Assembly: GCF_039542385.1 (NCBI RefSeq)
Contig: NZ_BAABIA010000002.1
Location: 310,001 to 374,000, forward strand
Length of the DNA stretch: 64,000 nucleotides
Direction of reading: 5' to 3'
DNA from: Prosthecobacter algae
GTDB taxonomy: Bacteria > Verrucomicrobiota > Verrucomicrobiia > Verrucomicrobiales > Verrucomicrobiaceae
In this document: piece by piece, positions 1-64,000 of the stretch
How positions within the stretch are numbered: position 1 is the first letter of the stretch
How the letters are laid out: the number at the start of each line of letters is the position of its first letter
Notes under the pieces: generated by a model
Databases searched by the model: none
What the model was told of the DNA's origin: nothing
Seen by the model: only the letters and a program-made list of their open reading frames with translations
Program-made: the position numbers and the translations under genes

Positions 1-3000
1 GGGCTTCCTCATCCTGCACCGGCACCCGGATCACGGGCTGCTCCGGCGAGATTTGGGTGACAAAATGACGGTGCACTTTGTTGCGCTCCACCGTGACCAG
101 GGCCGTCCCGGCGATGGGGGTTTTCACCACGATCACGGCCTCTTCACCGGGCTTCAGCTTCTTCTTTTCAGGCTGGAGATTGATGCGCGCGCCATCTTCC
201 ATGGCCCACGGGAACTCGCCGCCGCCAAGGATGTAAACTGGGAGGCGTGAGAGCATCTTCTTGCCCTTGGCATCTGTAGATTCGGCCGTCACAAAATAGA
301 CTCCGCCACGGGTGGGCTTGAAGCTGACCAGTGCCGTCGGGGCACTGTTGGCCGCCGGAGATTTCAGCTCGACGGTTTGTTTCAGTTCTTCACGCAGGAT
401 GACTTGGTCCTTGGTGGTCGAGCCTCCGCCTGCCGTGGCGATTTTCAGCGTGTGGTATTCCTGGCGTTCCACCTTCACTTCCACGCTCACACGGCCTGCG
501 GCGGGCTGGCCTTTGGAATCGATGGCCAACACATCCACCCGCACGTCCTGCCCGGCAGCACCAAAGAACTGCGGCCCTTTCAACCCCAGAATGTAGTCCG
601 CACCCGGCACCTCAAACTCAGTGGCCGCACTGATCGTCTGCTGGTTGATATCCGTCACCTCCGCCGTAACGCGCACCTGCTGCGGCAGGGCCGCTCGGTC
701 TGGAGGTGGCATGGGCATTTCCAGGGTGGCCGTGCCCTCATCGCTGAGGAAAACATCGCCATTCACCCACCACTCACCTTCTTCCTCAGAGTCGCTGTCG
801 TCGTAGTGCCCGTCGGCATCTCGGTCCTTGGCATACTGCGCCCATCGAGGCGCATCTCCGAAGTGGTAATCATCGTAGCCCTGCGGCGATGTGAAGGCGC
901 GGGAAGAGGAAGCTGTCCAGCTCGCCTTGGCCCGGCTGAGGGACTTGCCCATGTAATAATTCGCGCTCAAAGGCAGCTTCAACCGATCCGCCAGCACATC
1001 CAGTTTCTTGCCGTCCAGCTTCACTTCAAAGCTGTTGGGTTTGTAGTCATCCACGCGGAAGGAATAGAAGCCGCTGGCCCCTTGGTTTTCCTGGCCAGGA
1101 ACATCAAAGTGAACCATGAGTTCATACCAGCCCATGGGGCCTTCAGGGAGTTTGAAATCTTCGTTCCAGGAGCCATTTGGGCTGAAGGTGATCTCCTTCT
1201 CCAAGACCACGCGGTAACGCGGATCTCGAATGACCACGCGGGCCTTGGAGGATTCGGCATCAATGGTTAGGTCATCTGCCATTCTTGTGCGGGTCAGCGC
1301 CTTGACATGAGCGGTGTCACCTGGGCGATACAGGGGACGATCTGAAAACACAAAAGTGCGACGGACAGGCTTCCAGACATCTTCCCAGGCCGTGGGAATG
1401 TCATACGGGACGGCACCGCCAATGTGGGAGTCATCACAATCAAGTGCAGTGCAATCACCTGCCTTTTCCGCCAGCACAAGGGACGGATTGGCCCCTTTCA
1501 AAACGGCAATGCCATTGGCATCCGTATCGGCATAACCGATGAGCTTTTGCTCCGCATCCACCGCCGTCAAGCGCACACCACTCACCGGTTTACCCGTCTG
1601 CAAAGAAGTGACAAAAACCAGTGTCTCGCGCCCATTGCTCTTTTGCATGAGGCCAAGATCTGTGAACTGCACCAGCGTCTGAGTAATGACCCCTTTTTCA
1701 GTCACGCCATCTGCCGCCCGGCCTTCGAATTCCAGGAACAAAGGGGCCGCGACATCACCACCCAGCACCTCGCGCCAGTTGAGCTTTAGCATTTCGCTCT
1801 GATCCAGCGGTTTGGTCACGGGAAAGGTGCGATCAAAAACGACTGTACCAGGATAGGCATCCAGGGGCTCGGGCTTGAACTCCTTCTTCTTTTTCTCGTT
1901 CTGATAAAAGGCACTGCGGTAGGCCTCATACTTTTGCGTGGTTTGCAGCAGTTCAGGGCCGGTCAGCTTCTTCGCCCGCACTCGTACTTCGCGAACATTC
2001 GCCGCCGAGATTTCAAAGTCGCCGCCGCCTTTGGCGAGTTGAGTCCGCACAAAGGCCGGAGCAGCCACATAGGGGGCATTCGGGATGAATACCACCTCCT
2101 GCTCCGCCACCGCAGACAGTGGTAATCCGTCGCCAGACATGATGTTAGGCTCCACCACCACCCGATACGGCGTCTTCAAGGCGAAACCTCCGCTCAGGCG
2201 CAGGCTGTAGCCCTGGATCTCAGCCTTGAGGCCATTCACCGTCGGCTCGATGTGGACGGAGGCAGCCATCTTATCGGCCAGGGCCTGGATTTCCTCAGGC
2301 TTGGCAGGCGTGTCCTGGGTGGGCAGCAGGGCTTTGTTAAAAGCGATGTCGATGTAATAAGGCTGGTCAAAAGGCGTGTGGCCGCTGGTCTTGCGCACTT
2401 CAAAGGGCTTCACATCACCCAGGGCGATCGCATCCCCCGTGGCCAGATTGACATAACCCGAAGCATTCATCAGCGTGGGCTGGATGACGAGCTTCCATTT
2501 GTCCGCGACAGGCAGGGGCTCTTTCGGCTCGACGACAATGGCGCTGAGGCGGGTTGCCCCTTCGGCCAGGGTCGGTTTAACCTTGGCGATCTCTTCGGCC
2601 CAAGTGGGCTGCGGTTCGCTGTAGCGGGAGAAATCCTTGCCCGTGGCATGACGGGCAGTGGCCGGGATGGTGAGTGGTGGCGTTTCCGAAACAAAGGCGA
2701 TGTGAGCTGCGGCATCACCAGCGGTCACGTTGTCATTGAATTCGAAAAGGAACCTCGGCATGCGCCGGGCTTCGCTGTCGTTGAACCATTTGGGCGATTG
2801 GTCAATGACGCGGAACTGGGCGCTGTTGACCGAAGCGAGAGACTCCGTGGAAAGGGCCTTACCCGCGAGGTCGCGAAGGCCCGCCCGAAGGACAAAGTCG
2901 TAACTCGCATTGAACTTTGGGGCCTGAGTCAGTTTATACTGGCCGCTGCGCGTGCTCACCCACTGAAATTCACCCGCCAGGGCGGGCTTGATGACCAGAG

Positions 3001-3241
3001 GCGATTCCGGGTCCACCATACCGATCTTTTCCTTGGGAATCATCGGCGTGGGGAAGACCACCTCAAGAGTGCTTTCCGGCGAGAGCTCAGCCGGGTGAAT
3101 GGAAAACTCAGCTTCTAAAACAGGCTCGGCCCTGGTTTCGACACGGCTCTTTTTCACAGGAGCCGCCAAAGAGACAGACGTGGGCAGCAAGGCCGCCAAA
3201 CAGAGGGCTGAAGCCAGCCCAAAACGCGAGATAGGTTTCAT
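1..3241 (-). CDS. Alpha-2-macroglobulin family protein, 5' part (gene runs off the left edge)
   Basis: I translated the minus strand from an ATG at 3241 and found an uninterrupted frame to base 1, giving about 1080 residues of a longer protein. It opens with a Sec signal peptide (MKPISRFGLASALCLAALLP...) and no obvious lipobox. Macroglobulin-type beta domains follow. Around residue 630 is the family hallmark FSDRPLYRPGDTAHVKALTR, which precedes the bait and thioester region in bacterial homologues. Those later domains, including any CLEQ thioester, lie outside the window. Bacterial family members are periplasmic protease traps of roughly 1500-1900 residues, often paired with a penicillin-binding protein 1C gene, which would have to be further left. 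The family is well supported; the function as a protease inhibitor is inferred. Confidence 0.85.
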   Translation of the reverse strand, partial: MKPISRFGLASALCLAALLPTSVSLAAPVKKSRVETRAEPVLEAEFSIHPAELSPESTLEVVFPTPMIPKEKIGMVDPESPLVIKPALAGEFQWVSTRSGQYKLTQAPKFNASYDFVLRAGLRDLAGKALSTESLASVNSAQFRVIDQSPKWFNDSEARRMPRFLFEFNDNVTAGDAAAHIAFVSETPPLTIPATARHATGKDFSRYSEPQPTWAEEIAKVKPTLAEGATRLSAIVVEPKEPLPVADKWKLVIQPTLMNASGYVNLATGDAIALGDVKPFEVRKTSGHTPFDQPYYIDIAFNKALLPTQDTPAKPEEIQALADKMAASVHIEPTVNGLKAEIQGYSLRLSGGFALKTPYRVVVEPNIMSGDGLPLSAVAEQEVVFIPNAPYVAAPAFVRTQLAKGGGDFEISAANVREVRVRAKKLTGPELLQTTQKYEAYRSAFYQNEKKKKEFKPEPLDAYPGTVVFDRTFPVTKPLDQSEMLKLNWREVLGGDVAAPLFLEFEGRAADGVTEKGVITQTLVQFTDLGLMQKSNGRETLVFVTSLQTGKPVSGVRLTAVDAEQKLIGYADTDANGIAVLKGANPSLVLAEKAGDCTALDCDDSHIGGAVPYDIPTAWEDVWKPVRRTFVFSDRPLYRPGDTAHVKALTRTRMADDLTIDAESSKARVVIRDPRYRVVLEKEITFSPNGSWNEDFKLPEGPMGWYELMVHFDVPGQENQGASGFYSFRVDDYKPNSFEVKLDGKKLDVLADRLKLPLSANYYMGKSLSRAKASWTASSSRAFTSPQGYDDYHFGDAPRWAQYAKDRDADGHYDDSDSEEEGEWWVNGDVFLSDEGTATLEMPMPPPDRAALPQQVRVTAEVTDINQQTISAATEFEVPGADYILGLKGPQFFGAAGQDVRVDVLAIDSKGQPAAGRVSVEVKVERQEYHTLKIATAGGGSTTKDQVILREELKQTVELKSPAANSAPTALVSFKPTRGGVYFVTAESTDAKGKKMLSRLPVYILGGGEFPWAMEDGARINLQPEKKKLKPGEEAVIVVKTPIAGTALVTVERNKVHRHFVTQISPEQPVIRVPVQDEEA

Positions 3242-3339
3242 GACGTGCGGGGAAATTCGCTGAGTGAGAATAGCACACTGACGAAGACGCACGGAAAAGA
3301 ATTTAGTCTTTTCTGACTCTGCTGAGGTTTTTAATCTTT

Positions 3340-3519
3340 TTAGATCTGTTTGTTACTTTTGAACCAAAAACAGCCGACCAAAACGGGTGGCAAGGCGAGC
3401 AAGGCCCAAGAAAGCCAATCCCACCCCCCCTCGGCGACGAGGGCCAAGATGAGAGCCGTGAGAGAAGTGATAGCGAGGAGGGCGGGGATGCCCCAGGTAG
3501 TGCGGCGTAAAGTCGTCAT
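3340..3519 (-). CDS. 59-residue membrane protein translationally coupled to the PepSY gene
   Basis: A small frame starts with ATG at 3519, overlapping the TGA of the PepSY gene in an ATGA (four-base) overlap, and ends with TAA at 3340. The product has two hydrophobic stretches (about residues 11-29 and 36-52) joined by a short EGGWDW loop and ends KSNKQI, so it should be a two-helix inner-membrane protein. I do not recognise a named family. The overlap and order (receptor, PepSY, this gene) suggest it is the last gene of the iron-uptake operon, perhaps a partner of the PepSY protein. It is easily missed because of its length; the frame and coupling are seen directly, the role is inference. 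Confidence 0.65.
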   Translation of the reverse strand: MTTLRRTTWGIPALLAITSLTALILALVAEGGWDWLSWALLALPPVLVGCFWFKSNKQI

Positions 3520-4643
3520 TTAGTAGCCTCTTGAAGCAGGGTGATGTCACGGCGGCGGCCACGCAGCTTGGCGACAAATAGATACAGCCCACTGATACAG
3601 AGAATGATGGTGAGCAGGGTAAACAGAGCCCAGATGATCCGCAGCGGTGTGCCCGCATAATCGCCAAAATGCAACGGACCACTGACGAAGAGCGCCTGAA
3701 TATACCAGGGGGCATCACTGGCCACGGTGAGGTCGCCAGAGGAGGCATCCACCAGGGTTAGCTTGGGCACCCGCTTGGCCAGCCCGGTCTCTGCAGCCAT
3801 AAAAAGGGTGAAATGATGGCGGCCTGTCAACTGCGTGCCAGGAAAGACGGCGAACTGGAGCCGATGTTCTGGCCAGGCTTTCTGAGCAGTCTGAATGGCT
3901 TGATCGAGCGGCACGATGCTTCCGGGCGCTGGGCGATCTTTGAAAGGGGCCGTCATGGCAGCGAGGTCGTGGCTCTGATAGATCATTAGGAGGGGTTTCC
4001 CCAGTTCCAAAATGATCCCCGTCAAACAGACAACACAGCACCAAGCCACGGTAGAGATGCCAACGAGATTATGTAAGTCCAACTGCAAGAGACGACCCCC
4101 GCGCTCACGGCGAATCATGCCAAACATCAAGTTACGCATGAACGGCGCATAGATCACCACCCCAGAGATCAAAGCTACAAAGAAAGCGATGCCAACCAGA
4201 GCGAGATAAAGCTCGCCCATGAAACCAGCGAAGAGATTCGCATGTAGATTCAGCACCATCATGCTGAAGGTTTCATCCAGCTTCACGTCCGCCACTTGGC
4301 CTGTAAAGCCATCTAGAATGACGGCCTCGCTCTTAGCCAGGTCTTCTACCCCTGGCGGCAGCATGGTCACAAAGATGCGCCCGGGGTGATCCTCATCCTC
4401 CGAGTAAACCGCTGGTGCCCAGCCGGGGCGAGACTCCCGCGCAGCATCCACCAATTGACCAGGCGGCAGCATGGTTTTCCCTTCATGCTGGATCTCAGGC
4501 ATGGTGCCGAGCATGGCATCAATCTCAGGATGAAAGATAAGCAAGAGGCCCGTGACGCAGAGAAGCAGCAGATTCGCAGTGCAAAAGAGACTAGTCCAGC
4601 GATGCAGAATGGTCCAGCGGCGGAGGGAAGTTGGGGTGGCCAT
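3516..4643 (-). CDS. PepSY-associated transmembrane protein, iron-uptake type
   Basis: This 375-residue protein has the four-helix layout of the PepSY_TM family: helix 1 at about residues 14-36, a periplasmic PepSY-like region, helices near 140-165 and 190-215, a second periplasmic region, and a last helix near 335-362. Family members accompany TonB-dependent siderophore receptors and are thought to help release or reduce iron in the periplasm; the exact reaction is not settled. The start lies 4 bases after the stop of the receptor gene and the end overlaps the next small gene, so the three form one operon. Confidence 0.85.
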   Translation of the reverse strand: MATPTSLRRWTILHRWTSLFCTANLLLLCVTGLLLIFHPEIDAMLGTMPEIQHEGKTMLPPGQLVDAARESRPGWAPAVYSEDEDHPGRIFVTMLPPGVEDLAKSEAVILDGFTGQVADVKLDETFSMMVLNLHANLFAGFMGELYLALVGIAFFVALISGVVIYAPFMRNLMFGMIRRERGGRLLQLDLHNLVGISTVAWCCVVCLTGIILELGKPLLMIYQSHDLAAMTAPFKDRPAPGSIVPLDQAIQTAQKAWPEHRLQFAVFPGTQLTGRHHFTLFMAAETGLAKRVPKLTLVDASSGDLTVASDAPWYIQALFVSGPLHFGDYAGTPLRIIWALFTLLTIILCISGLYLFVAKLRGRRRDITLLQEATK

Positions 4644-4647
4644 GAGA

Positions 4648-6831
4648 TCAAAACTCGAATTTCACGGAGGCAATGAAGGTGCGTGCATTGCCGGCCTGGA
4701 CCATCGTGGCGTTATCCGTGGCGTAGAAGACTTCGTTGTCGAAAAGGTTCTTCACATTGAGCTGCACCTGCCAGTTATTGCGACGGTAAAACACCAGCGC
4801 ATCGGTTTGTGCAAAGCCCGCAAGATTACCAGTATTCGCAGTATCCACGGCCACTCGGTCGCTCATGTAAACACCACCACCGAAACCCAGGCCTTTCAGT
4901 TTTCCCGTCTGGATCTCATAGGTGGTGAAGATGCTGCCACTGTGTTCAGGAACTCCCGGACGGCGATTGCCAACATTAGCTCCGTTAGGTGCCTCGGTGA
5001 TGTGGCTGTCCAGGTAGGCATAGTTCATTAACAACCTCCAGCCAGGGGCCAGTTCTCCGGCGAGGTCCAGCTCAAAGCCTCGGCTGCGTTCCTCCCCAGC
5101 ATTGATGGAAAACAAGGGATTGCTAGGGTCAGTGCCAGCAACATCGGTCTTATTGATCTGGAAGAAGGCAGCGCTGGCAATGAATCGGCCATCCAATAGC
5201 TCCGTCTTAGCCCCCAGCTCAAACTGACGACCACGCTCGGGGTCCAAGCTTTCACCGCTGGAGGTTCTCAGAGCGATGTTTTTGAAAGAGTAAGTGCTCT
5301 CTGAATAACTGCCGTAGACAGCGAGTTGCGGAAGAGGTTTGAACACCAGCCCCGCAAAGGGATTGAGGCTGCCCTGATCCAACTCTGCAAGCGAATCGGC
5401 AAAAGGCACGCCCGGGTCCGCATACGTGACTTCATGGGTGCCATCGAACCACTCCAGACGAGCCCCTAAGTTCAGGAACAGGGATTCGCCAAAGGAGATT
5501 TTGTCCATCAGCAGGAAGGAATAGGCCTTCGCATCCGTCTGGGTCACTTCAGAAAAGCGGTTGGGAAGCCCCGGCAGGAGAGGCAAGGGCTGATAACCTG
5601 TGTAAACAGGATTGTAGGGATTGAGGCTGGTATGCCCGCTGAGGTAGCGAGTGTTGTCATTGTTTTGAAAATCGAACTCGGCGGAGAGAAGCAGCTCGTT
5701 TTTAACATCGGGATAGAGATCCCAGGTGATGACGTGATCCAGCCGTGTCGTGAAATAATGCTCGGAAAAGTCTGTGGCTGAGGCAGAGCGAGCAATGTCA
5801 CCCGTGACCGGGTCTTGGAGAGGCCCTGTAAAGTTAAAAAGAATGAAGTAGCCACCTTCACTGGTGGAGGTCAGTCCATGCATGGAGAGCGTGGTTTTGT
5901 GATGCTCATTCCAGCGATGCTCTAAAGTGAGGAGCGCACGGTAGGTATCCGTGACATTGCGGGTAAAATCTGTTTCACCCAGGTAGCGGTCGTAAGGAAT
6001 GCCTTTGACAACACTGCCGTTTTGATACGGCATGCCAGGAATGGTGGAGCGATCATCGTGGGTGTATTCCGCACGGAATTGGAGCTGCGTATCCTCGCTG
6101 ATCTTCCAGGCGAAGGCCGGTGCCACCATGGTGCGCTCCGACTGAACATAATCGATGTAAGAATCACCGGTCTCAAAAGCCCCATCAAAACGAAGAGCGA
6201 ACTTATCCGGGACCGCTTCCCAATTCGCATTGAGCTGGGTGCGGTAAAAATCAAAACTACCGACCATCTGCTGAATGCTGTAGGCATCCTCAAAGGCGGC
6301 ACTGCGAGTGATGTAGTTCACCACGCCGCCAGGCTCGCCCCGACCAAAGAGGATGGAAGCAGGGCCCTTGAGCACCTCGATCTGTTGGAGATTTGCTACA
6401 TCTGTGGGAGCAACGGCATTAAAAACGATGCCGCCCGGCACAGTGCCTGCCCGGAAGCCATCTTTGATATAAGATTGTTGGGAAAAGCCGCGCAGACGAT
6501 AGGTCTCGCCCGTGCCGGTGAAGGAACCGCTGCGCTGCACGCCGCTGACATTTTGCACCGCCTCCTGGGGGTCGATAATCGCCCGGTCTTGAATGACCTG
6601 CTGAGTCACCGTCTGCACAGAGCGGGAGCTCTCCATCACCTTCTCAGGCAGACGGGAGGCCGAGCTGGAAACTGGAGCCACGTAGTTGGTCTTGGGCTCT
6701 GCCTCCGCCGTGACCACAATCTCAGGCAAAACCTCTTCATCAGAGTTGGGGTTACCAGATAATTCCTGTGCGCTGAGGCGTGGGAAGGACAGGCTAATAA
6801 GAAAAAGAAACAACAACGGGGTAGGCTTCAT
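4648..6831 (-). CDS. TonB-dependent siderophore receptor
   Basis: This 727-residue protein has a signal peptide ending near LSAQE, a TonB box (EIVVTAEAE, about residues 37-45), a plug domain with the conserved VLKGPASILFGRGEPGG segment near residues 150-170, and a long barrel ending in phenylalanine (SVKFEF), as expected for an outer-membrane barrel. The plug and the YRLRGF motif match the FhuA/FpvA/FoxA type that takes up ferric hydroxamates or related siderophores. It sits between an AraC/PchR-type regulator and a PepSY protein, the common arrangement for a siderophore-induced receptor. A Fur-box-like palindrome lies 13 bases before the ATG. Substrate is unknown. Confidence 0.92.
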   Translation of the reverse strand: MKPTPLLFLFLISLSFPRLSAQELSGNPNSDEEVLPEIVVTAEAEPKTNYVAPVSSSASRLPEKVMESSRSVQTVTQQVIQDRAIIDPQEAVQNVSGVQRSGSFTGTGETYRLRGFSQQSYIKDGFRAGTVPGGIVFNAVAPTDVANLQQIEVLKGPASILFGRGEPGGVVNYITRSAAFEDAYSIQQMVGSFDFYRTQLNANWEAVPDKFALRFDGAFETGDSYIDYVQSERTMVAPAFAWKISEDTQLQFRAEYTHDDRSTIPGMPYQNGSVVKGIPYDRYLGETDFTRNVTDTYRALLTLEHRWNEHHKTTLSMHGLTSTSEGGYFILFNFTGPLQDPVTGDIARSASATDFSEHYFTTRLDHVITWDLYPDVKNELLLSAEFDFQNNDNTRYLSGHTSLNPYNPVYTGYQPLPLLPGLPNRFSEVTQTDAKAYSFLLMDKISFGESLFLNLGARLEWFDGTHEVTYADPGVPFADSLAELDQGSLNPFAGLVFKPLPQLAVYGSYSESTYSFKNIALRTSSGESLDPERGRQFELGAKTELLDGRFIASAAFFQINKTDVAGTDPSNPLFSINAGEERSRGFELDLAGELAPGWRLLMNYAYLDSHITEAPNGANVGNRRPGVPEHSGSIFTTYEIQTGKLKGLGFGGGVYMSDRVAVDTANTGNLAGFAQTDALVFYRRNNWQVQLNVKNLFDNEVFYATDNATMVQAGNARTFIASVKFEF

Positions 6832-6843
6832 GAAGGAAGCTAA

Positions 6844-6858
6844 TGAGACCCATTATCA
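6844..6858. promoter_or_regulatory. Putative Fur box upstream of the siderophore receptor
   Basis: The sequence TGAGACC-C-ATTATCA is a 7-1-7 inverted repeat. The right half is a perfect Fur half-site (TGATAAT on the minus strand) and the left half matches at 4 of 7 positions. It lies in the 51-base gap between the AraC-type gene and the receptor ATG at 6831, where a repressor could block receptor transcription when iron is plentiful. Identification is by eye from the consensus. Confidence 0.55.
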
Positions 6859-6882
6859 TTTCAATTTCTACCTCATGACGTT

Positions 6883-7974
6883 TTATTTCTGACGAGTGGC
6901 GTTCAACTGAAACTGCTTCGGATTTATTCCAAAGTGCTGCTTAAACAGTGCAGCGAAGTGGCTGGGATTATTGATTCCAACCATGTGGGAGGCATCCAAA
7001 ATGCTACACTCTCCATGCGCCAAGAGCGTGCGGGCTTTCTGCAAACGCTGTTGCCGGAGGTAACCGAAAGTAGTGGTACCGAAAACCTGATGAAAACCTG
7101 CCTTGAGCTTCGATTCACTGAGTGAAAACCGGTGGGCGAGTTCCGCAAGTGTGGGGGGTGCGTCCAAAGATTGTCGAAGAAATTCCGCAGCGGCGTGGAT
7201 GCGCTCCATGTCCTGGGGGCTCAAACGACGAGGGGCCGTCAATGCCGGAGAGGGACTGAGCGAGTGGAGCATTTCCACGATCAGATCCAGGCAGCGCGCC
7301 TCCATAAAAAGCGCCCGGCACATTCCCTGAAGAGGACATTTCTGGATTTGCTCCACCACCAGTCGGGCCCGGAGCGTGATAGGGCTGATCAGGCACGGCT
7401 CCCCTTCCCCTTTGAAAAAACGTCGGAGCAACGGGTGCTCGGTCAGCTCCTTTTCCGTCAGCCATTGGCGAAATTGACTACCTTCAATGGCTAGAGTCAG
7501 GTGGCTGGCTTTGCGACCATTGGCAGTCGGCATGGCCCGATGTTGGCTGCTCTGGCAGTAACGTAGAAGGGACATGCTGCCAGAATAGCGGTCGTAAATC
7601 CGGCGGCGTCCTCCCGATATCTCCTGCCAGTGCCCCTCAAGGGCAAAGGTGACGACGTAAAAGTCAATCTCCTCATCGCAGCGAAGGCGGAGCTGACGGT
7701 CAAATACCTCATCCGCCCAATGCATGTAGAATCCAGAACGCACCGTGCGAACGGTCGTTCCGCCACGTACCCAGGTGACATTCGGCACGTATTCCGCCTC
7801 CACAATTTCCCCTTTTTCTTCTACGTGAGACGCCTCTACATAGACCTCATGCAGCTCAGAGGAGGTGAGTTCGTAAATGCTTGAGGAACGTGCCATAAAA
7901 AGGCGAGGCAAACGAGAAAGGAGCTTCGAGCTTAACTTATTGAGCCGAAATCTCAACAACTTTCCAGGTGGCAT
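6883..7974 (-). CDS. AraC-family regulator, PchR-like
   Basis: The C-terminal ~100 residues form an AraC-type double helix-turn-helix (LAHRFSLSESKLKAGFHQVF, then FGYLRQQRLQKARTLL and a second helix pair ending FGINPKQFQ). The N-terminal part resembles PchR-like sensors, which bind ferric siderophores and activate the adjacent receptor gene. The frame is open from an ATG at 7974 (363 residues), but an internal ATG at 7896 giving MARSSSIYEL is an equally good start; neither has a clear ribosome site. It lies 51 bases upstream of the TonB receptor on the same strand, so it probably controls that operon, with Fur. Confidence 0.85.
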   Translation of the reverse strand: MPPGKLLRFRLNKLSSKLLSRLPRLFMARSSSIYELTSSELHEVYVEASHVEEKGEIVEAEYVPNVTWVRGGTTVRTVRSGFYMHWADEVFDRQLRLRCDEEIDFYVVTFALEGHWQEISGGRRRIYDRYSGSMSLLRYCQSSQHRAMPTANGRKASHLTLAIEGSQFRQWLTEKELTEHPLLRRFFKGEGEPCLISPITLRARLVVEQIQKCPLQGMCRALFMEARCLDLIVEMLHSLSPSPALTAPRRLSPQDMERIHAAAEFLRQSLDAPPTLAELAHRFSLSESKLKAGFHQVFGTTTFGYLRQQRLQKARTLLAHGECSILDASHMVGINNPSHFAALFKQHFGINPKQFQLNATRQK

Positions 7975-8047
7975 GGAAAATCAAATGGGGCAGCTCAGTT
8001 CGAAGTGATTGATTCGGCGCGCAGAAGCGACACGGTATTCTCCCGAC

Positions 8048-8638
8048 ATGCTCACAGATCTGCACAATTATCTTTATCACCTCGAGCCGACTGGTGGCAT
8101 TCCGCTGAAGCCGACAGGCATCGTGCTGGGGCTGCTCCTTCTGGTGACCCACCTGTGGGCATGGAAAAATGCAGATCGTACGAAGGAGTTTCTGAAAGCC
8201 TTTCCACGCCATTATGGCTGGGGAGCGGCCTTGCTGAGCATCGGTTTCGTCTGGGGCATGATGTGCCTTTTCAACATGGACATGGGCGAATTCTTCTTTT
8301 TGCGGAGATGGTTCCTGATGGTGGTGCCCATCGGTTTTGTCCTAGTGCTGATGTATGTGAAGGAGTTCCTGGCGGTGCGTGCCCTGGGCTCACTGATGCT
8401 GCTGGCCGCAGGTCCTGTGCTGGCGGCAGCCTTTCTCCAGCCGCCTGTGACGCGACTGCTGCTGCCCATCCTGGCCTACGTCTGGATCATCGTCGGCATG
8501 TTCTTTGTCGGCATGCCTTACCTGATGCGGGACTGGACGAACTGGCTGTTGGCCAAACCTGCCCGCTGGAATCTTGCCGTCTGGTCCGGCGTTGCCTACG
8601 GGGCGCTACTGCTGGTGCTGGCCATCACGACCTACTAG
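8048..8638 (+). CDS. Polytopic membrane protein of unknown function
   Basis: I chose the ATG at 8048 (MLTDLHNYLYHLEP) over an upstream in-frame ATG at 8009, because the extra residues are not hydrophobic and lie in the divergent promoter region shared with the AraC gene. The 196-residue product has about five or six hydrophobic helices with short charged loops and no recognisable catalytic motif. It ends 6 bases before the glycosyltransferase gene, so the two are probably cotranscribed. Function unknown. Confidence 0.7.
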   Translation: MLTDLHNYLYHLEPTGGIPLKPTGIVLGLLLLVTHLWAWKNADRTKEFLKAFPRHYGWGAALLSIGFVWGMMCLFNMDMGEFFFLRRWFLMVVPIGFVLVLMYVKEFLAVRALGSLMLLAAGPVLAAAFLQPPVTRLLLPILAYVWIIVGMFFVGMPYLMRDWTNWLLAKPARWNLAVWSGVAYGALLLVLAITTY

Positions 8639-8644
8639 ACCTTT

Positions 8645-9562
8645 ATGGAGCGCCAGAAACCGCGCATCCTCGTCATTCGCGGTGGGGCCATCGGGGATTT
8701 TATCCTCACCCTGCCCGCGATCCGACTGATCCGGGAAACTCTGTCTGGATGTCACGTGGAGATCCTGGGCTATCCGGGCATCATGGAACTGGCAGTGAAA
8801 GCCGGGCTGGCAGATTCCGTACGCAGCTTGGAACACCGTTCCATGGCCCTGCTATTTGCCAAAGGAGCCCCGCTGGACCCGGCCCTGGTGGAGTATCTGC
8901 TGAGCTTCAAGGTGATCGTCAGTTACCTGTTCGATCCCGATGGAGTCCTGCGCGGCCAGCTTGAAGTCATCGGCGTGAAGACGCTGCTGGAATGCCCCCA
9001 CTCCGTCAAACCGGGCAAGGGCCATGCCGCCATGCAACTGGCGAAGCCTCTGGAAAAGCTGGCGATGTATCTGGACGAGCCGGACTGGCGAACACCACTG
9101 TTTGCCCGAGCGGAGGCGGCTTCAAAACCAATCCGCATCGCCCTCCACCTCGGCAGCGGCTCGACCCACAAAAACTGGGCGCTGGAGAACTGGCAGGCGG
9201 TGACGGCAGCCCTCCAACAACAGAGACCCGAGCTGGAATTGGTGCTCATCACCGGAGAGGCGGAACTGGAACGCGGGGTCTCTGTATCAGGATTCAAGAC
9301 GACCGAGCATTGGCACGCCCTGCCACTGCCTGAACTGGCGGACCGCCTGGTGACCTGCGATTTCTTTCTGGGACATGACAGCGGCATCTCGCACCTGGCC
9401 TCCGCCTGCGGGGTGCCGTGCCTGCTGCTTTTTGGGCCGACGAATCCGGACATCTGGGCACCTCCTCAGCAGGGAGTCAGCGTTATTCGGGCTGAAAAAG
9501 GCGATTGGGAGCAACTGACACCTGAAAAGGTCATCCCTGCGGTGATGGAACGTCTTCCGTAA
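8645..9562 (+). CDS. Glycosyltransferase family 9 (heptosyltransferase-like)
   Basis: This 305-residue protein begins with the GT9 Rossmann motif (ILVIRGGAIGDFILTLPAIR) and carries the C-terminal nucleotide-sugar-binding segment (FFLGHDSGISHLASACGVPCLLLFGPT). Members transfer heptose or other sugars onto lipopolysaccharide core at the cytoplasmic face of the inner membrane. No other LPS genes are adjacent, so the sugar and acceptor cannot be named. It follows the membrane-protein gene after a 6-base gap. Confidence 0.87.
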   Translation: MERQKPRILVIRGGAIGDFILTLPAIRLIRETLSGCHVEILGYPGIMELAVKAGLADSVRSLEHRSMALLFAKGAPLDPALVEYLLSFKVIVSYLFDPDGVLRGQLEVIGVKTLLECPHSVKPGKGHAAMQLAKPLEKLAMYLDEPDWRTPLFARAEAASKPIRIALHLGSGSTHKNWALENWQAVTAALQQQRPELELVLITGEAELERGVSVSGFKTTEHWHALPLPELADRLVTCDFFLGHDSGISHLASACGVPCLLLFGPTNPDIWAPPQQGVSVIRAEKGDWEQLTPEKVIPAVMERLP

Positions 9563-9640
9563 GAGCGATAACAATAAGCTCGAAACTCGCCTCAAGCCTT
9601 AGCTTGTGACGCTCCCGTGACATGCTAAAGGTTTTCCATC

Positions 9641-10270
9641 ATGGCTGAATCCCAACCTCGTTTTCGTACTCTTCTGATTCTTGGCGCTCCTGGCAGCGGC
9701 AAAGGCACGCAGGGGAAGGTGCTCGGCTCCATCCCCCGGTTTCATCATCTGGCCTGTGGGGATGTGTTCCGCTCTCTGGATACACGCACGGCTTTGGGAC
9801 AGAAGTTTGTCCAATACTCCAGCCGAGGAGAACTGGTGCCGGATGACGTCACCGTCCAGCTCTGGCGCGCGAACATCAAACAGAAGGTGGACGGCCACCA
9901 GTTCAAGCCGGAGATTGATTTCCTGGTTCTGGACGGCATCCCACGCAACGTGGACCAGGCGAAGTTCATGGAAGAGGACATCGAAGTCCTGAAGGTGTTT
10001 CACCTCTCCTGCCCAGACCGCACGGAACTGGCCCGCCGCCTGCGCAAGCGTGCCCTCAAGGACAACCGTTTTGACGACGCAAACGAGAGCGTCATCCAGC
10101 AGCGTTTCGCCACCTACGAGGCTGAGACCAAGCCGATCCTGGAATACTACAAGGGTGACCGCATTGTGGACATCGATGCCAGCCAGCCGCCGGCCAAGGT
10201 GCTCTACGACATCCTGGCGGGAGTGATGACCCTTCAAGCCTGGCGTGACATCGAGATGATGAAAGTGTAA
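9641..10270 (+). CDS. adk: Adenylate kinase family nucleoside monophosphate kinase
   Basis: This 209-residue protein has the P-loop LGAPGSGKGTQGK near residue 17, the NMP-binding segment with GDVFRS, and the segment LDGIPRNVDQA where most adenylate kinases read DGFPRT..QA. The LID is short (RKRALKDNRFDDANESVIQQR) and lacks the zinc-finger insertion, as in short adenylate and UMP/CMP kinases. It catalyses ATP + NMP = ADP + NDP in the cytoplasm. AMP specificity is probable but not proven, since the NMP motif is non-standard. Twelve bases separate it from fmt, so the two likely form an operon. Confidence 0.8.
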   Translation: MAESQPRFRTLLILGAPGSGKGTQGKVLGSIPRFHHLACGDVFRSLDTRTALGQKFVQYSSRGELVPDDVTVQLWRANIKQKVDGHQFKPEIDFLVLDGIPRNVDQAKFMEEDIEVLKVFHLSCPDRTELARRLRKRALKDNRFDDANESVIQQRFATYEAETKPILEYYKGDRIVDIDASQPPAKVLYDILAGVMTLQAWRDIEMMKV

Positions 10271-10281
10271 GAGACTGCCGC

Positions 10282-11226
10282 ATGCGCATCCTTTTCATTG
10301 GTACCGGGGACATCGGCCTGCCCTCGCTGGAGTGGCTTCTCTACACGCCCAAACATCAAGTGGTGGGCGTGGTGACCCAGCCGGACAAACCTGCCGGGCG
10401 CAGGCTGGTGCTGACGCCACCGCAGATCAAAGTGCGGGCGGAAGCTGCGGGCATCCCCGTGATGCAGCCCCTGAAAATTAGAAATGCCGTGGAGGAGCTG
10501 AAAGCTTTCAATGCCGATGTGGCCGTGGTGGTGGCCTACGGGCAGATCCTCTCCCCCGCGGTGCTGGATGTGCCGAAGCTGGCTTGCCTCAACATCCACG
10601 CCTCCCTGCTGCCGAAGTATCGCGGGGCATCCCCCATCCAGGCCGCGATCCGCGCCGGCGATGCCGAAACGGGCGTGACCATCATGCACATGGATGAAGG
10701 CCTGGATACCGGCGACATCCTGCTGATGGACCGCGTCACCATCGAGCCCACCGACACAGGCGGAACCTTGCATGACAAGCTGGCCCTCGCCGCCCCGGCC
10801 AGCCTGGAAGAGGCGCTGGACCTGATTGCTTCAGGGCCCGCCCCACGCAAACCGCAGGAGAATGAATTCGCCAGTCACTGCGGCAAACTGAAGCGTGAAG
10901 ATGGCCGCCTGGACTGGAGCCGCAGCGCCACGGAACTGGAGCTTCTCATCCGTGCCTACAATCCCTGGCCCGGCACCTTCACCCTCCTGCCCGGAGACGG
11001 CAAACCCGCGCCGCTGAAGGTGCACCGCGCCCAGGTCATCCCCGAGGCCGAAGCCTGCCCGGTGCCAGGAACCGTGGTTGGCAGCGATCCAAAAACCGGC
11101 CTCATCGTGGCCTGCGGCCAGGGTCTGCTGGCCCTGGAAGAAGTGCAGGCCGAAGGCGGCAAACGCCTCGCTGCCGGAGATTTCCTGCGGGGTAAACCGC
11201 TGGAGGTTGGGGTGGTGCTGGGGTGA
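10282..11226 (+). CDS. fmt: Methionyl-tRNA formyltransferase
   Basis: The 314-residue protein shows the formyltransferase fold with QPDKPAGR, the catalytic region NIHASLLPKYRGASPIQ, and MDEGLDTGDIL. It transfers a formyl group from 10-formyl-tetrahydrofolate to initiator Met-tRNA. A C-terminal OB-fold-like domain follows from about residue 205. Length and motif order are normal. It follows adk closely; the usual bacterial partner def is not next to it. Confidence 0.94.
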   Translation: MRILFIGTGDIGLPSLEWLLYTPKHQVVGVVTQPDKPAGRRLVLTPPQIKVRAEAAGIPVMQPLKIRNAVEELKAFNADVAVVVAYGQILSPAVLDVPKLACLNIHASLLPKYRGASPIQAAIRAGDAETGVTIMHMDEGLDTGDILLMDRVTIEPTDTGGTLHDKLALAAPASLEEALDLIASGPAPRKPQENEFASHCGKLKREDGRLDWSRSATELELLIRAYNPWPGTFTLLPGDGKPAPLKVHRAQVIPEAEACPVPGTVVGSDPKTGLIVACGQGLLALEEVQAEGGKRLAAGDFLRGKPLEVGVVLG

Positions 11227-11258
11227 GTCAATCCTCTCGAAGTATTGAGGTTAAAGCG

Positions 11259-11747
11259 ATGAATTTTGAAGCATTCCAAGATCATCTCAATCAGTTGGTA
11301 GGCATGGTCGCCTGGGGTGTCGTAGCAGGGGCGGGAACAGGCTCCATGGTCTCACTTCAATTTGGCGAAAAGCACCTGCGGGCCAAGCCAGTGAAAAATT
11401 TGGATCCTATAATCAGGGAGTATGAGGGAAAATGGAGTTTGTTTATCCGGGACGCAGCCTGGCGGCTGGACTCAGAAAAAAAAGTCCTTTGTTCCTCTAG
11501 AAGCAACAATCAAGCTGGAGCAGAGATGCTCCAAGGTCTTCACCAAATCACGAATGCCTTGGTAAGCGATGTGAAGCTTTCCAAGCCTGGAGGAGATTTG
11601 CTTCTGACCTTCTCCAATGGCCTCGAACTCACCGTTTTCTGCGACTGCATGAACGAGGACGAAGGAGACAATTACTGGGTATTTGCGCCATCCTTCATTT
11701 TCACGGTAAAACCCAAAGGTGAATTGGCCGTGGAGAATTCAAGGTAA
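11259..11747 (+). CDS. Hypothetical protein, 162 residues
   Basis: The frame can start at a GTG inside the end of fmt (11223), but the ATG at 11259 has a good ribosome site (GAGG 8 bases upstream) and is preferred. The product is soluble with a mixed alpha/beta pattern and a run (SLQFGEKHLRAKP) that recalls small single-domain proteins of the kind seen among immunity-like proteins, but I cannot assign a family. It has lower GC and more lysine and serine codons than fmt, so it may be acquired. It sits between fmt and a converging DUF3592 gene. Confidence 0.6.
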   Translation: MNFEAFQDHLNQLVGMVAWGVVAGAGTGSMVSLQFGEKHLRAKPVKNLDPIIREYEGKWSLFIRDAAWRLDSEKKVLCSSRSNNQAGAEMLQGLHQITNALVSDVKLSKPGGDLLLTFSNGLELTVFCDCMNEDEGDNYWVFAPSFIFTVKPKGELAVENSR

Positions 11748-11760
11748 ACGTAGAGCCCCC

Positions 11761-12252
11761 TCACCGCCGCCGCAGCGCGTTCCAGGCCATGCCTAGACCG
11801 CCGACCACGAAGAGCAGCGGGAACCAGATGGAGTAGAGCGCGGCACGCGAGTCGTGTTTGAGGATTGCGATGTCTGGCTGGGCAGGATTGACGTAGCAGG
11901 TGGTTTCCTGGCCAATGGGGTAGTCCTCCAGCTTTTTGCGGGCGTTTTCTTCGTGCTGGCTGGCGGAGTCCACCCGCTTGATGCGAGTGCCGGTGAAGGG
12001 CTTGCCTTCAAAGGTGTACGAGTAGCGCACGTCGGCTTTGTGCGCGGGATTGGAATGTGGGGTGGGGCGCTCGCTGAAGACCTGCGCGGAAATAATTCGG
12101 CAGGGAGTGGGAACCCAGCGGCGGGTCTCCTCCGCACGCTGCCACGATGTCCACAGCACCCAGGTAAAGAGCAGCCCGGCCAGAGCCAAAAACAGGCCCA
12201 TGCCTGCCAGCCAAAGACGGCCGGAAAGAGAGGAAACGGAGGTGGAAGACAT
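11761..12252 (-). CDS. DUF3592 membrane protein
   Basis: The 163-residue protein has an N-terminal helix (about residues 13-35), an extracytoplasmic beta domain with VRYSYTFEGKPFTGTRI and CYVNPAQPDIAIL, and a C-terminal helix (about 140-158). This is the DUF3592 arrangement; the family's role is unknown. It is transcribed away from recJ, whose start is 67 bases beyond its own. Confidence 0.8.
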   Translation of the reverse strand: MSSTSVSSLSGRLWLAGMGLFLALAGLLFTWVLWTSWQRAEETRRWVPTPCRIISAQVFSERPTPHSNPAHKADVRYSYTFEGKPFTGTRIKRVDSASQHEENARKKLEDYPIGQETTCYVNPAQPDIAILKHDSRAALYSIWFPLLFVVGGLGMAWNALRRR

Positions 12253-12319
12253 GAATGGGGGAGGGATGCTTTGACTAGCCTACGAGCGTGCTGCATACAA
12301 GGAGGTTGCACATCTGAAA

Positions 12320-14047
12320 ATGGCCCTCGCCTCTGAAATCCCTCTGCCGAACACCCTGCCTCCGCGCTGGCTCCTGAAGCCTGTGCCTGAGGCCGCGGGG
12401 GATTTGGCGGCGGACACAGGGCTGCCGCTGCTGCTGACCACCCTGCTAACCCAGCGCGGTTTCCTTTCGGCGGATCAGGTGCAGGATTTCCTGGTGCCAA
12501 AACTGGCCTCTTTGGGCGACCCTACCGTGCTGCCGGAGATGAATATCGCCGTGGCGCGCATCCTGAAAGCGGTGGATGAAAACCAGCGCGTGGCCCTTTA
12601 CGGCGACTACGATGTGGATGGCGTGACCTCCATGGCGCTGATGCACCTGACGCTGAAGGCTTACGGACTGCCGACCCACCTCTTTCTGCCCTCCCGCATG
12701 GAGGAAGGTTATGGACTGAGCATGGACGGCTTTGCGCGGCTGTTTGAGGAATTTGGCAAACCGGACCTGCTGCTGGCGCTGGACTGCGGCACCACCTCCA
12801 TCAAGGAGCTGACTTGGCTGCAGGAGCAGGGAGTGGACTGCGTGATCGTGGACCACCATGAGCTGTCCCCCTTTGGCCGCCCTCCTTGTGTCGCGCTGGT
12901 GAATCCCAAACTAGGCACGGAGTATCATTACTTCTGCACGGCGGGGCTGGTGTTCAAGGTGGCCCACGCACTGCTGAAGACCCGCCGGGTGGACTTTGAC
13001 CTCAAGGAGGCCCTGGATCTGGTAGCCCTGGGCACGGTGGCGGACTTGGTGCCCCTGATTGATGAAAATCGGCTGTTGGTACGCCGAGGTCTGGAGGCCC
13101 TGGCGCAGACGGAGCGCATCGGCCTGCGGGCGCTGAAGGAAATCGCAGGTGTGGATGGTTTCATCCAGACCCACCACGTGGGCTTCCGCCTGGGGCCGCG
13201 CCTAAATGCGGCCGGGCGCCTGGATACGGCCTCCACCGCCCTACAACTTCTGCTGGCGGAGGACCCACTCGTTGCCTCGGACTACGCTACCTTGCTGGAA
13301 AATCACAACCGCGATCGCCAGGCCGTGGAACTGGAAGTTTTTAACGAAGCCGAGCAGCAACTGCTGGCCATGGGCGATCTGGAACACATTCCGGCCGTGG
13401 TTCTGGGCTCGCGTAACTGGCACCCGGGCGTGGTGGGCATCGTCGCTTCACGCATTTCACGGCTGGTTCACCGCCCGACCATCCTGTTTTCCTTTGATGA
13501 GAATGGCATGGGCAAAGGTAGCGGCCGCAGCATCCTGGGTTTCTCCCTGGTTGAAGCCATCGAGTTTTGCCGGGAGCACATTGTACGGGGAGGGGGACAC
13601 GCGATGGCAGCGGGTGTTTCCGTCCATGAAGACAAGCTGGAGATTTTCCGCGAGCGGTTCTCCGAAGCCGCCCGCCGGGCGCTGAGCGAAGAAGCCCTCA
13701 CCCCGGTGCTGGAGCTGGATGTGGAAGTGCGCCTGCGTGATCTTTCCCTGGAATTTCTACGTAATTTCAGGCTGATGGAACCCTTCGGCCAGCGCAATCA
13801 CGAGCCGGTATTTCTGTGCAAGCGGGTCACCCCCCGCCTGCCAGGGCGGCTGATGAAAGAGAAGCACCTGCGGGTGATGCTGAGCCAGGATGGGGCCTCA
13901 ATGGAAGCTCGCTGGTTCAATGCTCCTTTGAAAAACCTGCCCAAACCACCCTGGGATGTGGCGATGCGGGTCCAACGGAACTTTTGGCGTGGAGAGGAAC
14001 AGTGGCAGCTCACCCTGGATGCGGTGCGCACCTCTGAACCTGAATGA
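12320..14047 (+). CDS. recJ: Single-stranded-DNA-specific exonuclease RecJ
   Basis: The 575-residue protein has the DHH phosphoesterase motifs in order: ALYGDYDVDGVTSMAL (about residues 90-105), LALDCGTT, VDHHELS, and the DHHA1 region with GFRLGPRLNAAGRLDTA and later GGGHAMAAG. These residues bind two metal ions and degrade single-stranded DNA 5' to 3' in mismatch and recombination repair. The C-terminal OB-like domain is present. Length is typical. Confidence 0.95.
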   Translation: MALASEIPLPNTLPPRWLLKPVPEAAGDLAADTGLPLLLTTLLTQRGFLSADQVQDFLVPKLASLGDPTVLPEMNIAVARILKAVDENQRVALYGDYDVDGVTSMALMHLTLKAYGLPTHLFLPSRMEEGYGLSMDGFARLFEEFGKPDLLLALDCGTTSIKELTWLQEQGVDCVIVDHHELSPFGRPPCVALVNPKLGTEYHYFCTAGLVFKVAHALLKTRRVDFDLKEALDLVALGTVADLVPLIDENRLLVRRGLEALAQTERIGLRALKEIAGVDGFIQTHHVGFRLGPRLNAAGRLDTASTALQLLLAEDPLVASDYATLLENHNRDRQAVELEVFNEAEQQLLAMGDLEHIPAVVLGSRNWHPGVVGIVASRISRLVHRPTILFSFDENGMGKGSGRSILGFSLVEAIEFCREHIVRGGGHAMAAGVSVHEDKLEIFRERFSEAARRALSEEALTPVLELDVEVRLRDLSLEFLRNFRLMEPFGQRNHEPVFLCKRVTPRLPGRLMKEKHLRVMLSQDGASMEARWFNAPLKNLPKPPWDVAMRVQRNFWRGEEQWQLTLDAVRTSEPE

Positions 14048-14071
14048 ACACGTTTTAACTACGACAGAGTC

Positions 14072-17000
14072 ATGGATTTGCTGCCTCCATTGCCCCGAAA
14101 CCGAGGCAATTTGTCACCGGGTCAAAAAGCGATCCAGGGGGCCATTGCAGCGTTGAACCTGCCACTCAAACTGCTGGTCGTTCTTTGGATCTGCGGAAGT
14201 TCGTCCCAAGCGTTGGCCGCGCCAGATGGTCCACCCGCGAAAAAAGTGCGCATCCAGCTCAAGTGGCACCATCAATTTCAATTTGCGGGCTACTACGCCG
14301 CCGAGATTCAGGGGTACTATCGGCAGGCGGGCCTGGAGGTGGAACTGCGGGAGGGCAATCCCAACCGACGATCCCTACAAGTCGTGCAATCCGGCGACGC
14401 GGACTTTGGGGTGACAGACTGTGACGTGCTGCTAGCGCGCATGCAGGGCAAACCAGTGGTGGTCTGTGCCTCCATCTTCCAGCACTCACCCTACATTCTG
14501 CTGAGTGTCGCTAAACAAGGTATTACCAAGCCATCTGACCTAGTGGGCAAGCGGCTGATGGTGGCCACCGACCAGGGAGAGGCTGAGGTGAGGGCCATGA
14601 TCATCCGTGAAGGGCTGCCGGCAGACCGCATCGAATTTCGGCCGCATAGCTGGAGCAACGAGGACCTGATCGAAGGGCGTGTGGATGCCATTTCCGCCTA
14701 CAGTACGGTGGAGCCCACCCAACTCCGCCTGCGGGGAGTGACTCCCGCCTTCATACGCTTCAGCGACTACGGGGTGGATTTCTATGGCGACACGCTTTTC
14801 ACCACCGAAGGCCTGGTGAAGAAAGACCCAGCCCTGGTGAAGGCTTTTGTCGAGGCTTCCCTGAAGGGCTGGGACTATGCGATGAAGCACCCGGAGGAAC
14901 TTATCGAACACATCCTCCAAATACCCGGTGTGAAGGAAAGAGGCATCCTGAGGGAAAATCTGGAAGTGGAGGCCCGGGAGATGGTGCCGCTGATCCAGGC
15001 AGATCTGGTGGAAGTTGGTCACATGAACGATGGGCGGTGGGAACGCATTGCTCAGACTTTTGTTGAAACCCAGGTTGTCAAAGAGCTGAAACATCTTCAG
15101 GGCTTCATCTGGAGGCCTGAGGCTGGAACAAATCTGAAACCATTTTTATGGGGCATTGCAGCTCTCAGCCTCATTGGCAGTCTGGCCACGCTCTGGACTT
15201 TACAGCTACGGCGCCAAGTGGAGGTGCGCACCCAGGAGGTCAGGGAGGGCCAGCAGAAGCTTTCTGCGATTTTGGACAATACGTTTCTCTTGCAGGGACT
15301 GCTGGATACGGAAGGGCGTGTGATTGAAGCCAACAGCGCTGCCCGGGCCTTTGCAGGAGTGGAACTGAAAGAAGTGGTAAGCAAATGGTTCTGGGATACC
15401 ATCTGGTGGACCCACTCCAGCACCGAACAGGACAAACTCCGCGATGCCATCCGTCAAATCCAGCAAGGCAAAGACTACGTCCGGTTTGAAACCGTCCATC
15501 CAGACCGGGCGGGAAATATTCATGCCATTGATTTCTCCATCCGGGCTGTGAGGCAGGAGGACCAATTCCTGCGCTACATGCTGGTAGAGGGATATGACAT
15601 CACCGACAGGAAAGGCGCTGAAACCGCGCGCCGTGTTTCCGAGGCCAACCTCCTGGCGCTGCTGGAAAACAGCTCCGGGGCCATCTGGTCCCTGGACCGG
15701 GATCTGCGCTACCTGACCTTCAACTCCCGGTATCTGGATCATATCCTGGTCATCGGTGGGAAGAAAGCCCAGCTCGGCCAGCATGTGCCGGATGTGGAGC
15801 CTGCCGCGCACTTTGCCGAGTGGCGTCCTCACTATGAAAAGGCACTGAAGGGCGAACGTTTCAAGGCCACCTTTACCGAGGAAGTGCGCGGCAAAACACG
15901 GATTTTCCAGGCCTCCTTCAACCCCATCCGCCATTCGGGAGAGGTGACAGGTGTGTCCGTTTTCAGTGATGACGTGACGGAACAAAAGCACCTTGAAGAC
16001 CAGCTTCGTCAGTCCCAGAAGATGGATGCGATTGGTCAACTCGCAGGCGGCGTAGCCCATGATTTCAACAACCTGCTGACGGTCATCCAGGCGAATGCAT
16101 CCCTGGCCAAGATTGTGAAACTGTCCCCGGAAATGACCACACGTGCCTTCAGCGAAATTCTGGAAGCATCCACCCGGGCGGGCACTCTGACCCGCCAACT
16201 GTTGACCTTTAGCCGCCAACAACCCGTGAACAAAACAACGCTCAATCTCAATCAGATCGTCACGGATATGAACCGGATGCTGCAGAGGCTGATCGGGGAG
16301 CATATCCTGATCAACCTCCGCCTGAGTCCGGCACCGGCACTCGTGCATGCGGACCTGAGCATGATGGAGCAGGTGGTGCTGAATCTGGCCGTCAACGCTC
16401 GGGATGCCATGCCCCAAGGCGGAACGCTGACCCTGACAACACGCTTAGTCCCCCTGCGGCAAATGCCGCCACAGGCACCCACGCAGGCAGCACCCGGCGA
16501 ATATGCCTGCCTGGAAGTGCGGGATACGGGGACAGGCATTTCAGAAGAACATCTGGAGAGAATTTTCGAGCCTTTTTTCACGACCAAAGCCATCGGTCAG
16601 GGCACGGGAATCGGCCTGGCCACGGTCTTTGGCATTGCCCAGCAGCATGGCGGCTGGGTCAGTGTGGAAAGCCAGCCAGGAGCCGGCGCCGCCTTCCGCG
16701 TGTTTCTGCCGTTGCTGGTCAACCCAGTGCCAGCGCCGGCAGAGGAGGAAATCGCCCTACCCTCTTCACTGGGTTCACGGGGCAGCGCCACCATCCTCAT
16801 CGTTGAGGATGAAACGACGGTGCGCACCATCGTGAAACATGTGCTGACCTCCCATGGATACAAGGTGCATGAGGCGGTCAACGGGCAAGAGGCGCTGACG
16901 CTCTGGGAGGAGATCGGTCCCCAGGTGGATCTGGTGCTGACAGACATGATCATGCCAGGCGGTGTCGGTGGCCACGAGCTGGCTGCGCAGCTAAGCGCCC

Positions 17001-17173
17001 GCAAGGCGAGCCTGAAGATCATCTATACCAGCGGATATTCGGCTGAGACGTTCCGCCGGGATTCTGTTTTGCCTGCGGATGCCATCCTACTGCGCAAGCC
17101 CTACACGGCGGCCCAATTACTGAAGGAAGTACATCGGCTGCTGCCAGGCGAGGCCGGAGACAAGATGGCATAA
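14072..17173 (+). CDS. Hybrid sensor histidine kinase with NMT1/THI5-like periplasmic domain
   Basis: This 1033-residue protein has an N-terminal signal/anchor (about 30-50), an NMT1/THI5-like substrate-binding domain (about 57-340; the opening IQLKWHHQFQFAGYYAA is diagnostic), a transmembrane helix (355-378), two PAS domains (about 395-515 and 530-640), HisKA with phospho-acceptor His663 in GGVAHDFNN, an HATPase domain (DTGTGI, GTGIGLATVFGI) and a C-terminal receiver with Asp958 in LTDMIMP. It likely senses a small periplasmic ligand related to pyrimidine or thiamine precursors and passes phosphate to its own receiver. No partner regulator is adjacent. It starts 24 bases after recJ. Confidence 0.9.
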   Translation: MDLLPPLPRNRGNLSPGQKAIQGAIAALNLPLKLLVVLWICGSSSQALAAPDGPPAKKVRIQLKWHHQFQFAGYYAAEIQGYYRQAGLEVELREGNPNRRSLQVVQSGDADFGVTDCDVLLARMQGKPVVVCASIFQHSPYILLSVAKQGITKPSDLVGKRLMVATDQGEAEVRAMIIREGLPADRIEFRPHSWSNEDLIEGRVDAISAYSTVEPTQLRLRGVTPAFIRFSDYGVDFYGDTLFTTEGLVKKDPALVKAFVEASLKGWDYAMKHPEELIEHILQIPGVKERGILRENLEVEAREMVPLIQADLVEVGHMNDGRWERIAQTFVETQVVKELKHLQGFIWRPEAGTNLKPFLWGIAALSLIGSLATLWTLQLRRQVEVRTQEVREGQQKLSAILDNTFLLQGLLDTEGRVIEANSAARAFAGVELKEVVSKWFWDTIWWTHSSTEQDKLRDAIRQIQQGKDYVRFETVHPDRAGNIHAIDFSIRAVRQEDQFLRYMLVEGYDITDRKGAETARRVSEANLLALLENSSGAIWSLDRDLRYLTFNSRYLDHILVIGGKKAQLGQHVPDVEPAAHFAEWRPHYEKALKGERFKATFTEEVRGKTRIFQASFNPIRHSGEVTGVSVFSDDVTEQKHLEDQLRQSQKMDAIGQLAGGVAHDFNNLLTVIQANASLAKIVKLSPEMTTRAFSEILEASTRAGTLTRQLLTFSRQQPVNKTTLNLNQIVTDMNRMLQRLIGEHILINLRLSPAPALVHADLSMMEQVVLNLAVNARDAMPQGGTLTLTTRLVPLRQMPPQAPTQAAPGEYACLEVRDTGTGISEEHLERIFEPFFTTKAIGQGTGIGLATVFGIAQQHGGWVSVESQPGAGAAFRVFLPLLVNPVPAPAEEEIALPSSLGSRGSATILIVEDETTVRTIVKHVLTSHGYKVHEAVNGQEALTLWEEIGPQVDLVLTDMIMPGGVGGHELAAQLSARKASLKIIYTSGYSAETFRRDSVLPADAILLRKPYTAAQLLKEVHRLLPGEAGDKMA

Positions 17174-17188
17174 AGAACGGGTTCCAGA

Positions 17189-17992
17189 TCAGGCTCCCAG
17201 TTCCTTGCTCCTCTCTGTGGCCTTGCGAACGGCCTGGATGAGGGCGTGGCGGAGGCCATGGGCTTCGAGCTGCTCAAGTCCGGCGATGGTGGTGCCACCG
17301 GGACTGGTGACTTCATCCCGCAGGGAGGCCGGGTGCTTCCCGGTTTCCAGCACCATCTGGGCGGCACCGGCCACTGTCTGGGCGGCAAGGCGTAGGGCTG
17401 CCGTGCGCGGCAGGCCCATGAGCACTCCCCCATCAGCCAATGCCTCAATGACGGTGTAAACATAGGCGGGACCGCTGCCGCTGAGGCCGGTGACCGCATC
17501 CAGAAGCTTTTCAGAAACCTCGTCAGCCGTGCCGACGCTGCCGAGGATTTTGACCGCCACGGCGGCATCTTCCACAGTGGCCTTCGCGCCCCGCGAAAAA
17601 GCGGCGGCACCGGTCGCGACCAGGGCGGGCGTATTGGGCATGCAGCGGATCACCCGCTGGCGCTCTCCCAGCCAGCTTTCGAGCTGGGCGACGGAGATGC
17701 CGGCAGCGATGCTGATGTAAAGTCGGCTCCCCTCCAGCGAGGAAAGTCCCTCACACAGGCTTTTCATGTCCCCGGGTTTCACCGCGAGAAGGACGACTTC
17801 GGAGGCCGAGACCACCTCCGCAGGTGTGCCGACTCGGGTTTGACAGGCAAGGGACTGCCGCAGGGCATCCACTGCCGCAGGCACCACATCACTGACAGCG
17901 ACCGACAGCTCCTTGCTGCCCAGGGCTTTTTCAACACCGCGCAGGAGGGCACCGCCCATTTTTCCACATCCGATCAAACCGAGTTTCAACAT
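17189..17992 (-). CDS. proC: Pyrroline-5-carboxylate reductase
   Basis: The 267-residue protein opens with the NAD(P)-binding motif IGCGKMGGALLRG and carries the ProC signature region SGSGPAYVYTVIEALADGGVLMGLPR near residues 160-185, followed by GGTTIAGLEQLE. It reduces 1-pyrroline-5-carboxylate to L-proline in the cytoplasm. It converges with the hybrid kinase gene, 15 bases apart. Normal length. Confidence 0.95.
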   Translation of the reverse strand: MLKLGLIGCGKMGGALLRGVEKALGSKELSVAVSDVVPAAVDALRQSLACQTRVGTPAEVVSASEVVLLAVKPGDMKSLCEGLSSLEGSRLYISIAAGISVAQLESWLGERQRVIRCMPNTPALVATGAAAFSRGAKATVEDAAVAVKILGSVGTADEVSEKLLDAVTGLSGSGPAYVYTVIEALADGGVLMGLPRTAALRLAAQTVAGAAQMVLETGKHPASLRDEVTSPGGTTIAGLEQLEAHGLRHALIQAVRKATERSKELGA

Positions 17993-18034
17993 GGCGCGAT
18001 GGTGGCGGCGAGGCGGGAGTGACGCAAGGAAAGA

Positions 18035-18406
18035 TCACGCCTTCCCGACAAGGAGCATCCGCAGGCCAAATGCGACCATGACGACGCCAAAAATCCGGGT
18101 CAGGGTTTCATTGCTTAGGGTCTTCAGCCAGCCAGAGCCATAGTAGGCAAACAGGGCGGCGGAGAGGGAGGTAACGGCCATGACCTTCCAGTTAACCAGT
18201 CCATGGCGTGAATTCTGTGTGGTGGCCATGAGGGCGGTGGGGATGATGATGGCTAGGCTGGTGGCCACGGCCTGCCGCTGAGGCATGGCGAGGAGAAAAA
18301 CAAACGCAGGAACCATGACCACACCGCCACCCACCCCACAGAGCGCGGCGACAATCCCACTGACCACCCCAATGCCCAGACAAGTCAGAATTTCAGGAAG
18401 CAGCAT
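18035..18406 (-). CDS. Half-size TauE/SafE family membrane protein
   Basis: The 123-residue protein has three or four helices and the family motif GVGGGVVMVPAFVFLL near residues 24-39, followed by QAVATSLAIIIPTALMAT. Standard TauE/SafE exporters have two such repeats in about 250 residues; only one is present here, with intact start and stop and no leftover second half, so it probably acts as a homodimer. Members export sulfite, taurine or other sulfonates, but the substrate is unknown here. Confidence 0.75.
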   Translation of the reverse strand: MLLPEILTCLGIGVVSGIVAALCGVGGGVVMVPAFVFLLAMPQRQAVATSLAIIIPTALMATTQNSRHGLVNWKVMAVTSLSAALFAYYGSGWLKTLSNETLTRIFGVVMVAFGLRMLLVGKA

Positions 18407-18497
18407 AAGGAAAATCCAGGTTCGATTTTTGGTTGATGCAAAAGGATTGAATCAGTTATCCGTTGTACCGTCGAAAGACACACGCAAAAACTAGCCC

Positions 18498-18857
18498 ATG
18501 AAACGTCTCCTCGCCCTCCTTGCCGTCGCCGCTTTTTCCAGTCTGGCCCCTGCTGCAGAACCCCTGAATAAGGTCTGCCCGATCTCAGGTAAACCCGCCA
18601 ATGCGGCCATCACCAGCAACTACAGCAAAACGGTGGCCGTCTGCTGTGATCGCTGCAAATCTCAGTTCAATGCTACGCCTAAGGCCTACCTGAGCAACAT
18701 CCTCAGCGCCAATGGCGTGCAGTGCCCGCTGAGCAAAAAGAAAGTGGATGCCTCCAAAACCGTGACTTACTCCCGCCAGGTCGCCTTTGCGGACGCCGCC
18801 AGCAAGGCCACCTTCGATGCAGCACCTGACAAGCACATCAAGGAAGTGCGCCAGTAG
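18498..18857 (+). CDS. Exported protein with two YHS-like motifs
   Basis: The 119-residue product has a signal peptide (cleavage near PAAEP). The mature part has two similar halves. The first reads CPISGKPA...VAVCCDRCKSQF, a YHS-type metal-binding pattern; the second reads CPLSKKKV...VAFADAASKATF, in which the CCxxC cysteines are lost. YHS domains occur in copper and other metal proteins. The degenerate half closely resembles the N-terminal domain of the exported globin at 43973-44548. A strong terminator follows. Role in periplasmic metal binding is inference. Confidence 0.65.
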   Translation: MKRLLALLAVAAFSSLAPAAEPLNKVCPISGKPANAAITSNYSKTVAVCCDRCKSQFNATPKAYLSNILSANGVQCPLSKKKVDASKTVTYSRQVAFADAASKATFDAAPDKHIKEVRQ

Positions 18858-18881
18858 CGCTCCCCTTTTGTTTGCCCCTTA

Positions 18882-18910
18882 AGCGGCAGGTTCTGACCTG
18901 CCGCTTTTTT
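18882..18910 (+). terminator. Rho-independent terminator
   Basis: A perfect 10-bp stem (AGCGGCAGGT / ACCTGCCGCT) with loop TCTG is followed by a run of six T. It ends the YHS-like gene and separates it from the converging phosphatase gene. Confidence 0.9.
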
Positions 18911-18917
18911 GTGTTTC

Positions 18918-19238
18918 CTACATGATCAAGGGTTCCACCCGCTCTCGAATCAGCTCAATGAGAGCGGGGTCCATGTACTCATAGTCATCGAGGATATCCA
19001 GCACCTCGATCCGTAAATCCCCCATGACGGTGGGGAAGTCATCGCGGAGGCGCTTTTTCTGCCAGTGCTCCATCACGCAAACCACATCGGCCCATCGCAG
19101 CGACTTTTCACTTACCCGGGTGCGCGCCGCCGAACTGACTCCGGCGGAGCGTACCTGAACGCGGGGGTCATTTTGATAAATGGCCTCAGCGGTGGGGCTG
19201 CGCCAGTGATTGCGAGAGCAGAGAAAGAGAAGCTTCAC
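18918..19238 (-). CDS. Small low-molecular-weight protein tyrosine phosphatase-like protein
   Basis: The 106-residue protein starts with the phosphatase loop LFLCSRNHWRSPTAE (C-x5-R-S, Cys7 to Arg13), the active-site signature of low-molecular-weight tyrosine phosphatases, and has a downstream DILDDYEYMDPALIE acidic segment. It is shorter than the usual ~150 residues but matches a known short subfamily. The start is GTG at 19238, overlapping the TGA of the RND permease gene (GTGA), so it is the last gene of the efflux operon. Phosphatase activity is inferred. Confidence 0.75.
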   Translation of the reverse strand: MKLLFLCSRNHWRSPTAEAIYQNDPRVQVRSAGVSSAARTRVSEKSLRWADVVCVMEHWQKKRLRDDFPTVMGDLRIEVLDILDDYEYMDPALIELIRERVEPLIM

Positions 19239-22200
19239 AGTTCAGCAACGTGCGAGTGATCATCTTCGACCACTGGCTTTTTCACATTCCGGCTAAGCAG
19301 GACGAAGAACACAGGCGTGAACAGCAGGCCGAAGAAGGTCACGCCGATCATGCCGTAGAACACCGCAGTGCCGAGGGCCTGACGAATCTCAGCACCAGGA
19401 CCTTTAGCGATGACCAGAGGCAGCACGCCCAGAATGAAGGCGAAGCTGGTCATGAGGATGGGGCGCAGACGCAGCTTGGTCGCCTCGACAGCAGCGGCAA
19501 AGCGATCCATACCCGCCTCTTGACGCTGGCGGGCAAACTCGACGATCAAAATGGCGTTCTTCGCCGCCAGACCGACGAGCACCACAAGCCCGATCTGAGT
19601 GAAAATGTTGTTATCCATCTGCCGGATCCACACGCCCACCAGGGCGCTGAGAAGGCACATCGGCACGATCAGAATCACGGCCAGCGGCAGGCTCCAACTT
19701 TCATACTGGGCGGCCAGCACGAGGAAGACAAAGAGCACGCAAAGAGGAAACACAAAGACGATGGTGTTGCCGGCGAGGAGTTGCTGATAAGTGAGGTCCG
19801 TCCACTCGATAGCGAAACCATCGGGCAATTTTTCTTTGGCCAACCGCTCGACACTGCTGACCATTTCGCCAGAGCTGACGGTGGGCAGGGTGTTGCCATT
19901 CACATCCGCCGTGGTGTACATGTTGTAGCGGGCAACACGGTCTGGCCCGCCGATGCGGTTCATTTTAACGAGGGCCCCAAGCGGCACCATTTCACCCTTT
20001 TGGTTACGCGTTTTCAGGCGCAGCACGTCCTCGGGCCGCACACGGTATTGCGGTTCAGCCATGGCCGTAACCTGGTAGGTGCGGCCAAAGAGGTTGAAGT
20101 CATTGACGTAGGCGGAGCCCATGTACACCTGCAGGGTCTCATTGATATCGGCCAAGGAGATGCCCATGTTTTTGGCAGCCTGGCGATCAATATCGAGGTA
20201 GTACTGTGGCACGTTAGAGCGAAAGCCAGAGATCATGGAGGTGAAGCCCGGCTCAGCCCGGAGGGCATCCATGAGGGAGTTGGTCGCATTTTGAAGACCG
20301 GCCAATCCAGCGTTGTTCAGGTCCTGAATCTGGAACTTGAAACCGCCCGCATTGCCGAGGCCGCGCAGGGCGGGAGGGGGCAGCACGATGACACGCCCAG
20401 CCTGGATACCGGAGAAGCGTTTTTTCATCTCGTTGATGAGCGCATCCGAGGTTTGCTCGGGCGTGCGTTTATCATGCGGTTCCAAGATGAGGAAGGCGGC
20501 ACCGACATTGCTCTGGTTCGCCTGGAGCACGGAGGAATAACCGGAGATGGCGAAGGTGTGGGCGATGCCTGGCGTTTCGCGGGCGATGACGTCCATCTCA
20601 CGCACCACGGCATCGGTACGCTCAAACGAAGCCCCATCCGGAAGCTGAACCACAACGAGCATGTAGCCCATGTCCATGGTGGGGATGAAGCCGGTGGGCG
20701 TGATCTTGAACAGGTGGCCAGACAGCCCGATGAGGCCCCCGTAGGCCAGGAGCACCACGATGCCGATGCGGACCAGCTTCGCCACGATGCTACCAAAGAC
20801 ATTAGACAGACCGTTGAAGAACTTGTTAAACAGCCGGAAGAACCAGCCGAACAATAGGTCGATCGCGCGCTGCAGCATGTCGGGTTTTGCCCCGTGTGGA
20901 GGCAGCAGCAGGGCCGTCAGGGCGGGGCTGAGTGTGAGCGAGTTAAACGCTGAAATGATCGTGGAGGCCGCGATGGTCAGAGCGAACTGGCGATAAAACT
21001 CCCCCGTGATGCCACCGAGAAAGGCTGTAGGCACGAACACCGCCGTGAGCACCAGAGCCACGGCGACGACCGGGCCGGTCACCTCCTTCATGGCCAGGAG
21101 GGTGGCCTGCCGTGGAGAGTGGCCTTTGGCAATGAAGCGCTCCACGTTTTCCACCACCACAATGGCATCATCCACCACGATCCCGATGGCGAGCACAAGA
21201 CCGAAGAGAGACAGGTTGTTGAGCGTGAACCCGAAGGCCTGCATCACCGCCATGGTGCCGACGAGAGACACCGGAACAGCTAACAGCGGAATCAGAGAGG
21301 CGCGCCAGTTTTGCAGGAACACCACCACCACAAGCACCACCAGGATGATGGCCTCAAGCAGGGTGTGGAGCACCGACTCCATGGAGGCACGGACGAAACG
21401 AGTGGGGTCATAGTTGATGCGATAGTCCACCCCCGGCGGGAAGCGTTCTTTCAGCTCCGCCATTTTGGCATACACCCCATCCGCTGTGTCCAGAGCATTG
21501 GTGCCAGGAAGCTGGAAGATACGCAGGGAGACGGCATTCTTGCCATCCATGTAGCTCTTCACCGCATAGTCGCGGGCCCCCAGTTCAATGCGGGCGACAT
21601 CGCTGACGCGGATGACCTGGCCATCGGCATTGGTCTTGATGACAATGTCACCGAATTCTTCGGCCGTGATCAGTCGGCCTTTGGTGGTGAGGGTGTAGTT
21701 AAAACTGGTGCCTTCAGGCGCAGGCATGGCACCGAGCTGCCCGGCAGCCACCTGGACGTTCTGCTCGCGAATCGCCTTCAGCACATCGCCAGCGGTCAGG
21801 TCGCGCCCAGCGATCTTGTCTGGGTCCAGCCAAATGCGCATGGAGAAATCCAACCCACCCAGGGTAGAGGCCTCCGCTACACCCGGCAGTCGGGCGAGCT
21901 GGTTCTGCACCTGCAGCAAAACGTAGTTGGAGAGGTAAATGACGTCGCGGGAGTCATCCGGCGAAAAGAACTGCACGGCCAGGGTTAAGTCAGGCGAGCG
22001 CTTTTGCGCCTGCACGCCGAGTCGGCGCACGTCCTCCGGGAGACGTGGCAGGGCCGCGTTCACACGGTTTTGCACCAGCACCTGAGCCTGATCGAGATCG
22101 GTGCCCAGCTTGAAGGTCACCGTCAAGTTCATGCGCCCGTCGTTTGTACAGGACGAGGACAGGTAGAGCATGTTTTCCACCCCGTTGACCTCCTGCTCCA

Positions 22201-22399
22201 GCGGAGTGGCGACGGTATCGGCAATGACCTGGGCATTCGCCCCAGGATAAGTGGCGCTCACCACCACGGTGGGCGGCACCACATCGGGGTACTGATTCAC
22301 CGCGAGGCCGAAGTAAGACAGACCCCCCAGCAGGGTGATGACGATGCTGAGAACCGTGGCGAAAATCGGCCGGTCCACGAAAAAGCGGGAGATGTTCAT
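19235..22399 (-). CDS. RND multidrug efflux permease (HAE1/AcrB type)
   Basis: The 1054-residue protein begins MNISRFFVDRPIFATVLSIV and has the twelve-helix, two-loop design of AcrB/MexB pumps, including the proton-relay helix GIVVDDAIVVVENVER with paired Asp residues and the RPILMTSFAFILGVLPL segment. It expels hydrophobic compounds from the periplasm to the outside with an adaptor and an outer-membrane channel. The adaptor gene is 6 bases upstream; no TolC-like gene is in the operon. Confidence 0.95.
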   Translation of the reverse strand: MNISRFFVDRPIFATVLSIVITLLGGLSYFGLAVNQYPDVVPPTVVVSATYPGANAQVIADTVATPLEQEVNGVENMLYLSSSCTNDGRMNLTVTFKLGTDLDQAQVLVQNRVNAALPRLPEDVRRLGVQAQKRSPDLTLAVQFFSPDDSRDVIYLSNYVLLQVQNQLARLPGVAEASTLGGLDFSMRIWLDPDKIAGRDLTAGDVLKAIREQNVQVAAGQLGAMPAPEGTSFNYTLTTKGRLITAEEFGDIVIKTNADGQVIRVSDVARIELGARDYAVKSYMDGKNAVSLRIFQLPGTNALDTADGVYAKMAELKERFPPGVDYRINYDPTRFVRASMESVLHTLLEAIILVVLVVVVFLQNWRASLIPLLAVPVSLVGTMAVMQAFGFTLNNLSLFGLVLAIGIVVDDAIVVVENVERFIAKGHSPRQATLLAMKEVTGPVVAVALVLTAVFVPTAFLGGITGEFYRQFALTIAASTIISAFNSLTLSPALTALLLPPHGAKPDMLQRAIDLLFGWFFRLFNKFFNGLSNVFGSIVAKLVRIGIVVLLAYGGLIGLSGHLFKITPTGFIPTMDMGYMLVVVQLPDGASFERTDAVVREMDVIARETPGIAHTFAISGYSSVLQANQSNVGAAFLILEPHDKRTPEQTSDALINEMKKRFSGIQAGRVIVLPPPALRGLGNAGGFKFQIQDLNNAGLAGLQNATNSLMDALRAEPGFTSMISGFRSNVPQYYLDIDRQAAKNMGISLADINETLQVYMGSAYVNDFNLFGRTYQVTAMAEPQYRVRPEDVLRLKTRNQKGEMVPLGALVKMNRIGGPDRVARYNMYTTADVNGNTLPTVSSGEMVSSVERLAKEKLPDGFAIEWTDLTYQQLLAGNTIVFVFPLCVLFVFLVLAAQYESWSLPLAVILIVPMCLLSALVGVWIRQMDNNIFTQIGLVVLVGLAAKNAILIVEFARQRQEAGMDRFAAAVEATKLRLRPILMTSFAFILGVLPLVIAKGPGAEIRQALGTAVFYGMIGVTFFGLLFTPVFFVLLSRNVKKPVVEDDHSHVAEL

Positions 22400-22405
22400 G
22401 CGGCT

Positions 22406-23572
22406 TTATTTCGTGGCGGTTTGCAGCGGGGCGACCTTCATCTCGCGCTCTTCCTTGACCAAGACCGTAGCCCCATTGCGGACGAGGGCCATGCCCTCCA
22501 CCACCACCCGGTCATCCTGGGCAATGCCCGTTTTCACCACGCGCAGACCTTCATGCAGGGGCCCGATCTCCACCGGCACCTGCTTGGCGACTCCCTCCGT
22601 GGAAATCACGAACAAGAACGGCTTGCCCTGATCGCTGCCGATGGCGTTGTCATGCACCAGCAGGGCTTTGTATTTGCCGCTGCCAGGAATGCGCACACGG
22701 GCGAAAAAGCCGGGAGCCATGAGACCGTCTGGATTTGGAAACAGGGCGCGGGAACGGATAACGCCCGTGCCGGGGTCCAGCCGATTGTCCACAAAATCAA
22801 TTACGCCTTTGTGCGGGTATCCCTCCTCATTGGCCAGGGCCATTTCGGCAGGGATGTTCTGATCCAAGGCGCTGGCGCGCTGCCCAAGGCGGCGAAGTTC
22901 ACGGTATTTGAGGGCCGACTGCTCATCCACGTCAAGGTAGCAGTGGATGGGGTCCACGGAGACGATGGTGGTCAGGACGGTGGCGTTGGAATTGTTGCTG
23001 CCGCCGTTGATAAGGTTCCCCTGGGTGATGAGGACATCCCCCGTTCTTCCAGAAATGGGGGATTTGAGCTGGGTGAACTCCAGGTCCAGTTGCGCCTGCT
23101 GAAGCGTTGCCCGGGAAGAGCGCAGACTGGCCTCGGCCTCCGCCAGGGCTTGATTGCGCTGATCAATCTGCTCCACGGCGATGGCCTTGGATTCCATGAG
23201 TTCCTTGGCACGCTCGGCCTCCATTTTCGCCAATTTCACCCGAACCTGTGCGCGTTCCACATCGGCCTGGGTGCGGTCCACCACGGCCTGATAAGGGCGC
23301 GGATCAATGGTGAAAAGCAGGTCGCCAGCCTTGACGTCGCTGCCTTCCCGAAAGTGGATTTTTTCCAGGTAACCGGAGACGCGGGCACGGATTTCGACGG
23401 ATTCCGGGGCATCCAGGCGGCCGATGAACTCATCCCACTCCGTCAGCTCAGTTGCCAGGGGTTTAGCCACCGTGACCGGGGAGGGCGGCGGTGCGGCGGC
23501 GGTCTTTTGCTGAGCGCGCTCACAAGAGGAAAGCGCGGCCAGCACCAGGCTGAGGGCAAGGAGTCTTTGCAT
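22406..23572 (-). CDS. RND efflux periplasmic adaptor lipoprotein
   Basis: The 388-residue protein has a lipoprotein signal (LAALSSC, Cys at about residue 17), a biotinyl-lipoyl-like half (EIRARVSGYLEKIHFREGSDVKAGD), a coiled-coil hairpin (about residues 105-165), the second lipoyl half and membrane-proximal beta domains. This is the AcrA/MexA adaptor architecture. It is the first gene of the efflux operon and is divergent from dihydroorotase, with 226 bases between the two starts. Confidence 0.92.
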   Translation of the reverse strand: MQRLLALSLVLAALSSCERAQQKTAAAPPPSPVTVAKPLATELTEWDEFIGRLDAPESVEIRARVSGYLEKIHFREGSDVKAGDLLFTIDPRPYQAVVDRTQADVERAQVRVKLAKMEAERAKELMESKAIAVEQIDQRNQALAEAEASLRSSRATLQQAQLDLEFTQLKSPISGRTGDVLITQGNLINGGSNNSNATVLTTIVSVDPIHCYLDVDEQSALKYRELRRLGQRASALDQNIPAEMALANEEGYPHKGVIDFVDNRLDPGTGVIRSRALFPNPDGLMAPGFFARVRIPGSGKYKALLVHDNAIGSDQGKPFLFVISTEGVAKQVPVEIGPLHEGLRVVKTGIAQDDRVVVEGMALVRNGATVLVKEEREMKVAPLQTATK

Positions 23573-23798
23573 TGGGGGGAGAATTACGGCGCGGGAGGGG
23601 ATTTTTCGCCGTTTCCTGACTGGTTACGTCTGGGAACGGCAAATTCCACCCGCACTTTGGGAGCCGCCAACAGACAAAGATATTCCGTAGCCCCGAAAAA
23701 AAATCCTGGGAGACAAACATCCCCTGCTCAGGGGCGTGCAAACTTTCAGCGTCCCCCTTGCCACTCGGCTTTCGCGCGTCATATCATGTTCATCATTC

Positions 23799-25079
23799 AT
23801 GAAACGTCTCTACCGCCACGCCCAGATCGCCTCCGAAGACTCCGCCCAACTGATGCGCGGGGATGTTCTGGTGGAGGGGGATCGCATCATCGGCGTAGCC
23901 GCTGAGATCACCGGGGTGGCGGATGCCGAGGTTATTGACTGCACGGGCCGCATCCTGCTGCCCTCTCTTTTTGACATCCACGTCCATGCCCGTGAGCCGG
24001 GCCAGGAGGACAAAGAAAACATCGCCACCTGTGCCGAGGCAGCCATCAATGGAGGGGTGACGGGTTTTGTCATGATGCCGAACACCTCCCCGGCGATCGA
24101 CAATGCCGGGGTCGTCCGCACGGTGCTGGAAACTGCACGCCGCACACGCATCGGGGCCAGCATTTACACCTCCGGAGCCATCACCAAAGGCCGCAAGGGG
24201 GAGGAGCTGGCAGGCATCGCCGGCATGAAAGCCGCCGGCTGTGTGATGCTGACGGATGATGGTTACGCCGTGGACAACCCGCAAGTGCTGCGCCGCGCCA
24301 TGGAATACGCACGCGACTTTGACATTCCCCTGGCCAGTCACTGCGAGGTGAAGGAACTCAGCGGCAAAGGCAGCATGCATGAGGGAAAAATCAGCTACGC
24401 CCTCGGCCTGCAAGGCATCCCCAGCATCAGCGAAGAGATCTGCATCTCTCGGGACATCCGCCTCGCAGAATATACGGGCGTGCATCTGAACATCCAGCAC
24501 GTGACCACCGCCGAAGGCATGGGCACCATCAAACGCGCCAAGGACCGGGGTATCCGCGTCACCTGCGAGATCGCCCCCCACCATCTCATGTTCAGCCATG
24601 AAGACATCGGCGACTATGACACGCACTACAAAATGAACCCACCGCTACGCACGAAGGAAGACAATGCGCTGCTGCTGCAAGGGCTCAAGGATGGTTGGTT
24701 CGATGTCATCGCCACCGACCACGCACCCCACACGCCGTTTGAAAAGAATCAGGCCTTCGCCAGCGCCCCCTTCGGCATCACCGGCCTGGAAACGGCGCTG
24801 CCAAGCCTCTTTGATTGTTTCATCTCAAAAGGCATCCTGGACTGGGGCCTCATCGTCAAACGCTACTCCGCGGAGCCGCGCCGCCTGATGAAACTAGAGC
24901 TCGTGCCTGTGAAGCAAGGCGGCATCGCCGATTTCATCCTCTTCAATCCAAATCGCACGACCACCTTCACCCCCGAGTTCATGAAGTCGAAGAGCATCAA
25001 CACCCCCTTCTTGAACAAGACGCTGAAGGGGCTGGTTGAGCGAGTGATCTATCGCGGTGAGGAACTGCTGGCGCGGTAA
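23799..25079 (+). CDS. pyrC: Dihydroorotase
   Basis: I chose the ATG at 23799 (MKRLYRHAQIASED) over an upstream in-frame ATG at 23736, since the family begins here. The ~426-residue protein has the metal-binding motif FDIHVHAREPGQEDKENI, GGVTGFVMMPNT, and the C-terminal ATDHAPHTPFEK motif that carries the catalytic Asp. It catalyses the reversible ring closure of carbamoyl aspartate to dihydroorotate in pyrimidine synthesis. The stop lies 4 bases from the end of the converging DUF5722 gene. Confidence 0.92.
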   Translation: MKRLYRHAQIASEDSAQLMRGDVLVEGDRIIGVAAEITGVADAEVIDCTGRILLPSLFDIHVHAREPGQEDKENIATCAEAAINGGVTGFVMMPNTSPAIDNAGVVRTVLETARRTRIGASIYTSGAITKGRKGEELAGIAGMKAAGCVMLTDDGYAVDNPQVLRRAMEYARDFDIPLASHCEVKELSGKGSMHEGKISYALGLQGIPSISEEICISRDIRLAEYTGVHLNIQHVTTAEGMGTIKRAKDRGIRVTCEIAPHHLMFSHEDIGDYDTHYKMNPPLRTKEDNALLLQGLKDGWFDVIATDHAPHTPFEKNQAFASAPFGITGLETALPSLFDCFISKGILDWGLIVKRYSAEPRRLMKLELVPVKQGGIADFILFNPNRTTTFTPEFMKSKSINTPFLNKTLKGLVERVIYRGEELLAR

Positions 25080-25082
25080 ACT

Positions 25083-26345
25083 TTAAGGCTGAGTCCAATC
25101 CTTCAATCCCGTGACTGGCAGCAGTGGAGCGGCGGCGGCTTTCCACTCAGGCGTCCCGGCTTTCTGAAACAGTTCCCAGATGGCTTTTTTGCTATGAGGA
25201 TCGGCGATGCTCCCGGGCGCATTGCGCCAGAGACCTAAACGCAGACCGCCCTCCTGCGCGTGATCCACATGACGATGGTAGATGAACGCATCCACCGTGG
25301 GCAGAGTGAGACATTTTTCCCACGCGTAAGCATAAGCGGCGGCCTGGAGCTTTTCCCCCTCCGGCGTGAGCAGCGTGTGAAAGCCCTGCTCTGACAGGAT
25401 GATGCGGCGGGGCTGCCCCTGATAAAGCAGTTCCTTTTGTTCCAGATGCTTCGGTAGGACTTGGAGGTTTTTGAAAGTCACTTTTGGCGTGGTATCATCG
25501 TTGGTTACGCTCTTGTCCGCCCAGGCCCGTGGATTGCCCAGGTCCTCCGGGTAGGGGTGCCAAGCGACATGCCAATCTATGTCTCCACGCTCGCGCACGA
25601 GTCGGGCAAATGTGTCCAGGTAATCACGGCCAGGGGTGGCCTCCTCCGCGCTGATGCCATGCATGGAAACTGCCCAGTGATGATCGAAGGAAATGTAGAG
25701 ACGTGCGTGTGCGGAGGCGGTGCGAATGGCCTGATGGACGATGCGAAAGGCATTTTCATAATGGCTGGCCGCCTCGGCCAGTGGCATCTTGCCGAGGTTG
25801 TACCAGAGCCAGTGAGAATTGACCTCATTGCCCACGATCCATCCCCACACACGGCCATGCTGTGGCTGGTCCCCCGACCAACGCGCCGCCAGGTATTCCG
25901 TCACCGCCCTAAGCCAGAGCCGTCCTTCGGGAGTCACGCTGTTAAAGGCACCAACGCTGTATTTGTAGTCCGCACGGGCCCGGGGATGAATCACCAAAGC
26001 ATCACGCACAGCTTCCTTCGAAGGGTAAGCGATGAGGATGAGGTAAACGGCGACGCCTTTGTCCGATAGGGGTTTGATTTGTCTATCCAGACTGGCCAGA
26101 TAAGCGGCGTTAAAGGCGAAGGTCTGCCCTTCCACCGTATGCGTGGGATTGCCAGGTTTCTTCGCTAGGTCCGGCAGGGCGGTGAGGTTGATGTTGATTC
26201 CCGCATGGTGGATGCCCAGTTCCAAGGCATCCGGCACCATCTGCACCTGCAGTCCTTTGATGCTGGGAGGTGTGGGGAAAGGTTCCGCGTTTGGCGCAGC
26301 AAAAACGGAGACCGAGAAAAGGCAGGCAATGAAAAGGCGGAGCAT
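25083..26345 (-). CDS. DUF5722 family exported TIM-barrel protein
   Basis: The 420-residue protein has a signal peptide (ending FAAPNAE) and a barrel with WGWIVGNEVNSHWLWYNLG, SFDHHWAVSMHG, DWHVAWHPYPEDL and IILSEQGFHT. The NE and SEQG positions resemble the acid/base and nucleophile glutamates of clan-A glycoside hydrolases, as in the DUF5722 family. Substrate and activity are not known. It lies downstream of the giant surface-protein gene on the same strand, 117 bases apart, possibly cotranscribed. Confidence 0.75.
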   Translation of the reverse strand: MLRLFIACLFSVSVFAAPNAEPFPTPPSIKGLQVQMVPDALELGIHHAGININLTALPDLAKKPGNPTHTVEGQTFAFNAAYLASLDRQIKPLSDKGVAVYLILIAYPSKEAVRDALVIHPRARADYKYSVGAFNSVTPEGRLWLRAVTEYLAARWSGDQPQHGRVWGWIVGNEVNSHWLWYNLGKMPLAEAASHYENAFRIVHQAIRTASAHARLYISFDHHWAVSMHGISAEEATPGRDYLDTFARLVRERGDIDWHVAWHPYPEDLGNPRAWADKSVTNDDTTPKVTFKNLQVLPKHLEQKELLYQGQPRRIILSEQGFHTLLTPEGEKLQAAAYAYAWEKCLTLPTVDAFIYHRHVDHAQEGGLRLGLWRNAPGSIADPHSKKAIWELFQKAGTPEWKAAAAPLLPVTGLKDWTQP

Positions 26346-26462
26346 GAAGGGGCGCAGTTAACGCTCCGGCCCGCCCAGTTATAACGGCAAGAATCATTCC
26401 TGGCCGAATGAAGGAACAAAAACCCAGGAAGCCCGTCCTTCATCCGACCAATCGGCAGCAGC

Positions 26463-29400
26463 CTAACGGCGACGGCGGAAAAACAGGAAGGCCACGCCGA
26501 CCACCAGCAGCAGCACGCGGCTGGGTTCTGGAACGACCGCGATGACCAGCACGCCGTGGCTGTTGAAGAGGCCCGTGTCCCAGCGCAAGTGAGGATAAGC
26601 GGAGAGATCGGGAAGATTGAGATCGCCATTGTCATCGCCGTTGCCCACCAGATAACGGCTGGATCCGGCATCGAAGCTGCCCCAATCGGCGACACCATAC
26701 CAATCCAGCAAATTGTAAACATTGCCTGCGCTGGGGATGAACCCTGTATCGGTAGGAAGGACCTCGATGCGGCCTCCATTCCAGGTCAGGCCACCGCCAA
26801 TTTCGAGGTGATCGTGCGCAGCCGATACAATGGCGGTGCTGCTGGGGACAGTCTGCCCGAAGTAGTCTGGGAAGGCGCTGGAGGAAGGATTGATCCAGGG
26901 CAGCAAAGAGATGTAGTCCTCATACTCAAAGCCACCGATGACAAAATTTCCGGCAGCGAGCTCCGAATCCAGAAGCGTGGCTCCCAGCACCTGCATGGAA
27001 AGAATGGCTCCCGGATTCAGGACCAGGTCGCCACCATTGCCATCGCCCACAAAAAGAGTCCCCCTCCCTACCCCGACCACTGTCAGCACCGAATCCCCCG
27101 GGGCCAGAGTGCCATGAACCGTGAGCCCGCCGCGCACATGCCCCGTGCCGCTGAGCGTGGCACCAGCCATGACGGTCGTCATGCCTGTTCCAGTGCTGCC
27201 TGCGATCCGCCCGCTGGTGCTCGTGAGGGCGGTGAATGCATTGGTGCTTCCCTGGCTGACGAAACCCCATTCGCCCGTACCGCCCTGCCCTACCTGCAGC
27301 GTGCCAGCGGAGACGGTGGTGGTGCCCGTGTAATCATTGAAGATGGTCAGAGTGGCGGCACCTGTGCCGAGTTTTTCAATGCTCAGGGAGCCTGGCGTCG
27401 CGGCGCTTTTTTCATACTGAGCTGAAGGCACTCCATCACGGAAATAGACATCCCAGGCGGTGTCCCCATTTTGGACAATGCGCAGGGTGCCTGGTGTGGT
27501 GGAGGCATTTTCGACGATGGCCGAACTGTTGCCGACCGGAGTGTAGTTGGCCGTGCCGGTGGCTCCGTGCAATGTCCCCGAAGCCGGATCCACATTGGCA
27601 TTGATGGCAGCCAGATCCGCCGTGGTCTGGCGGGTGGGATCCCAGGTAGGACTGGTGAATGAATACAGCCCGGAGGTGCTGGCACCGTCATTCGAAATGA
27701 GGCCGCCGATCGTTAGCCCCTGGCCGCCTGTCTGAAAGGTGCTCAAATTGCGCATCTCCACCATGTTGGCCGAGGTGAGCGCCGTGGCAGAGCCTGCGCG
27801 GAAGATCTCATTGTCGTCGCGGTCGAAGTTGTTGGTACCAACCCCCTGCTCTGCCCCGATGGTGACCCTGCCGGTGAAGTCGCTGTTGTCGCCTGCAAAG
27901 AGAAAGGTCACAAACTGGTCATAAGGATCGCTGTTCGCGCTGCCGTCTTCCGTATTGTCCAGCATGAGGTTGTTGGAGCCGCTGAGATTGCCCCGGAAAT
28001 TCATGAGCACATGCTGCTGATGTCCCACCACGGCAGCATTGTAGGCGGTGGAGTCCTCATAGTAGAAGCGCACATGATTGGGCGAAAGGGCCCCGCCGCC
28101 GCCCGTGCTGCCGGAACCCAGGTAGATGTCGCCCGTGAAGTCCAGGGTGGATTCTGGGGCGTAGCTACCGGCGATGCGCACTTCCTGGTTGATGTTATCG
28201 CGCACACTGAAATCGCGAGGGATGAGGTAAGTCTGGCGCCCGCTGTCCACAGCCGTGTCACTGTTGCCATATCTGGCCTGCACACGATACTGCACAGTCG
28301 AGGTGGAGACTCCTGTGGGATCGCCTAACAAGATATTCCCCGTACTCTCGAGAGACGCCCCGGGATACATGAGTTGAAGAGTCAGCCCTTCGCGCAGATC
28401 CAGGTCACCGGTCCACTGGGTCATGCTGTTGTAAAGATACAGCGAGCCTGCGCCTGTTTTAACAATGTTGCCCGCGCCCGTGAGGCCACCTTCATTCGGA
28501 TTGAAATAAAACTCCCGGTTGCCCGTGCCGCTGCCGGGGAGAAGCGCATTTTGAGTGCGGATGTTCAGGTCCCCCACGAGGTTGTAAAAACCGTCCATAA
28601 CGATCTGACGACGGGTGGTGTGATTGAGGTAGATCTGGTCACCCGCCTGTTCGCCGAACTGCATCCACTCACGGTAGCGCACCTGGTCCGTCCCTGCGGG
28701 AGAACCTTCCTGAGGCGAAAATTCGATGGTCACATTGTTCTTCACAATGGTGCCATCCGTCCAGGAGTCCGTGCTGCCAAAGGGCGTGTGCTGGGTGTTG
28801 TTCGCACCACCGCCCTGGAGGTCCACCCGCAGGGAGTTGACTCCATCGCCCAGGATGGTCAGGCCCGTGTAAGTATTGGCCACCCCCACCAGGGTGGCAC
28901 CATCGGTGCGTGAACCGAACTGGACCGTTCCAGCCCCCTCAATACGCAGGCCTCCGCTGTTGGGATTGCCACTGAGGCTGGCCACCGGATTGGCCTCCGA
29001 GGAAATGACGCCCCGAAATACCAGCACTTTGTCTTCATCTACCACTCTTACGGTGCCATCGCCGCTGCCCAGCACCACGTTGGCGGAGTAAGTATCAGTC
29101 CCGGTGCCGGTCAGGCTCACTGTTCCACCATTGAGGTTCAGCGGGCCGGTGCCGAGACGGCTGATGCCATCCATGGTCAGTGTGGACGCACCAGTGACAA
29201 AGGTGCTGCCGCTGTAGCTGTTGCTGCCCGTGAGGACCGTCTCGCCGATGCCAGTGAAGACCACATTTTGACTACCCGTGATATTGCCGGCCAAGGTCAC
29301 AGGTGCTGAGGCATAGTTGTGCAGGATCAGATCCCGACCAGCGGCGGTGATGACACCCACCCCAGAGGCGATGGCCACACCGCCAGCGTAGTTGCTGGTG

Positions 29401-32400
29401 AAAAGCAGTCCCCCATCATTCACCGTCAGACTGCCACTGGTGAAGGCTGCGCCGGGGGTGTTAAACCGCACCGATTCCGTGACGCCAGCGACCATCGAGG
29501 AACCCTGGAGGTCCGTGTGCAAGCCAGCCCCGAGAGAATCATTGGCGTAACCGGCAAAGGCCACTACCTGACCCGAAGCATTCACCGAGGCCCAGTCGGT
29601 GGCAAAAGGCTGGCTGTCCGCAGCCGAACCAAAAGTAGCGTAAGAACCCAGGCGGGTTCCTTCAGCCACATCGCCCAACCGGATGCTGCCGCCTGCGATG
29701 CCCTGCAAATGAAGAGCCCCCCCACTGCTGCGGGTGCCCAAAGCAGCAATGTCAAGCTGGCCCGCCCCGATGGCCGCCAAGGCCGAACCACCTGCGCGGA
29801 TCTGCAAGGTGCCAAAGTTTTCCTGCCCACCGTCCACAGCCAAGGTGCCTCCACCCAGGAGCAGGCTGGCATTCAGCCCCACACGGCGGCCGGGTGCTGC
29901 ATCATAGCCTTCCAGCAGCAACAGCCCGCCCAGCACATTCACTCCTTCGACGGAGCCCGCCCCGGCGGTTGAGCCTTGCAGATTCACCTGCCCGGCCCCG
30001 ATTTTGGTGATCGAGGTATTGACCGGATTGGCCGCCGTGCCGCCATCCACTAGATTTGCGCGAATGCTGACTTCACCCCCAGGGGCGGCATAGAGCCGCA
30101 GATCCCTGTCGGCCAAGGTCGTGTAAGGGGTGAACCGGAGTGTGCCTGTGCCCGTGCCAAAGACGACTTCTCCCGAGCGGTTTTCACCGCCGATGGTGGA
30201 GTTGCCAGTGGTGTTGCCCAGCCCCCAGTTGCCGTGGCCAAAGATGTTGCCTGAGTCTGTGATGTCCCCGCCGACAGTCCACGAAGAGAGATTGAAAACC
30301 GAACCTTCATTGGCCAGCACGAAAGTGGCATTGGAGGTCGTGAGACCATCCGCCGTACCACTGGCGATGAGGCCGCGCCCACCTATGTGGAAACCGGACA
30401 TGGCATTGTCCGGGTTCAATGCTGCCGCTGCACCGGTGGTGTAAAAATCCCCCGAGCCGGAGTAGCGCAAGTAGCCACGCTTGAGGATGATCTGGCCCGC
30501 AGAATCATAAGGCTGCCAGAGCTGAACATTGGCCTCATTGGTGGTGGCGATGACTTCCATGCGCAGCACTTGGTTCTGATTGGCCGCAGTGACGGGTGCC
30601 CCGATGGCCCCCGAGGCATTATCACGGATCTGCCCCCGGAAATCGAGAATGCCGGCAGCCCCGGTGTAAGTGGTGAAAATACGGGACTCTGTGGCCTGCA
30701 CGCCTGCGGCAAGAAGACCGGCCCCGCCATAAATGTCGCCCTCGACAGTACCAATGTTGGTCGAGTTCACCAAGACACGCGGGATGAAGCTGCGTGTGTA
30801 GCCCGTGGCTCCGGCGCTGTCCACGTTGTCAAAGACGATGTTTCCACCCCAGGTGCCGCCCTGCTCAATCGACAAGGCGATGTTGTTCCCGCTGATGGTG
30901 CCCACACGGATGTCAGCTCCATAAACACTTGCCCCATGGCTGAGATAAAAATTGCCGCCGCCGGTCACATTCACGCTGTCACTCTGGCCGAGGGCAAAGT
31001 CACTGCGCGCATAGAGCGAGCCATGGTTCACATGGGTGGCCCCGGAATAAGTGTTGTAGCCAGTCAGTATGAGAGCGCCTGGACCGGTCTTGACCAAGCC
31101 ATTGGAGTTGGTGATGCCTGAGGCGATGGTCAGGGTGGTATTGTCACCGTCAATGCCCTCATACCCCTTCGGCTGGCCTGCCGTATCATATCGGGTGAAA
31201 AAGCCGCCCACATAAATGTGCGCTTCCTGCCCGGCGAAATCGAGTTCACCGCCGTTGATCTGGGAACGGATGTCGAGATTCGAGTTGCCGCTGTTGGTGA
31301 TGCCCATGCGGTCCAGCACACCAAAGTTAGCCGCCTGAATCATACCCGAAGCGACGGTGAGCTTGGTGTCATCCCGCATCTGCAACGTGGTGTGGTCTCC
31401 ACCCTGGGTCGCGGCAGAGGTGGGGTTCGCAGCCCCGTTCTGCACGTAGGTTTCAGAGTTGAAACTGAGTGAGTTCACCGTTTTCGAGGCATTGAGCGTT
31501 AACAGTGAATTTTGCCGGGTGGCACCGAACTGCCCAGACTGAAGCGAATCCGAATCACGACCCACAATTCGCAGATTCTGATCATTAGTTAGGCCCTGGT
31601 CATCCAGTGATACTGTGGTGGTGACGGCACCGTCTGGATTTGCCAACGTCTTGTATTCGGACAGCTCCAGCGGACGCAGAAAATGATTGCCGTTGCCATC
31701 GCTGTCCAACGTCACCAGCCTGAACGAGGTGTAGGATTCGTCAAAGCGCTGAGTCACACCATCCGAAGAGGCGACGAGCAGATCGCGGGTGCCGCCGAAG
31801 AAACCAGGAACAACAGGCGCATTGCCATTGAGGCCATTGCCCGTGCCAATGGCAAGGGGAGCCACATCCACCCGCAGGACAGCCTTGTCCGTGACATTGC
31901 CGCTGAAGAAATCACGTCCTGCAAAGGTCGTTCCTGAATCCAGATTCCGCAGATGTACCGAAGCCCCGGGCTGACGAACGATCTCCGTGAAATGCCAGCC
32001 CGCATAATCGCCCTGCAGACGGTTCGCGGTGACACCCGAGGTGGTTAGGTAGTCGGCACCCAGGTTGTACTCCAGCCCCAGCACCCCGGCCTGCGCCGTG
32101 AGGATGCCCGCTTTCTCAAAACCGGAATGGACGCCGCCTGTTGCATCCATGCGCAGGCGAATGTAGCCATCGGCGGTGATGGGCAGATTGTCTGGAAGAC
32201 GATCCCGGAATTCATCAATCGAGGTGCCGCCGGTGGACAGGTAGAAGATCGAATTGCGGTCCAGCCCCATACGCGTCAAACCACCCACGCTGCCGGCGCC
32301 GATGAGTCGCGATGTACCGCTGGCGGAAAGAAAAGCCCCAGTCCACTCAGGGGTGTTGCCATAGAGCCGCAGTTCACCGTTGCCGATGCGGGTGATGTTG

Positions 32401-35400
32401 CCCGTGCCAAACATGTCGCCACCGCCATTGTTGAGGTAGATGCTATGCGAGTTGAAGATCTTCAGCAGGGCATCCTCTTCGACATGGATTTGTCCCGTGA
32501 GGTTGTATGCACGACCCGTACCTGTAACCATGGAACGGATGGTGCCGCCGCCTTCGAAACCGCTGCCTCGCAGGGTCAGCCATTCGGCAATGGTGGGATC
32601 TGACGAAGTAAAGAACAGGTCCAGGCTCCCGTTCCCACCGATGACCGTGCTGTCGAGGAAGGAGCGGTGAGTGCCCAGAGCACCAGTGACCCCGGTGCTG
32701 CCTACCCCTTGCAAGCTGAGGACGCCGTCATTGATCCAGGTGATGCCGCCATAGGCATGGCCCATATTGGCAGGGGTGGAGCCATCCCCCAAAGGCGCAT
32801 ACCGAAACACCACCGTACCGCCACCATTGATGGTGAGATCTCCAATATCCGGATTCCGAACAGAGGAGGCCTCCCAAGGAGTGCCCAGGCTGTCTGAGAG
32901 GGTGTAACCATTGTCGGTATCTACAAGATTGTAATCACCGCTGATGAAACCATCGAAGGTCAGCACCTTGTTCGGATCCACACGCAGGGTGCCACCATTC
33001 CCACCGAGGAAAATGGTGCGACCGCTGTTGAGTTTTAGACTTTCGGTGACATGCAAAGTGCCCCCATTGAAGTGCAAATTTCCGCTATCAAGGATAGCCC
33101 ATGCCCCTGCATTATTACCCGCGGGAGTGCCGTCTAGAGTGACAAGTACGCCACTGGTGTAGCCGCTGCCCCCGTTAGTGACATTGATCGCACTGACGGT
33201 ACTCGTGCCCGTATTGAAGGTGACTATGGCACCACTGCCATTGCCGCCTAGCAACGAAGCAGCGGCACCAGTCTGGCTACCGGTGTAGCTGCTGCCCGCA
33301 TTAATGAGCACTACCCGTGAGATGGAGCCATTGACCTGACCAAGCTGGGAGTCGCTGCTGATCTGAAGCACCCCATTGTTTAGGTAGACGTTGCCTGTCA
33401 TTGTATTGTCTGCCGTCAGCACCGTGGTGCCGCTGCCTGCGTGGACGAGGTTCACCTTATTCGCCCCATCATTGGCAATGACTGAGCCGATGGTCATTAC
33501 CCCCTGGCCATAGTTATAAAGCATTAGATCATTGGAGCCTTGAGCCCAGGTGCTGGTGAGGCTGCCCCCCTGAATGCTGACACTGCCCGCGAGCGTCGCA
33601 GGCACCAGCAAACCTCCCTGGGACAAAGACAATGTACTCCCCGCCCCGATATCGAGCTGACCCGCAGCCCCAAAACGCAATGTCTGGCTCTCCGTGCTGC
33701 CTGAAAGGGCCATGCTGGCGGTAAGATTAGTGTGATTGGCCGCACCGAATGAGTCGTTCGTGTAGGCAGCAAAGGCCTGTACCCCAGTTGTCGCCTGCCG
33801 CCCCGCCCAGTCCGTGACACCGCTGGCGGTGCTGCCATAAACGGCCCAGCCGCCGATGAAAGCCCCAGCCGTGGTGCTCAGATCGGTGGCACTGATGTTG
33901 ATCGCTCCATTGCCATTTTCCATAAAGGCCAACGATGAGCCTGAGTCACGCCTCAGCACACGGGTAGCCGCACCCAGGGTCAGGGTTGTATTCTGCTGGG
34001 TAGTGGCGGAGCTCGCACCCTTCATTAGGTAGATGTTTCCATCCACAGTTTGGGTTCGCATGGCCGTGCCCACAGGCTGTTCCAGCACCAGGTTTCCTCC
34101 GCCCCAGGTGGTGATAGAGGCAAGGGCATTGGTGCCAGTGGTGCGTGTGCGGGCAAACTGGTTATCTCCGTTCATACCGCTCCAGACGGCAGTTCCTGCC
34201 ATGAAGTTCCAGCGGTCCACATTGGAGTTCCCCACCGCATTCCGATTGAAGACCACCGTCCCAGGACCCACGAGAGAAACGGAGGCATTGAAGCTGTCCG
34301 CCGTGGTGTTGCTATCCTCCAGCCGGGCATTGACCACCAGCGTGCCGCCGCGCACCTGAAGGAAGCGGAGGTCTCTCTCCGTATTGGAGTTCTGAAAGAG
34401 AATCCGGTAAGAAAGGCTGTTGTCGGCACTGCCTATGTAGGCCGTTCCGCTGGTGTGCTCGCCGCCCAGGGTGAGCGTGTGGTTGCGGTTGTTGTTGCTG
34501 ATGTTGATGCGGTCCGCGTAGTTCAGCACCTGATCTGCCCGAGTCAGCAGGACATGGCCATGATAAACGTTGGTGGCGGAATTGGCTACGCCGAGAGAGT
34601 TCTGCGGACCACCTAACCACATTTGATTCCAAGTGTTGTCTTGGGTGATTGCCGCCAGCGCATCGCTGGTCTGAAAGCCTGTGCCGTCCAGGCCGGTTGC
34701 GGCAGGATCATACTGGATGCGGAAGTATCCCTGGGTGGCAAAGATCGATCCCGTGGCATCCCATTGCTGGAAGACATTGACGTTCATCTCGTCGTGCCCA
34801 CGCATCTGAAAGACCAGTGAGTGGTTGCGGTCCAGCCGGGTCGCATTGTCACCTGTGGCACCCACATTGGCCAGGGAACCAGCCTCCGTGTCGCGAAACT
34901 GGCCACGGAAATTCAAAGTGGCACTTTCTCCGATAGAGGTGGAAATGACCGTTGGGTCGTTCCACGTGTCATTGTCGGACATGTTCTGATTGTTGGCGGT
35001 GTAGAGATTGCCATAGAGAGTCAGCGTGCCGTTATTGCGGGCGGTGATCACGTGGGTTTGGAATTCCCCAGAGCCGGATTCATCTGCGAGGTCGAAAATG
35101 ACATCACCTCCCCAGGTGCTGTGCGAGGCCCCTTCGTTGCGGAGAACAGTGCGGGTGGTGTCAAACGTGTTGGAAACGCGCAGGTTCACACCGCTGATGT
35201 TGGTGCCATACTCGAGGTAAAAATTGCCCGCACCACCCACCACCACTTCGCGGCCTTCCGCGCCAGCCCCCAGGGCACCCGGATGGCGTACCAGCAGGCC
35301 CCCTTGCTCGCTCACATAGACATTGCCAGAGAACTGGTTCCAAGTGTCCAGGTAGAGGTTATTGCGCCCCGTTTTCACCAGGTCGGTGGCGTTGATAATG

Positions 35401-38195
35401 TTGCTGCGCAGGAAGGCATTGCTGCCCGGCATGAAGGTGCCGAAGGAACCGCTATTGGCATCCAGATCATGACGAGAAAGGGCGGAATTGATGATGGCCG
35501 CCTGACCGTTCATGCTGATGCTACCGCCACGGATCACGGCCTCAGGGTTGGTGTTTACAGATTCGATGAAGGAGGTGAAATTGATGATGCCTGAATTGAT
35601 GGTGAGCGTGCGCCCTGGCTCAATGATGAGGTAGTCACGGGCGGCCACAGGCACAGCCTGCCCTGAGGTGCTTGCATTGAACCCGATGGTCAGGGAATTG
35701 ACCATCACATCCTGGGTCACATTCCGGTTGGCATAGTTATTGCGGCCCCCGGCGCTTTCCGGATCAATGTAGCGGTCTAACAACCAGTTTGTCCCAGCCA
35801 CCGGAGTGCCGCCCACGCTGTACTCACTGGCTGTCAGAGGCCGGAGATAGCCGTTATCCAACGTCATCAGCCCGAGGCCAGAGCCACCGAAGGCGTAGGC
35901 ATTTTGGATGGTGTAAGCCGTGCGATTGGCCGCCGCCCCGGTGGCTGCGGCAAAGCTGGCAGGCAGACTGCCGCCGAAAAGCCCTGGGATCACCTGCTGC
36001 GTGCTACTGCCTGGCGCGTTGGCCCCAACCAAAGGCAGTCCGCTTGTATCGTTAAGCTTCAGCCGGTCATCCGCAGCGCCAGTCCCCCAGGTGTGGCTGC
36101 CGTTCAGATTGTAGATTTTGAGGATGCCGCCGTTGCTCTGGGTGAGCGAAGCAAAGCTGCCATCGAACTGGCCACCGGCTCGGGTGTCGAGGTACAAATA
36201 ATTCGTGCCCGCAGTCACTGCCACGTGACCAAAGTTTTCCGTATTGGCCACCGTGACATCCGTTTCCAAGGTCAGGTATCCGTTCCGCAAATTCAGCAGC
36301 CCATTGTCATTAAGACGGTCATTGTTGTTGGCGCTCGCATAGACGGCATTTCCCGAATTGTTCAGCAGGGCCAGCGAGCCCCAGCGGCTGAGGGTGATGG
36401 AATCGGCCTGATTGAGGCTGCCCTGAGGCCCAGCCAGCGAGAGACTAAAGTACTGCGATTCCGCAGCCCCTGTCGGAGAGGTGTTTGTGTATTGCGAAGG
36501 AAGGAAACGCCCGGTGCTTTGTTTGACATGCACGTCACCATTGAAATTGGCATTGTTGCCGGTCAGCCTCAGTTCACGGTTACCTCTTTTGGTAAAGCCA
36601 GTGCCTTCATTGTCACCCGAAGTGTTGTCAATGACTCCCTGAATTTCGGTCAACCCAGGATGATCATAGCTGTCCGTAGCACTGTTATACCCCACCGCCC
36701 CGCCACCCATGCTGAAGATGTTTTCACCCATGCCGCCGCCGACCAAGTTAACAGTCGTCCCTGGCCCGAAGATGTGATCAAAGGTGCGCCCGGTTTCACC
36801 ATTGCCCTCACGGATCAGCGACCCGTAGTTCAGATTGATGGTGATATTGTCATAGGTCTCTACCACCTTTTGGTTAGGAACGTGGGTATTGCCCGTGCCC
36901 CAGTCTGTCCGGAAAATAAGCCGAGCGGCTGTCACGGCATTGCCAGAGAGATCACTCGCGAGACGGTTGGGATTGAAGGGATCCGACGTGCGGCTTCCCT
37001 GCGTGAGGTCCACCCCGTCAAAAGTGCCTTCATAATAGGCCACATTGATGGTCATGCCGTCAATCTGGTTGCCCCGGTCTGTACCGCCAATGAGGGCACC
37101 CCCCAGCAACCCGCCTTTGTTGCGGAACATGACCGCGCCTTCGTGGATGTTGATGGATGAACCCGCCGCATTGCGGATGTCCGCATTTTCAATCACTAGG
37201 TTCGCCGTGCCGATCTTGGTGAGATCATGGCCGCCCAAGTCGAAAACGGCAGCCATTTCTTCATCCCCGGTAGCATTGAGGTAGCGCTTGAGTTCCGTGC
37301 TGGAATAACCGCCCACAGAAGCATCGCCTGAAAGGGTCAGATGCGAAAGAGACGCCGTGCCAGCGGTGTTCACAAGCGCGCCCAGACCGTTCATCCCGGC
37401 GCCAGCGATGATGAAAATCTCCGTGTCATCGGCCTGCACATCATAGTCGCTGTCACGCAGATCCACGCGGCCACCGTTGTTGATGATGACTTCATTGCCC
37501 ACACCGCGTAATCCGGCGGCGCTTGCCCCAAAGTCATTTGAACTTCCACGTGCACCTCCCTCCAGCCTCAGCAAGCCGGAATTCACGACAATCTGCCCGG
37601 CAAAGTCATTCGTATTGTTATTCAGTAACAGATGACGGACGAAGTTCTCCCCATCATTGACGGCGAGGTTCATCATGGCTGTGCCCGTGACACCGCCGGA
37701 TATTTTTCCGGCCAATGTCAGCCCCAGGCTGTTGCCATTGGTATCGGCAATCAAAAAATCTACCGCACTGTTGAGCTGAATGGCCGAGCTGATCGTATCA
37801 TTCCCACTCTTACCTTGCTTGGTGATGAAAGCATTCCCCTCCGAGGCTTGCATCGTCAGCGTGCCACCCGCCAGGGTGAAGGAGTTGCCTCCGCTGAGGT
37901 CTCCTATCCGCAGCCCGCCAAGAGTCACGTTCGTGCCAGCGATGGCGGCATCAATGGTCACCGTGCGGTTTGCAGAGATGTTGTTGATGAGTTCGGCGAC
38001 TTGGTCCATCCCGTTGGGAACAGCCCCTTGCCAGCGCGTAACGTCACTCCAGTTTCCATTGGCCGAGGTGAGATTCCAGGAGCCTGTTGCGGGTGTCGTG
38101 GGATCCAAGGCCCATGCCGATGGAACGAAGGTGCCTAACAAGCTGATGGCCAGCCATAGACGGCGGCAGGAAAGGGTGTGATAAGGTGGATTCAT
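26463..38195 (-). CDS. Giant autotransporter-strand repeat surface protein with PEP-CTERM tail
   Basis: The single frame encodes 3910 residues. A signal peptide is cut near AWA-LD (residue 29). Most of the length is Gly/Asn/Thr-rich beta-helix with repeated autotransporter-associated strand units, such as YNTYSGATHVNHGSLYARSD, SNSYSGSTFVTGASTL, ADNTMTGNVYLNNGVLQISS and FNDYTGTTTVSAGTLQVGQG. There is no C-terminal beta-barrel; the end is VVPEPSRVLLLVVGVAFLFF followed by four arginines, the PEP-CTERM signal cut by an exosortase. It should be exported, trimmed and attached to or released from the envelope, perhaps in matrix or adhesion. No frameshift was seen. Confidence 0.9.
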   Translation of the reverse strand: MNPPYHTLSCRRLWLAISLLGTFVPSAWALDPTTPATGSWNLTSANGNWSDVTRWQGAVPNGMDQVAELINNISANRTVTIDAAIAGTNVTLGGLRIGDLSGGNSFTLAGGTLTMQASEGNAFITKQGKSGNDTISSAIQLNSAVDFLIADTNGNSLGLTLAGKISGGVTGTAMMNLAVNDGENFVRHLLLNNNTNDFAGQIVVNSGLLRLEGGARGSSNDFGASAAGLRGVGNEVIINNGGRVDLRDSDYDVQADDTEIFIIAGAGMNGLGALVNTAGTASLSHLTLSGDASVGGYSSTELKRYLNATGDEEMAAVFDLGGHDLTKIGTANLVIENADIRNAAGSSINIHEGAVMFRNKGGLLGGALIGGTDRGNQIDGMTINVAYYEGTFDGVDLTQGSRTSDPFNPNRLASDLSGNAVTAARLIFRTDWGTGNTHVPNQKVVETYDNITINLNYGSLIREGNGETGRTFDHIFGPGTTVNLVGGGMGENIFSMGGGAVGYNSATDSYDHPGLTEIQGVIDNTSGDNEGTGFTKRGNRELRLTGNNANFNGDVHVKQSTGRFLPSQYTNTSPTGAAESQYFSLSLAGPQGSLNQADSITLSRWGSLALLNNSGNAVYASANNNDRLNDNGLLNLRNGYLTLETDVTVANTENFGHVAVTAGTNYLYLDTRAGGQFDGSFASLTQSNGGILKIYNLNGSHTWGTGAADDRLKLNDTSGLPLVGANAPGSSTQQVIPGLFGGSLPASFAAATGAAANRTAYTIQNAYAFGGSGLGLMTLDNGYLRPLTASEYSVGGTPVAGTNWLLDRYIDPESAGGRNNYANRNVTQDVMVNSLTIGFNASTSGQAVPVAARDYLIIEPGRTLTINSGIINFTSFIESVNTNPEAVIRGGSISMNGQAAIINSALSRHDLDANSGSFGTFMPGSNAFLRSNIINATDLVKTGRNNLYLDTWNQFSGNVYVSEQGGLLVRHPGALGAGAEGREVVVGGAGNFYLEYGTNISGVNLRVSNTFDTTRTVLRNEGASHSTWGGDVIFDLADESGSGEFQTHVITARNNGTLTLYGNLYTANNQNMSDNDTWNDPTVISTSIGESATLNFRGQFRDTEAGSLANVGATGDNATRLDRNHSLVFQMRGHDEMNVNVFQQWDATGSIFATQGYFRIQYDPAATGLDGTGFQTSDALAAITQDNTWNQMWLGGPQNSLGVANSATNVYHGHVLLTRADQVLNYADRINISNNNRNHTLTLGGEHTSGTAYIGSADNSLSYRILFQNSNTERDLRFLQVRGGTLVVNARLEDSNTTADSFNASVSLVGPGTVVFNRNAVGNSNVDRWNFMAGTAVWSGMNGDNQFARTRTTGTNALASITTWGGGNLVLEQPVGTAMRTQTVDGNIYLMKGASSATTQQNTTLTLGAATRVLRRDSGSSLAFMENGNGAINISATDLSTTAGAFIGGWAVYGSTASGVTDWAGRQATTGVQAFAAYTNDSFGAANHTNLTASMALSGSTESQTLRFGAAGQLDIGAGSTLSLSQGGLLVPATLAGSVSIQGGSLTSTWAQGSNDLMLYNYGQGVMTIGSVIANDGANKVNLVHAGSGTTVLTADNTMTGNVYLNNGVLQISSDSQLGQVNGSISRVVLINAGSSYTGSQTGAAASLLGGNGSGAIVTFNTGTSTVSAINVTNGGSGYTSGVLVTLDGTPAGNNAGAWAILDSGNLHFNGGTLHVTESLKLNSGRTIFLGGNGGTLRVDPNKVLTFDGFISGDYNLVDTDNGYTLSDSLGTPWEASSVRNPDIGDLTINGGGTVVFRYAPLGDGSTPANMGHAYGGITWINDGVLSLQGVGSTGVTGALGTHRSFLDSTVIGGNGSLDLFFTSSDPTIAEWLTLRGSGFEGGGTIRSMVTGTGRAYNLTGQIHVEEDALLKIFNSHSIYLNNGGGDMFGTGNITRIGNGELRLYGNTPEWTGAFLSASGTSRLIGAGSVGGLTRMGLDRNSIFYLSTGGTSIDEFRDRLPDNLPITADGYIRLRMDATGGVHSGFEKAGILTAQAGVLGLEYNLGADYLTTSGVTANRLQGDYAGWHFTEIVRQPGASVHLRNLDSGTTFAGRDFFSGNVTDKAVLRVDVAPLAIGTGNGLNGNAPVVPGFFGGTRDLLVASSDGVTQRFDESYTSFRLVTLDSDGNGNHFLRPLELSEYKTLANPDGAVTTTVSLDDQGLTNDQNLRIVGRDSDSLQSGQFGATRQNSLLTLNASKTVNSLSFNSETYVQNGAANPTSAATQGGDHTTLQMRDDTKLTVASGMIQAANFGVLDRMGITNSGNSNLDIRSQINGGELDFAGQEAHIYVGGFFTRYDTAGQPKGYEGIDGDNTTLTIASGITNSNGLVKTGPGALILTGYNTYSGATHVNHGSLYARSDFALGQSDSVNVTGGGNFYLSHGASVYGADIRVGTISGNNIALSIEQGGTWGGNIVFDNVDSAGATGYTRSFIPRVLVNSTNIGTVEGDIYGGAGLLAAGVQATESRIFTTYTGAAGILDFRGQIRDNASGAIGAPVTAANQNQVLRMEVIATTNEANVQLWQPYDSAGQIILKRGYLRYSGSGDFYTTGAAAALNPDNAMSGFHIGGRGLIASGTADGLTTSNATFVLANEGSVFNLSSWTVGGDITDSGNIFGHGNWGLGNTTGNSTIGGENRSGEVVFGTGTGTLRFTPYTTLADRDLRLYAAPGGEVSIRANLVDGGTAANPVNTSITKIGAGQVNLQGSTAGAGSVEGVNVLGGLLLLEGYDAAPGRRVGLNASLLLGGGTLAVDGGQENFGTLQIRAGGSALAAIGAGQLDIAALGTRSSGGALHLQGIAGGSIRLGDVAEGTRLGSYATFGSAADSQPFATDWASVNASGQVVAFAGYANDSLGAGLHTDLQGSSMVAGVTESVRFNTPGAAFTSGSLTVNDGGLLFTSNYAGGVAIASGVGVITAAGRDLILHNYASAPVTLAGNITGSQNVVFTGIGETVLTGSNSYSGSTFVTGASTLTMDGISRLGTGPLNLNGGTVSLTGTGTDTYSANVVLGSGDGTVRVVDEDKVLVFRGVISSEANPVASLSGNPNSGGLRIEGAGTVQFGSRTDGATLVGVANTYTGLTILGDGVNSLRVDLQGGGANNTQHTPFGSTDSWTDGTIVKNNVTIEFSPQEGSPAGTDQVRYREWMQFGEQAGDQIYLNHTTRRQIVMDGFYNLVGDLNIRTQNALLPGSGTGNREFYFNPNEGGLTGAGNIVKTGAGSLYLYNSMTQWTGDLDLREGLTLQLMYPGASLESTGNILLGDPTGVSTSTVQYRVQARYGNSDTAVDSGRQTYLIPRDFSVRDNINQEVRIAGSYAPESTLDFTGDIYLGSGSTGGGGALSPNHVRFYYEDSTAYNAAVVGHQQHVLMNFRGNLSGSNNLMLDNTEDGSANSDPYDQFVTFLFAGDNSDFTGRVTIGAEQGVGTNNFDRDDNEIFRAGSATALTSANMVEMRNLSTFQTGGQGLTIGGLISNDGASTSGLYSFTSPTWDPTRQTTADLAAINANVDPASGTLHGATGTANYTPVGNSSAIVENASTTPGTLRIVQNGDTAWDVYFRDGVPSAQYEKSAATPGSLSIEKLGTGAATLTIFNDYTGTTTVSAGTLQVGQGGTGEWGFVSQGSTNAFTALTSTSGRIAGSTGTGMTTVMAGATLSGTGHVRGGLTVHGTLAPGDSVLTVVGVGRGTLFVGDGNGGDLVLNPGAILSMQVLGATLLDSELAAGNFVIGGFEYEDYISLLPWINPSSSAFPDYFGQTVPSSTAIVSAAHDHLEIGGGLTWNGGRIEVLPTDTGFIPSAGNVYNLLDWYGVADWGSFDAGSSRYLVGNGDDNGDLNLPDLSAYPHLRWDTGLFNSHGVLVIAVVPEPSRVLLLVVGVAFLFFRRRR

Positions 38196-38512
38196 CAGGC
38201 TGGTTGGGGCTGGTTGAGATGGACTGTCGACCGTGCAAAAGGCGGATCGGCAGTGCCTCTGAGGCCGCTACCGATTTAATTTCAGTTCGAATTTTGAACT
38301 GGTTCGGCATCTTGCGGCTATTAGACGATGGCTTGTCTGCGGCTAAGGTCTGACCAACTCCAAGGCAAAGCTTTGACCCCCATCAATACGCCAAAGCTTT
38401 ATCAATCCAGGCTTGCGGAAACATCGTCTTCGCGACTTGAGTATCCCTCCGCCTAACCATGCAACTGGCACCCCCCATCTGCTCCAGCCGCCCGCTTTCA
38501 AAGGTCCTCATT
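38196..38512. other. Divergent intergenic region with repeated motifs
   Basis: This 317-base gap separates the giant surface-protein gene (minus) from the NlpC/P60-like gene (plus). It holds an inverted repeat CAGTTC-N7-GAACTG (38283-38301), two copies of TGCGGCTA 25 bases apart (38313 and 38338), and two copies of the palindrome-containing CAAAGCTTT 26 bases apart (38366 and 38392). I see no gene in it. Spacing near two and a half helical turns suggests regulator sites, but no promoter boxes can be assigned with confidence. Confidence 0.4.
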
Positions 38513-39694
38513 ATGAGCACCTGGCTCTTTGCCTTTGTCCTTTCTACATCCATTTGGGGGCAGGAAGATGCCTTACCTCCAGAGCGTTCCTTCTTCACCA
38601 AAGAAGGCCCTTGGGGGAAGATTCAGTGCTACTACTTTTATCTCGAAGCCCCGGACAGCGTGGTTTCACGCGCACCCACGCCCGACACACAGCCCCGTTG
38701 GCGCATCCCGGAAGAAAGGCTGGCAGATTTTGAGGCCCTCATTTCAGAAACGGAACTAACCAATGATTTGGTCAGCCCTTTGTTCAACCCAAGGGCCGTG
38801 ATCCGGCGCAATGGAATCGCCAACCTTTTTCCCAGCGCGGCCCTCATTGAAGCTCTCAGTGAGACCGAACGGCAGCGGATCTATGCCAGGCTGGCCAGCT
38901 ACCCTCATAACGAATTTTATGAATTCCCCATCTTCTTCTTGGGCGGGAATGTGGACGAATGGGCTCAGGATTCTGGCCTCCGGCCGGAGCTCATTTCCGC
39001 CATTCGCCACCTGTCGTACCACCGGGGAGACACCCTCGCTTTCAGTGACATTCCCCTCTTACTAGGACTGGCCGAATCGAACTCGGAAGCCCAGCTTATC
39101 AAAAAGAAGCTCACCCGCACCCGCACCCTGATTGCCCGCCTGGAGGTAAACCCTGGCAGCAATCTACCGGAGATGCTCGACTATTGGTCCACCGGACTGA
39201 ACCTCCGGCGCAAGGAGCTGGAGCCGCTCTTCCGAGCCACCGCCGCCGTGTCTGGCATTGAGCACCTGGACCTCCTCCATGTCCTGCCTGCCCTGCCCCG
39301 CAAACTGCTGTACACCTTTCCAGGCGACGACTTCACCACGCACATCCGCTTCCCGGACTGCCACTGGACGACGCTGAACTTCTTCAAGTTCACGGCACAG
39401 GACTACTACCTGGACTCCCACCTCGCCTCCAGCGCGGTATTGGAAAACTTCCAGCAAGTGGAGGCCCCTTATCGCTTTGGAGATGTGCTGATGTTCATCA
39501 ATCCCAAAGGCAATGCCTTCCACTCCTGCATCTACCTGGCAGATGACCTCGTTTACACCAAAAACGGGGCCAATCCCCTCGTTCCCTGGACCCTGCTGGA
39601 ACTTAAGGACCTACAAAAAATGTACAACCTCGATCTTGGCCAGGGTATGATTCAAGGATACCGGCACAAACAGGGTAGGCTGGAATCCGAATAA
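38513..39694 (+). CDS. Exported NlpC/P60-like protein
   Basis: The ATG at 38513 (MSTWLFAFVLSTSIWGQED) gives a proper signal peptide; an upstream in-frame ATG at 38459 does not. The C-terminal third has a papain-like pattern: DCHWTTLNFF (candidate Cys), FGDVLMFINPKGNAFHSCIY (candidate His in AFHS) and DLVYTKNG. This resembles NlpC/P60 or related cysteine amidases acting on peptidoglycan peptides. The N-terminal 250 residues are helical and unassigned. It is divergent from the giant surface protein. The enzymatic role is inference. Confidence 0.6.
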   Translation: MSTWLFAFVLSTSIWGQEDALPPERSFFTKEGPWGKIQCYYFYLEAPDSVVSRAPTPDTQPRWRIPEERLADFEALISETELTNDLVSPLFNPRAVIRRNGIANLFPSAALIEALSETERQRIYARLASYPHNEFYEFPIFFLGGNVDEWAQDSGLRPELISAIRHLSYHRGDTLAFSDIPLLLGLAESNSEAQLIKKKLTRTRTLIARLEVNPGSNLPEMLDYWSTGLNLRRKELEPLFRATAAVSGIEHLDLLHVLPALPRKLLYTFPGDDFTTHIRFPDCHWTTLNFFKFTAQDYYLDSHLASSAVLENFQQVEAPYRFGDVLMFINPKGNAFHSCIYLADDLVYTKNGANPLVPWTLLELKDLQKMYNLDLGQGMIQGYRHKQGRLESE

Positions 39695-39709
39695 GCCACC
39701 AAGGCTTAT
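39691..39709 (+). terminator. Possible weak terminator hairpin
   Basis: A 7-bp stem (ATAAGCC / GGCTTAT) with loop ACCAA covers the stop codon of the NlpC/P60-like gene, between converging genes. There is no clear T run, so this is tentative. Confidence 0.3.
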
Positions 39710-39721
39710 CCTCCCATCGTG

Positions 39722-40102
39722 CTATTTGACGTCGTAGTGCTTCTCGCTCACCGATTTGTCGCGCTCATAAACCTGCTCCTTCATCAGCTCGCCGCTCTTT
39801 GACCAATAGCGGTTCAGGCCATGGCGCTGGCCCTTTTCAAAATGGGTCTCGGTGGAAAGCTGCCCGTTCTCCCACCACTCGCGGACGACTCCATGCAGCC
39901 TGCCTTCGGTGAAGGGGTATTCGCCTTTGGGTTTGCCATCCTTATGCTTGTCACGCGCCAGGCCGGAGAAGGGTTTACCATTGAGAAAGTAAACGTCATC
40001 CTGCCACTTCAGTTCTTTGTAAGTTGCCTCCGTCGGCTTCGGCGGCTCAGCTCCGTGCAGAGTTGCGGCAATCATGACTACGGCGAAAAGAAACGTTTTC
40101 AT
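39722..40102 (-). CDS. Exported MORN-type repeat protein (YwqK-like)
   Basis: The preferred start is ATG at 40102 (MKTFLFAVVMIAATLHGAE), which yields a clean signal peptide; an upstream start would run into xthA. The ~126-residue product contains MORN-like units: YFLNGKPFSGLARDKHKDG, GRLHGVVREWWENGQL and KGQRHGLNRYWSKSGEL. Such repeats occur in the antitoxin-like YwqK family and in membrane-associated proteins; no partner toxin is adjacent. It begins 12 bases after the end of xthA. Confidence 0.65.
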   Translation of the reverse strand: MKTFLFAVVMIAATLHGAEPPKPTEATYKELKWQDDVYFLNGKPFSGLARDKHKDGKPKGEYPFTEGRLHGVVREWWENGQLSTETHFEKGQRHGLNRYWSKSGELMKEQVYERDKSVSEKHYDVK

Positions 40103-40113
40103 AACGGGAAATG

Positions 40114-40872
40114 TCAGGGCTGGATCACCATTTCGACAGGGCAATGATCACTGCCATGGATGTCGTCCCGGATCGTGCATGAAGTGATAGCAGGACGCAA
40201 GCCTGCGGAAGCCAGCCAGTAGTCCAGCCGCCACCCGATGTTCTTGGCCCGCGCATCTGGGGTGCGCTGTGTCCACCACGTGTAGCGTCCAGGCGATTTG
40301 TCGAATTCGCGGAAAACATCCAGAAACCCGGCCTCCAGATGCTGGGTGAAACTGGCACGCTCTTCATCGCTGAATCCTGGATTCATGCGGTTGGACTTGG
40401 GATTGGCCAGATCGATTTCCTGGTGGGCACAGTTCAGATCGCCACAGGTCAGCACCGGCTTTTTCTCCTCCAGCTTTTTCAGATAATGGCGAAAGGCCGC
40501 ATCCCACTGCAGGCGGTAAGGCAGGCGGGCGAGTTCCGCCTTGCTGTTGGGCGTATAGACCGTGACGAGATAAAAGTCTGGGAACTCCGTGGTGATGACA
40601 CGGCCCTCGCGATCGTGTTCGCCGATTCCCAGGCCCAGGGTGTGGCCCTTCCATGGCACCCGGCTGAGGATGCAAGTGCCTGAGTACCCTTTTTTCTCCG
40701 CACTGTTCCACACCGCCTGGTAACCGGACAAAAAGGCCAAGTCCACCTGGGATTCCATCGCCTTGGTTTCCTGCAGGCAGATCACATCGGCGTCGCTGCC
40801 GAGGAGATATTCACGCAGGCCTTTGTTCAGGGAGGCACGGATGCCATTGACGTTCCAGGTCGAGAGTTTCAT
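40114..40872 (-). CDS. xthA: Exodeoxyribonuclease III
   Basis: The 252-residue protein starts MKLSTWNVNGIRA and has LQETKA, the catalytic GDLNCAHQEIDLANP and SDHCP motifs of the exonuclease III/AP endonuclease family. It cuts 5' of abasic sites and removes 3' blocks in base-excision repair. Length and motif set are normal. The MORN-type gene follows on the same strand. Confidence 0.94.
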   Translation of the reverse strand: MKLSTWNVNGIRASLNKGLREYLLGSDADVICLQETKAMESQVDLAFLSGYQAVWNSAEKKGYSGTCILSRVPWKGHTLGLGIGEHDREGRVITTEFPDFYLVTVYTPNSKAELARLPYRLQWDAAFRHYLKKLEEKKPVLTCGDLNCAHQEIDLANPKSNRMNPGFSDEERASFTQHLEAGFLDVFREFDKSPGRYTWWTQRTPDARAKNIGWRLDYWLASAGLRPAITSCTIRDDIHGSDHCPVEMVIQP

Positions 40873-40929
40873 GGGCCCATTTGCTAGGCCCGGCTGCGTG
40901 TTTGTTCAACTGCGGATGACAGTCTCCAT

Positions 40930-41361
40930 TCAGCTGTCCCCTTCCCCGCCGGTCATTTCCTCCAGCAGTTCCCGGAGTTCCGGGCCGATGCGTCGCAGCT
41001 CCTCCTGATGCACGGAAGACAGCCCTTCCAGCAGCCGCTCCCCACGCTTAGTCAGGCTGACGAAAACCTGACGGCGGTCCTCCTTGGAAGGCTCCCGAGT
41101 CACCAGCTTTTCCGCCGTCAGTCGGTCCACCAGCCCCACCGTGCTGTGATGGGCGATCTGCAGCCGCTCCGCCAGCTCCCCCACCGTCACCCTGGCTCGG
41201 CCGGGAAAGCCCTTGATAGCCAGCATGGCCTGGTGCTGCTGCGGTGTCAGCCCCGCACCCTGGGCCGCCTGCTCGCTGAAGCGCAAAAACTGCCGGAGGG
41301 CAAAGCGGAAGGCGGCGAGGGTTTCATACTGGCTCTGGGAGATTTTTCGGGGCTTGGGCAT
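40930..41361 (-). CDS. MarR-family transcriptional regulator
   Basis: The frame opens with GTG at 41385, but the ATG at 41361 (MPKPRKISQSQYETLAAFR) is the likelier start. The ~143-residue protein has a winged helix (LAERLQIAHHSTVGLVDRLTAEKLV, then the wing EPSKEDRRQVFVSLT) flanked by dimerisation helices. MarR proteins bind short palindromes and are released by ligands or oxidants; there is no conserved Cys near the N-terminus to suggest an OhrR-type peroxide sensor. It is divergent from a methyltransferase, with a palindrome in between. Confidence 0.87.
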   Translation of the reverse strand: MPKPRKISQSQYETLAAFRFALRQFLRFSEQAAQGAGLTPQQHQAMLAIKGFPGRARVTVGELAERLQIAHHSTVGLVDRLTAEKLVTREPSKEDRRQVFVSLTKRGERLLEGLSSVHQEELRRIGPELRELLEEMTGGEGDS

Positions 41362-41399
41362 AGCTGCGTGATGCCGATGAATCACGAACCATGCCAGGA

Positions 41400-41426
41400 T
41401 TGACTTTTATCGTGTCACGATATAAT
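41400..41426 (+). promoter_or_regulatory. Promoter with overlapping MarR-type operator
   Basis: A -35 box TTGACT (41400-41405) and a -10 box TATAAT (41421-41426) are separated by 15 bases and point toward the methyltransferase gene. The palindrome TATCGTG-T-CACGATA (41408-41422) fills the spacer and reaches the -10 box. A dimeric repressor bound there would block RNA polymerase. The neighbouring MarR protein is the obvious candidate. Both boxes and the palindrome are seen directly; the regulator is inferred. Confidence 0.65.
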
Positions 41427-41497
41427 CGCAGGGCCATCATTTTACCTGGAGCCTGCACCTCCGCTTCTCAGTCCCTGGAAATTTGCTGCTCCTCCTC

Positions 41498-42178
41498 ATG
41501 AGTTTCGATACCCTGGCACCCCACTATCACTGGATGGAATGGTTGTTTGCCGGGAAGGAACTCCAGCGTTGCCGCACCGCCTTTCTACCCATGCTGCATC
41601 CCCCTGCCAACGCCCTGATTTTAGGTGAGGGTGACGGGCGCTTCCTGCTTGAGTACCGTCGCGCCTTTCCTTACGCGAGGGCGACGGTGGTGGACTCCAG
41701 CGCAGGCATGCTGCAGCGGACACTCAAACGGCTCGCGCAGGCCGGGTTCGCACATTCCGGCATCACTTTTGTGCAGGCCGATGCGAGGGAATGGCAACCT
41801 CCCGAAGCCACCTTTGACCTCATCGTCACCTGCTTTTTTCTGGACTGCTTTCGTGAGGAAGAGCTGCGCAGCCTCATCGTGAAAATGGCCCGGGCCGCCA
41901 CCCCCAATGCCCAGTGGTTGCAGGCAGATTTCCAGGTGACAGGCCCACCGCTGAGCCGATTCCGCTCGTGGCTGACGTTGCGACTCCTGTATGCTTTCTT
42001 CCGCAAGGCCACAGGCATCACCGCCTCCGCTATCACCCAGCCAGACCCCATGCTCTGCCGCGAGGGTTTTGTGTGCCGTCAGCGCAGCGTCAGCGACTGG
42101 GGCAGGCTGTACAGCGATTGGTGGGCCCGCCCCACGGAGGCTGCCAGTCTCTCGGACAAAAGCCCCGGCATTTTTTAA
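41498..42178 (+). CDS. Class I SAM-dependent methyltransferase
   Basis: I chose the ATG at 41498 (MSFDTLAPHYHWMEW) over one at 41483, because this opening is typical of small-molecule methyltransferases. The ~226-residue protein has SAM-binding motif I (ALILGEGDGRFLLEY), an acidic end of strand 2 (ATVVDSSAGML), and motif III (QADAREW) followed by the LIVTCFFLDCF post-motif. The acceptor is unknown. It lies behind the MarR-type operator and is followed 8 bases later by the HPP-family gene. Confidence 0.83.
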   Translation: MSFDTLAPHYHWMEWLFAGKELQRCRTAFLPMLHPPANALILGEGDGRFLLEYRRAFPYARATVVDSSAGMLQRTLKRLAQAGFAHSGITFVQADAREWQPPEATFDLIVTCFFLDCFREEELRSLIVKMARAATPNAQWLQADFQVTGPPLSRFRSWLTLRLLYAFFRKATGITASAITQPDPMLCREGFVCRQRSVSDWGRLYSDWWARPTEAASLSDKSPGIF

Positions 42179-42185
42179 ACGCCCT

Positions 42186-42902
42186 ATGGAATCATGGAAA
42201 GAAAAGCTCGGCATTGAACTCAGCGCCGTCAGTTACAAGGAAAAGCTCATTTCCACCGCGGGTGGGATCCTCTCGATCTTCCTCCTCATCCTGCTGGTTC
42301 AGCACGGGCTGGATGGCACGGACGGCAGTCTGGTGGTGGCCTCCATGGGAGCCACGGCGGTGCTGCTTTTCGCCGTGCCTCACGGCCAGCTCTCCCAGCC
42401 GTGGCCCGTTATCGCGGGCCATGGACTGTCCGCACTCGTCGGTGTTCTCTGCGCACGATACATTCCTCATCAGGCGGTCGCAGGTGCCTGCGCGGTGGGC
42501 CTGGCCATCGGGGTAATGCACCAGTTCAAATGCATCCATCCACCCGGAGGAGCCACGGCCTTGATGGCGGTCATTGGCGGCCCCGGCATTCGTGATCTGG
42601 GCTTTGGCTTTGTGCTGTTTCCCATTCTCACCAATGCCCTCATGATGGTTGGCTTGGCCGTCCTGCTGAACCTCTGCTTCCGCTGGCGGCGCTACCCAGC
42701 CTTTTTGACCCATCGTCCCCGGCGACCCAAAGGGGCCAAGCCGGAGCCGACCCATGAAGAAATCGTGGCTGCGCTCCGCAGCCTGGACTCGTTTGTGGAC
42801 ATCACCGAGGACGACCTCATACGCCTCTGTGAACTGCTGTCCGTCCCTCAAAAGACAGCGCCAAAGAGAACGCCTGAAAAGAGGCAGGCGGCTCTCACCT
42901 AA
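42186..42902 (+). CDS. HPP family membrane protein (possible nitrite transporter)
   Basis: The ATG at 42186 (MESWKEKLGIELSAVSYKEK) begins a 238-residue protein with about four helices and the family signature CIHPPGGATALMAVIGG. HPP proteins in cyanobacteria and chloroplasts carry nitrite; bacterial members are mostly uncharacterised. A soluble tail of about 60 residues follows (THEEIVAALRSLDSFVDITED). It follows the methyltransferase and precedes a region with truncated globins and an NsrR-type regulator, which fits a nitrogen-oxide role, but this is inference. Confidence 0.78.
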   Translation: MESWKEKLGIELSAVSYKEKLISTAGGILSIFLLILLVQHGLDGTDGSLVVASMGATAVLLFAVPHGQLSQPWPVIAGHGLSALVGVLCARYIPHQAVAGACAVGLAIGVMHQFKCIHPPGGATALMAVIGGPGIRDLGFGFVLFPILTNALMMVGLAVLLNLCFRWRRYPAFLTHRPRRPKGAKPEPTHEEIVAALRSLDSFVDITEDDLIRLCELLSVPQKTAPKRTPEKRQAALT

Positions 42903-43179
42903 CCAACAAAAGAACCAAAAGAGGATGTGAATGGCTTGCCTTTGGGCGAAGCCGTGTTATTCTTTTTCTCATCGTGAACAAAGAGACGCCTCACAATAGC
43001 CATCGCGCCTGCACGGCAGCGAAAGGCATGGGCGTGCCCTTCTGCCACCGCCTGGGCGCAAGCCGGGCGTGAGCGGACAGCCCTGGTGTTCTTCCGGGCT
43101 GCTCCGCACCTCTCAACTGGCATTCAGACAAACTCCGCTGCGCGCCTGATGGCATCGCCGCGATTTCTCTTTTCACATC

Positions 43180-43524
43180 ATGAATCATGTCCATTTGCAG
43201 AAGGCCCCCGAGGCCTTCCCCTCGTCTCTTGCATCCTTTGTCAGCAGGCTCATTACATCTTTGAAACAAACCTGGCAGGGGCTGGAGGATCCTCCCGTCC
43301 ATGTCGGCAGCGCACTGGATGCGCCTTCGCATGAATCGCTTTGGAAGGTCACCGGCACCCTGACCTGCCAGGCTGATTTTGGCAGGCTCACCGCAGAGTC
43401 CCGTCACTGCATCCATGCAGCGACTCAGGAAGCTGCGCTGGCCGAAGCCACCCAGCGGATGCTTGAGGCCCACCCTGACTTCGCCATCTCCAGCCTGAAG
43501 GCCGTCAAGGCCGCCGAAGGCTGA
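43180..43524 (+). CDS. Hypothetical protein, 114 residues
   Basis: The soluble product has no recognised domain. Its second half (CQADFGRLTAESRHCIHAATQEAALAEATQRMLEAHPDF) suggests two or three helices. There is no clear ribosome site. The 277 bases upstream, after the HPP gene, contain no other gene I can support. Coding character is moderate, and the C-terminal part looks more protein-like than the first 30 residues. Confidence 0.4.
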   Translation: MNHVHLQKAPEAFPSSLASFVSRLITSLKQTWQGLEDPPVHVGSALDAPSHESLWKVTGTLTCQADFGRLTAESRHCIHAATQEAALAEATQRMLEAHPDFAISSLKAVKAAEG

Positions 43525-43639
43525 TCCGGCGCTTCCCACGGCTCCCCTGACACCCGGCATTCCGACCGGGAGGGAGAGTCCATGCCTTCATTCCAGGCCT
43601 CCGACCTGGCATCACTTCACGTTTTCAACCTAACAAACT

Positions 43640-43897
43640 ATGTCCAAAATTCATTATTACGACCGCGTACGCCTACGCTCCCTCAATGCCATCGAATCCT
43701 CCGAGGATGATGACCTTTTCATCCAGATCGTCTATCCTCATGAGGCCAATGCCGTCGCCGGCCGCATCTCTGCCGATGCCCCCGTGGGCAGGGCCGCCCT
43801 GCACCGGAAAGAGGGCGACACCATCACCTTCAAGGCCCAAGGCCAGCGCATGGCCATGCAGATCATCAGCATTGAAAAGCACGCCCTGACTGCCTGA
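43640..43897 (+). CDS. GreA/GreB C-terminal-domain protein (Rnk-like)
   Basis: The 85-residue protein consists only of the C-terminal FKBP-like domain of GreA/GreB: YDRVRLRSLNAIESSEDDDLFIQIVYPHEA, then ISADAPVGRAALHRKEGDTI and an IISIEKH ending. It lacks the coiled coil that reaches the RNA polymerase active site, as in Rnk and other stand-alone regulators, which bind the secondary channel region. It may tune transcription under stress. A 12-bp hairpin follows. Confidence 0.78.
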   Translation: MSKIHYYDRVRLRSLNAIESSEDDDLFIQIVYPHEANAVAGRISADAPVGRAALHRKEGDTITFKAQGQRMAMQIISIEKHALTA

Positions 43898-43919
43898 CCG
43901 GAATCCCCTAACCAAAAGC

Positions 43920-43951
43920 ATGCCCTACCGGCCATCACACCGGTAGGGCAT
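43920..43951. terminator. Hairpin between convergent genes
   Basis: A perfect 12-bp stem (ATGCCCTACCGG / CCGGTAGGGCAT) with an 8-base loop lies between the GreA/B-like gene and the converging globin gene. On the minus strand it is followed by GCTTTTGG, so it best serves the globin gene; it may work both ways. Confidence 0.7.
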
Positions 43952-43972
43952 CTCATGGCCAGGCTCCCAGGA

Positions 43973-44548
43973 TCAGGGCTTGGCAGACTGTGGCCGGTTC
44001 AGCACTGCATCGCGGGTACTGCCGACGATGGCCATCGCCTGGGCAATGAGCGCAGGATCCACCTTGAGCTCCTGAAGCGTGGCCTGCAAATGCTCGGCAA
44101 TGGCATCAAAATGGGTGTCATTGAGACCGTCCAGGTCGGCATGTGCCGTGCGCAGATCCTTGCCCACATACGGGTTTGGCCCGCCAAGTGCAGCGGCCAG
44201 AAACTCCTTCTGCTTCCGCTTCTGCTTGATCATGCTGATGTCTTCGAAGTAGTGGTTCACCCGTTTGTCGGCCAGCACCTTCACATAGAAAAGCTCCACT
44301 GCCGCCTCAAGCGCCGCCTTGCCTCCCAGCTTTTGATAAAGGCTGGCCGCACGGTCTGCTTCGAATTTCTGGCGGCTGGCTTCGTCGGCGAAGGCGAAGG
44401 TCTGATCTTCATAAACCCAGGTGATCTTCGGATCTGCCGCCTTGCCACTGACCGGGCAGGTGGTGTTGAGCGGCTTGGGGGCAACGGGCTCCGCGGCAAA
44501 GACTGTGAGGCAAAGGCCGAAGGAGAACAGGAGGACTGCTTTTTTCAT
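43973..44548 (-). CDS. Exported YHS-like / truncated haemoglobin (group I) fusion
   Basis: The 191-residue protein has a signal peptide (MKKAVLLFSFGLCLTVFAAEP), a YHS-like module (about residues 28-68: TCPVSGKAADP...TFAFADEASRQKFEAD) that lacks the second cysteine pair, and a group I truncated globin (about 70-170: SLYQKLGGKAALEAAVELFY...GPNPYVGKDLRTAHADL). The His in RTAH is the expected proximal heme ligand. Truncated globins bind O2 or NO; most are cytoplasmic, so an exported one fused to a metal-domain-like module is unusual. It lies 66 bases downstream of the group III globin gene on the same strand. Confidence 0.8.
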   Translation of the reverse strand: MKKAVLLFSFGLCLTVFAAEPVAPKPLNTTCPVSGKAADPKITWVYEDQTFAFADEASRQKFEADRAASLYQKLGGKAALEAAVELFYVKVLADKRVNHYFEDISMIKQKRKQKEFLAAALGGPNPYVGKDLRTAHADLDGLNDTHFDAIAEHLQATLQELKVDPALIAQAMAIVGSTRDAVLNRPQSAKP

Positions 44549-44614
44549 GGTAGGGGTGGTGTTGGGTTGGGTTCACGCGCTTTGCCGGGTAAGGGAAAAA
44601 ACGCGAAAGGGTGG

Positions 44615-45079
44615 TCAGCTCTGACCGGCAGCGGCATAACGAGCACGCTGTTCTGGAGTCAGCCCGACAGGGTGGGCGCTATGATCTGCATCGGGGTTGA
44701 TCCGGCGATGGATCACCTGAGCCATGTCGGCCGCGCAGTTTTTGATGTGGTCGGCGTTTGGCCCCGAAAACAGGGAGTCCACCGTGCTTTGAAAAATCTG
44801 CAGCCAGCGGTCAAATTGAGGCCTCCCCATCGCAGTCAGCGGCACCAACCGTGCATGCACCGCCAGCGGATTGCCCGTGTAACCGCCGGTGCGAAAAATC
44901 ACCTGCTCCCAAAAGGCGTACATCTTTGGCAGATGCGCAGCCCAGTCCGTATGCGCCACCTCACTGAAAATAAAACCCAGAACATCGTCGCCCCGCACAC
45001 GATCATAAAAGGCATTCACGAGCTGCTCGATTTCGGCACGGCCCTCGAGGTCTGGGAGATGAGAACTTGTGCTTTGCAT
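44615..45079 (-). CDS. Group III truncated haemoglobin
   Basis: The 154-residue protein matches group III truncated globins (Ctb type): EIEQLVNAFYDRVRGDDVLGFIF, HLPKMYAFWEQVIFRTGGYTGNP, and AVHARLVPLTAMGRPQFDRWLQIF with the candidate proximal His in VHARL. It is cytoplasmic. Group III globins in Campylobacter are induced by NO and control oxygen or NO chemistry. A strong palindrome lies 5 bases before its ATG, and an NsrR-type regulator gene is divergent, so NO-responsive repression is likely. Confidence 0.87.
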   Translation of the reverse strand: MQSTSSHLPDLEGRAEIEQLVNAFYDRVRGDDVLGFIFSEVAHTDWAAHLPKMYAFWEQVIFRTGGYTGNPLAVHARLVPLTAMGRPQFDRWLQIFQSTVDSLFSGPNADHIKNCAADMAQVIHRRINPDADHSAHPVGLTPEQRARYAAAGQS

Positions 45080-45084
45080 GTTTT

Positions 45085-45107
45085 AATAGGTATATTAAAT
45101 ACCTATT
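45085..45107. promoter_or_regulatory. NsrR/Rrf2-type operator palindrome
   Basis: The perfect inverted repeat AATAGGTAT-ATTAA-ATACCTATT (9-5-9) also reads as an 11-1-11 palindrome with one mismatched pair, the architecture of NsrR operators. It sits 5 bases upstream of the group III globin ATG and 62 bases upstream of the divergent regulator start. The minus-strand centre TATTTAATAT could include a -10 element, so a bound repressor would block globin transcription. Assignment to the adjacent regulator is inference. Confidence 0.72.
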
Positions 45108-45169
45108 TTGAAAAGCGTTCTTTCAATGACTTTCAAAAAGGCTTCCTTATATCGTCAGTTCCACCCGCT

Positions 45170-45583
45170 TTGCAGCTCACCTACCACACCGACTACGCCC
45201 TCCGGCTGCTCATCTACCTGATGAATCATCCGGATAAAAATGTGACCACCCGGGAGATGGCTGACTTTTATGGCATCTCCCTCAATCACCTCACCAAGGT
45301 GGCCAAAAGGCTGACCCAGGGCGGTTGGCTGAAAACGAGCCGAGGTGCCGGTGGCGGGCTGATGTTGGCCGCTCACACCCCTGGCACCAAGATCGGAGAG
45401 ATTGTTCGCCTGATCGAAAGCGGAGACTTGGTGGAGTGTTTCACTCCCGCGACCAATAGCTGCCCCATCACGCACAATTGCCGCCTCAAGCCCCTGCTCT
45501 ACCAGGCTCGCCGCGCTTTTTATGACGTACTGGATACACAGACGGTCCGGGAACTCGCCTCCCATGAAAGCCTGATTCCCTAG
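45170..45583 (+). CDS. nsrR: Rrf2-family regulator, NsrR-like
   Basis: I place the start at the TTG at 45170 (MQLTYHTDYALRLLIYLMNH after initiation), which gives the standard Rrf2 N-terminus; the frame is open much further upstream but that part is antisense to the globin genes. The 137-residue protein has a winged helix (TTREMADFYGISLNHLTKVAKRL) and three cysteines (ECFTPATNSCPITHNCRLK) as in NsrR, where they hold an Fe-S cluster that senses NO. It is divergent from the globin genes with a palindrome between them. Confidence 0.85.
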   Translation: MQLTYHTDYALRLLIYLMNHPDKNVTTREMADFYGISLNHLTKVAKRLTQGGWLKTSRGAGGGLMLAAHTPGTKIGEIVRLIESGDLVECFTPATNSCPITHNCRLKPLLYQARRAFYDVLDTQTVRELASHESLIP

Positions 45584-45655
45584 CCTGCAAATCCAGGCTC
45601 ACTCAATGCCAAGGCGGGAGGATCATGCAGAGGCAGACCATGCTTGATTCGATGC

Positions 45656-46579
45656 ATGGACCATCACTCATACTCCCACCCTCGGTGGTTGCGCAGCCTC
45701 AGCCTGGGCACCTGTGCAGCCGTTTCACTCATCACCGCCGCCCAGGCCGGCACTCCGGACATCTCCGCCAAAGCTCCCACCACCCCGGTGGAAGCAGTGA
45801 GCTGGAAGGAGCACACCATCTCACCCGTGGCTAATCCCTTCTTCCATGAAGATGCGGTGATCCGGTCAGAACTGCGCCCCGTCTTTGTTTACCACAACAT
45901 TGACGATTCCTTCCTCGGCGGTGGCAATGCCCAGCTCTACGCCTTGCAGATCCGCTACGCGCTGACAGATCGCCTGGCCATCATCGCCACCCAGGATGGT
46001 TACTTTGACATCAACAACGATGCCATCGCCAATCCTGAAGGCTGGATGGACCTGGCCCTGGGTCTGAAGTATGCGCTCATCGATGATGAAGCCCACCAGT
46101 TCATCCTCACCCCAGGCTTCACCTTCAAAGTCCCCACAGGGGATCGCGAAGTCTTCCAGGGGCGTGGGGGCGGCGAATGGGACCTCTTCATGGCGGCCCA
46201 AAAAGGATTCGGAGACTTTCACCTCTCAGGCAATCTGGGCCTGCGCCTGCCTAACAACAGCGATGAAAACAGCACCCTCGTCCACTACAGCCTCATGGCG
46301 GACTACTACACCTGCCGCTGGTTCATTCCCTTCCTGGCCTTCAATGCCTACACCGTGGTCAACGAAGGCAACAACATCGCCCTCAACAGCGAAGGTTACG
46401 ATGTCATCAACTTCGGCTCCAGCGGCGCCGATGGCGTGACCCAGGGAACCCTCGCGGTGGGCTTCCGCTCGCGCATTTTCAAAAATGTGGATCTCGGTCT
46501 CGCCTATGAAAAAGCCATCATCGAGCCAAACGGCCTGACCGATGACCGATTCACCCTCGACGTCAGCATCCGCTTTTAA
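45656..46579 (+). CDS. Outer-membrane beta-barrel protein
   Basis: The start is placed at ATG 45656 (MDHHSYSHPRWLRSLSLGTC), since the alternative four codons earlier is a TTG. A signal peptide ends near AAQAG. The ~307-residue mature protein has alternating polar and hydrophobic strands (YALQIRYALTDRLAIIATQDGY, KYALIDDEAHQFILTPGFTFK, FHLSGNLGLRL) and ends in phenylalanine (LDVSIRF), the barrel signature. No specific substrate can be inferred. It follows the NsrR-like gene on the same strand after 72 bases. Confidence 0.75.
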   Translation: MDHHSYSHPRWLRSLSLGTCAAVSLITAAQAGTPDISAKAPTTPVEAVSWKEHTISPVANPFFHEDAVIRSELRPVFVYHNIDDSFLGGGNAQLYALQIRYALTDRLAIIATQDGYFDINNDAIANPEGWMDLALGLKYALIDDEAHQFILTPGFTFKVPTGDREVFQGRGGGEWDLFMAAQKGFGDFHLSGNLGLRLPNNSDENSTLVHYSLMADYYTCRWFIPFLAFNAYTVVNEGNNIALNSEGYDVINFGSSGADGVTQGTLAVGFRSRIFKNVDLGLAYEKAIIEPNGLTDDRFTLDVSIRF

Positions 46580-46669
46580 TCCTCGATCCTCTGTCTGAAT
46601 CCGGGCGCATGGAGAAACCCTCCATGCGCCCTTTGCATCCTGGCATGGCGCGTGCAAGGTGCAGGCCGT

Positions 46670-47773
46670 ATGAAATGGTCTTTCAAAATCGCAACGGTGG
46701 CTGGCACGGAGGTCCGCATCCATGTGACCTTCTTCATTCTTCTGCTCCTGGTGGCCGTGCAGGGCATGGGCGGAGGTCAGGGCACCGCAGGGGCTGTGGA
46801 TGCCCTTCTGTTTGTGAGTGCCGCCTTCCTTTGCGTGCTGCTGCATGAGTTCGGCCACGTCTTTGCGGCGCGCGGTTACGGCATCCGCACGCCCGACATC
46901 ACGCTTTTGCCCATCGGCGGGGTGGCGCGGCTAGAGCGCATGCCCAGAAAACCTTCGCATGAGTTCGTCGTGGCCATCTGCGGCCCCCTGGTCAATGTGG
47001 CCATCGCTGCGGCCATCAAGCTGGCGCTGGGACTCCAGATGGTGGTGAATCCCGAGTACCGGTTTGAGCAGCCCGGGCATTTCTGGGAGAAACTGATGCT
47101 GTGGAACCTGCTCATGGTCGCCTTCAACATGATCCCTGCCTTTCCCATGGATGGCGGCCGTGTGCTGCGCGCCTTCCTGGCCATGTTTACCGACTATGGC
47201 CGCGCCACCCGCTGGGCGGCCACGCTGGGCCAGGGCATCGCCCTCACCGTGGCGCTGTGGATGCTGTTCTCCCGTGAATTCCATCCCGTGCTGCTCCTGA
47301 TCTCCTTCTTCATCTTCATGGCCGCTGGGCAGGAGGCCGCCGCCGTCACTCAGGAAGAGGCCACGCGAGGGCTGCGGGTGCGCGATGCCATGCTCACCGA
47401 TTTCCGCACCCTGCCCCAGGATGCCTCGCTGGGAGATGCCGTCGTTCATCTGCTTGCCGGCAGTCAGCAGGATTTTCCCATGTTGGACCCCGGTGGCAAC
47501 ATGCTGGGCGTGCTCACGCGCAACCGCCTCGTCTCTGCCCTCAGCGAACACGGCCCCATGCACCCCGCCATTCAGGTGCTGGAAACCTGCCCAGACTCTG
47601 TCACCGCCGTCATCAGCCTGGGAGAGGGCCTTGAGAGGCTGCGTGCCACCCCCTGCCCTGCCATGCCGGTGATTGATCCCGTTTCAGGCAAGCTCGTCGG
47701 CTTGCTGACGGCGGAAAACGTGGGCGAGGTGCTCATGGTTCGTGCCGCCTTGCGCGGTCGCAAAGAGACCTGA
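46670..47773 (+). CDS. Site-2 protease family (M50) metalloprotease with CBS domains
   Basis: The ATG at 46670 begins MKWSFKIATVAGTEVRIHVT. The 367-residue protein has the zinc motif LLHEFGHVFAA (His59, His63) in a helix, and FPMDGGRVLRAF, which supplies the third zinc ligand, plus five or six helices. From about residue 230 a pair of CBS domains follows (LRVRDAMLTDFRTLPQDASLGDAV; PVIDPVSGKLVGLLT), as in archaeal and cyanobacterial members. These enzymes cut transmembrane substrates; the CBS pair probably senses adenine nucleotides. The substrate is unknown. Confidence 0.88.
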   Translation: MKWSFKIATVAGTEVRIHVTFFILLLLVAVQGMGGGQGTAGAVDALLFVSAAFLCVLLHEFGHVFAARGYGIRTPDITLLPIGGVARLERMPRKPSHEFVVAICGPLVNVAIAAAIKLALGLQMVVNPEYRFEQPGHFWEKLMLWNLLMVAFNMIPAFPMDGGRVLRAFLAMFTDYGRATRWAATLGQGIALTVALWMLFSREFHPVLLLISFFIFMAAGQEAAAVTQEEATRGLRVRDAMLTDFRTLPQDASLGDAVVHLLAGSQQDFPMLDPGGNMLGVLTRNRLVSALSEHGPMHPAIQVLETCPDSVTAVISLGEGLERLRATPCPAMPVIDPVSGKLVGLLTAENVGEVLMVRAALRGRKET

Positions 47774-47775
47774 CC

Positions 47776-48660
47776 TCAGGCCGCCTCAATGCCGCCGGAG
47801 GGAATCCCTTCCGTCCGCAGCGCCTCCACAAAGCCCAGCCCAGCAGGCACCCTCACCAGAGCCACACCGTGCTTGGCCACCGCCGTTTTCCAAAGCTGAA
47901 AATGACGGGCGTAGGCCTGAAGATAACGCCGGAGAATGTCCGGCTCGATCCGGTGTTCATGCAGATGCGTCGTCTCAGCATCCTGGAATTCGTAATTGCC
48001 ATCCCAGGCCGGGCTGGCCTCCTCTTCGGCAAAGGGTGCCAGCACAATGCCCCGGCCATTGCGCTGACTCAGGCAGCCTAGCAGGGTCTCAGGCTCCGCC
48101 GCAAACAGCAGATCGCTGATGAACAGCCGCAAAGCCCCGGCACGCAAAGGCAGGCGGGCCAAAGCAGGAGCCTCGGCACTGGCGGGCAGGGAGGAAAGTT
48201 CCGACGGCCAGCGCCCCGACAAAAGCAGGTCCGTTTCCAGCATTCTGTGCCCGGCACCGCGTACGACAAAACACCGCAGCGTGGCCCCAGTTTGCAGGCT
48301 CGCCTCCGCCGCATAGGCCAGCAGTTCCAGCACACGCTGCTGTTTCGCCGGGTAGGCAAACATGGAGTCCGACACATCCAGGATCAGGTCCACCAGCGGG
48401 CGGACTTCCTCTCGGTAGAGCTTCATCGTGTAGGTGCCCGTGCGGGCATAGGCCTGCCAGTTGATCTGGCGCGGATCATCCCCGGGAATGTAAACGCGGT
48501 GATCCTGAAAATCGAGACTGCTGCCCACGCCCGTGCCCTGGAATTCACCGCTGTGGCCCCGCCAGCGCTGCTGGCGAAAAGGCAGCTTCAGCACACGCGC
48601 CCACTCCCGCGCCTGCGCCTGGAGCCTCTGCAGTTCGGCCATGTCAGGCAGTGTGTTCAT
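47776..48660 (-). CDS. DUF58 domain protein
   Basis: The 294-residue protein has the DUF58 signature YIPGDDPRQINWQAYARTG (about residues 72-90) and a von Willebrand A-like stretch (LVDLILDVSDSMFAYP). DUF58 proteins are usually encoded beside a MoxR ATPase; here there is none in the window. Its start overlaps the end of the upstream permease gene (ATGA), so it is the last gene of a three-gene operon. Function is not established. Confidence 0.87.
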   Translation of the reverse strand: MNTLPDMAELQRLQAQAREWARVLKLPFRQQRWRGHSGEFQGTGVGSSLDFQDHRVYIPGDDPRQINWQAYARTGTYTMKLYREEVRPLVDLILDVSDSMFAYPAKQQRVLELLAYAAEASLQTGATLRCFVVRGAGHRMLETDLLLSGRWPSELSSLPASAEAPALARLPLRAGALRLFISDLLFAAEPETLLGCLSQRNGRGIVLAPFAEEEASPAWDGNYEFQDAETTHLHEHRIEPDILRRYLQAYARHFQLWKTAVAKHGVALVRVPAGLGFVEALRTEGIPSGGIEAA

Positions 48661-50102
48661 GAACTTTTGGAACCGTCATCCAGCTCCTTGGCCTCAGTTT
48701 CCAAAAGGGCGTAAACCTTGTTTTCACGGGACACCAGTGCCAGGGCCGCCACCAGCCAGCCGATGCCGACCAGGGCGGTGGCCACCAGGATTTCGTCCTT
48801 AAACTGGTAATGGTTTGTCATGACAAAAAGCCCGGTCACCGGAGTGATGCACCCAAGAAAACTCCCCGTCTTGGCGTCGCTGATATTCACAACGATGGAC
48901 AGCAGCACACCCGCCACCCCCAGCCCCATGTTGACCACCCACCAGTTGGCAAAACGGTTGGTCTTGTTGATCCGCAGGCAGACCGGCAGCACCGCCGACA
49001 GCAGCATGCAAGCGACCCATAAAAACGACTCCTCCAGATCCGACCCCGATCTTTGGACGACATAAAGGGTCAGCATGCCCAGGTTCAGCGCGCCTAACAA
49101 AGAATAAAACCACACTCCGCTCGCCCAGCCAGGATACAGCAGGCGGCCCGGCTTCCCCCACCTCACCAGCCCCTGCACCACGCTGGGAAAGCGCGGCATA
49201 TCCTCCGTCAGCACATCCACCCCCACCACGAAAGTCAGAACAATGGAGGGTACATAAACGAAAAAGAAAGCGCCGTCATCTGAGTGAAAACACAGGGCCG
49301 TCCCCACAGCGGCCAGCAGGCCCAACACCGCCAGATGGATGAGCCTTTTGCCCGTGCTGTGGTTCTCGGAAATGGGGGCGATCCGCGAGGCTCCGAGAGC
49401 CAGAAGAGTATAAACCCCATAGCAGGAAACCAGCAGCAGCCCGCCGACGATGCCCACCTGCTCCCACATCCTAAGGGCGAGAAACTCGCTCAGCGCACGG
49501 TCACCGCCGGACTCATTGATCATCACAAAAACGAAGGCCGTCACGGGGATGAGCGAGAACAGAAGACCCACTCCCAAAAACAGGCGCAGGATCACCGAAC
49601 GCTGGGAGGAAAAAGCCACAAACGCGGCCGTGGCCAAGCCGGATGCCAGCACAGTCACCAGCAGGGCGATGCCCTCCTGGAAGATTTCCACCCCGCCAAA
49701 ATGATACCGCCCAACCATGTAGGGCAGCAAGGAAACGGCGAGCAGCAGCGACTGGCTGAACAGCGCGGACCACTTCCCAAAAACGATCCTCAGCGAGGGG
49801 ATGGAAGTCAGCGTCAGCATATCCATCGTCCCGCTGCCAAACTCTCCCGACAGGGTGCCAAATCCCCGCAGCGGCAGCGCGACCAGCAGCGCAGCCAGGG
49901 CAAAACCCCAAAAGAGATTGCCGATCACCTCCATGTCCACCCCGAGAACTCCTGAACCTACGATGAGGATCATGCAGAGTTGGATCACCGTCAGCACCGA
50001 AGTGAACATCCGTGTGCGCAGCCCATGACGCAGCTCCTTCACCACCATGGGGCTCAGGCGGTCGTCAAAGTCACGCAGGAGGGTCAATGGAGACGTGTTC
50101 AT
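48657..50102 (-). CDS. ABC-2-type membrane permease, paralogue 1
   Basis: I place the start at ATG 50102 (MNTSPLTLLRDFDDRLSPMV), which overlaps the upstream stop in an ATGA. The 481-residue protein has about 12 hydrophobic helices and the opening LSPMVVKELRHGLRTRMFTSVL, which its upstream neighbour shares. That pattern fits the membrane part of ABC-2 exporters of the GldF/Nos type, usually paired with an ATPase; none is adjacent. It is clearly a duplicate of the next gene. Confidence 0.78.
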   Translation of the reverse strand: MNTSPLTLLRDFDDRLSPMVVKELRHGLRTRMFTSVLTVIQLCMILIVGSGVLGVDMEVIGNLFWGFALAALLVALPLRGFGTLSGEFGSGTMDMLTLTSIPSLRIVFGKWSALFSQSLLLAVSLLPYMVGRYHFGGVEIFQEGIALLVTVLASGLATAAFVAFSSQRSVILRLFLGVGLLFSLIPVTAFVFVMINESGGDRALSEFLALRMWEQVGIVGGLLLVSCYGVYTLLALGASRIAPISENHSTGKRLIHLAVLGLLAAVGTALCFHSDDGAFFFVYVPSIVLTFVVGVDVLTEDMPRFPSVVQGLVRWGKPGRLLYPGWASGVWFYSLLGALNLGMLTLYVVQRSGSDLEESFLWVACMLLSAVLPVCLRINKTNRFANWWVVNMGLGVAGVLLSIVVNISDAKTGSFLGCITPVTGLFVMTNHYQFKDEILVATALVGIGWLVAALALVSRENKVYALLETEAKELDDGSKSS

Positions 50103-51502
50103 GATCTGGCCAGTTGATGGGCTTCCAGGCGGGCCGGACGAGTTTGGCGGAAAGCCCGCAGAGCGAGGAGGAGCAGCAGGAAAGGCCAGACCCCGTTGGC
50201 AATGAGGCCTAGATCGTAATAATTCATCCCCGCCGTACTGCCGTGATGGGGCATGGACATGGTGTTGATGGGGAAGAGGCTGCTCAGCCACTTCAGCTCC
50301 TCCTTACGGGAGGATGTTTGGACCATGAAAATCAGCATGGTAAAAAAGGCCAGCATGCATGCCCCAGCAAAGGTGGCGCTGAGGTATTCACCCGTGCGAC
50401 GAAAGGCCAGCAACTGGGCGAAAAATACCGAGGCCCACATGCAGCAGCCCACCAGCCAGATGTTCGCTGCATCCGGCCCTCTGACCAAGGCGATGCAGAT
50501 CCCCGCCAGTAGCAGAGAATACAGAAAGCCATGCATCCAGCCAGGGGCCAAAAAAAGCCCCGCCAGCCGGCCCCACCAGCCGCGCTTGAAGAACGGCAGA
50601 TAAATGGAGGGCAGCTTGCGCACATCGTCCGTCATGGCATCCACGCTCGCCACTACCAGCACCACCACCAGCACCTCGGGGAGAGCTGAGGACACCGAGG
50701 CCATCCCCGCCACCAGCCACGCCATCAGCACCATCAGAAACAGGGCCGCCAGATTCACCAGACGCTTGATCACCGGCAGCATGGAGGAGGCAGGCGCGAT
50801 GCGGGAGGCGCCAAAACTCAGCAGGGCAAAAATCAGCCAGGCCGCACCGAAGATCCAGCCTGCATACTGCCACCCCATGGCCGTGGTGGTGGTGCCTCCG
50901 GAAGCCATCGTGCGACTCATCGTCCCCATGAGCATCCAGCCCACCGAAGAAACGCCGCTCAGCAGCAGGGGCACGGCGATGAAAATGGCGCGTAACCAAA
51001 ATTGCTTTTGCGTGGAAAGCGCCACGACGCCGGCCGTCAGCACCGCGCTCGCCACCCACTGGAAACCCAGGGTGAGGATGTCCTGAAACAGGTCTGCCCC
51101 GCCGTACACATATCTGGCCACGATGTAGGGCACCACGCTCACCGTCACTAGCAGGGACTGCACAATGATGGAGGCCCATTTGCCCAAAACGATGCGCCCG
51201 GCCGACAGCCGGGTGAGCACCAGCATGTCCATCGTGTTGGCCTTCATCTCACCCGCCAACGCGGAAAAACCGCTCAGCGGGAAAATGAAGTACAGCACAA
51301 AGACCAGCAGGCCATCCATCAAGCCCCGCACCTCCGTCCCGTTCGATGAGGCATCCCCCATCAGCGTGATGAGCACCAGCAGGGCATGCAGCACTAGCAG
51401 CACCCCGCCAAAGAGCCGTGTCCGCAGCCCCTGACGCAGCTCCTTCACCACCATGGGCGAAAGCAGGTCTGGAAAATCAGTGAGAGGAGTGACGGTTGTC
51501 AT
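50099..51502 (-). CDS. ABC-2-type membrane permease, paralogue 2
   Basis: The 467-residue protein shares LSPMVVKELRQGLRTRLFGGVL and the downstream segment MDMLVLTRLSAGRIVLGKWASIIVQS with the following gene (MDMLTLTSIPSLRIVFGKWSALFSQS there), so the two arose by duplication. About 12 helices are predicted. The gene heads the operon with paralogue 1 and the DUF58 gene. The expected ATP-binding partner is not in the window, so transport may use an ATPase encoded elsewhere. Confidence 0.78.
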   Translation of the reverse strand: MTTVTPLTDFPDLLSPMVVKELRQGLRTRLFGGVLLVLHALLVLITLMGDASSNGTEVRGLMDGLLVFVLYFIFPLSGFSALAGEMKANTMDMLVLTRLSAGRIVLGKWASIIVQSLLVTVSVVPYIVARYVYGGADLFQDILTLGFQWVASAVLTAGVVALSTQKQFWLRAIFIAVPLLLSGVSSVGWMLMGTMSRTMASGGTTTTAMGWQYAGWIFGAAWLIFALLSFGASRIAPASSMLPVIKRLVNLAALFLMVLMAWLVAGMASVSSALPEVLVVVLVVASVDAMTDDVRKLPSIYLPFFKRGWWGRLAGLFLAPGWMHGFLYSLLLAGICIALVRGPDAANIWLVGCCMWASVFFAQLLAFRRTGEYLSATFAGACMLAFFTMLIFMVQTSSRKEELKWLSSLFPINTMSMPHHGSTAGMNYYDLGLIANGVWPFLLLLLALRAFRQTRPARLEAHQLARS

Positions 51503-51636
51503 GAGAGTTCACCACCAGAGATCTGATATCGCAGGCCATACTTCCCGGCCACACGGCGCAGATCCGATGCCACCAGCACAGTCACAAAACACCCGAAGAG
51601 GCGCTGGCAACCTCTCTTGGCATTCCCTGAGGGGCC

Positions 51637-52047
51637 TCACTTTCCGTCAGCGGCATACTTGCCACCGCCAGCAAACACCAGCGTGGCAAAACCGATGAGA
51701 TAAACCAAGGCCAGCTCCCCTGATCCCGGGCCCGAGAGCACGCCTTTGTGCTGGATGAAAAATGCCACCGCCATGGTGATGGCCAAGTTCAGCGCGGCAA
51801 AACGGGTGAAGAAACCAACGATGAGCAGGACCGAGCACACCACTTCGGCAAAGATCGCCATTCCCAGGCTGATATTGGAAGGCACGATATCAAACAGCCG
51901 CATAAAACCCGGTGCCTTAGCACTGAAATTTTGAAACTTGTCCCAGCCGTGCAGGATCAGCATGGATAAACCCATAGAGACGCGCAGGATGAGCAGCCCA
52001 AGATCCACGGACTGGGGGACAAAAGAAAGTCGCAGGAGATTCATCAT
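51637..52047 (-). CDS. DoxX family membrane protein
   Basis: I place the start at ATG 52047 (MMNLLRLSFVPQSVDLGLLI); the frame continues upstream to 52086. The ~136-residue protein has four helices and the DoxX pattern GLLILRVSMGLSMLILHGWDKF and FFTRFAALNLAITMAVAFFIQHK. DoxX-like proteins take part in redox or thiosulfate pathways, but most are uncharacterised. The 134 bases after its stop hold a small hairpin (AGAGG / CCTCT) and no gene. Confidence 0.8.
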   Translation of the reverse strand: MMNLLRLSFVPQSVDLGLLILRVSMGLSMLILHGWDKFQNFSAKAPGFMRLFDIVPSNISLGMAIFAEVVCSVLLIVGFFTRFAALNLAITMAVAFFIQHKGVLSGPGSGELALVYLIGFATLVFAGGGKYAADGK

Positions 52048-52335
52048 AGAGGCCTCAGAATGCGGCAGGCCTGGCACCTCCGGCAAGCTGAAAGATTGTC
52101 ACTTCATCCGCCTCATGATGAACGTCCCACCTTGCGCGCTGTCCACTCACTTGAACCCTTTGCGGCTCAGCCGTTCAGGAAAGCTTCATGATTTGGCCCG
52201 TTTTCTGAAGATACTGTACTCACCAGCTCTGGCCAGAACGTCGGACAGCTCAATTCATGTCAGATTGAGTCTGTGGTTGAAAAGCTCGCCTCCGAGCGGA
52301 CACTTGGCACCATCCTTTCTTCCCCACGCAGTCCC

Positions 52336-54540
52336 ATGCCGGAACCCAGTCTTTTCAGGCACTATCAGATCGTCCAGGACGCGGACGGGAATAACGTCGA
52401 ATTGCTCCGCGATGCTGACCAGGTCGCCGTGCTCGCCTTCGATACCCTGAAGCAGGAGTTCGTCCATTGCCACGTTCTGCTGGAGCCGCTGGCGGACAAA
52501 GCCGCCTTTGAAGAGGCCTGCCGCCGTCTCCAGGCCCATGGCCACCCCCTGCTTTCCAGGCTGCTCGATTCTGGCGAAGACGAGGGCAACCCCTTCTACA
52601 TCACTGGCAATGTGGATGGCGAGACGCTGCGCTCCTACCTCGCCCGCCAGCAGGAAATCCCCGGCTGGCTGGCGGTGATGATCGCCTGCCGCGCACTGGA
52701 AGCCGTGATCGCCCTGGTCGAAAACACCGATTGCCTGCCCGAAAACGTGCTGAATGGCCTGCGGGTGGTCCAGACAGGTTCCCAGCAGGTGCAGATCCAA
52801 ATGGCCGATTATCGGCTCCTGACCGGTGAAGCCGCCAAAGCCAAGGTTCTGAAACCTGCCTTTGAAAAGTCGGCTAAACTCCTGCGCACCTTCTTTCAGG
52901 AACAGTCTGGCGGCGGCCCTACTCTGCCCGACCAGTTACTGCCCGGCGCTGATTTCATGGAACTGCTGGCCGCCTGCCTTGCAGCGGCTGCCCGGAGTGT
53001 GGTCACCGCCTTGACCGATCTCAAGAACGCCCTGCAAAAGCTGGCTCCGGACCAGCTCACGGGAGAAATCCCCACCGCGCACAAACCCCGCGCCCTGCTG
53101 GCTCCTCATTTTGCCAGCTACCAGGAAGTGGCTCGTGGCGTGGTGAATCTCATCCGCATCCAAAGCCAGCGGCTGGACATGGCCAACCCTTACTCCATGC
53201 GCGGCACCCTTACCAAGACGGGCCGCACTGTGCTGGTGGAGCAGGTGCCCCCGCCCCGCCTAGTGGGCAGCAGCGTCCGCGCCATGGATGACCAAGGCTT
53301 GGCACTGGCCAAAAAGCGCGAGTTCCCCAGCCTCATCCCCATGGTCCTCCTCCACGAAGGAGATGAGATCACCTGCCTCGCCGAGGAACTTGTCGAGGGA
53401 GTTAGCTTAGCCGATCTCCTCCGCGAACGGCGCGCACTGAGTGTGCATGAGGCCTATCTGGTGCTTGCCGGACTCGACGGCGCTCTGGATTCCTTGGAAA
53501 AATCCGGCCTGGATCCCAAACGCCTGCGGCTGGAAGACATCTTCCTGCTTACCGGGTTCCCACGGGAGGATGCCCGCACGGCCAAGCTGCTGCTGACGAA
53601 GCTCAACGAATGGCCTGCCTTTTCCATCGTCCTGCGGGCCCACCCCACCCTGGCCTCCATGGCCGGACGTGGACTGGATCCCGCCGTCCTGCTCCCCACG
53701 ATCAAAGCCCCCAGGCCCGGCCTCTGGAACGGAGCTTGGCTTTCGGCCATCGGTCGCTTCCTCGTCGGGCTTGCGCCTCTCCCTGGCCACACGGGCGAGC
53801 CACCTGGAGAGCGGCGGGAACGCGAAGCACTGGCCCGTCTTTTTGATGAGGAAATCCATCGCCAACGCGAGGGCAAAGTCTGCCTGCGCGAAGACTTTCT
53901 GGCCCGCTATGCCCGCATCGTGCAGCATCACGAAACGGTGAAGCCCGCTGCGGCCCCTGCCTCAGAGCCTCTGGGACTGCAGCCCAAAGCCGGTGCCCGC
54001 ACTCGCACCATCTCCGCAGACCCTGCCGCCAATAAGCCGACCGCACTTGAAGGAGCCCCCCAGGCACTCACTAGCGGTTTCGCTCCTGTTTCAGAAAAGC
54101 CCACCATTGGCTTTGCCGAGCTCCTTTTCCGCGACACCTCCGTGACCGAGAGCGGTGGCAGGCATGACTGGGCCAAAACCGCCGCCGATGCCCCGCCCAC
54201 CATCAACCCAGGCGAGGTCCTGCTGCCCCCGAGCGAGTTTGTGCCGTTCTGGCTGCGTGCGGCCGTCTTCCTGGGTGGTTCCATCGTCATCGGTGCCATC
54301 CTCGCCCATGCCTCCGGCGATGCCTTTTGGCTCAAACGCCCCGTGATCAAGGCGGTGCCCGTGGAAAATACAGCGCCCCTCCCGGCCACAAAATCAGGGG
54401 CACGCCCCCTGGCGCCTGAACCGCCTCGCGGCCCGGCAGCCCCGCAGATCAGCGTCCCCACGTTGCCGCCGGAAACACCGCCTGCCCGCAGCCCCAGCCT
54501 GCTGCAGCCGCCCAGCTCCACCTTGAAACAAGATCTGTAA
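52336..54540 (+). CDS. Tandem pseudokinase-like protein with C-terminal transmembrane helix
   Basis: The ATG at 52336 (MPEPSLFRHYQIVQD) starts a 734-residue protein. Two segments (about 1-260 and 280-470) follow the protein-kinase fold pattern: a hinge (NPFYITGNVDGETLRSYLA; CLAEELVEGVSLADLLRERR) and a helical C-lobe (PENVLNGLRVVQTGSQQVQI; DPKRLRLEDIFLL). Neither has HRD, DFG or a clear P-loop, so both should be inactive. A Pro/Ala-rich stretch and one helix (FWLRAAVFLGGSIVIGAILA, about residue 640) come next, then a Pro-rich tail. It precedes an ECF sigma factor by 71 bases. Function is inference. Confidence 0.6.
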   Translation: MPEPSLFRHYQIVQDADGNNVELLRDADQVAVLAFDTLKQEFVHCHVLLEPLADKAAFEEACRRLQAHGHPLLSRLLDSGEDEGNPFYITGNVDGETLRSYLARQQEIPGWLAVMIACRALEAVIALVENTDCLPENVLNGLRVVQTGSQQVQIQMADYRLLTGEAAKAKVLKPAFEKSAKLLRTFFQEQSGGGPTLPDQLLPGADFMELLAACLAAAARSVVTALTDLKNALQKLAPDQLTGEIPTAHKPRALLAPHFASYQEVARGVVNLIRIQSQRLDMANPYSMRGTLTKTGRTVLVEQVPPPRLVGSSVRAMDDQGLALAKKREFPSLIPMVLLHEGDEITCLAEELVEGVSLADLLRERRALSVHEAYLVLAGLDGALDSLEKSGLDPKRLRLEDIFLLTGFPREDARTAKLLLTKLNEWPAFSIVLRAHPTLASMAGRGLDPAVLLPTIKAPRPGLWNGAWLSAIGRFLVGLAPLPGHTGEPPGERREREALARLFDEEIHRQREGKVCLREDFLARYARIVQHHETVKPAAAPASEPLGLQPKAGARTRTISADPAANKPTALEGAPQALTSGFAPVSEKPTIGFAELLFRDTSVTESGGRHDWAKTAADAPPTINPGEVLLPPSEFVPFWLRAAVFLGGSIVIGAILAHASGDAFWLKRPVIKAVPVENTAPLPATKSGARPLAPEPPRGPAAPQISVPTLPPETPPARSPSLLQPPSSTLKQDL

Positions 54541-54611
54541 AAAGAAGGATTCGCAGGCCAACGGACCACTTTTTTGTCCAATCCGAGCGATGACAGGCCT
54601 ATCCTCCTGGA

Positions 54612-55130
54612 ATGGCCGATGACAAGACCACCATCTTTCTGGAATTGCTGACCACGCATGAGCGGTCACTTTCCCTCTATGTGCATGGCTTGGTCCCCCG
54701 CGACAGCGAGGCCGAGGACATCCTGCAGCAGACCAAACTGCTGCTGTGGAAGCACTTCGATGAATTCACCCTCGGCACCCATTTCATCGCCTGGGCACGC
54801 AAGACCGCCTTTCACCAGATCCTCAGCCATCGGCGGCTCAAAAAGCGAGCGCACCTGCCCCTGGATGAAGAGGCCCTTGAGGCCCTGGGCCACGCCGTGT
54901 CTGAACTGGCCGACGAGGGCTCCTGCCGCCAGGATGCCCTGCGCACCTGCCTGGCCAAGCTCCCCACCGAGCATCGCCAGATGGTGAACCTCCGCTACTT
55001 TGACGAACTGGAGATCGAGCAAGTGGCTGACCGTATCAACCGCACCGAGGCCGCCGTTTACCGGGCCCTCAGCCGGGTACGCATGAGCCTGATGCAGTGC
55101 ATGCAGAAACAGATGGAGGCCCAACCATGA
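54612..55130 (+). CDS. ECF sigma-70 factor, Rhodopirellula/Verrucomicrobium type
   Basis: The 172-residue protein has region 2 (ERSLSLYVHGLVPRDSEAED, then LLLWKHFDEFTLGTHFIAWA) and region 4 (LAKLPTEHRQMVNLRYFDEL, then VADRINRTEAAVYRALSRVR) of an ECF sigma factor. It matches the subfamily found in planctomycetes and verrucomicrobia. The stop overlaps the start of the FecR-type gene (ATGA). The usual partner in such loci is a FecR-like anti-sigma, and the pseudokinase-like protein upstream may feed into it. Confidence 0.88.
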   Translation: MADDKTTIFLELLTTHERSLSLYVHGLVPRDSEAEDILQQTKLLLWKHFDEFTLGTHFIAWARKTAFHQILSHRRLKKRAHLPLDEEALEALGHAVSELADEGSCRQDALRTCLAKLPTEHRQMVNLRYFDELEIEQVADRINRTEAAVYRALSRVRMSLMQCMQKQMEAQP

Positions 55131-56566
55131 AACCCGACGAAACCTGGTATTGGCTGGAACTCTGGGAGCGCGCCCAGGACCACGCCGTGAATGAGGAGGA
55201 GCAGCGCCAGCTCAACGAGGCGCTTATTCACCAGCCAGAGGTACGTCGGCTCATCGCCGAGGCCTCCCTGATGACCGCAGAAATGCGCACAGGGTACTTC
55301 AGTGAAGAGGCAGACCCGGCCCCGGCCGCCGCCAGCCTGACAAACTCGCGCTTATCTTCCCGCCTCGCCCGCATCCTTCTACCGATGGCCGCCGCCGTCG
55401 TCTCCGCCGGGGCAGTCTGGCTGATCGCCCGCGAGCCCGCCCCCGTGGCGACGCTGGCCAAAGCAAGCGACTGCAAGTGGGGCAACAGCGCCCTGCCCAC
55501 GCTGGAAGGAGCCGACCTACAGCCCGGCATGCTGGAGTTGCTGGATGGCATCGCCACCTTGAAATTTGCCAGCGGGGCCGAAGTCGCCCTCGAAGCGCCC
55601 GTGACACTGGAAGTCATCTCCGCCATGGAATGCCGGGTAAAAAAGGGCACCGTCGTGGCCGAAGTCCCGCCTCAGGCCAAGGGCTTCACCATCCACACGC
55701 CGGATACCAAAGTTGTGGACTATGGGACCCGCTTTGGCGTGAGTGCCGGGGACGATGGCAAGTGCCTCGTTCACGTGATTGAGGGCTTGGTGGAGGTGGA
55801 GCGCCAGGGCAAACCCGGCCGCCAGGAACTGCGGGCAGGAGAACGTGTGGACTACGGCGGCTTTCTCCACAGCGCCACCTACCCAGATGCCAACGACCAG
55901 GCGGAGCAGCCGGAGCCGGGCCGCTGGCTCCCCGGCCCGATCAATGACCTGGGCGATGGCTGGCAGATTCTCACCACAGCCTATGGCCAGGGCAAGGACA
56001 CCTGGATCCAGTCCGACCCGAAATACCACGTCACCGGTCGGGAAGCCTACGTGCGCATCAAGCACAGCACGCACAACACCAATCTGGAAAGGAAGGCCTA
56101 CCTGGGCTTTGACCTCAGCCGCTTCCAAGGAAAGCGCATCGCCGAGGCCGAGCTGACCCTGCATGTGGAGCCCAGCGACCTTGGATTTGCTTCCCTGGTG
56201 CCGGACGCCGTTTTCTCCATCTATGGCCTCACCGAGGAAACCCAGGATGCCTGGGATGAAAAAGAGATCCGCTGGGAAAAGGCCCCCGCTCATTCGGAAG
56301 CGCAGGAGCACCGGGTAGCCCCAGTGGCCAGCCAGGCGCGGAAGCTGGGGGAACTGCACATCCCCCAGGGCACCACGCGCGGAGCCTTCACACTGAAGGG
56401 TGATGTGCTGGCGGACTTCCTGCGCACAGACAGCAATGGCCTCGTCACCTTCATCGTCATCCGCGATACCGACGAACATGCACGCAACGGCCTCGTTCAT
56501 GCCTTTGCCACCAAGGAAAACACCCGCAACGCCCCCCCGATGCTGAAAGTACGGACGGAGGAGTAA
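55127..56566 (+). CDS. FecR-type anti-sigma with DNRLRE domain
   Basis: The 479-residue protein has an anti-sigma-like N-terminus (EEQRQLNEALIHQPEVRRLI), a membrane helix (about residues 92-111, LARILLPMAAAVVSAGAVWL), a FecR-like beta domain (VEVERQGKPGRQELRAGERVDYGG) and a C-terminal DNRLRE domain (about 290-470; AYLGFDLSRFQGKRIAEAELTLHVE). FecR proteins tether and control the sigma factor; the DNRLRE module is a secreted beta-sandwich often found in surface proteins. The start overlaps the sigma stop, so the two are coupled. The combination suggests a signalling pair for cell-surface assembly. Confidence 0.82.
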   Translation: MKPDETWYWLELWERAQDHAVNEEEQRQLNEALIHQPEVRRLIAEASLMTAEMRTGYFSEEADPAPAAASLTNSRLSSRLARILLPMAAAVVSAGAVWLIAREPAPVATLAKASDCKWGNSALPTLEGADLQPGMLELLDGIATLKFASGAEVALEAPVTLEVISAMECRVKKGTVVAEVPPQAKGFTIHTPDTKVVDYGTRFGVSAGDDGKCLVHVIEGLVEVERQGKPGRQELRAGERVDYGGFLHSATYPDANDQAEQPEPGRWLPGPINDLGDGWQILTTAYGQGKDTWIQSDPKYHVTGREAYVRIKHSTHNTNLERKAYLGFDLSRFQGKRIAEAELTLHVEPSDLGFASLVPDAVFSIYGLTEETQDAWDEKEIRWEKAPAHSEAQEHRVAPVASQARKLGELHIPQGTTRGAFTLKGDVLADFLRTDSNGLVTFIVIRDTDEHARNGLVHAFATKENTRNAPPMLKVRTEE

Positions 56567-56670
56567 ATCGAGGAAACTTACTGATTTATAAATACAACCT
56601 TTAGGTTAAATCTAAAATCAAAGTGAATGTTTGGTTGACCGCTTCTTGGACAAATCCTACATGACGACGC

Positions 56671-56982
56671 ATGAAAGTCTCAATCTACTGCCTCCTTCTT
56701 GTCACTTCCTGCCTCAGCCTGACGAGCTGCAAAACCTTTCTCTACGGCTCCAATGACGTCAATTGGCTAGGCGTAAAAACCAGCCCTCGTAGCAGCACAA
56801 GCCGCCCATCTTACAGCAGCGGCTCCAGCTACAGCGGGGCGACCTACAGCAGCGGTGCCCCAGCATACACGCCCAACTACTCAGCAGGTCCAGCCCCCTA
56901 CTCCTCGGTGGAGTCCCAGGACCAGAAAATGCGCAATTACGGGCAGCAACTGGACCGCCAGATCAGCCGTCAGACGTGGTGA
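56671..56982 (+). CDS. Small Ser/Tyr-rich lipoprotein
   Basis: The 103-residue protein has a lipoprotein signal (CLSLTSC, Cys at about 20), a low-complexity middle rich in Ser, Tyr, Pro and Gly (SRPSYSSGSSYSGATYSSG) and a charged end (QDQKMRNYGQQLDRQISRQT). No domain is recognised. The 104 bases upstream, after the FecR gene, are AT-rich and contain TTGACC near 56636, a candidate promoter. Confidence 0.65.
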   Translation: MKVSIYCLLLVTSCLSLTSCKTFLYGSNDVNWLGVKTSPRSSTSRPSYSSGSSYSGATYSSGAPAYTPNYSAGPAPYSSVESQDQKMRNYGQQLDRQISRQTW

Positions 56983-57065
56983 TCTGATCCCAGCAGCCTG
57001 AAATAGCGCAGTATTATTTCACGGGGCGTGTTGCCATCAAGGCCACGCACGGCTTAAATTCCGGC

Positions 57066-57731
57066 ATGAACCGCGAAGTCGTCGAAGCCCAAGTGCGTGC
57101 AGTCCTGCCCCTGGACGGCAGTTTTGCCGTTTTCCTGGGAAATTCGGACAAGACCTTCGTGATCTATGTGGATGAGTCCGTGGGCACGGCCATCTCCATG
57201 TTCATGCGCGGCGTCTCCAAAGACCGCCCTTTGACTCATGATTTGTTAGGCAGTGTCCTACTAGCCTTTGGTGCCAAGGTGGAGCGCGTCATCATCAATC
57301 ATGTGGAAGGCAGCGTTTTCCATGCCCGCATGATCCTTTCTGCCTCCAATGAGCTGCATCAGAAAAAGCTCATCGAACTGGATGCCCGCCCCAGCGATAG
57401 CATCGCCATGGCCGTGCAGCAGGGGGCGCCCCTGTTTGTGGCCCGCAAGGTGTGGGACAGTGTGGAAGACGTGACCGAGACCCTGGCCCAGATCGAAAAA
57501 CGCGGCCTGGAAGAAGCCGCCGCTGCCGAAGAAGAGGAAACCTCCGATGACGAGGAGGAGGAAGACGAAGACCTCGAAGAGATCGACCCCGATGACCTGG
57601 ATCTGGAGGCTCTCGAAGGCCTGAGCCTGGATGAAGAGGATGATGAGGACGAAGCGGACGACGGCTACAGCGACGGTTATACGGGCTCCGATGATGACGA
57701 CGACGAAGGCGAAGAATGGAAAAAATCCTGA
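57066..57731 (+). CDS. Bifunctional nuclease (DUF151) with an acidic tail
   Basis: The 221-residue protein begins with the DUF151 bifunctional-nuclease domain (about 1-135: VEAQVRAVLPLDGSFAVFLG, RPLTHDLLGSVLLAFGAKVE, LIELDARPSDSIAMAVQQGAP). The last ~65 residues are nearly all Asp and Glu (from about residue 155 to EEWKKS). DUF151 proteins have RNase and DNase activity; the tail might bind metal or keep the enzyme off nucleic acid. Such a tail is not part of the normal family. Confidence 0.85.
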   Translation: MNREVVEAQVRAVLPLDGSFAVFLGNSDKTFVIYVDESVGTAISMFMRGVSKDRPLTHDLLGSVLLAFGAKVERVIINHVEGSVFHARMILSASNELHQKKLIELDARPSDSIAMAVQQGAPLFVARKVWDSVEDVTETLAQIEKRGLEEAAAAEEEETSDDEEEEDEDLEEIDPDDLDLEALEGLSLDEEDDEDEADDGYSDGYTGSDDDDDEGEEWKKS

Positions 57732-57769
57732 TTTGTTTCGGAGCCTTGTCTCTTCGCCATGCAACCCAA

Positions 57770-57792
57770 GGCTGAGGCGACCCGCCTCAGCC
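57770..57792. terminator. Terminator-like hairpin between convergent genes
   Basis: A 10-bp perfect stem (GGCTGAGGCG / CGCCTCAGCC) with loop ACC lies between the DUF151 nuclease and the converging symporter gene. A T run (CTATTTTTCGG) is a few bases downstream on the plus strand. Confidence 0.65.
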
Positions 57793-57803
57793 GAGCCCGA
57801 CCG

Positions 57804-59429
57804 CTATTTTTCGGCCAGGTAACGATGCCGCTGCATGCCCAGTGAGGTAGGGAAAGAGACGGCCACAGCAAAGGTCACGACGGTGCCGAAAAAGATGCGC
57901 CACGGGAACTCCACCACAGGCATCCAGTCTGGACGTGATATCCCCTGCCCCCAACCCACCGTGGCCGCCAGCCCTTGATCCAAACCGCTGAGGTAAGCCA
58001 CCACCAGAAACCCCGCCAACATGCCGAGTCCATTGCCCAGGTCATTGCCACGGGTTTTGGTGAAGAGGCCGACCATGAAGACGCCTAGCAGAGAGCCATA
58101 GGTATAACCAAAAACACCGAGAATGATGGGGATGATGCGCAGGCTGGGATTGTGCGCTTTGACCCAGGCTGTCGCCAAGGCCACAGCGATGAGTAGGAAA
58201 GCAAACAGCACGGTGCTAAAGCGCAGCACGCGGACCTGACCCGCATCGGTCTCAGGCTCACCAAACCAGCGGAAGTGGAAGTCACGGGCATAACTGGTAG
58301 CGAGTGAGTTCAGTGCCGTGCTCAGAGACCCCATGGCCGTAGCCAGAACCCCGGCGACAACCAGGCCACGCAGGCCCTGCGGCATCACATTCAGGATGAA
58401 GTAGGGGAAGACCTGACTGCTATCCACCGCACCTGCTGCGTTCTTTGGCAGCAGTTCAGCCGGGTTTGCCTGGAAGTAAACATAGAGGAGGATACCGATG
58501 CTCAGCACCATGAAATTCACCGGGATATCACAGACTCCAGAAAGGATGGTGGCCACGCCGCTCTGGCGTTTGTTTTTGGCAGTCAGCATGCGCTGAACCA
58601 TGTCCTGGTCGGTGCCATGAGTGGCCAGAGTGACAAAGGTGCTGCCGATGAACGCTGCCCAAATGGTGTACTCCGTCTCCAGGATGCCTTTCACCCAACC
58701 CCAGGCCCCTGGATGAGCAGGATCCGGACGGCCCCAGTCAATGACCATGGGTTCCTGGATGGCACCTTCAAGAGCCCCCCAGCCTCCGGTGTGACTGAGC
58801 AAGTACCAGAGGGCAAAACCCAAGGCTGAAAAAAGTACGCCGATCTGAATCACATCCGTCCAAATCACGGCACGAATGCCACCCAAGGTGGTATAAATCG
58901 CCGTCAGCACCGTGATGCCCACCAACGCGGCGGCATAGAGCCAAAACTCCTGCATCGGGGTGGTGTCTGGATTCACAAACAGCTTCCATCCCAGCACCAG
59001 AATCACTGTAGGCACCCAAAGACGCGATCCGCTGGCCAGCAACCGGGTGACCAAAAAGATGCCTGAAGCCCAGCGCCGTGTCAGCGGCCCGAAACGAATG
59101 CCCAGGAATTCATAAACGCTCACCACGCCATAACGATAATAAGCCGGAATGAAAACGGCACTCACCACCAGCCGGGCCAGGAGATACCCCGCCATGAGCT
59201 GAATGTACGTGTAGTTACGCAGGGCGTACCCTTCCCCAGGAGCCCCAAAAAACGTCCCGGCGCTGATCTCCGCCGCCAGGATGGAAGCGAGCACCGCCCA
59301 CCACGCGATCTGCCGGTCTCCGAGGGTGAACCCCTCCAGGCTGCCACTCTTGCTGCGCTGGGACAGGCCAATGCCAATGATGATCCCAAAGTAGGCGAGG
59401 ATGACGAGCGCGTCGATAAGGTAGGGCAT
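57804..59429 (-). CDS. Sodium/solute symporter family protein
   Basis: The ATG at 59429 (MPYLIDALVILAYFGIIIGI) is the natural start; a longer in-frame option at 59465 adds non-hydrophobic residues. The 541-residue protein has about 13 helices and the family segments LGDRQIAWWAVLASILAAEIS and SSQVFPYFILNVMPQGLRGLVVAGVLATAMGSLSTALNSLATSY, the SSS sodium-site pattern. Substrates range from sugars to sialic acid and amino acids, and cannot be assigned. It ends head-to-head with the nuclease gene. Confidence 0.9.
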   Translation of the reverse strand: MPYLIDALVILAYFGIIIGIGLSQRSKSGSLEGFTLGDRQIAWWAVLASILAAEISAGTFFGAPGEGYALRNYTYIQLMAGYLLARLVVSAVFIPAYYRYGVVSVYEFLGIRFGPLTRRWASGIFLVTRLLASGSRLWVPTVILVLGWKLFVNPDTTPMQEFWLYAAALVGITVLTAIYTTLGGIRAVIWTDVIQIGVLFSALGFALWYLLSHTGGWGALEGAIQEPMVIDWGRPDPAHPGAWGWVKGILETEYTIWAAFIGSTFVTLATHGTDQDMVQRMLTAKNKRQSGVATILSGVCDIPVNFMVLSIGILLYVYFQANPAELLPKNAAGAVDSSQVFPYFILNVMPQGLRGLVVAGVLATAMGSLSTALNSLATSYARDFHFRWFGEPETDAGQVRVLRFSTVLFAFLLIAVALATAWVKAHNPSLRIIPIILGVFGYTYGSLLGVFMVGLFTKTRGNDLGNGLGMLAGFLVVAYLSGLDQGLAATVGWGQGISRPDWMPVVEFPWRIFFGTVVTFAVAVSFPTSLGMQRHRYLAEK

Positions 59430-59480
59430 GCCTGCAATCTCGCAGGAGATGCCCCAGGTCGCCAAGAAATTTATGCAGAC

Positions 59481-60611
59481 TTAACCCAGACGCCCTTTAC
59501 GCAGGATGTGCACGCCCAGAAGGCCAAAGGCGATCACCGCCGGCACGGCCAGGAAGTGCAGCCAGATGACCAGTGGCCCCGCCTCATTCAGGCCGCCAAA
59601 ACCAGAAAGGGCCCAGACGGTGAACAGCCAGGCGATCACCCCGCCGATGGCGGTCAGCAAACTCGCGAGCAGGAAGAACAGGCTGCCTTCATCCATCTCG
59701 ATGAGCTTGCGCGTGATGGAGCGCGGCTGCTCCGTCTTTTGCAGGAACATGGCCGCCGACAGCATGTAGATCTGCGTGCCCAGCAGCGCGGCCAGCATCA
59801 GCAGGACCTGGCTGTGGATGTTGAAGATGTTCAGACCCGCCAAGTTGATGGGGCCAGTGAAGGCGGCAATCGCCTGCAGCACGGAGGCCAGGATGATGAG
59901 GGTCAGGCCCTTCAGTTCAAACAAACGTGGCCGCTCGGACAGGATGAAAAGCAGGTGGCGCATGCCATCCCGCCAGGTGCGCAGGTGTGGCACGCGGTCC
60001 ACGGGGGCAGGGCGCAGACCGGAGACGATTTCCACCGTGCTGGCCTTGTGCTTGAGGGCCTTGATTAGCAGTTCGGAGGCGAATTCCATGCCGCTCGCCC
60101 GGATGTCCCAGGTGAGGTAAGCCGTCTTTTTCAAGCAGCGGAAGCCGGAGTTACAGTCACTCAGCTTGCCTTTGAAAAGCAGGTTGATCAGCGTCGTCAG
60201 CACTGGAGTGCCCAGCGTGCGATGCAGGAAAGGCATGGCTCCGGGCTCAATCTTCCCCTTCATGCGGGAGGCGATGCCCATGTCCGCATCCGCCGCTGAG
60301 GTGGTTTTATACAGCTCCAGGGCATTCTCGTAAAAGTAGGTGCCATCGGCATCGGCAAACATGACGTACTTGCCTTCTGCCGCCTCAATGCCCCCACGCA
60401 GGGCCGCCCCGTAACCACGCTGCGGCACTGGGACCACACGGGCACCCAGACCCGCGGCAATCTGCCGGGAATCATCCGTGCTGCCGTTGTCGGCGACAAC
60501 GATCTCGTACTTCAGCGAGGGATCGGACTCCAACGATGCGCGGACCGCATTGATGCAAAGTGCAATGGTGCGGCTTTCATTGAGGCAGGGGAAGACGAAG
60601 GTCAGGTCCAT
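59481..60611 (-). CDS. Family 2 glycosyltransferase, dolichol-phosphate-mannose-synthase-like
   Basis: The 376-residue protein starts with a GT2 domain (about 1-220: LTFVFPCLNESRTIALCINA, VVADNGSTDDSR, MFADADGTYFYE, then ALEL) and ends in about four membrane helices. It resembles DPM1/DPMS-like enzymes that make polyprenyl-phosphate sugars for envelope glycans. The donor sugar is unknown. The 52 bases between this gene and the symporter on the same strand suggest cotranscription. Confidence 0.88.
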   Translation of the reverse strand: MDLTFVFPCLNESRTIALCINAVRASLESDPSLKYEIVVADNGSTDDSRQIAAGLGARVVPVPQRGYGAALRGGIEAAEGKYVMFADADGTYFYENALELYKTTSAADADMGIASRMKGKIEPGAMPFLHRTLGTPVLTTLINLLFKGKLSDCNSGFRCLKKTAYLTWDIRASGMEFASELLIKALKHKASTVEIVSGLRPAPVDRVPHLRTWRDGMRHLLFILSERPRLFELKGLTLIILASVLQAIAAFTGPINLAGLNIFNIHSQVLLMLAALLGTQIYMLSAAMFLQKTEQPRSITRKLIEMDEGSLFFLLASLLTAIGGVIAWLFTVWALSGFGGLNEAGPLVIWLHFLAVPAVIAFGLLGVHILRKGRLG

Positions 60612-60718
60612 TGGGGTGATTGAATGGCGAGACTGGGGACGAGCGCCAGCGAATTGTCTAAAACTATGATAACAGATTCAAATTTAACAATACCTCATCC
60701 CCTAGTAAAAAAGATGAA

Positions 60719-63700
60719 TCAGTAGCCCAACCAAGGGCCGAGCCATTTTTCCACCTGCTCCACCGTCATGCCTTTGCGGACAGCATAGTCTTCCACCTGG
60801 TCCTTGCCCACCACGCTGATGCCAAAGTAATGCGCCTCCGGGTGTCCAAAATACAGGCCGCTGACGGCGCTGCCCGGATGCATGGCCATGCTTTCCGTCA
60901 GCTCAACCCCAGTCTGCTCCGTGGCCTGGATGAGGTCAAACAGGAGGGGTTTCTCCGTGTGGTCAGGCTGCGCGGGATAACCTGGGGCAGGGCGGATGCC
61001 ACGATATTTTTCCTTCACCATTTCCTCATGGGTCAGGTCGCCGGGCTTTTCATAACCCCAAGCAAAACGGGCCTGCTGGTGCAGGTATTCCGCAAAGGCC
61101 TCCGCCAGACGGTCGGCAATCGCCTTCACGATGATGGCGCTGTAAGGATCCTGGATGGCATCGAACTCCTTGGCAAATTCATCCGCGCCATGGATGCCAA
61201 CGGCAAAGCCGCCGATGTAGTCCGCCCGGCCACTGCCTTTCGGGGCGACGTAGTCGCTGAGGGCGTAGTTCGGGTTATCTTTCTTGATCACCTGCTGGCG
61301 CAGGGTGTGGAAGGTGGTGCGCACCTCGCTGCGGGACTCATCGGTGTAGATTTCGATGTCATCCCCGATGCTGTTGGCCGGGTAAAAGCCGAACACGCCA
61401 CGCGGCTGGAAGCGCTGCTCCGCGATGATGCGATTCAGCAGTTCGTTGGCATCGTGATAAAGCTTCAGCGCCTGCTCATCCGCCTGAATTTTCATCTCAG
61501 GATCTTCATGGGCGGAGTTGAACCGGCCCTCGGCCGCGAGCCAACGACCACGCAGTTCCCAGGAGTGGAAGAAGGGCGACCAGTCAATGAAGGGCCGCAG
61601 GGTGGCGACGAGATCCGGCCCCTCATAGCTCTTCGTCCCCGTGAAGCTTGGGGTGGCGATCTCCTGGGTGGCCCAGTCGCACTTGTAGCCCTTCTCGCGG
61701 GACTCAGCGATGCTCAGCAACTGACGGTCCTTCTTCTTGCCATACTCCTCACGCAGACGAGCATGACGGGCCTCGTTGTTGCGAATGTAGTCTTCGCGCT
61801 GCTCTTCACTGAGCAGGGACGTCGTCACCGGCACACTGCGGCTGGCATCCAGCACGTGGACGATGGTGCCGCTGTAGTGCGGGGCGATTTTGATGGCGGT
61901 ATGGGCCGCGCTGGTCGTGGCACCGCCGATGAGCAGCGGCTGCTTCATGCCCAGGCGCTCCATCTCTGAGGCTACGTGCACCATCTCATCCAGAGATGGG
62001 GTAATAAGGCCGCTGAGGCCGATGACATCGGCCCCCACTTCCACAGCCTTTTCCAGAATTTTTGCACAGGGCACCATCACGCCCATGTCCGTCACTTCAA
62101 AACCGTTACAGGCAAGAACGATGCCGACGATGTTTTTGCCGATGTCATGCACATCCCCCTTCACCGTCGCGAGGACGATCTTGCCGCCGCCCTGCTGGGC
62201 CGCTTCAGCCGGGATGAAATCTTCGGCAGTTAGGGCTTCTTGGGAGTTACCTGATACTCCGCCTGCGGCTCCATGAGCACGGCCTGCCCCGCCCGGCGAA
62301 GATTCTCCAGGCTGTCCTGTTCGATCTGCTTGAACAGAGTCGCCGTTTCCGGACTCAGTTTGGGAGAGAAATTGCGCCAGGAGCCGGTCAGTGTAGGCGG
62401 GCTGGAGTTTGTTTTCATAGAATTCTTGTTTGAGAGTTTGTTCGCCTAAAATCAGCAGTTCTTCAACGGATTTATAAAACCGCTCCGCCAGCCATTCCAG
62501 AGGCTTGACCTCGGGATGACCATGCTGGCTGTTATCCAAAAGGGTGATGGTGAAATCCGGCAAATGCCCAAATTTCTCAACCAGGGCCAAAGTCGTGCGG
62601 GCGGCATTGAAGTGACCGCCGGCAGCTCTTTTGAGAGGAACGACTCTGCCCAGCCCTTCAATGGAGCGGTGTACCATGTTGCGGATCGCCTGTGGCCAGG
62701 GAGCAAACACAAAACGAACGTCTACGGCGCATTTTGCCGCGAGAGCCTGGGCAAAATGCTCTTCACTACGGCCATAGTTCTGCAACGTGCCGTCCATTAC
62801 CGCAATCACACCTTCCCGCAGAGGCAGACCGACCGTGGCGGTCGTTTTTCCGCTGCCTTGGCCTCCGGCATTGAAGACAATGGCATCCCCTGGTTTGGCG
62901 GATTGAAGACACTTGTCAAACATCCAGTCCACAAACGCCCCCGCTGGCTCCAGCGTCGCCACGCTCCAGCGTTGGCGGCTTTCGCGGGAGGCGGCGTAGT
63001 CGGCGCTCATCTCCTGCACGCTATTGCGGTCGAGGATGATGCCAAAACGGCGTTTGTATTCTTTCTCCGAAACCCCCAGATCTGCCGCCAGTTCAGCCGC
63101 GAATTTCACCTCCATGCGGCGTTCTTCCAGGGTCAGACCTGGGTATGGCAGATAGCTAAAACCTTCGCTCACCTGCACTTCACCACCGGTTTTCAAGGCC
63201 TCGGCAGTCTTACCGGCGATCTCCACCAGCAGCTCGCGCTCACGCGCCTTGCGAGCTTTTTCGATCTCCATGAAGGGCTGCAAATAGGCCACGCTCTGCT
63301 TCATCACACGGGCGCTTTTCACCACCTGCGGTAGGAACATCTTGCCCGCGCCAAAGAGGTCGCCAACGACGCTCATGCCATCCATCAACGGACCTTCGAT
63401 CACGGACAAAGGCTTGCCGAGGAGAGTCAGCGCCTCGGCGGTGTCTTCATTGATGAAATCGGTGATGCCACGCAGCAGGGCGTGCTCCAGACGCTTGGCC
63501 ACGGGGGCTTCACGCCAGGACATATCCACTTCCGTCTTCTTCGCGGCACCGGCTTGGCCTTTGAACTGCTCGGCATAGTCCACCAGGATCTCCGTGGCAT
63601 CTGGGCGGCGGTTGAGGATGACGTCCTCCACCTTCACCAGCATGTCCTGCGGGATCTCTTCATAAACTTCCAGCATGCCTGCATTGACGATGCCCATGTC

Positions 63701-64000
63701 CATCCCCGCCTTGATGGCATAGTAGAGGAAGACGCTGTGCATGGCCTCACGCACCTTGTTGTTGCCACGGAAGCTGAAGCTGATGTTGCTGACGCCGCCG
63801 CTCACCTTCGCATACGGCAGGTTCTCCTTGATCCAGCGAGTGGCGTTGATGAAGTCCAGCGCGTAGTTGTTGTGCTCCTCCAGGCCCGTGGCCACGGTGA
63901 GGATGTTTGGATCGAAAATGATGTCTTCAGGTGGGAATTCCACCTCATCAACCAGAATGCGGTAGGCACGCTCGCAAATGCGGATCTTGTCCTCATAGGT
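60719..64000 (-). CDS. metH: Methionine synthase MetH (C-terminal part) with in-frame inserted P-loop domain
   Basis: The frame is open to the right edge (the first codons read [20 protein letters not shown]), so the start is outside the window. Visible parts are the end of the folate-binding domain ([32 protein letters not shown]), the cap helices ([20 protein letters not shown]), an inserted domain (62234-63244), the B12 domain ([15 protein letters not shown], His at 62149) and the AdoMet reactivation domain ([20 protein letters not shown] near the end). MetH transfers a methyl group from methyl-tetrahydrofolate through cobalamin to homocysteine. The B12 and reactivation regions look intact; whether the fused enzyme is active is unknown. 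Confidence 0.9.
62230..62371 (-). pseudogene. Frame-shifted C-terminus of the inserted kinase, overprinted as a linker
   Basis: From about 62371 the original kinase frame appears to move by one base to read [20 protein letters not shown], then [20 protein letters not shown], and ends at TAA (62230-62232). In that frame about 34 of 45 codons end in G or C by my count, against about 18 of 45 in the frame metH uses. The metH frame over the same bases gives a Ser/Gly-rich stretch ([18 protein letters not shown], then [18 protein letters not shown]). The shift lies within or just after TTTCTCTCCC, so a one-base indel is likely. Whether it is real or a sequencing error cannot be told here. Confidence 0.7.
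62234..63244 (-). other. Zeta-toxin-like P-loop kinase domain inserted inside metH
   Basis: After MEIEKARKA the metH frame continues into about 340 residues unrelated to MetH. It reads [11 protein letters not shown], then [29 protein letters not shown], and a Walker [15 protein letters not shown] (62840-62866). Next come AVMDGTLQN (possible Walker B) and [18 protein letters not shown], the pattern of zeta-toxin-like kinases found in mobile elements. Then metH resumes at [12 protein letters not shown] see no inverted repeats at the ends and no intein motifs. The likely ancestral junction is [14 protein letters not shown]. No counterpart is known to me in MetH. The insert's function is unknown. 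Confidence 0.8.

Follow-up and report, generated by a model that had tools for sequence, protein, structure and literature searches.

A small gene in the window, by which we mean the whole 64,000-nucleotide stretch of Prosthecobacter algae DNA analyzed here, probably encodes an NsrR-linked group I truncated globin that removes nitric oxide (NO) in the periplasm. Removal of NO outside the cytoplasm is considered probable because the protein carries an export-like leader and adjoins a gene switch of the NO-sensing type. In the proposed mechanism, the exported globin would take up NO in the periplasm and probably oxidize it (NO + bound O2 -> nitrate), and NO reaching the cytoplasm would disable the adjacent Fe-S repressor, an NsrR-like Rrf2 protein. 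With the repressor disabled, the operon that encodes the exported globin together with a cytoplasmic group III globin would be derepressed, and both compartments would thereby be defended against NO. The short YHS module that precedes the globin would be the remnant of a small YHS protein that was itself exported, with its metal cysteines eroding and its leader retained. The coordinates of the relevant features are collected in Table 1.

Table 1. Features of the globin locus (positions are those of the window)
Feature	Coordinates	Strand	Basis
Gene for the putatively exported YHS-globin, 191 aa	43973..44548	-	ORF, PF01152 match, class-wide relatives
Signal-peptide-like leader, residues 1-18, proposed cleavage after A18	44495..44548	-	sequence; crude signal rule in relatives
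Degenerate YHS module (residues 28-68) with a single cysteine, C31	44345..44467	-	profile match to standalone YHS-like proteins; Pfam YHS in related modules
Group I truncated globin domain, residues 69-185	43994..44344	-	PF01152; 1dly sequence and structure matches
H136 codon (candidate for the proximal F8 ligand of heme)	44141..44143	-	aligned with His of 1dly RTAH; invariant in 17/17
Group III truncated globin, first gene of a probable operon of two genes (66-bp gap)	44615..45079	-	best PDB match 2ig3
Palindrome TAGGTAT-N5-ATACCTA, proposed operator	45087..45105	.	between the group III globin and Rrf2 genes
Divergent NsrR-like regulator of the Rrf2 family, its TTG start inferred by alignment	45170..45583	+	PF02082, NCBIfam, PDB
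HPP-family membrane protein, true start probably further in	41991..42902	+	PF04982, E = 3.4e-47

The gene is as the initial annotation gave it, an ATG-initiated frame in the ORF list and its translation, and its globin domain is an intact, complete group I truncated globin. Residues 69-183 of the window protein match PF01152 in a Pfam search (E = 5.8e-19; 68.9 bits, cut-off 21), and its best PDB relative is 1dly, the Chlamydomonas group I globin (E = 6.5e-33). The AlphaFold2 model, built from 17 sequences with a mean pLDDT of 87.2, superposes on 1dly with Z 22.7 and an rmsd of 0.8 over 120 residues; by sequence and by model, the protein has the 2-on-2 globin fold with PF01152 and is closest to group I. 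The group I residue set is present, namely H136, which we take to be the F8 proximal heme ligand, and Y88, Q109 and Q113, presumably TyrB10 and Gln E7/E11 of the distal pocket. These four and F101 are invariant in 17/17 aligned relatives, which upholds the earlier description of an otherwise normal globin with a candidate proximal His. The spacing of Y88, Q109 and Q113 (21 and 4) equals that of Y25, Q46 and Q50 in the titles of Tetrahymena mutants. Fold and heme-pocket residues are thus common to the window globin and the group I truncated globins 1dly and M. tuberculosis HbN (1idr), and the exported globin would be expected to bind heme; where 1dly and HbN have a short pre-A segment, the window globin instead has an N-terminal leader and the YHS module.

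The leader, MKKAVLLFSFGLCLTVFA followed by AEP, resembles a Sec-type signal peptide with an inferred cleavage site, and residues 1-20 have low pLDDT in the AlphaFold2 model. A crude leader rule (K/R near the start plus a hydrophobic stretch, rather than a trained predictor) is passed by 67/72 relatives, compared with 1/9 unfused (plain) globins; two genes with no clean in-frame leader (L067, L182) and one with a broken frame (L189) lie outside these 72 relatives, inside the set of 34 more distant loci described below. The failure of 5/72 relatives would fit a reading in which the leader serves as an uncleaved anchor or the globin remains in the cytoplasm. This reading we regard as very unlikely, since small residues before AE/AD recur even as the leader sequence and its hydrophobic core vary among relatives, and one relative, L187, carries a lipoprotein-like leader in place of the usual one. 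Sec export of the window globin is the predicted route, and the reading of the N-terminus as a signal peptide, on which the initial annotation had staked its case, withstood the comparison with relatives, which conserve the same kind of leader. That annotation described truncated globins as normally cytoplasmic and this one as carrying a signal peptide; periplasmic truncated globins, in the form of globin-pentaheme cytochrome fusions, have already been proposed for cable bacteria.

The YHS homology of the module was likewise confirmed, by way of its relatives. The window protein has no Pfam YHS match at E<=1, and its module alone has none at E<=0.01. Among 38 related modules, 22 match PF04945 at E<=0.01 (best 1e-8), and one fused relative, L168, exceeds the PF04945 cut-off (32.6 vs 30.3 bits). 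When the module family was aligned by hhalign to standalone YHS-like proteins, themselves chosen by BLAST with the query, the score was 80.4 (Prob 99.1), and none of 40 column shuffles scored above 14.7. These profile comparisons establish the module's homology to YHS domains. Its NTxCPVxGKP start recurs in small standalone proteins that the same bacteria appear to export (L075, L079 and L085 are above the Pfam YHS cut-off, L083 below it). Proteins such as L075 and L085 have the leader and the NTxCPVxGKP...YEG...F....C...F module in common with the window protein, and differ from it in that they stand alone with intact cysteines and no globin, whereas the window module is fused and its cysteines are eroded. 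In the model, the window module forms a hairpin-helix (pLDDT 86.8); Foldseek gave no match to it at E<=0.001, and the best VIA match, 3rng_A (Z 4.6, rmsd 1.8, 38 residues), is too weak to bear on a treble-clef-like fold. Four standalone exported proteins (L080, L081, L082, L086) contain two YHS-like units, the second of which reads FADAAS, a degeneration of the same kind as that of the window module.

As had been noted from the sequence, the second cysteine group of the window module is gone, with FADEAS in the position of FCCNNC in L075, a standalone relative, and the first pair is reduced to C31. The cysteine set, which presumably provides the metal ligands of YHS domains, is thus incomplete in the window copy. 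Cysteine classes were assigned by pattern in the 72 relatives, a procedure that mislabels L187 as single since its Cys sits in the leader: 7 have the first Cys and FC..C, 46 are two-part, 11 have a single Cys, 2 have no Cys, and 6 have no module. The fullest set belongs to L171 (CAVC...FCCGKC). The leader passes the crude rule in 5/6 of the module-less relatives, which form one clade (98/98) within a clade of 21 (99/98) in a tree of 67 rows and 124 columns, few columns for that many rows. As these six keep the leader and form a single clade inside module-bearing rows, the module, unlike the leader, can be dispensed with. Estimated from 6 orthologues with pS near saturation, pN/pS is 0.14 for the globin, 0.30 for the module and 0.53 for the leader plus linker; among these orthologues of the window gene the module, too, remains constrained. 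This purifying selection, the invariance of C31 in 17/17 aligned relatives, and the 7/72 relatives that retain the first Cys and FC..C might suggest a metal-globin enzyme in which the module still performs metal or thiol chemistry and the window copy has merely diverged. We find such activity quite improbable, given that the cysteines are lost piecemeal, with two relatives lacking them altogether and six lacking the module. Since the leader is near-universal while the YHS cysteines range from the full set to none and one clade has the leader without the module, predicted export, not YHS chemistry, is the conserved trait of the family. The leader may have come with the ancestral YHS protein.

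A search for the same domain order, proposed with the initial annotation, revealed a class-wide family instead of a lone oddity. There are 45 full-length genes in 35/68 genomes of the window's family, matches in 63/386 genomes of its order at E<=1e-20 (some globin-only), and matches in 15/384 genomes of its class, one of them to a globin-PAS-type protein and another to a broken frame. In the phylum sample, 14/387 genomes match at E<=1e-10, and the module occurs there only in the window's family. Full-length cases were found in ten families (f1, f2, f9, f81, f82, f109, f111, f127, f133, f135), with an additional broken frame in f99; the matches observed outside the phylum are globin-only. Relatives in family, order and class rule out a fusion unique to the window, and the order and class searches overturned an early reading of the phylum sample, by which the fusion was confined to the window's family. 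Of 38 plasmid records with a match, none covers 80% of the query, and no description of a truncated hemoglobin fused to a YHS domain was found in the open-licence literature. In the first tree, the fused rows require two changes, which is compatible with one origin; a single move from cytoplasm to periplasm is not shown by the larger tree (67 rows, 124 columns), in which five plain globins lie among module-bearing rows. One ~820-aa open frame (L112, G400:C47, about 256.8-257.3 kb) combines a group I globin with PAS and chemotaxis-receptor-like parts.

The group III globin gene (best PDB match 2ig3, E = 6.5e-11) precedes the YHS-globin gene on the minus strand, and the two probably form a two-gene operon. 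The divergent regulator matches PF02082 (E = 9.5e-29), has NsrR as its best NCBIfam model (103.4 bits, under the cut-off of 182), and has NsrR 5n07 as its best PDB chain (E = 1.5e-17) with three Cys aligned; five Rrf2 genes are present in the 6.12 Mb of the genome. Repression of the operon by this adjacent Rrf2 protein is what the arrangement suggests. The candidate operator, TAGGTATATTAAATACCTA, is retained with changes in six near relatives and has no other exact copy in the genome, and its four one-mismatch sites equal the number for the control. Against the published NsrR operator consensus (gATGyAT-N5-ATrCATc, PMC1274295), it scores 10/14, a score that 15.9% of background windows reach or exceed. 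Relatives of the window's HPP protein are reported to move nitrite. A small standalone GreA/GreB C-terminal domain (Rnk-like, 43640-43897) lies beside the globin locus and is kept in near relatives.

Within 5 kb in 49 relatives' loci, a group III globin was found in 25, NnrS in 17, Rrf2 in 16, HPP in 11 and any of these in 35; the remaining 14, some with short flanks, have none of the four within that distance. Among 34 more distant loci, 20 have a linked gene (Rrf2 18, HPP 2, NirK 2, NnrS 1, group III globin 1), one of the NirK genes (L165) being only 38% identical and possibly another copper oxidase. Pfam annotation of these neighbors covered chosen genes only, and since the loci are related, the counts of linked genes and of sites are not independent. 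NnrS, reported to belong to NO-responsive regulons, occurs about once per genome. At least 12/14 of the NsrR consensus is matched in 30/45 distinct upstream regions, compared with 1/2105 background windows from the same loci, and one region (L006) matches at 14/14; this enrichment rests on the published consensus and background windows, not on mononucleotide shuffles with a partly window-derived consensus. In the 34 further loci, where a differently placed stretch was scanned, 6 reach 12/14 against 2/887 background windows. None of the seven loci of the subclade to which the window belongs has a globin-gene upstream region that reaches 12/14. Of five Rrf2 proteins tested, two have RirA as their best-scoring model. 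The initial annotation had correctly placed a group III globin next to the exported one, but regulation of the NsrR type and the neighborhood of nitrite and NO genes had escaped it. At L137, L116, L129 and other NnrS loci, GATGCAT-N5-ATGCAAC, which departs asymmetrically from the NsrR consensus, occurs in several upstream regions with no Rrf2 gene within 5 kb.

A source of NO is encoded nearby in some of these bacteria. NirK, the copper nitrite reductase, works in the periplasm, and its gene lies within 2.2 kb in 5/49 loci, where it runs in the direction of the group III globin gene and against that of the YHS-globin gene. NirK is above cut-off in 15/68 genomes, and 11 of these 15 have the fused globin, a modest excess over 35/68 overall. 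In the window's own genome, a second island places a YHS-globin paralogue 14 kb from a group III globin-NirK-NnrS group; the NirK of this island has a cytochrome c domain, and besides NnrS the group includes an outer-membrane protein and an SCO1-like protein. A subunit of the heme-copper oxidase family (subtype not assigned) is encoded nearby. Searches for cytochrome c nitrite reductase (PF02335) returned short, weak matches only. Between NirK and NnrS at another locus (L149:2760-4046), a single protein combines FGE-sulfatase and SCO1/SenC domains.

The exported globins also differ from plain ones in their partners. Four plain globins, the nearest ones tested (L023, L145, L114, L113), are each followed by a 2Fe-2S/FAD reductase, and an annotated plasmid globin in L146, outside these four, has no reductase neighbor. 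No such reductase gene was found in any of 83 exported-type loci, some with short flanks. The exported globin must therefore get electrons elsewhere, perhaps from a c-type cytochrome, or act once per reduction, and multiple turnover is not assured. The closest known counterpart is the NsrR-controlled glbN-reductase operon of another bacterium, which, as Rodionov 2005 (PMC1274295) and Gardner 2012 (PMC3820574) present it, likewise joins a group I truncated globin to an NsrR-type repressor with a proposed role in NO oxidation. By the same accounts GlbN is cytoplasmic and paired with a ferredoxin reductase, whereas the Verrucomicrobial globin comes with a leader and a YHS module but no reductase gene.

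Other functions were considered for an exported globin of this kind. With no reductase at hand, it could be a periplasmic heme sensor or carrier, binding NO or nitrite, signaling, or reducing nitrite to NO, instead of a detoxifier, and the NirK linkage would suit a sensor too. We rate this as unlikely, because the N-terminal parts of the 72 aligned relatives contain no fused signaling domain and the adjacent regulator is already NO-sensing by type. An oxygen function, in which the globin would bind, store or reduce O2 at the periplasmic side and not handle NO, agrees with the retention of the group I distal pocket residues and has a precedent in the periplasmic O2 reduction proposed in print for the globin-cytochrome fusions of cable bacteria. 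Those fusions resemble the window globin in the inferred periplasmic placement of a truncated globin; they have a fused cytochrome and would serve O2 respiration, whereas the window globin has no multiheme cytochrome fused and its linked genes and upstream sites indicate NO and nitrite, which makes the oxygen function improbable. NO dioxygenation is the activity proposed here for the exported globin.

A more specific version of NO removal can be put forward as a speculation held at low confidence. The globin may be a reductase-free periplasmic NO dioxygenase, operating beside a NirK with fused cytochrome c, drawing electrons from periplasmic c-type cytochromes in place of a flavin reductase and using the YHS remnant as a docking surface. 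If true, such an enzyme would give denitrification in Verrucomicrobia a built-in safety valve. NO defense by globins has been described as cytoplasmic and reductase-dependent; with a class-wide set of apparently exported, NsrR-linked and reductase-less globins, periplasmic NO destruction at the site of nitrite reductase, together with its electron source, becomes directly testable. The stepwise disappearance of the YHS cysteines behind a retained leader would also show, in legible form, how a domain can shrink to a remnant that serves delivery.

Elsewhere in the window, a 3910-aa ORF (26463-38195) has autotransporter-like repeats and a PEP-CTERM-like tail, both labeled by eye.
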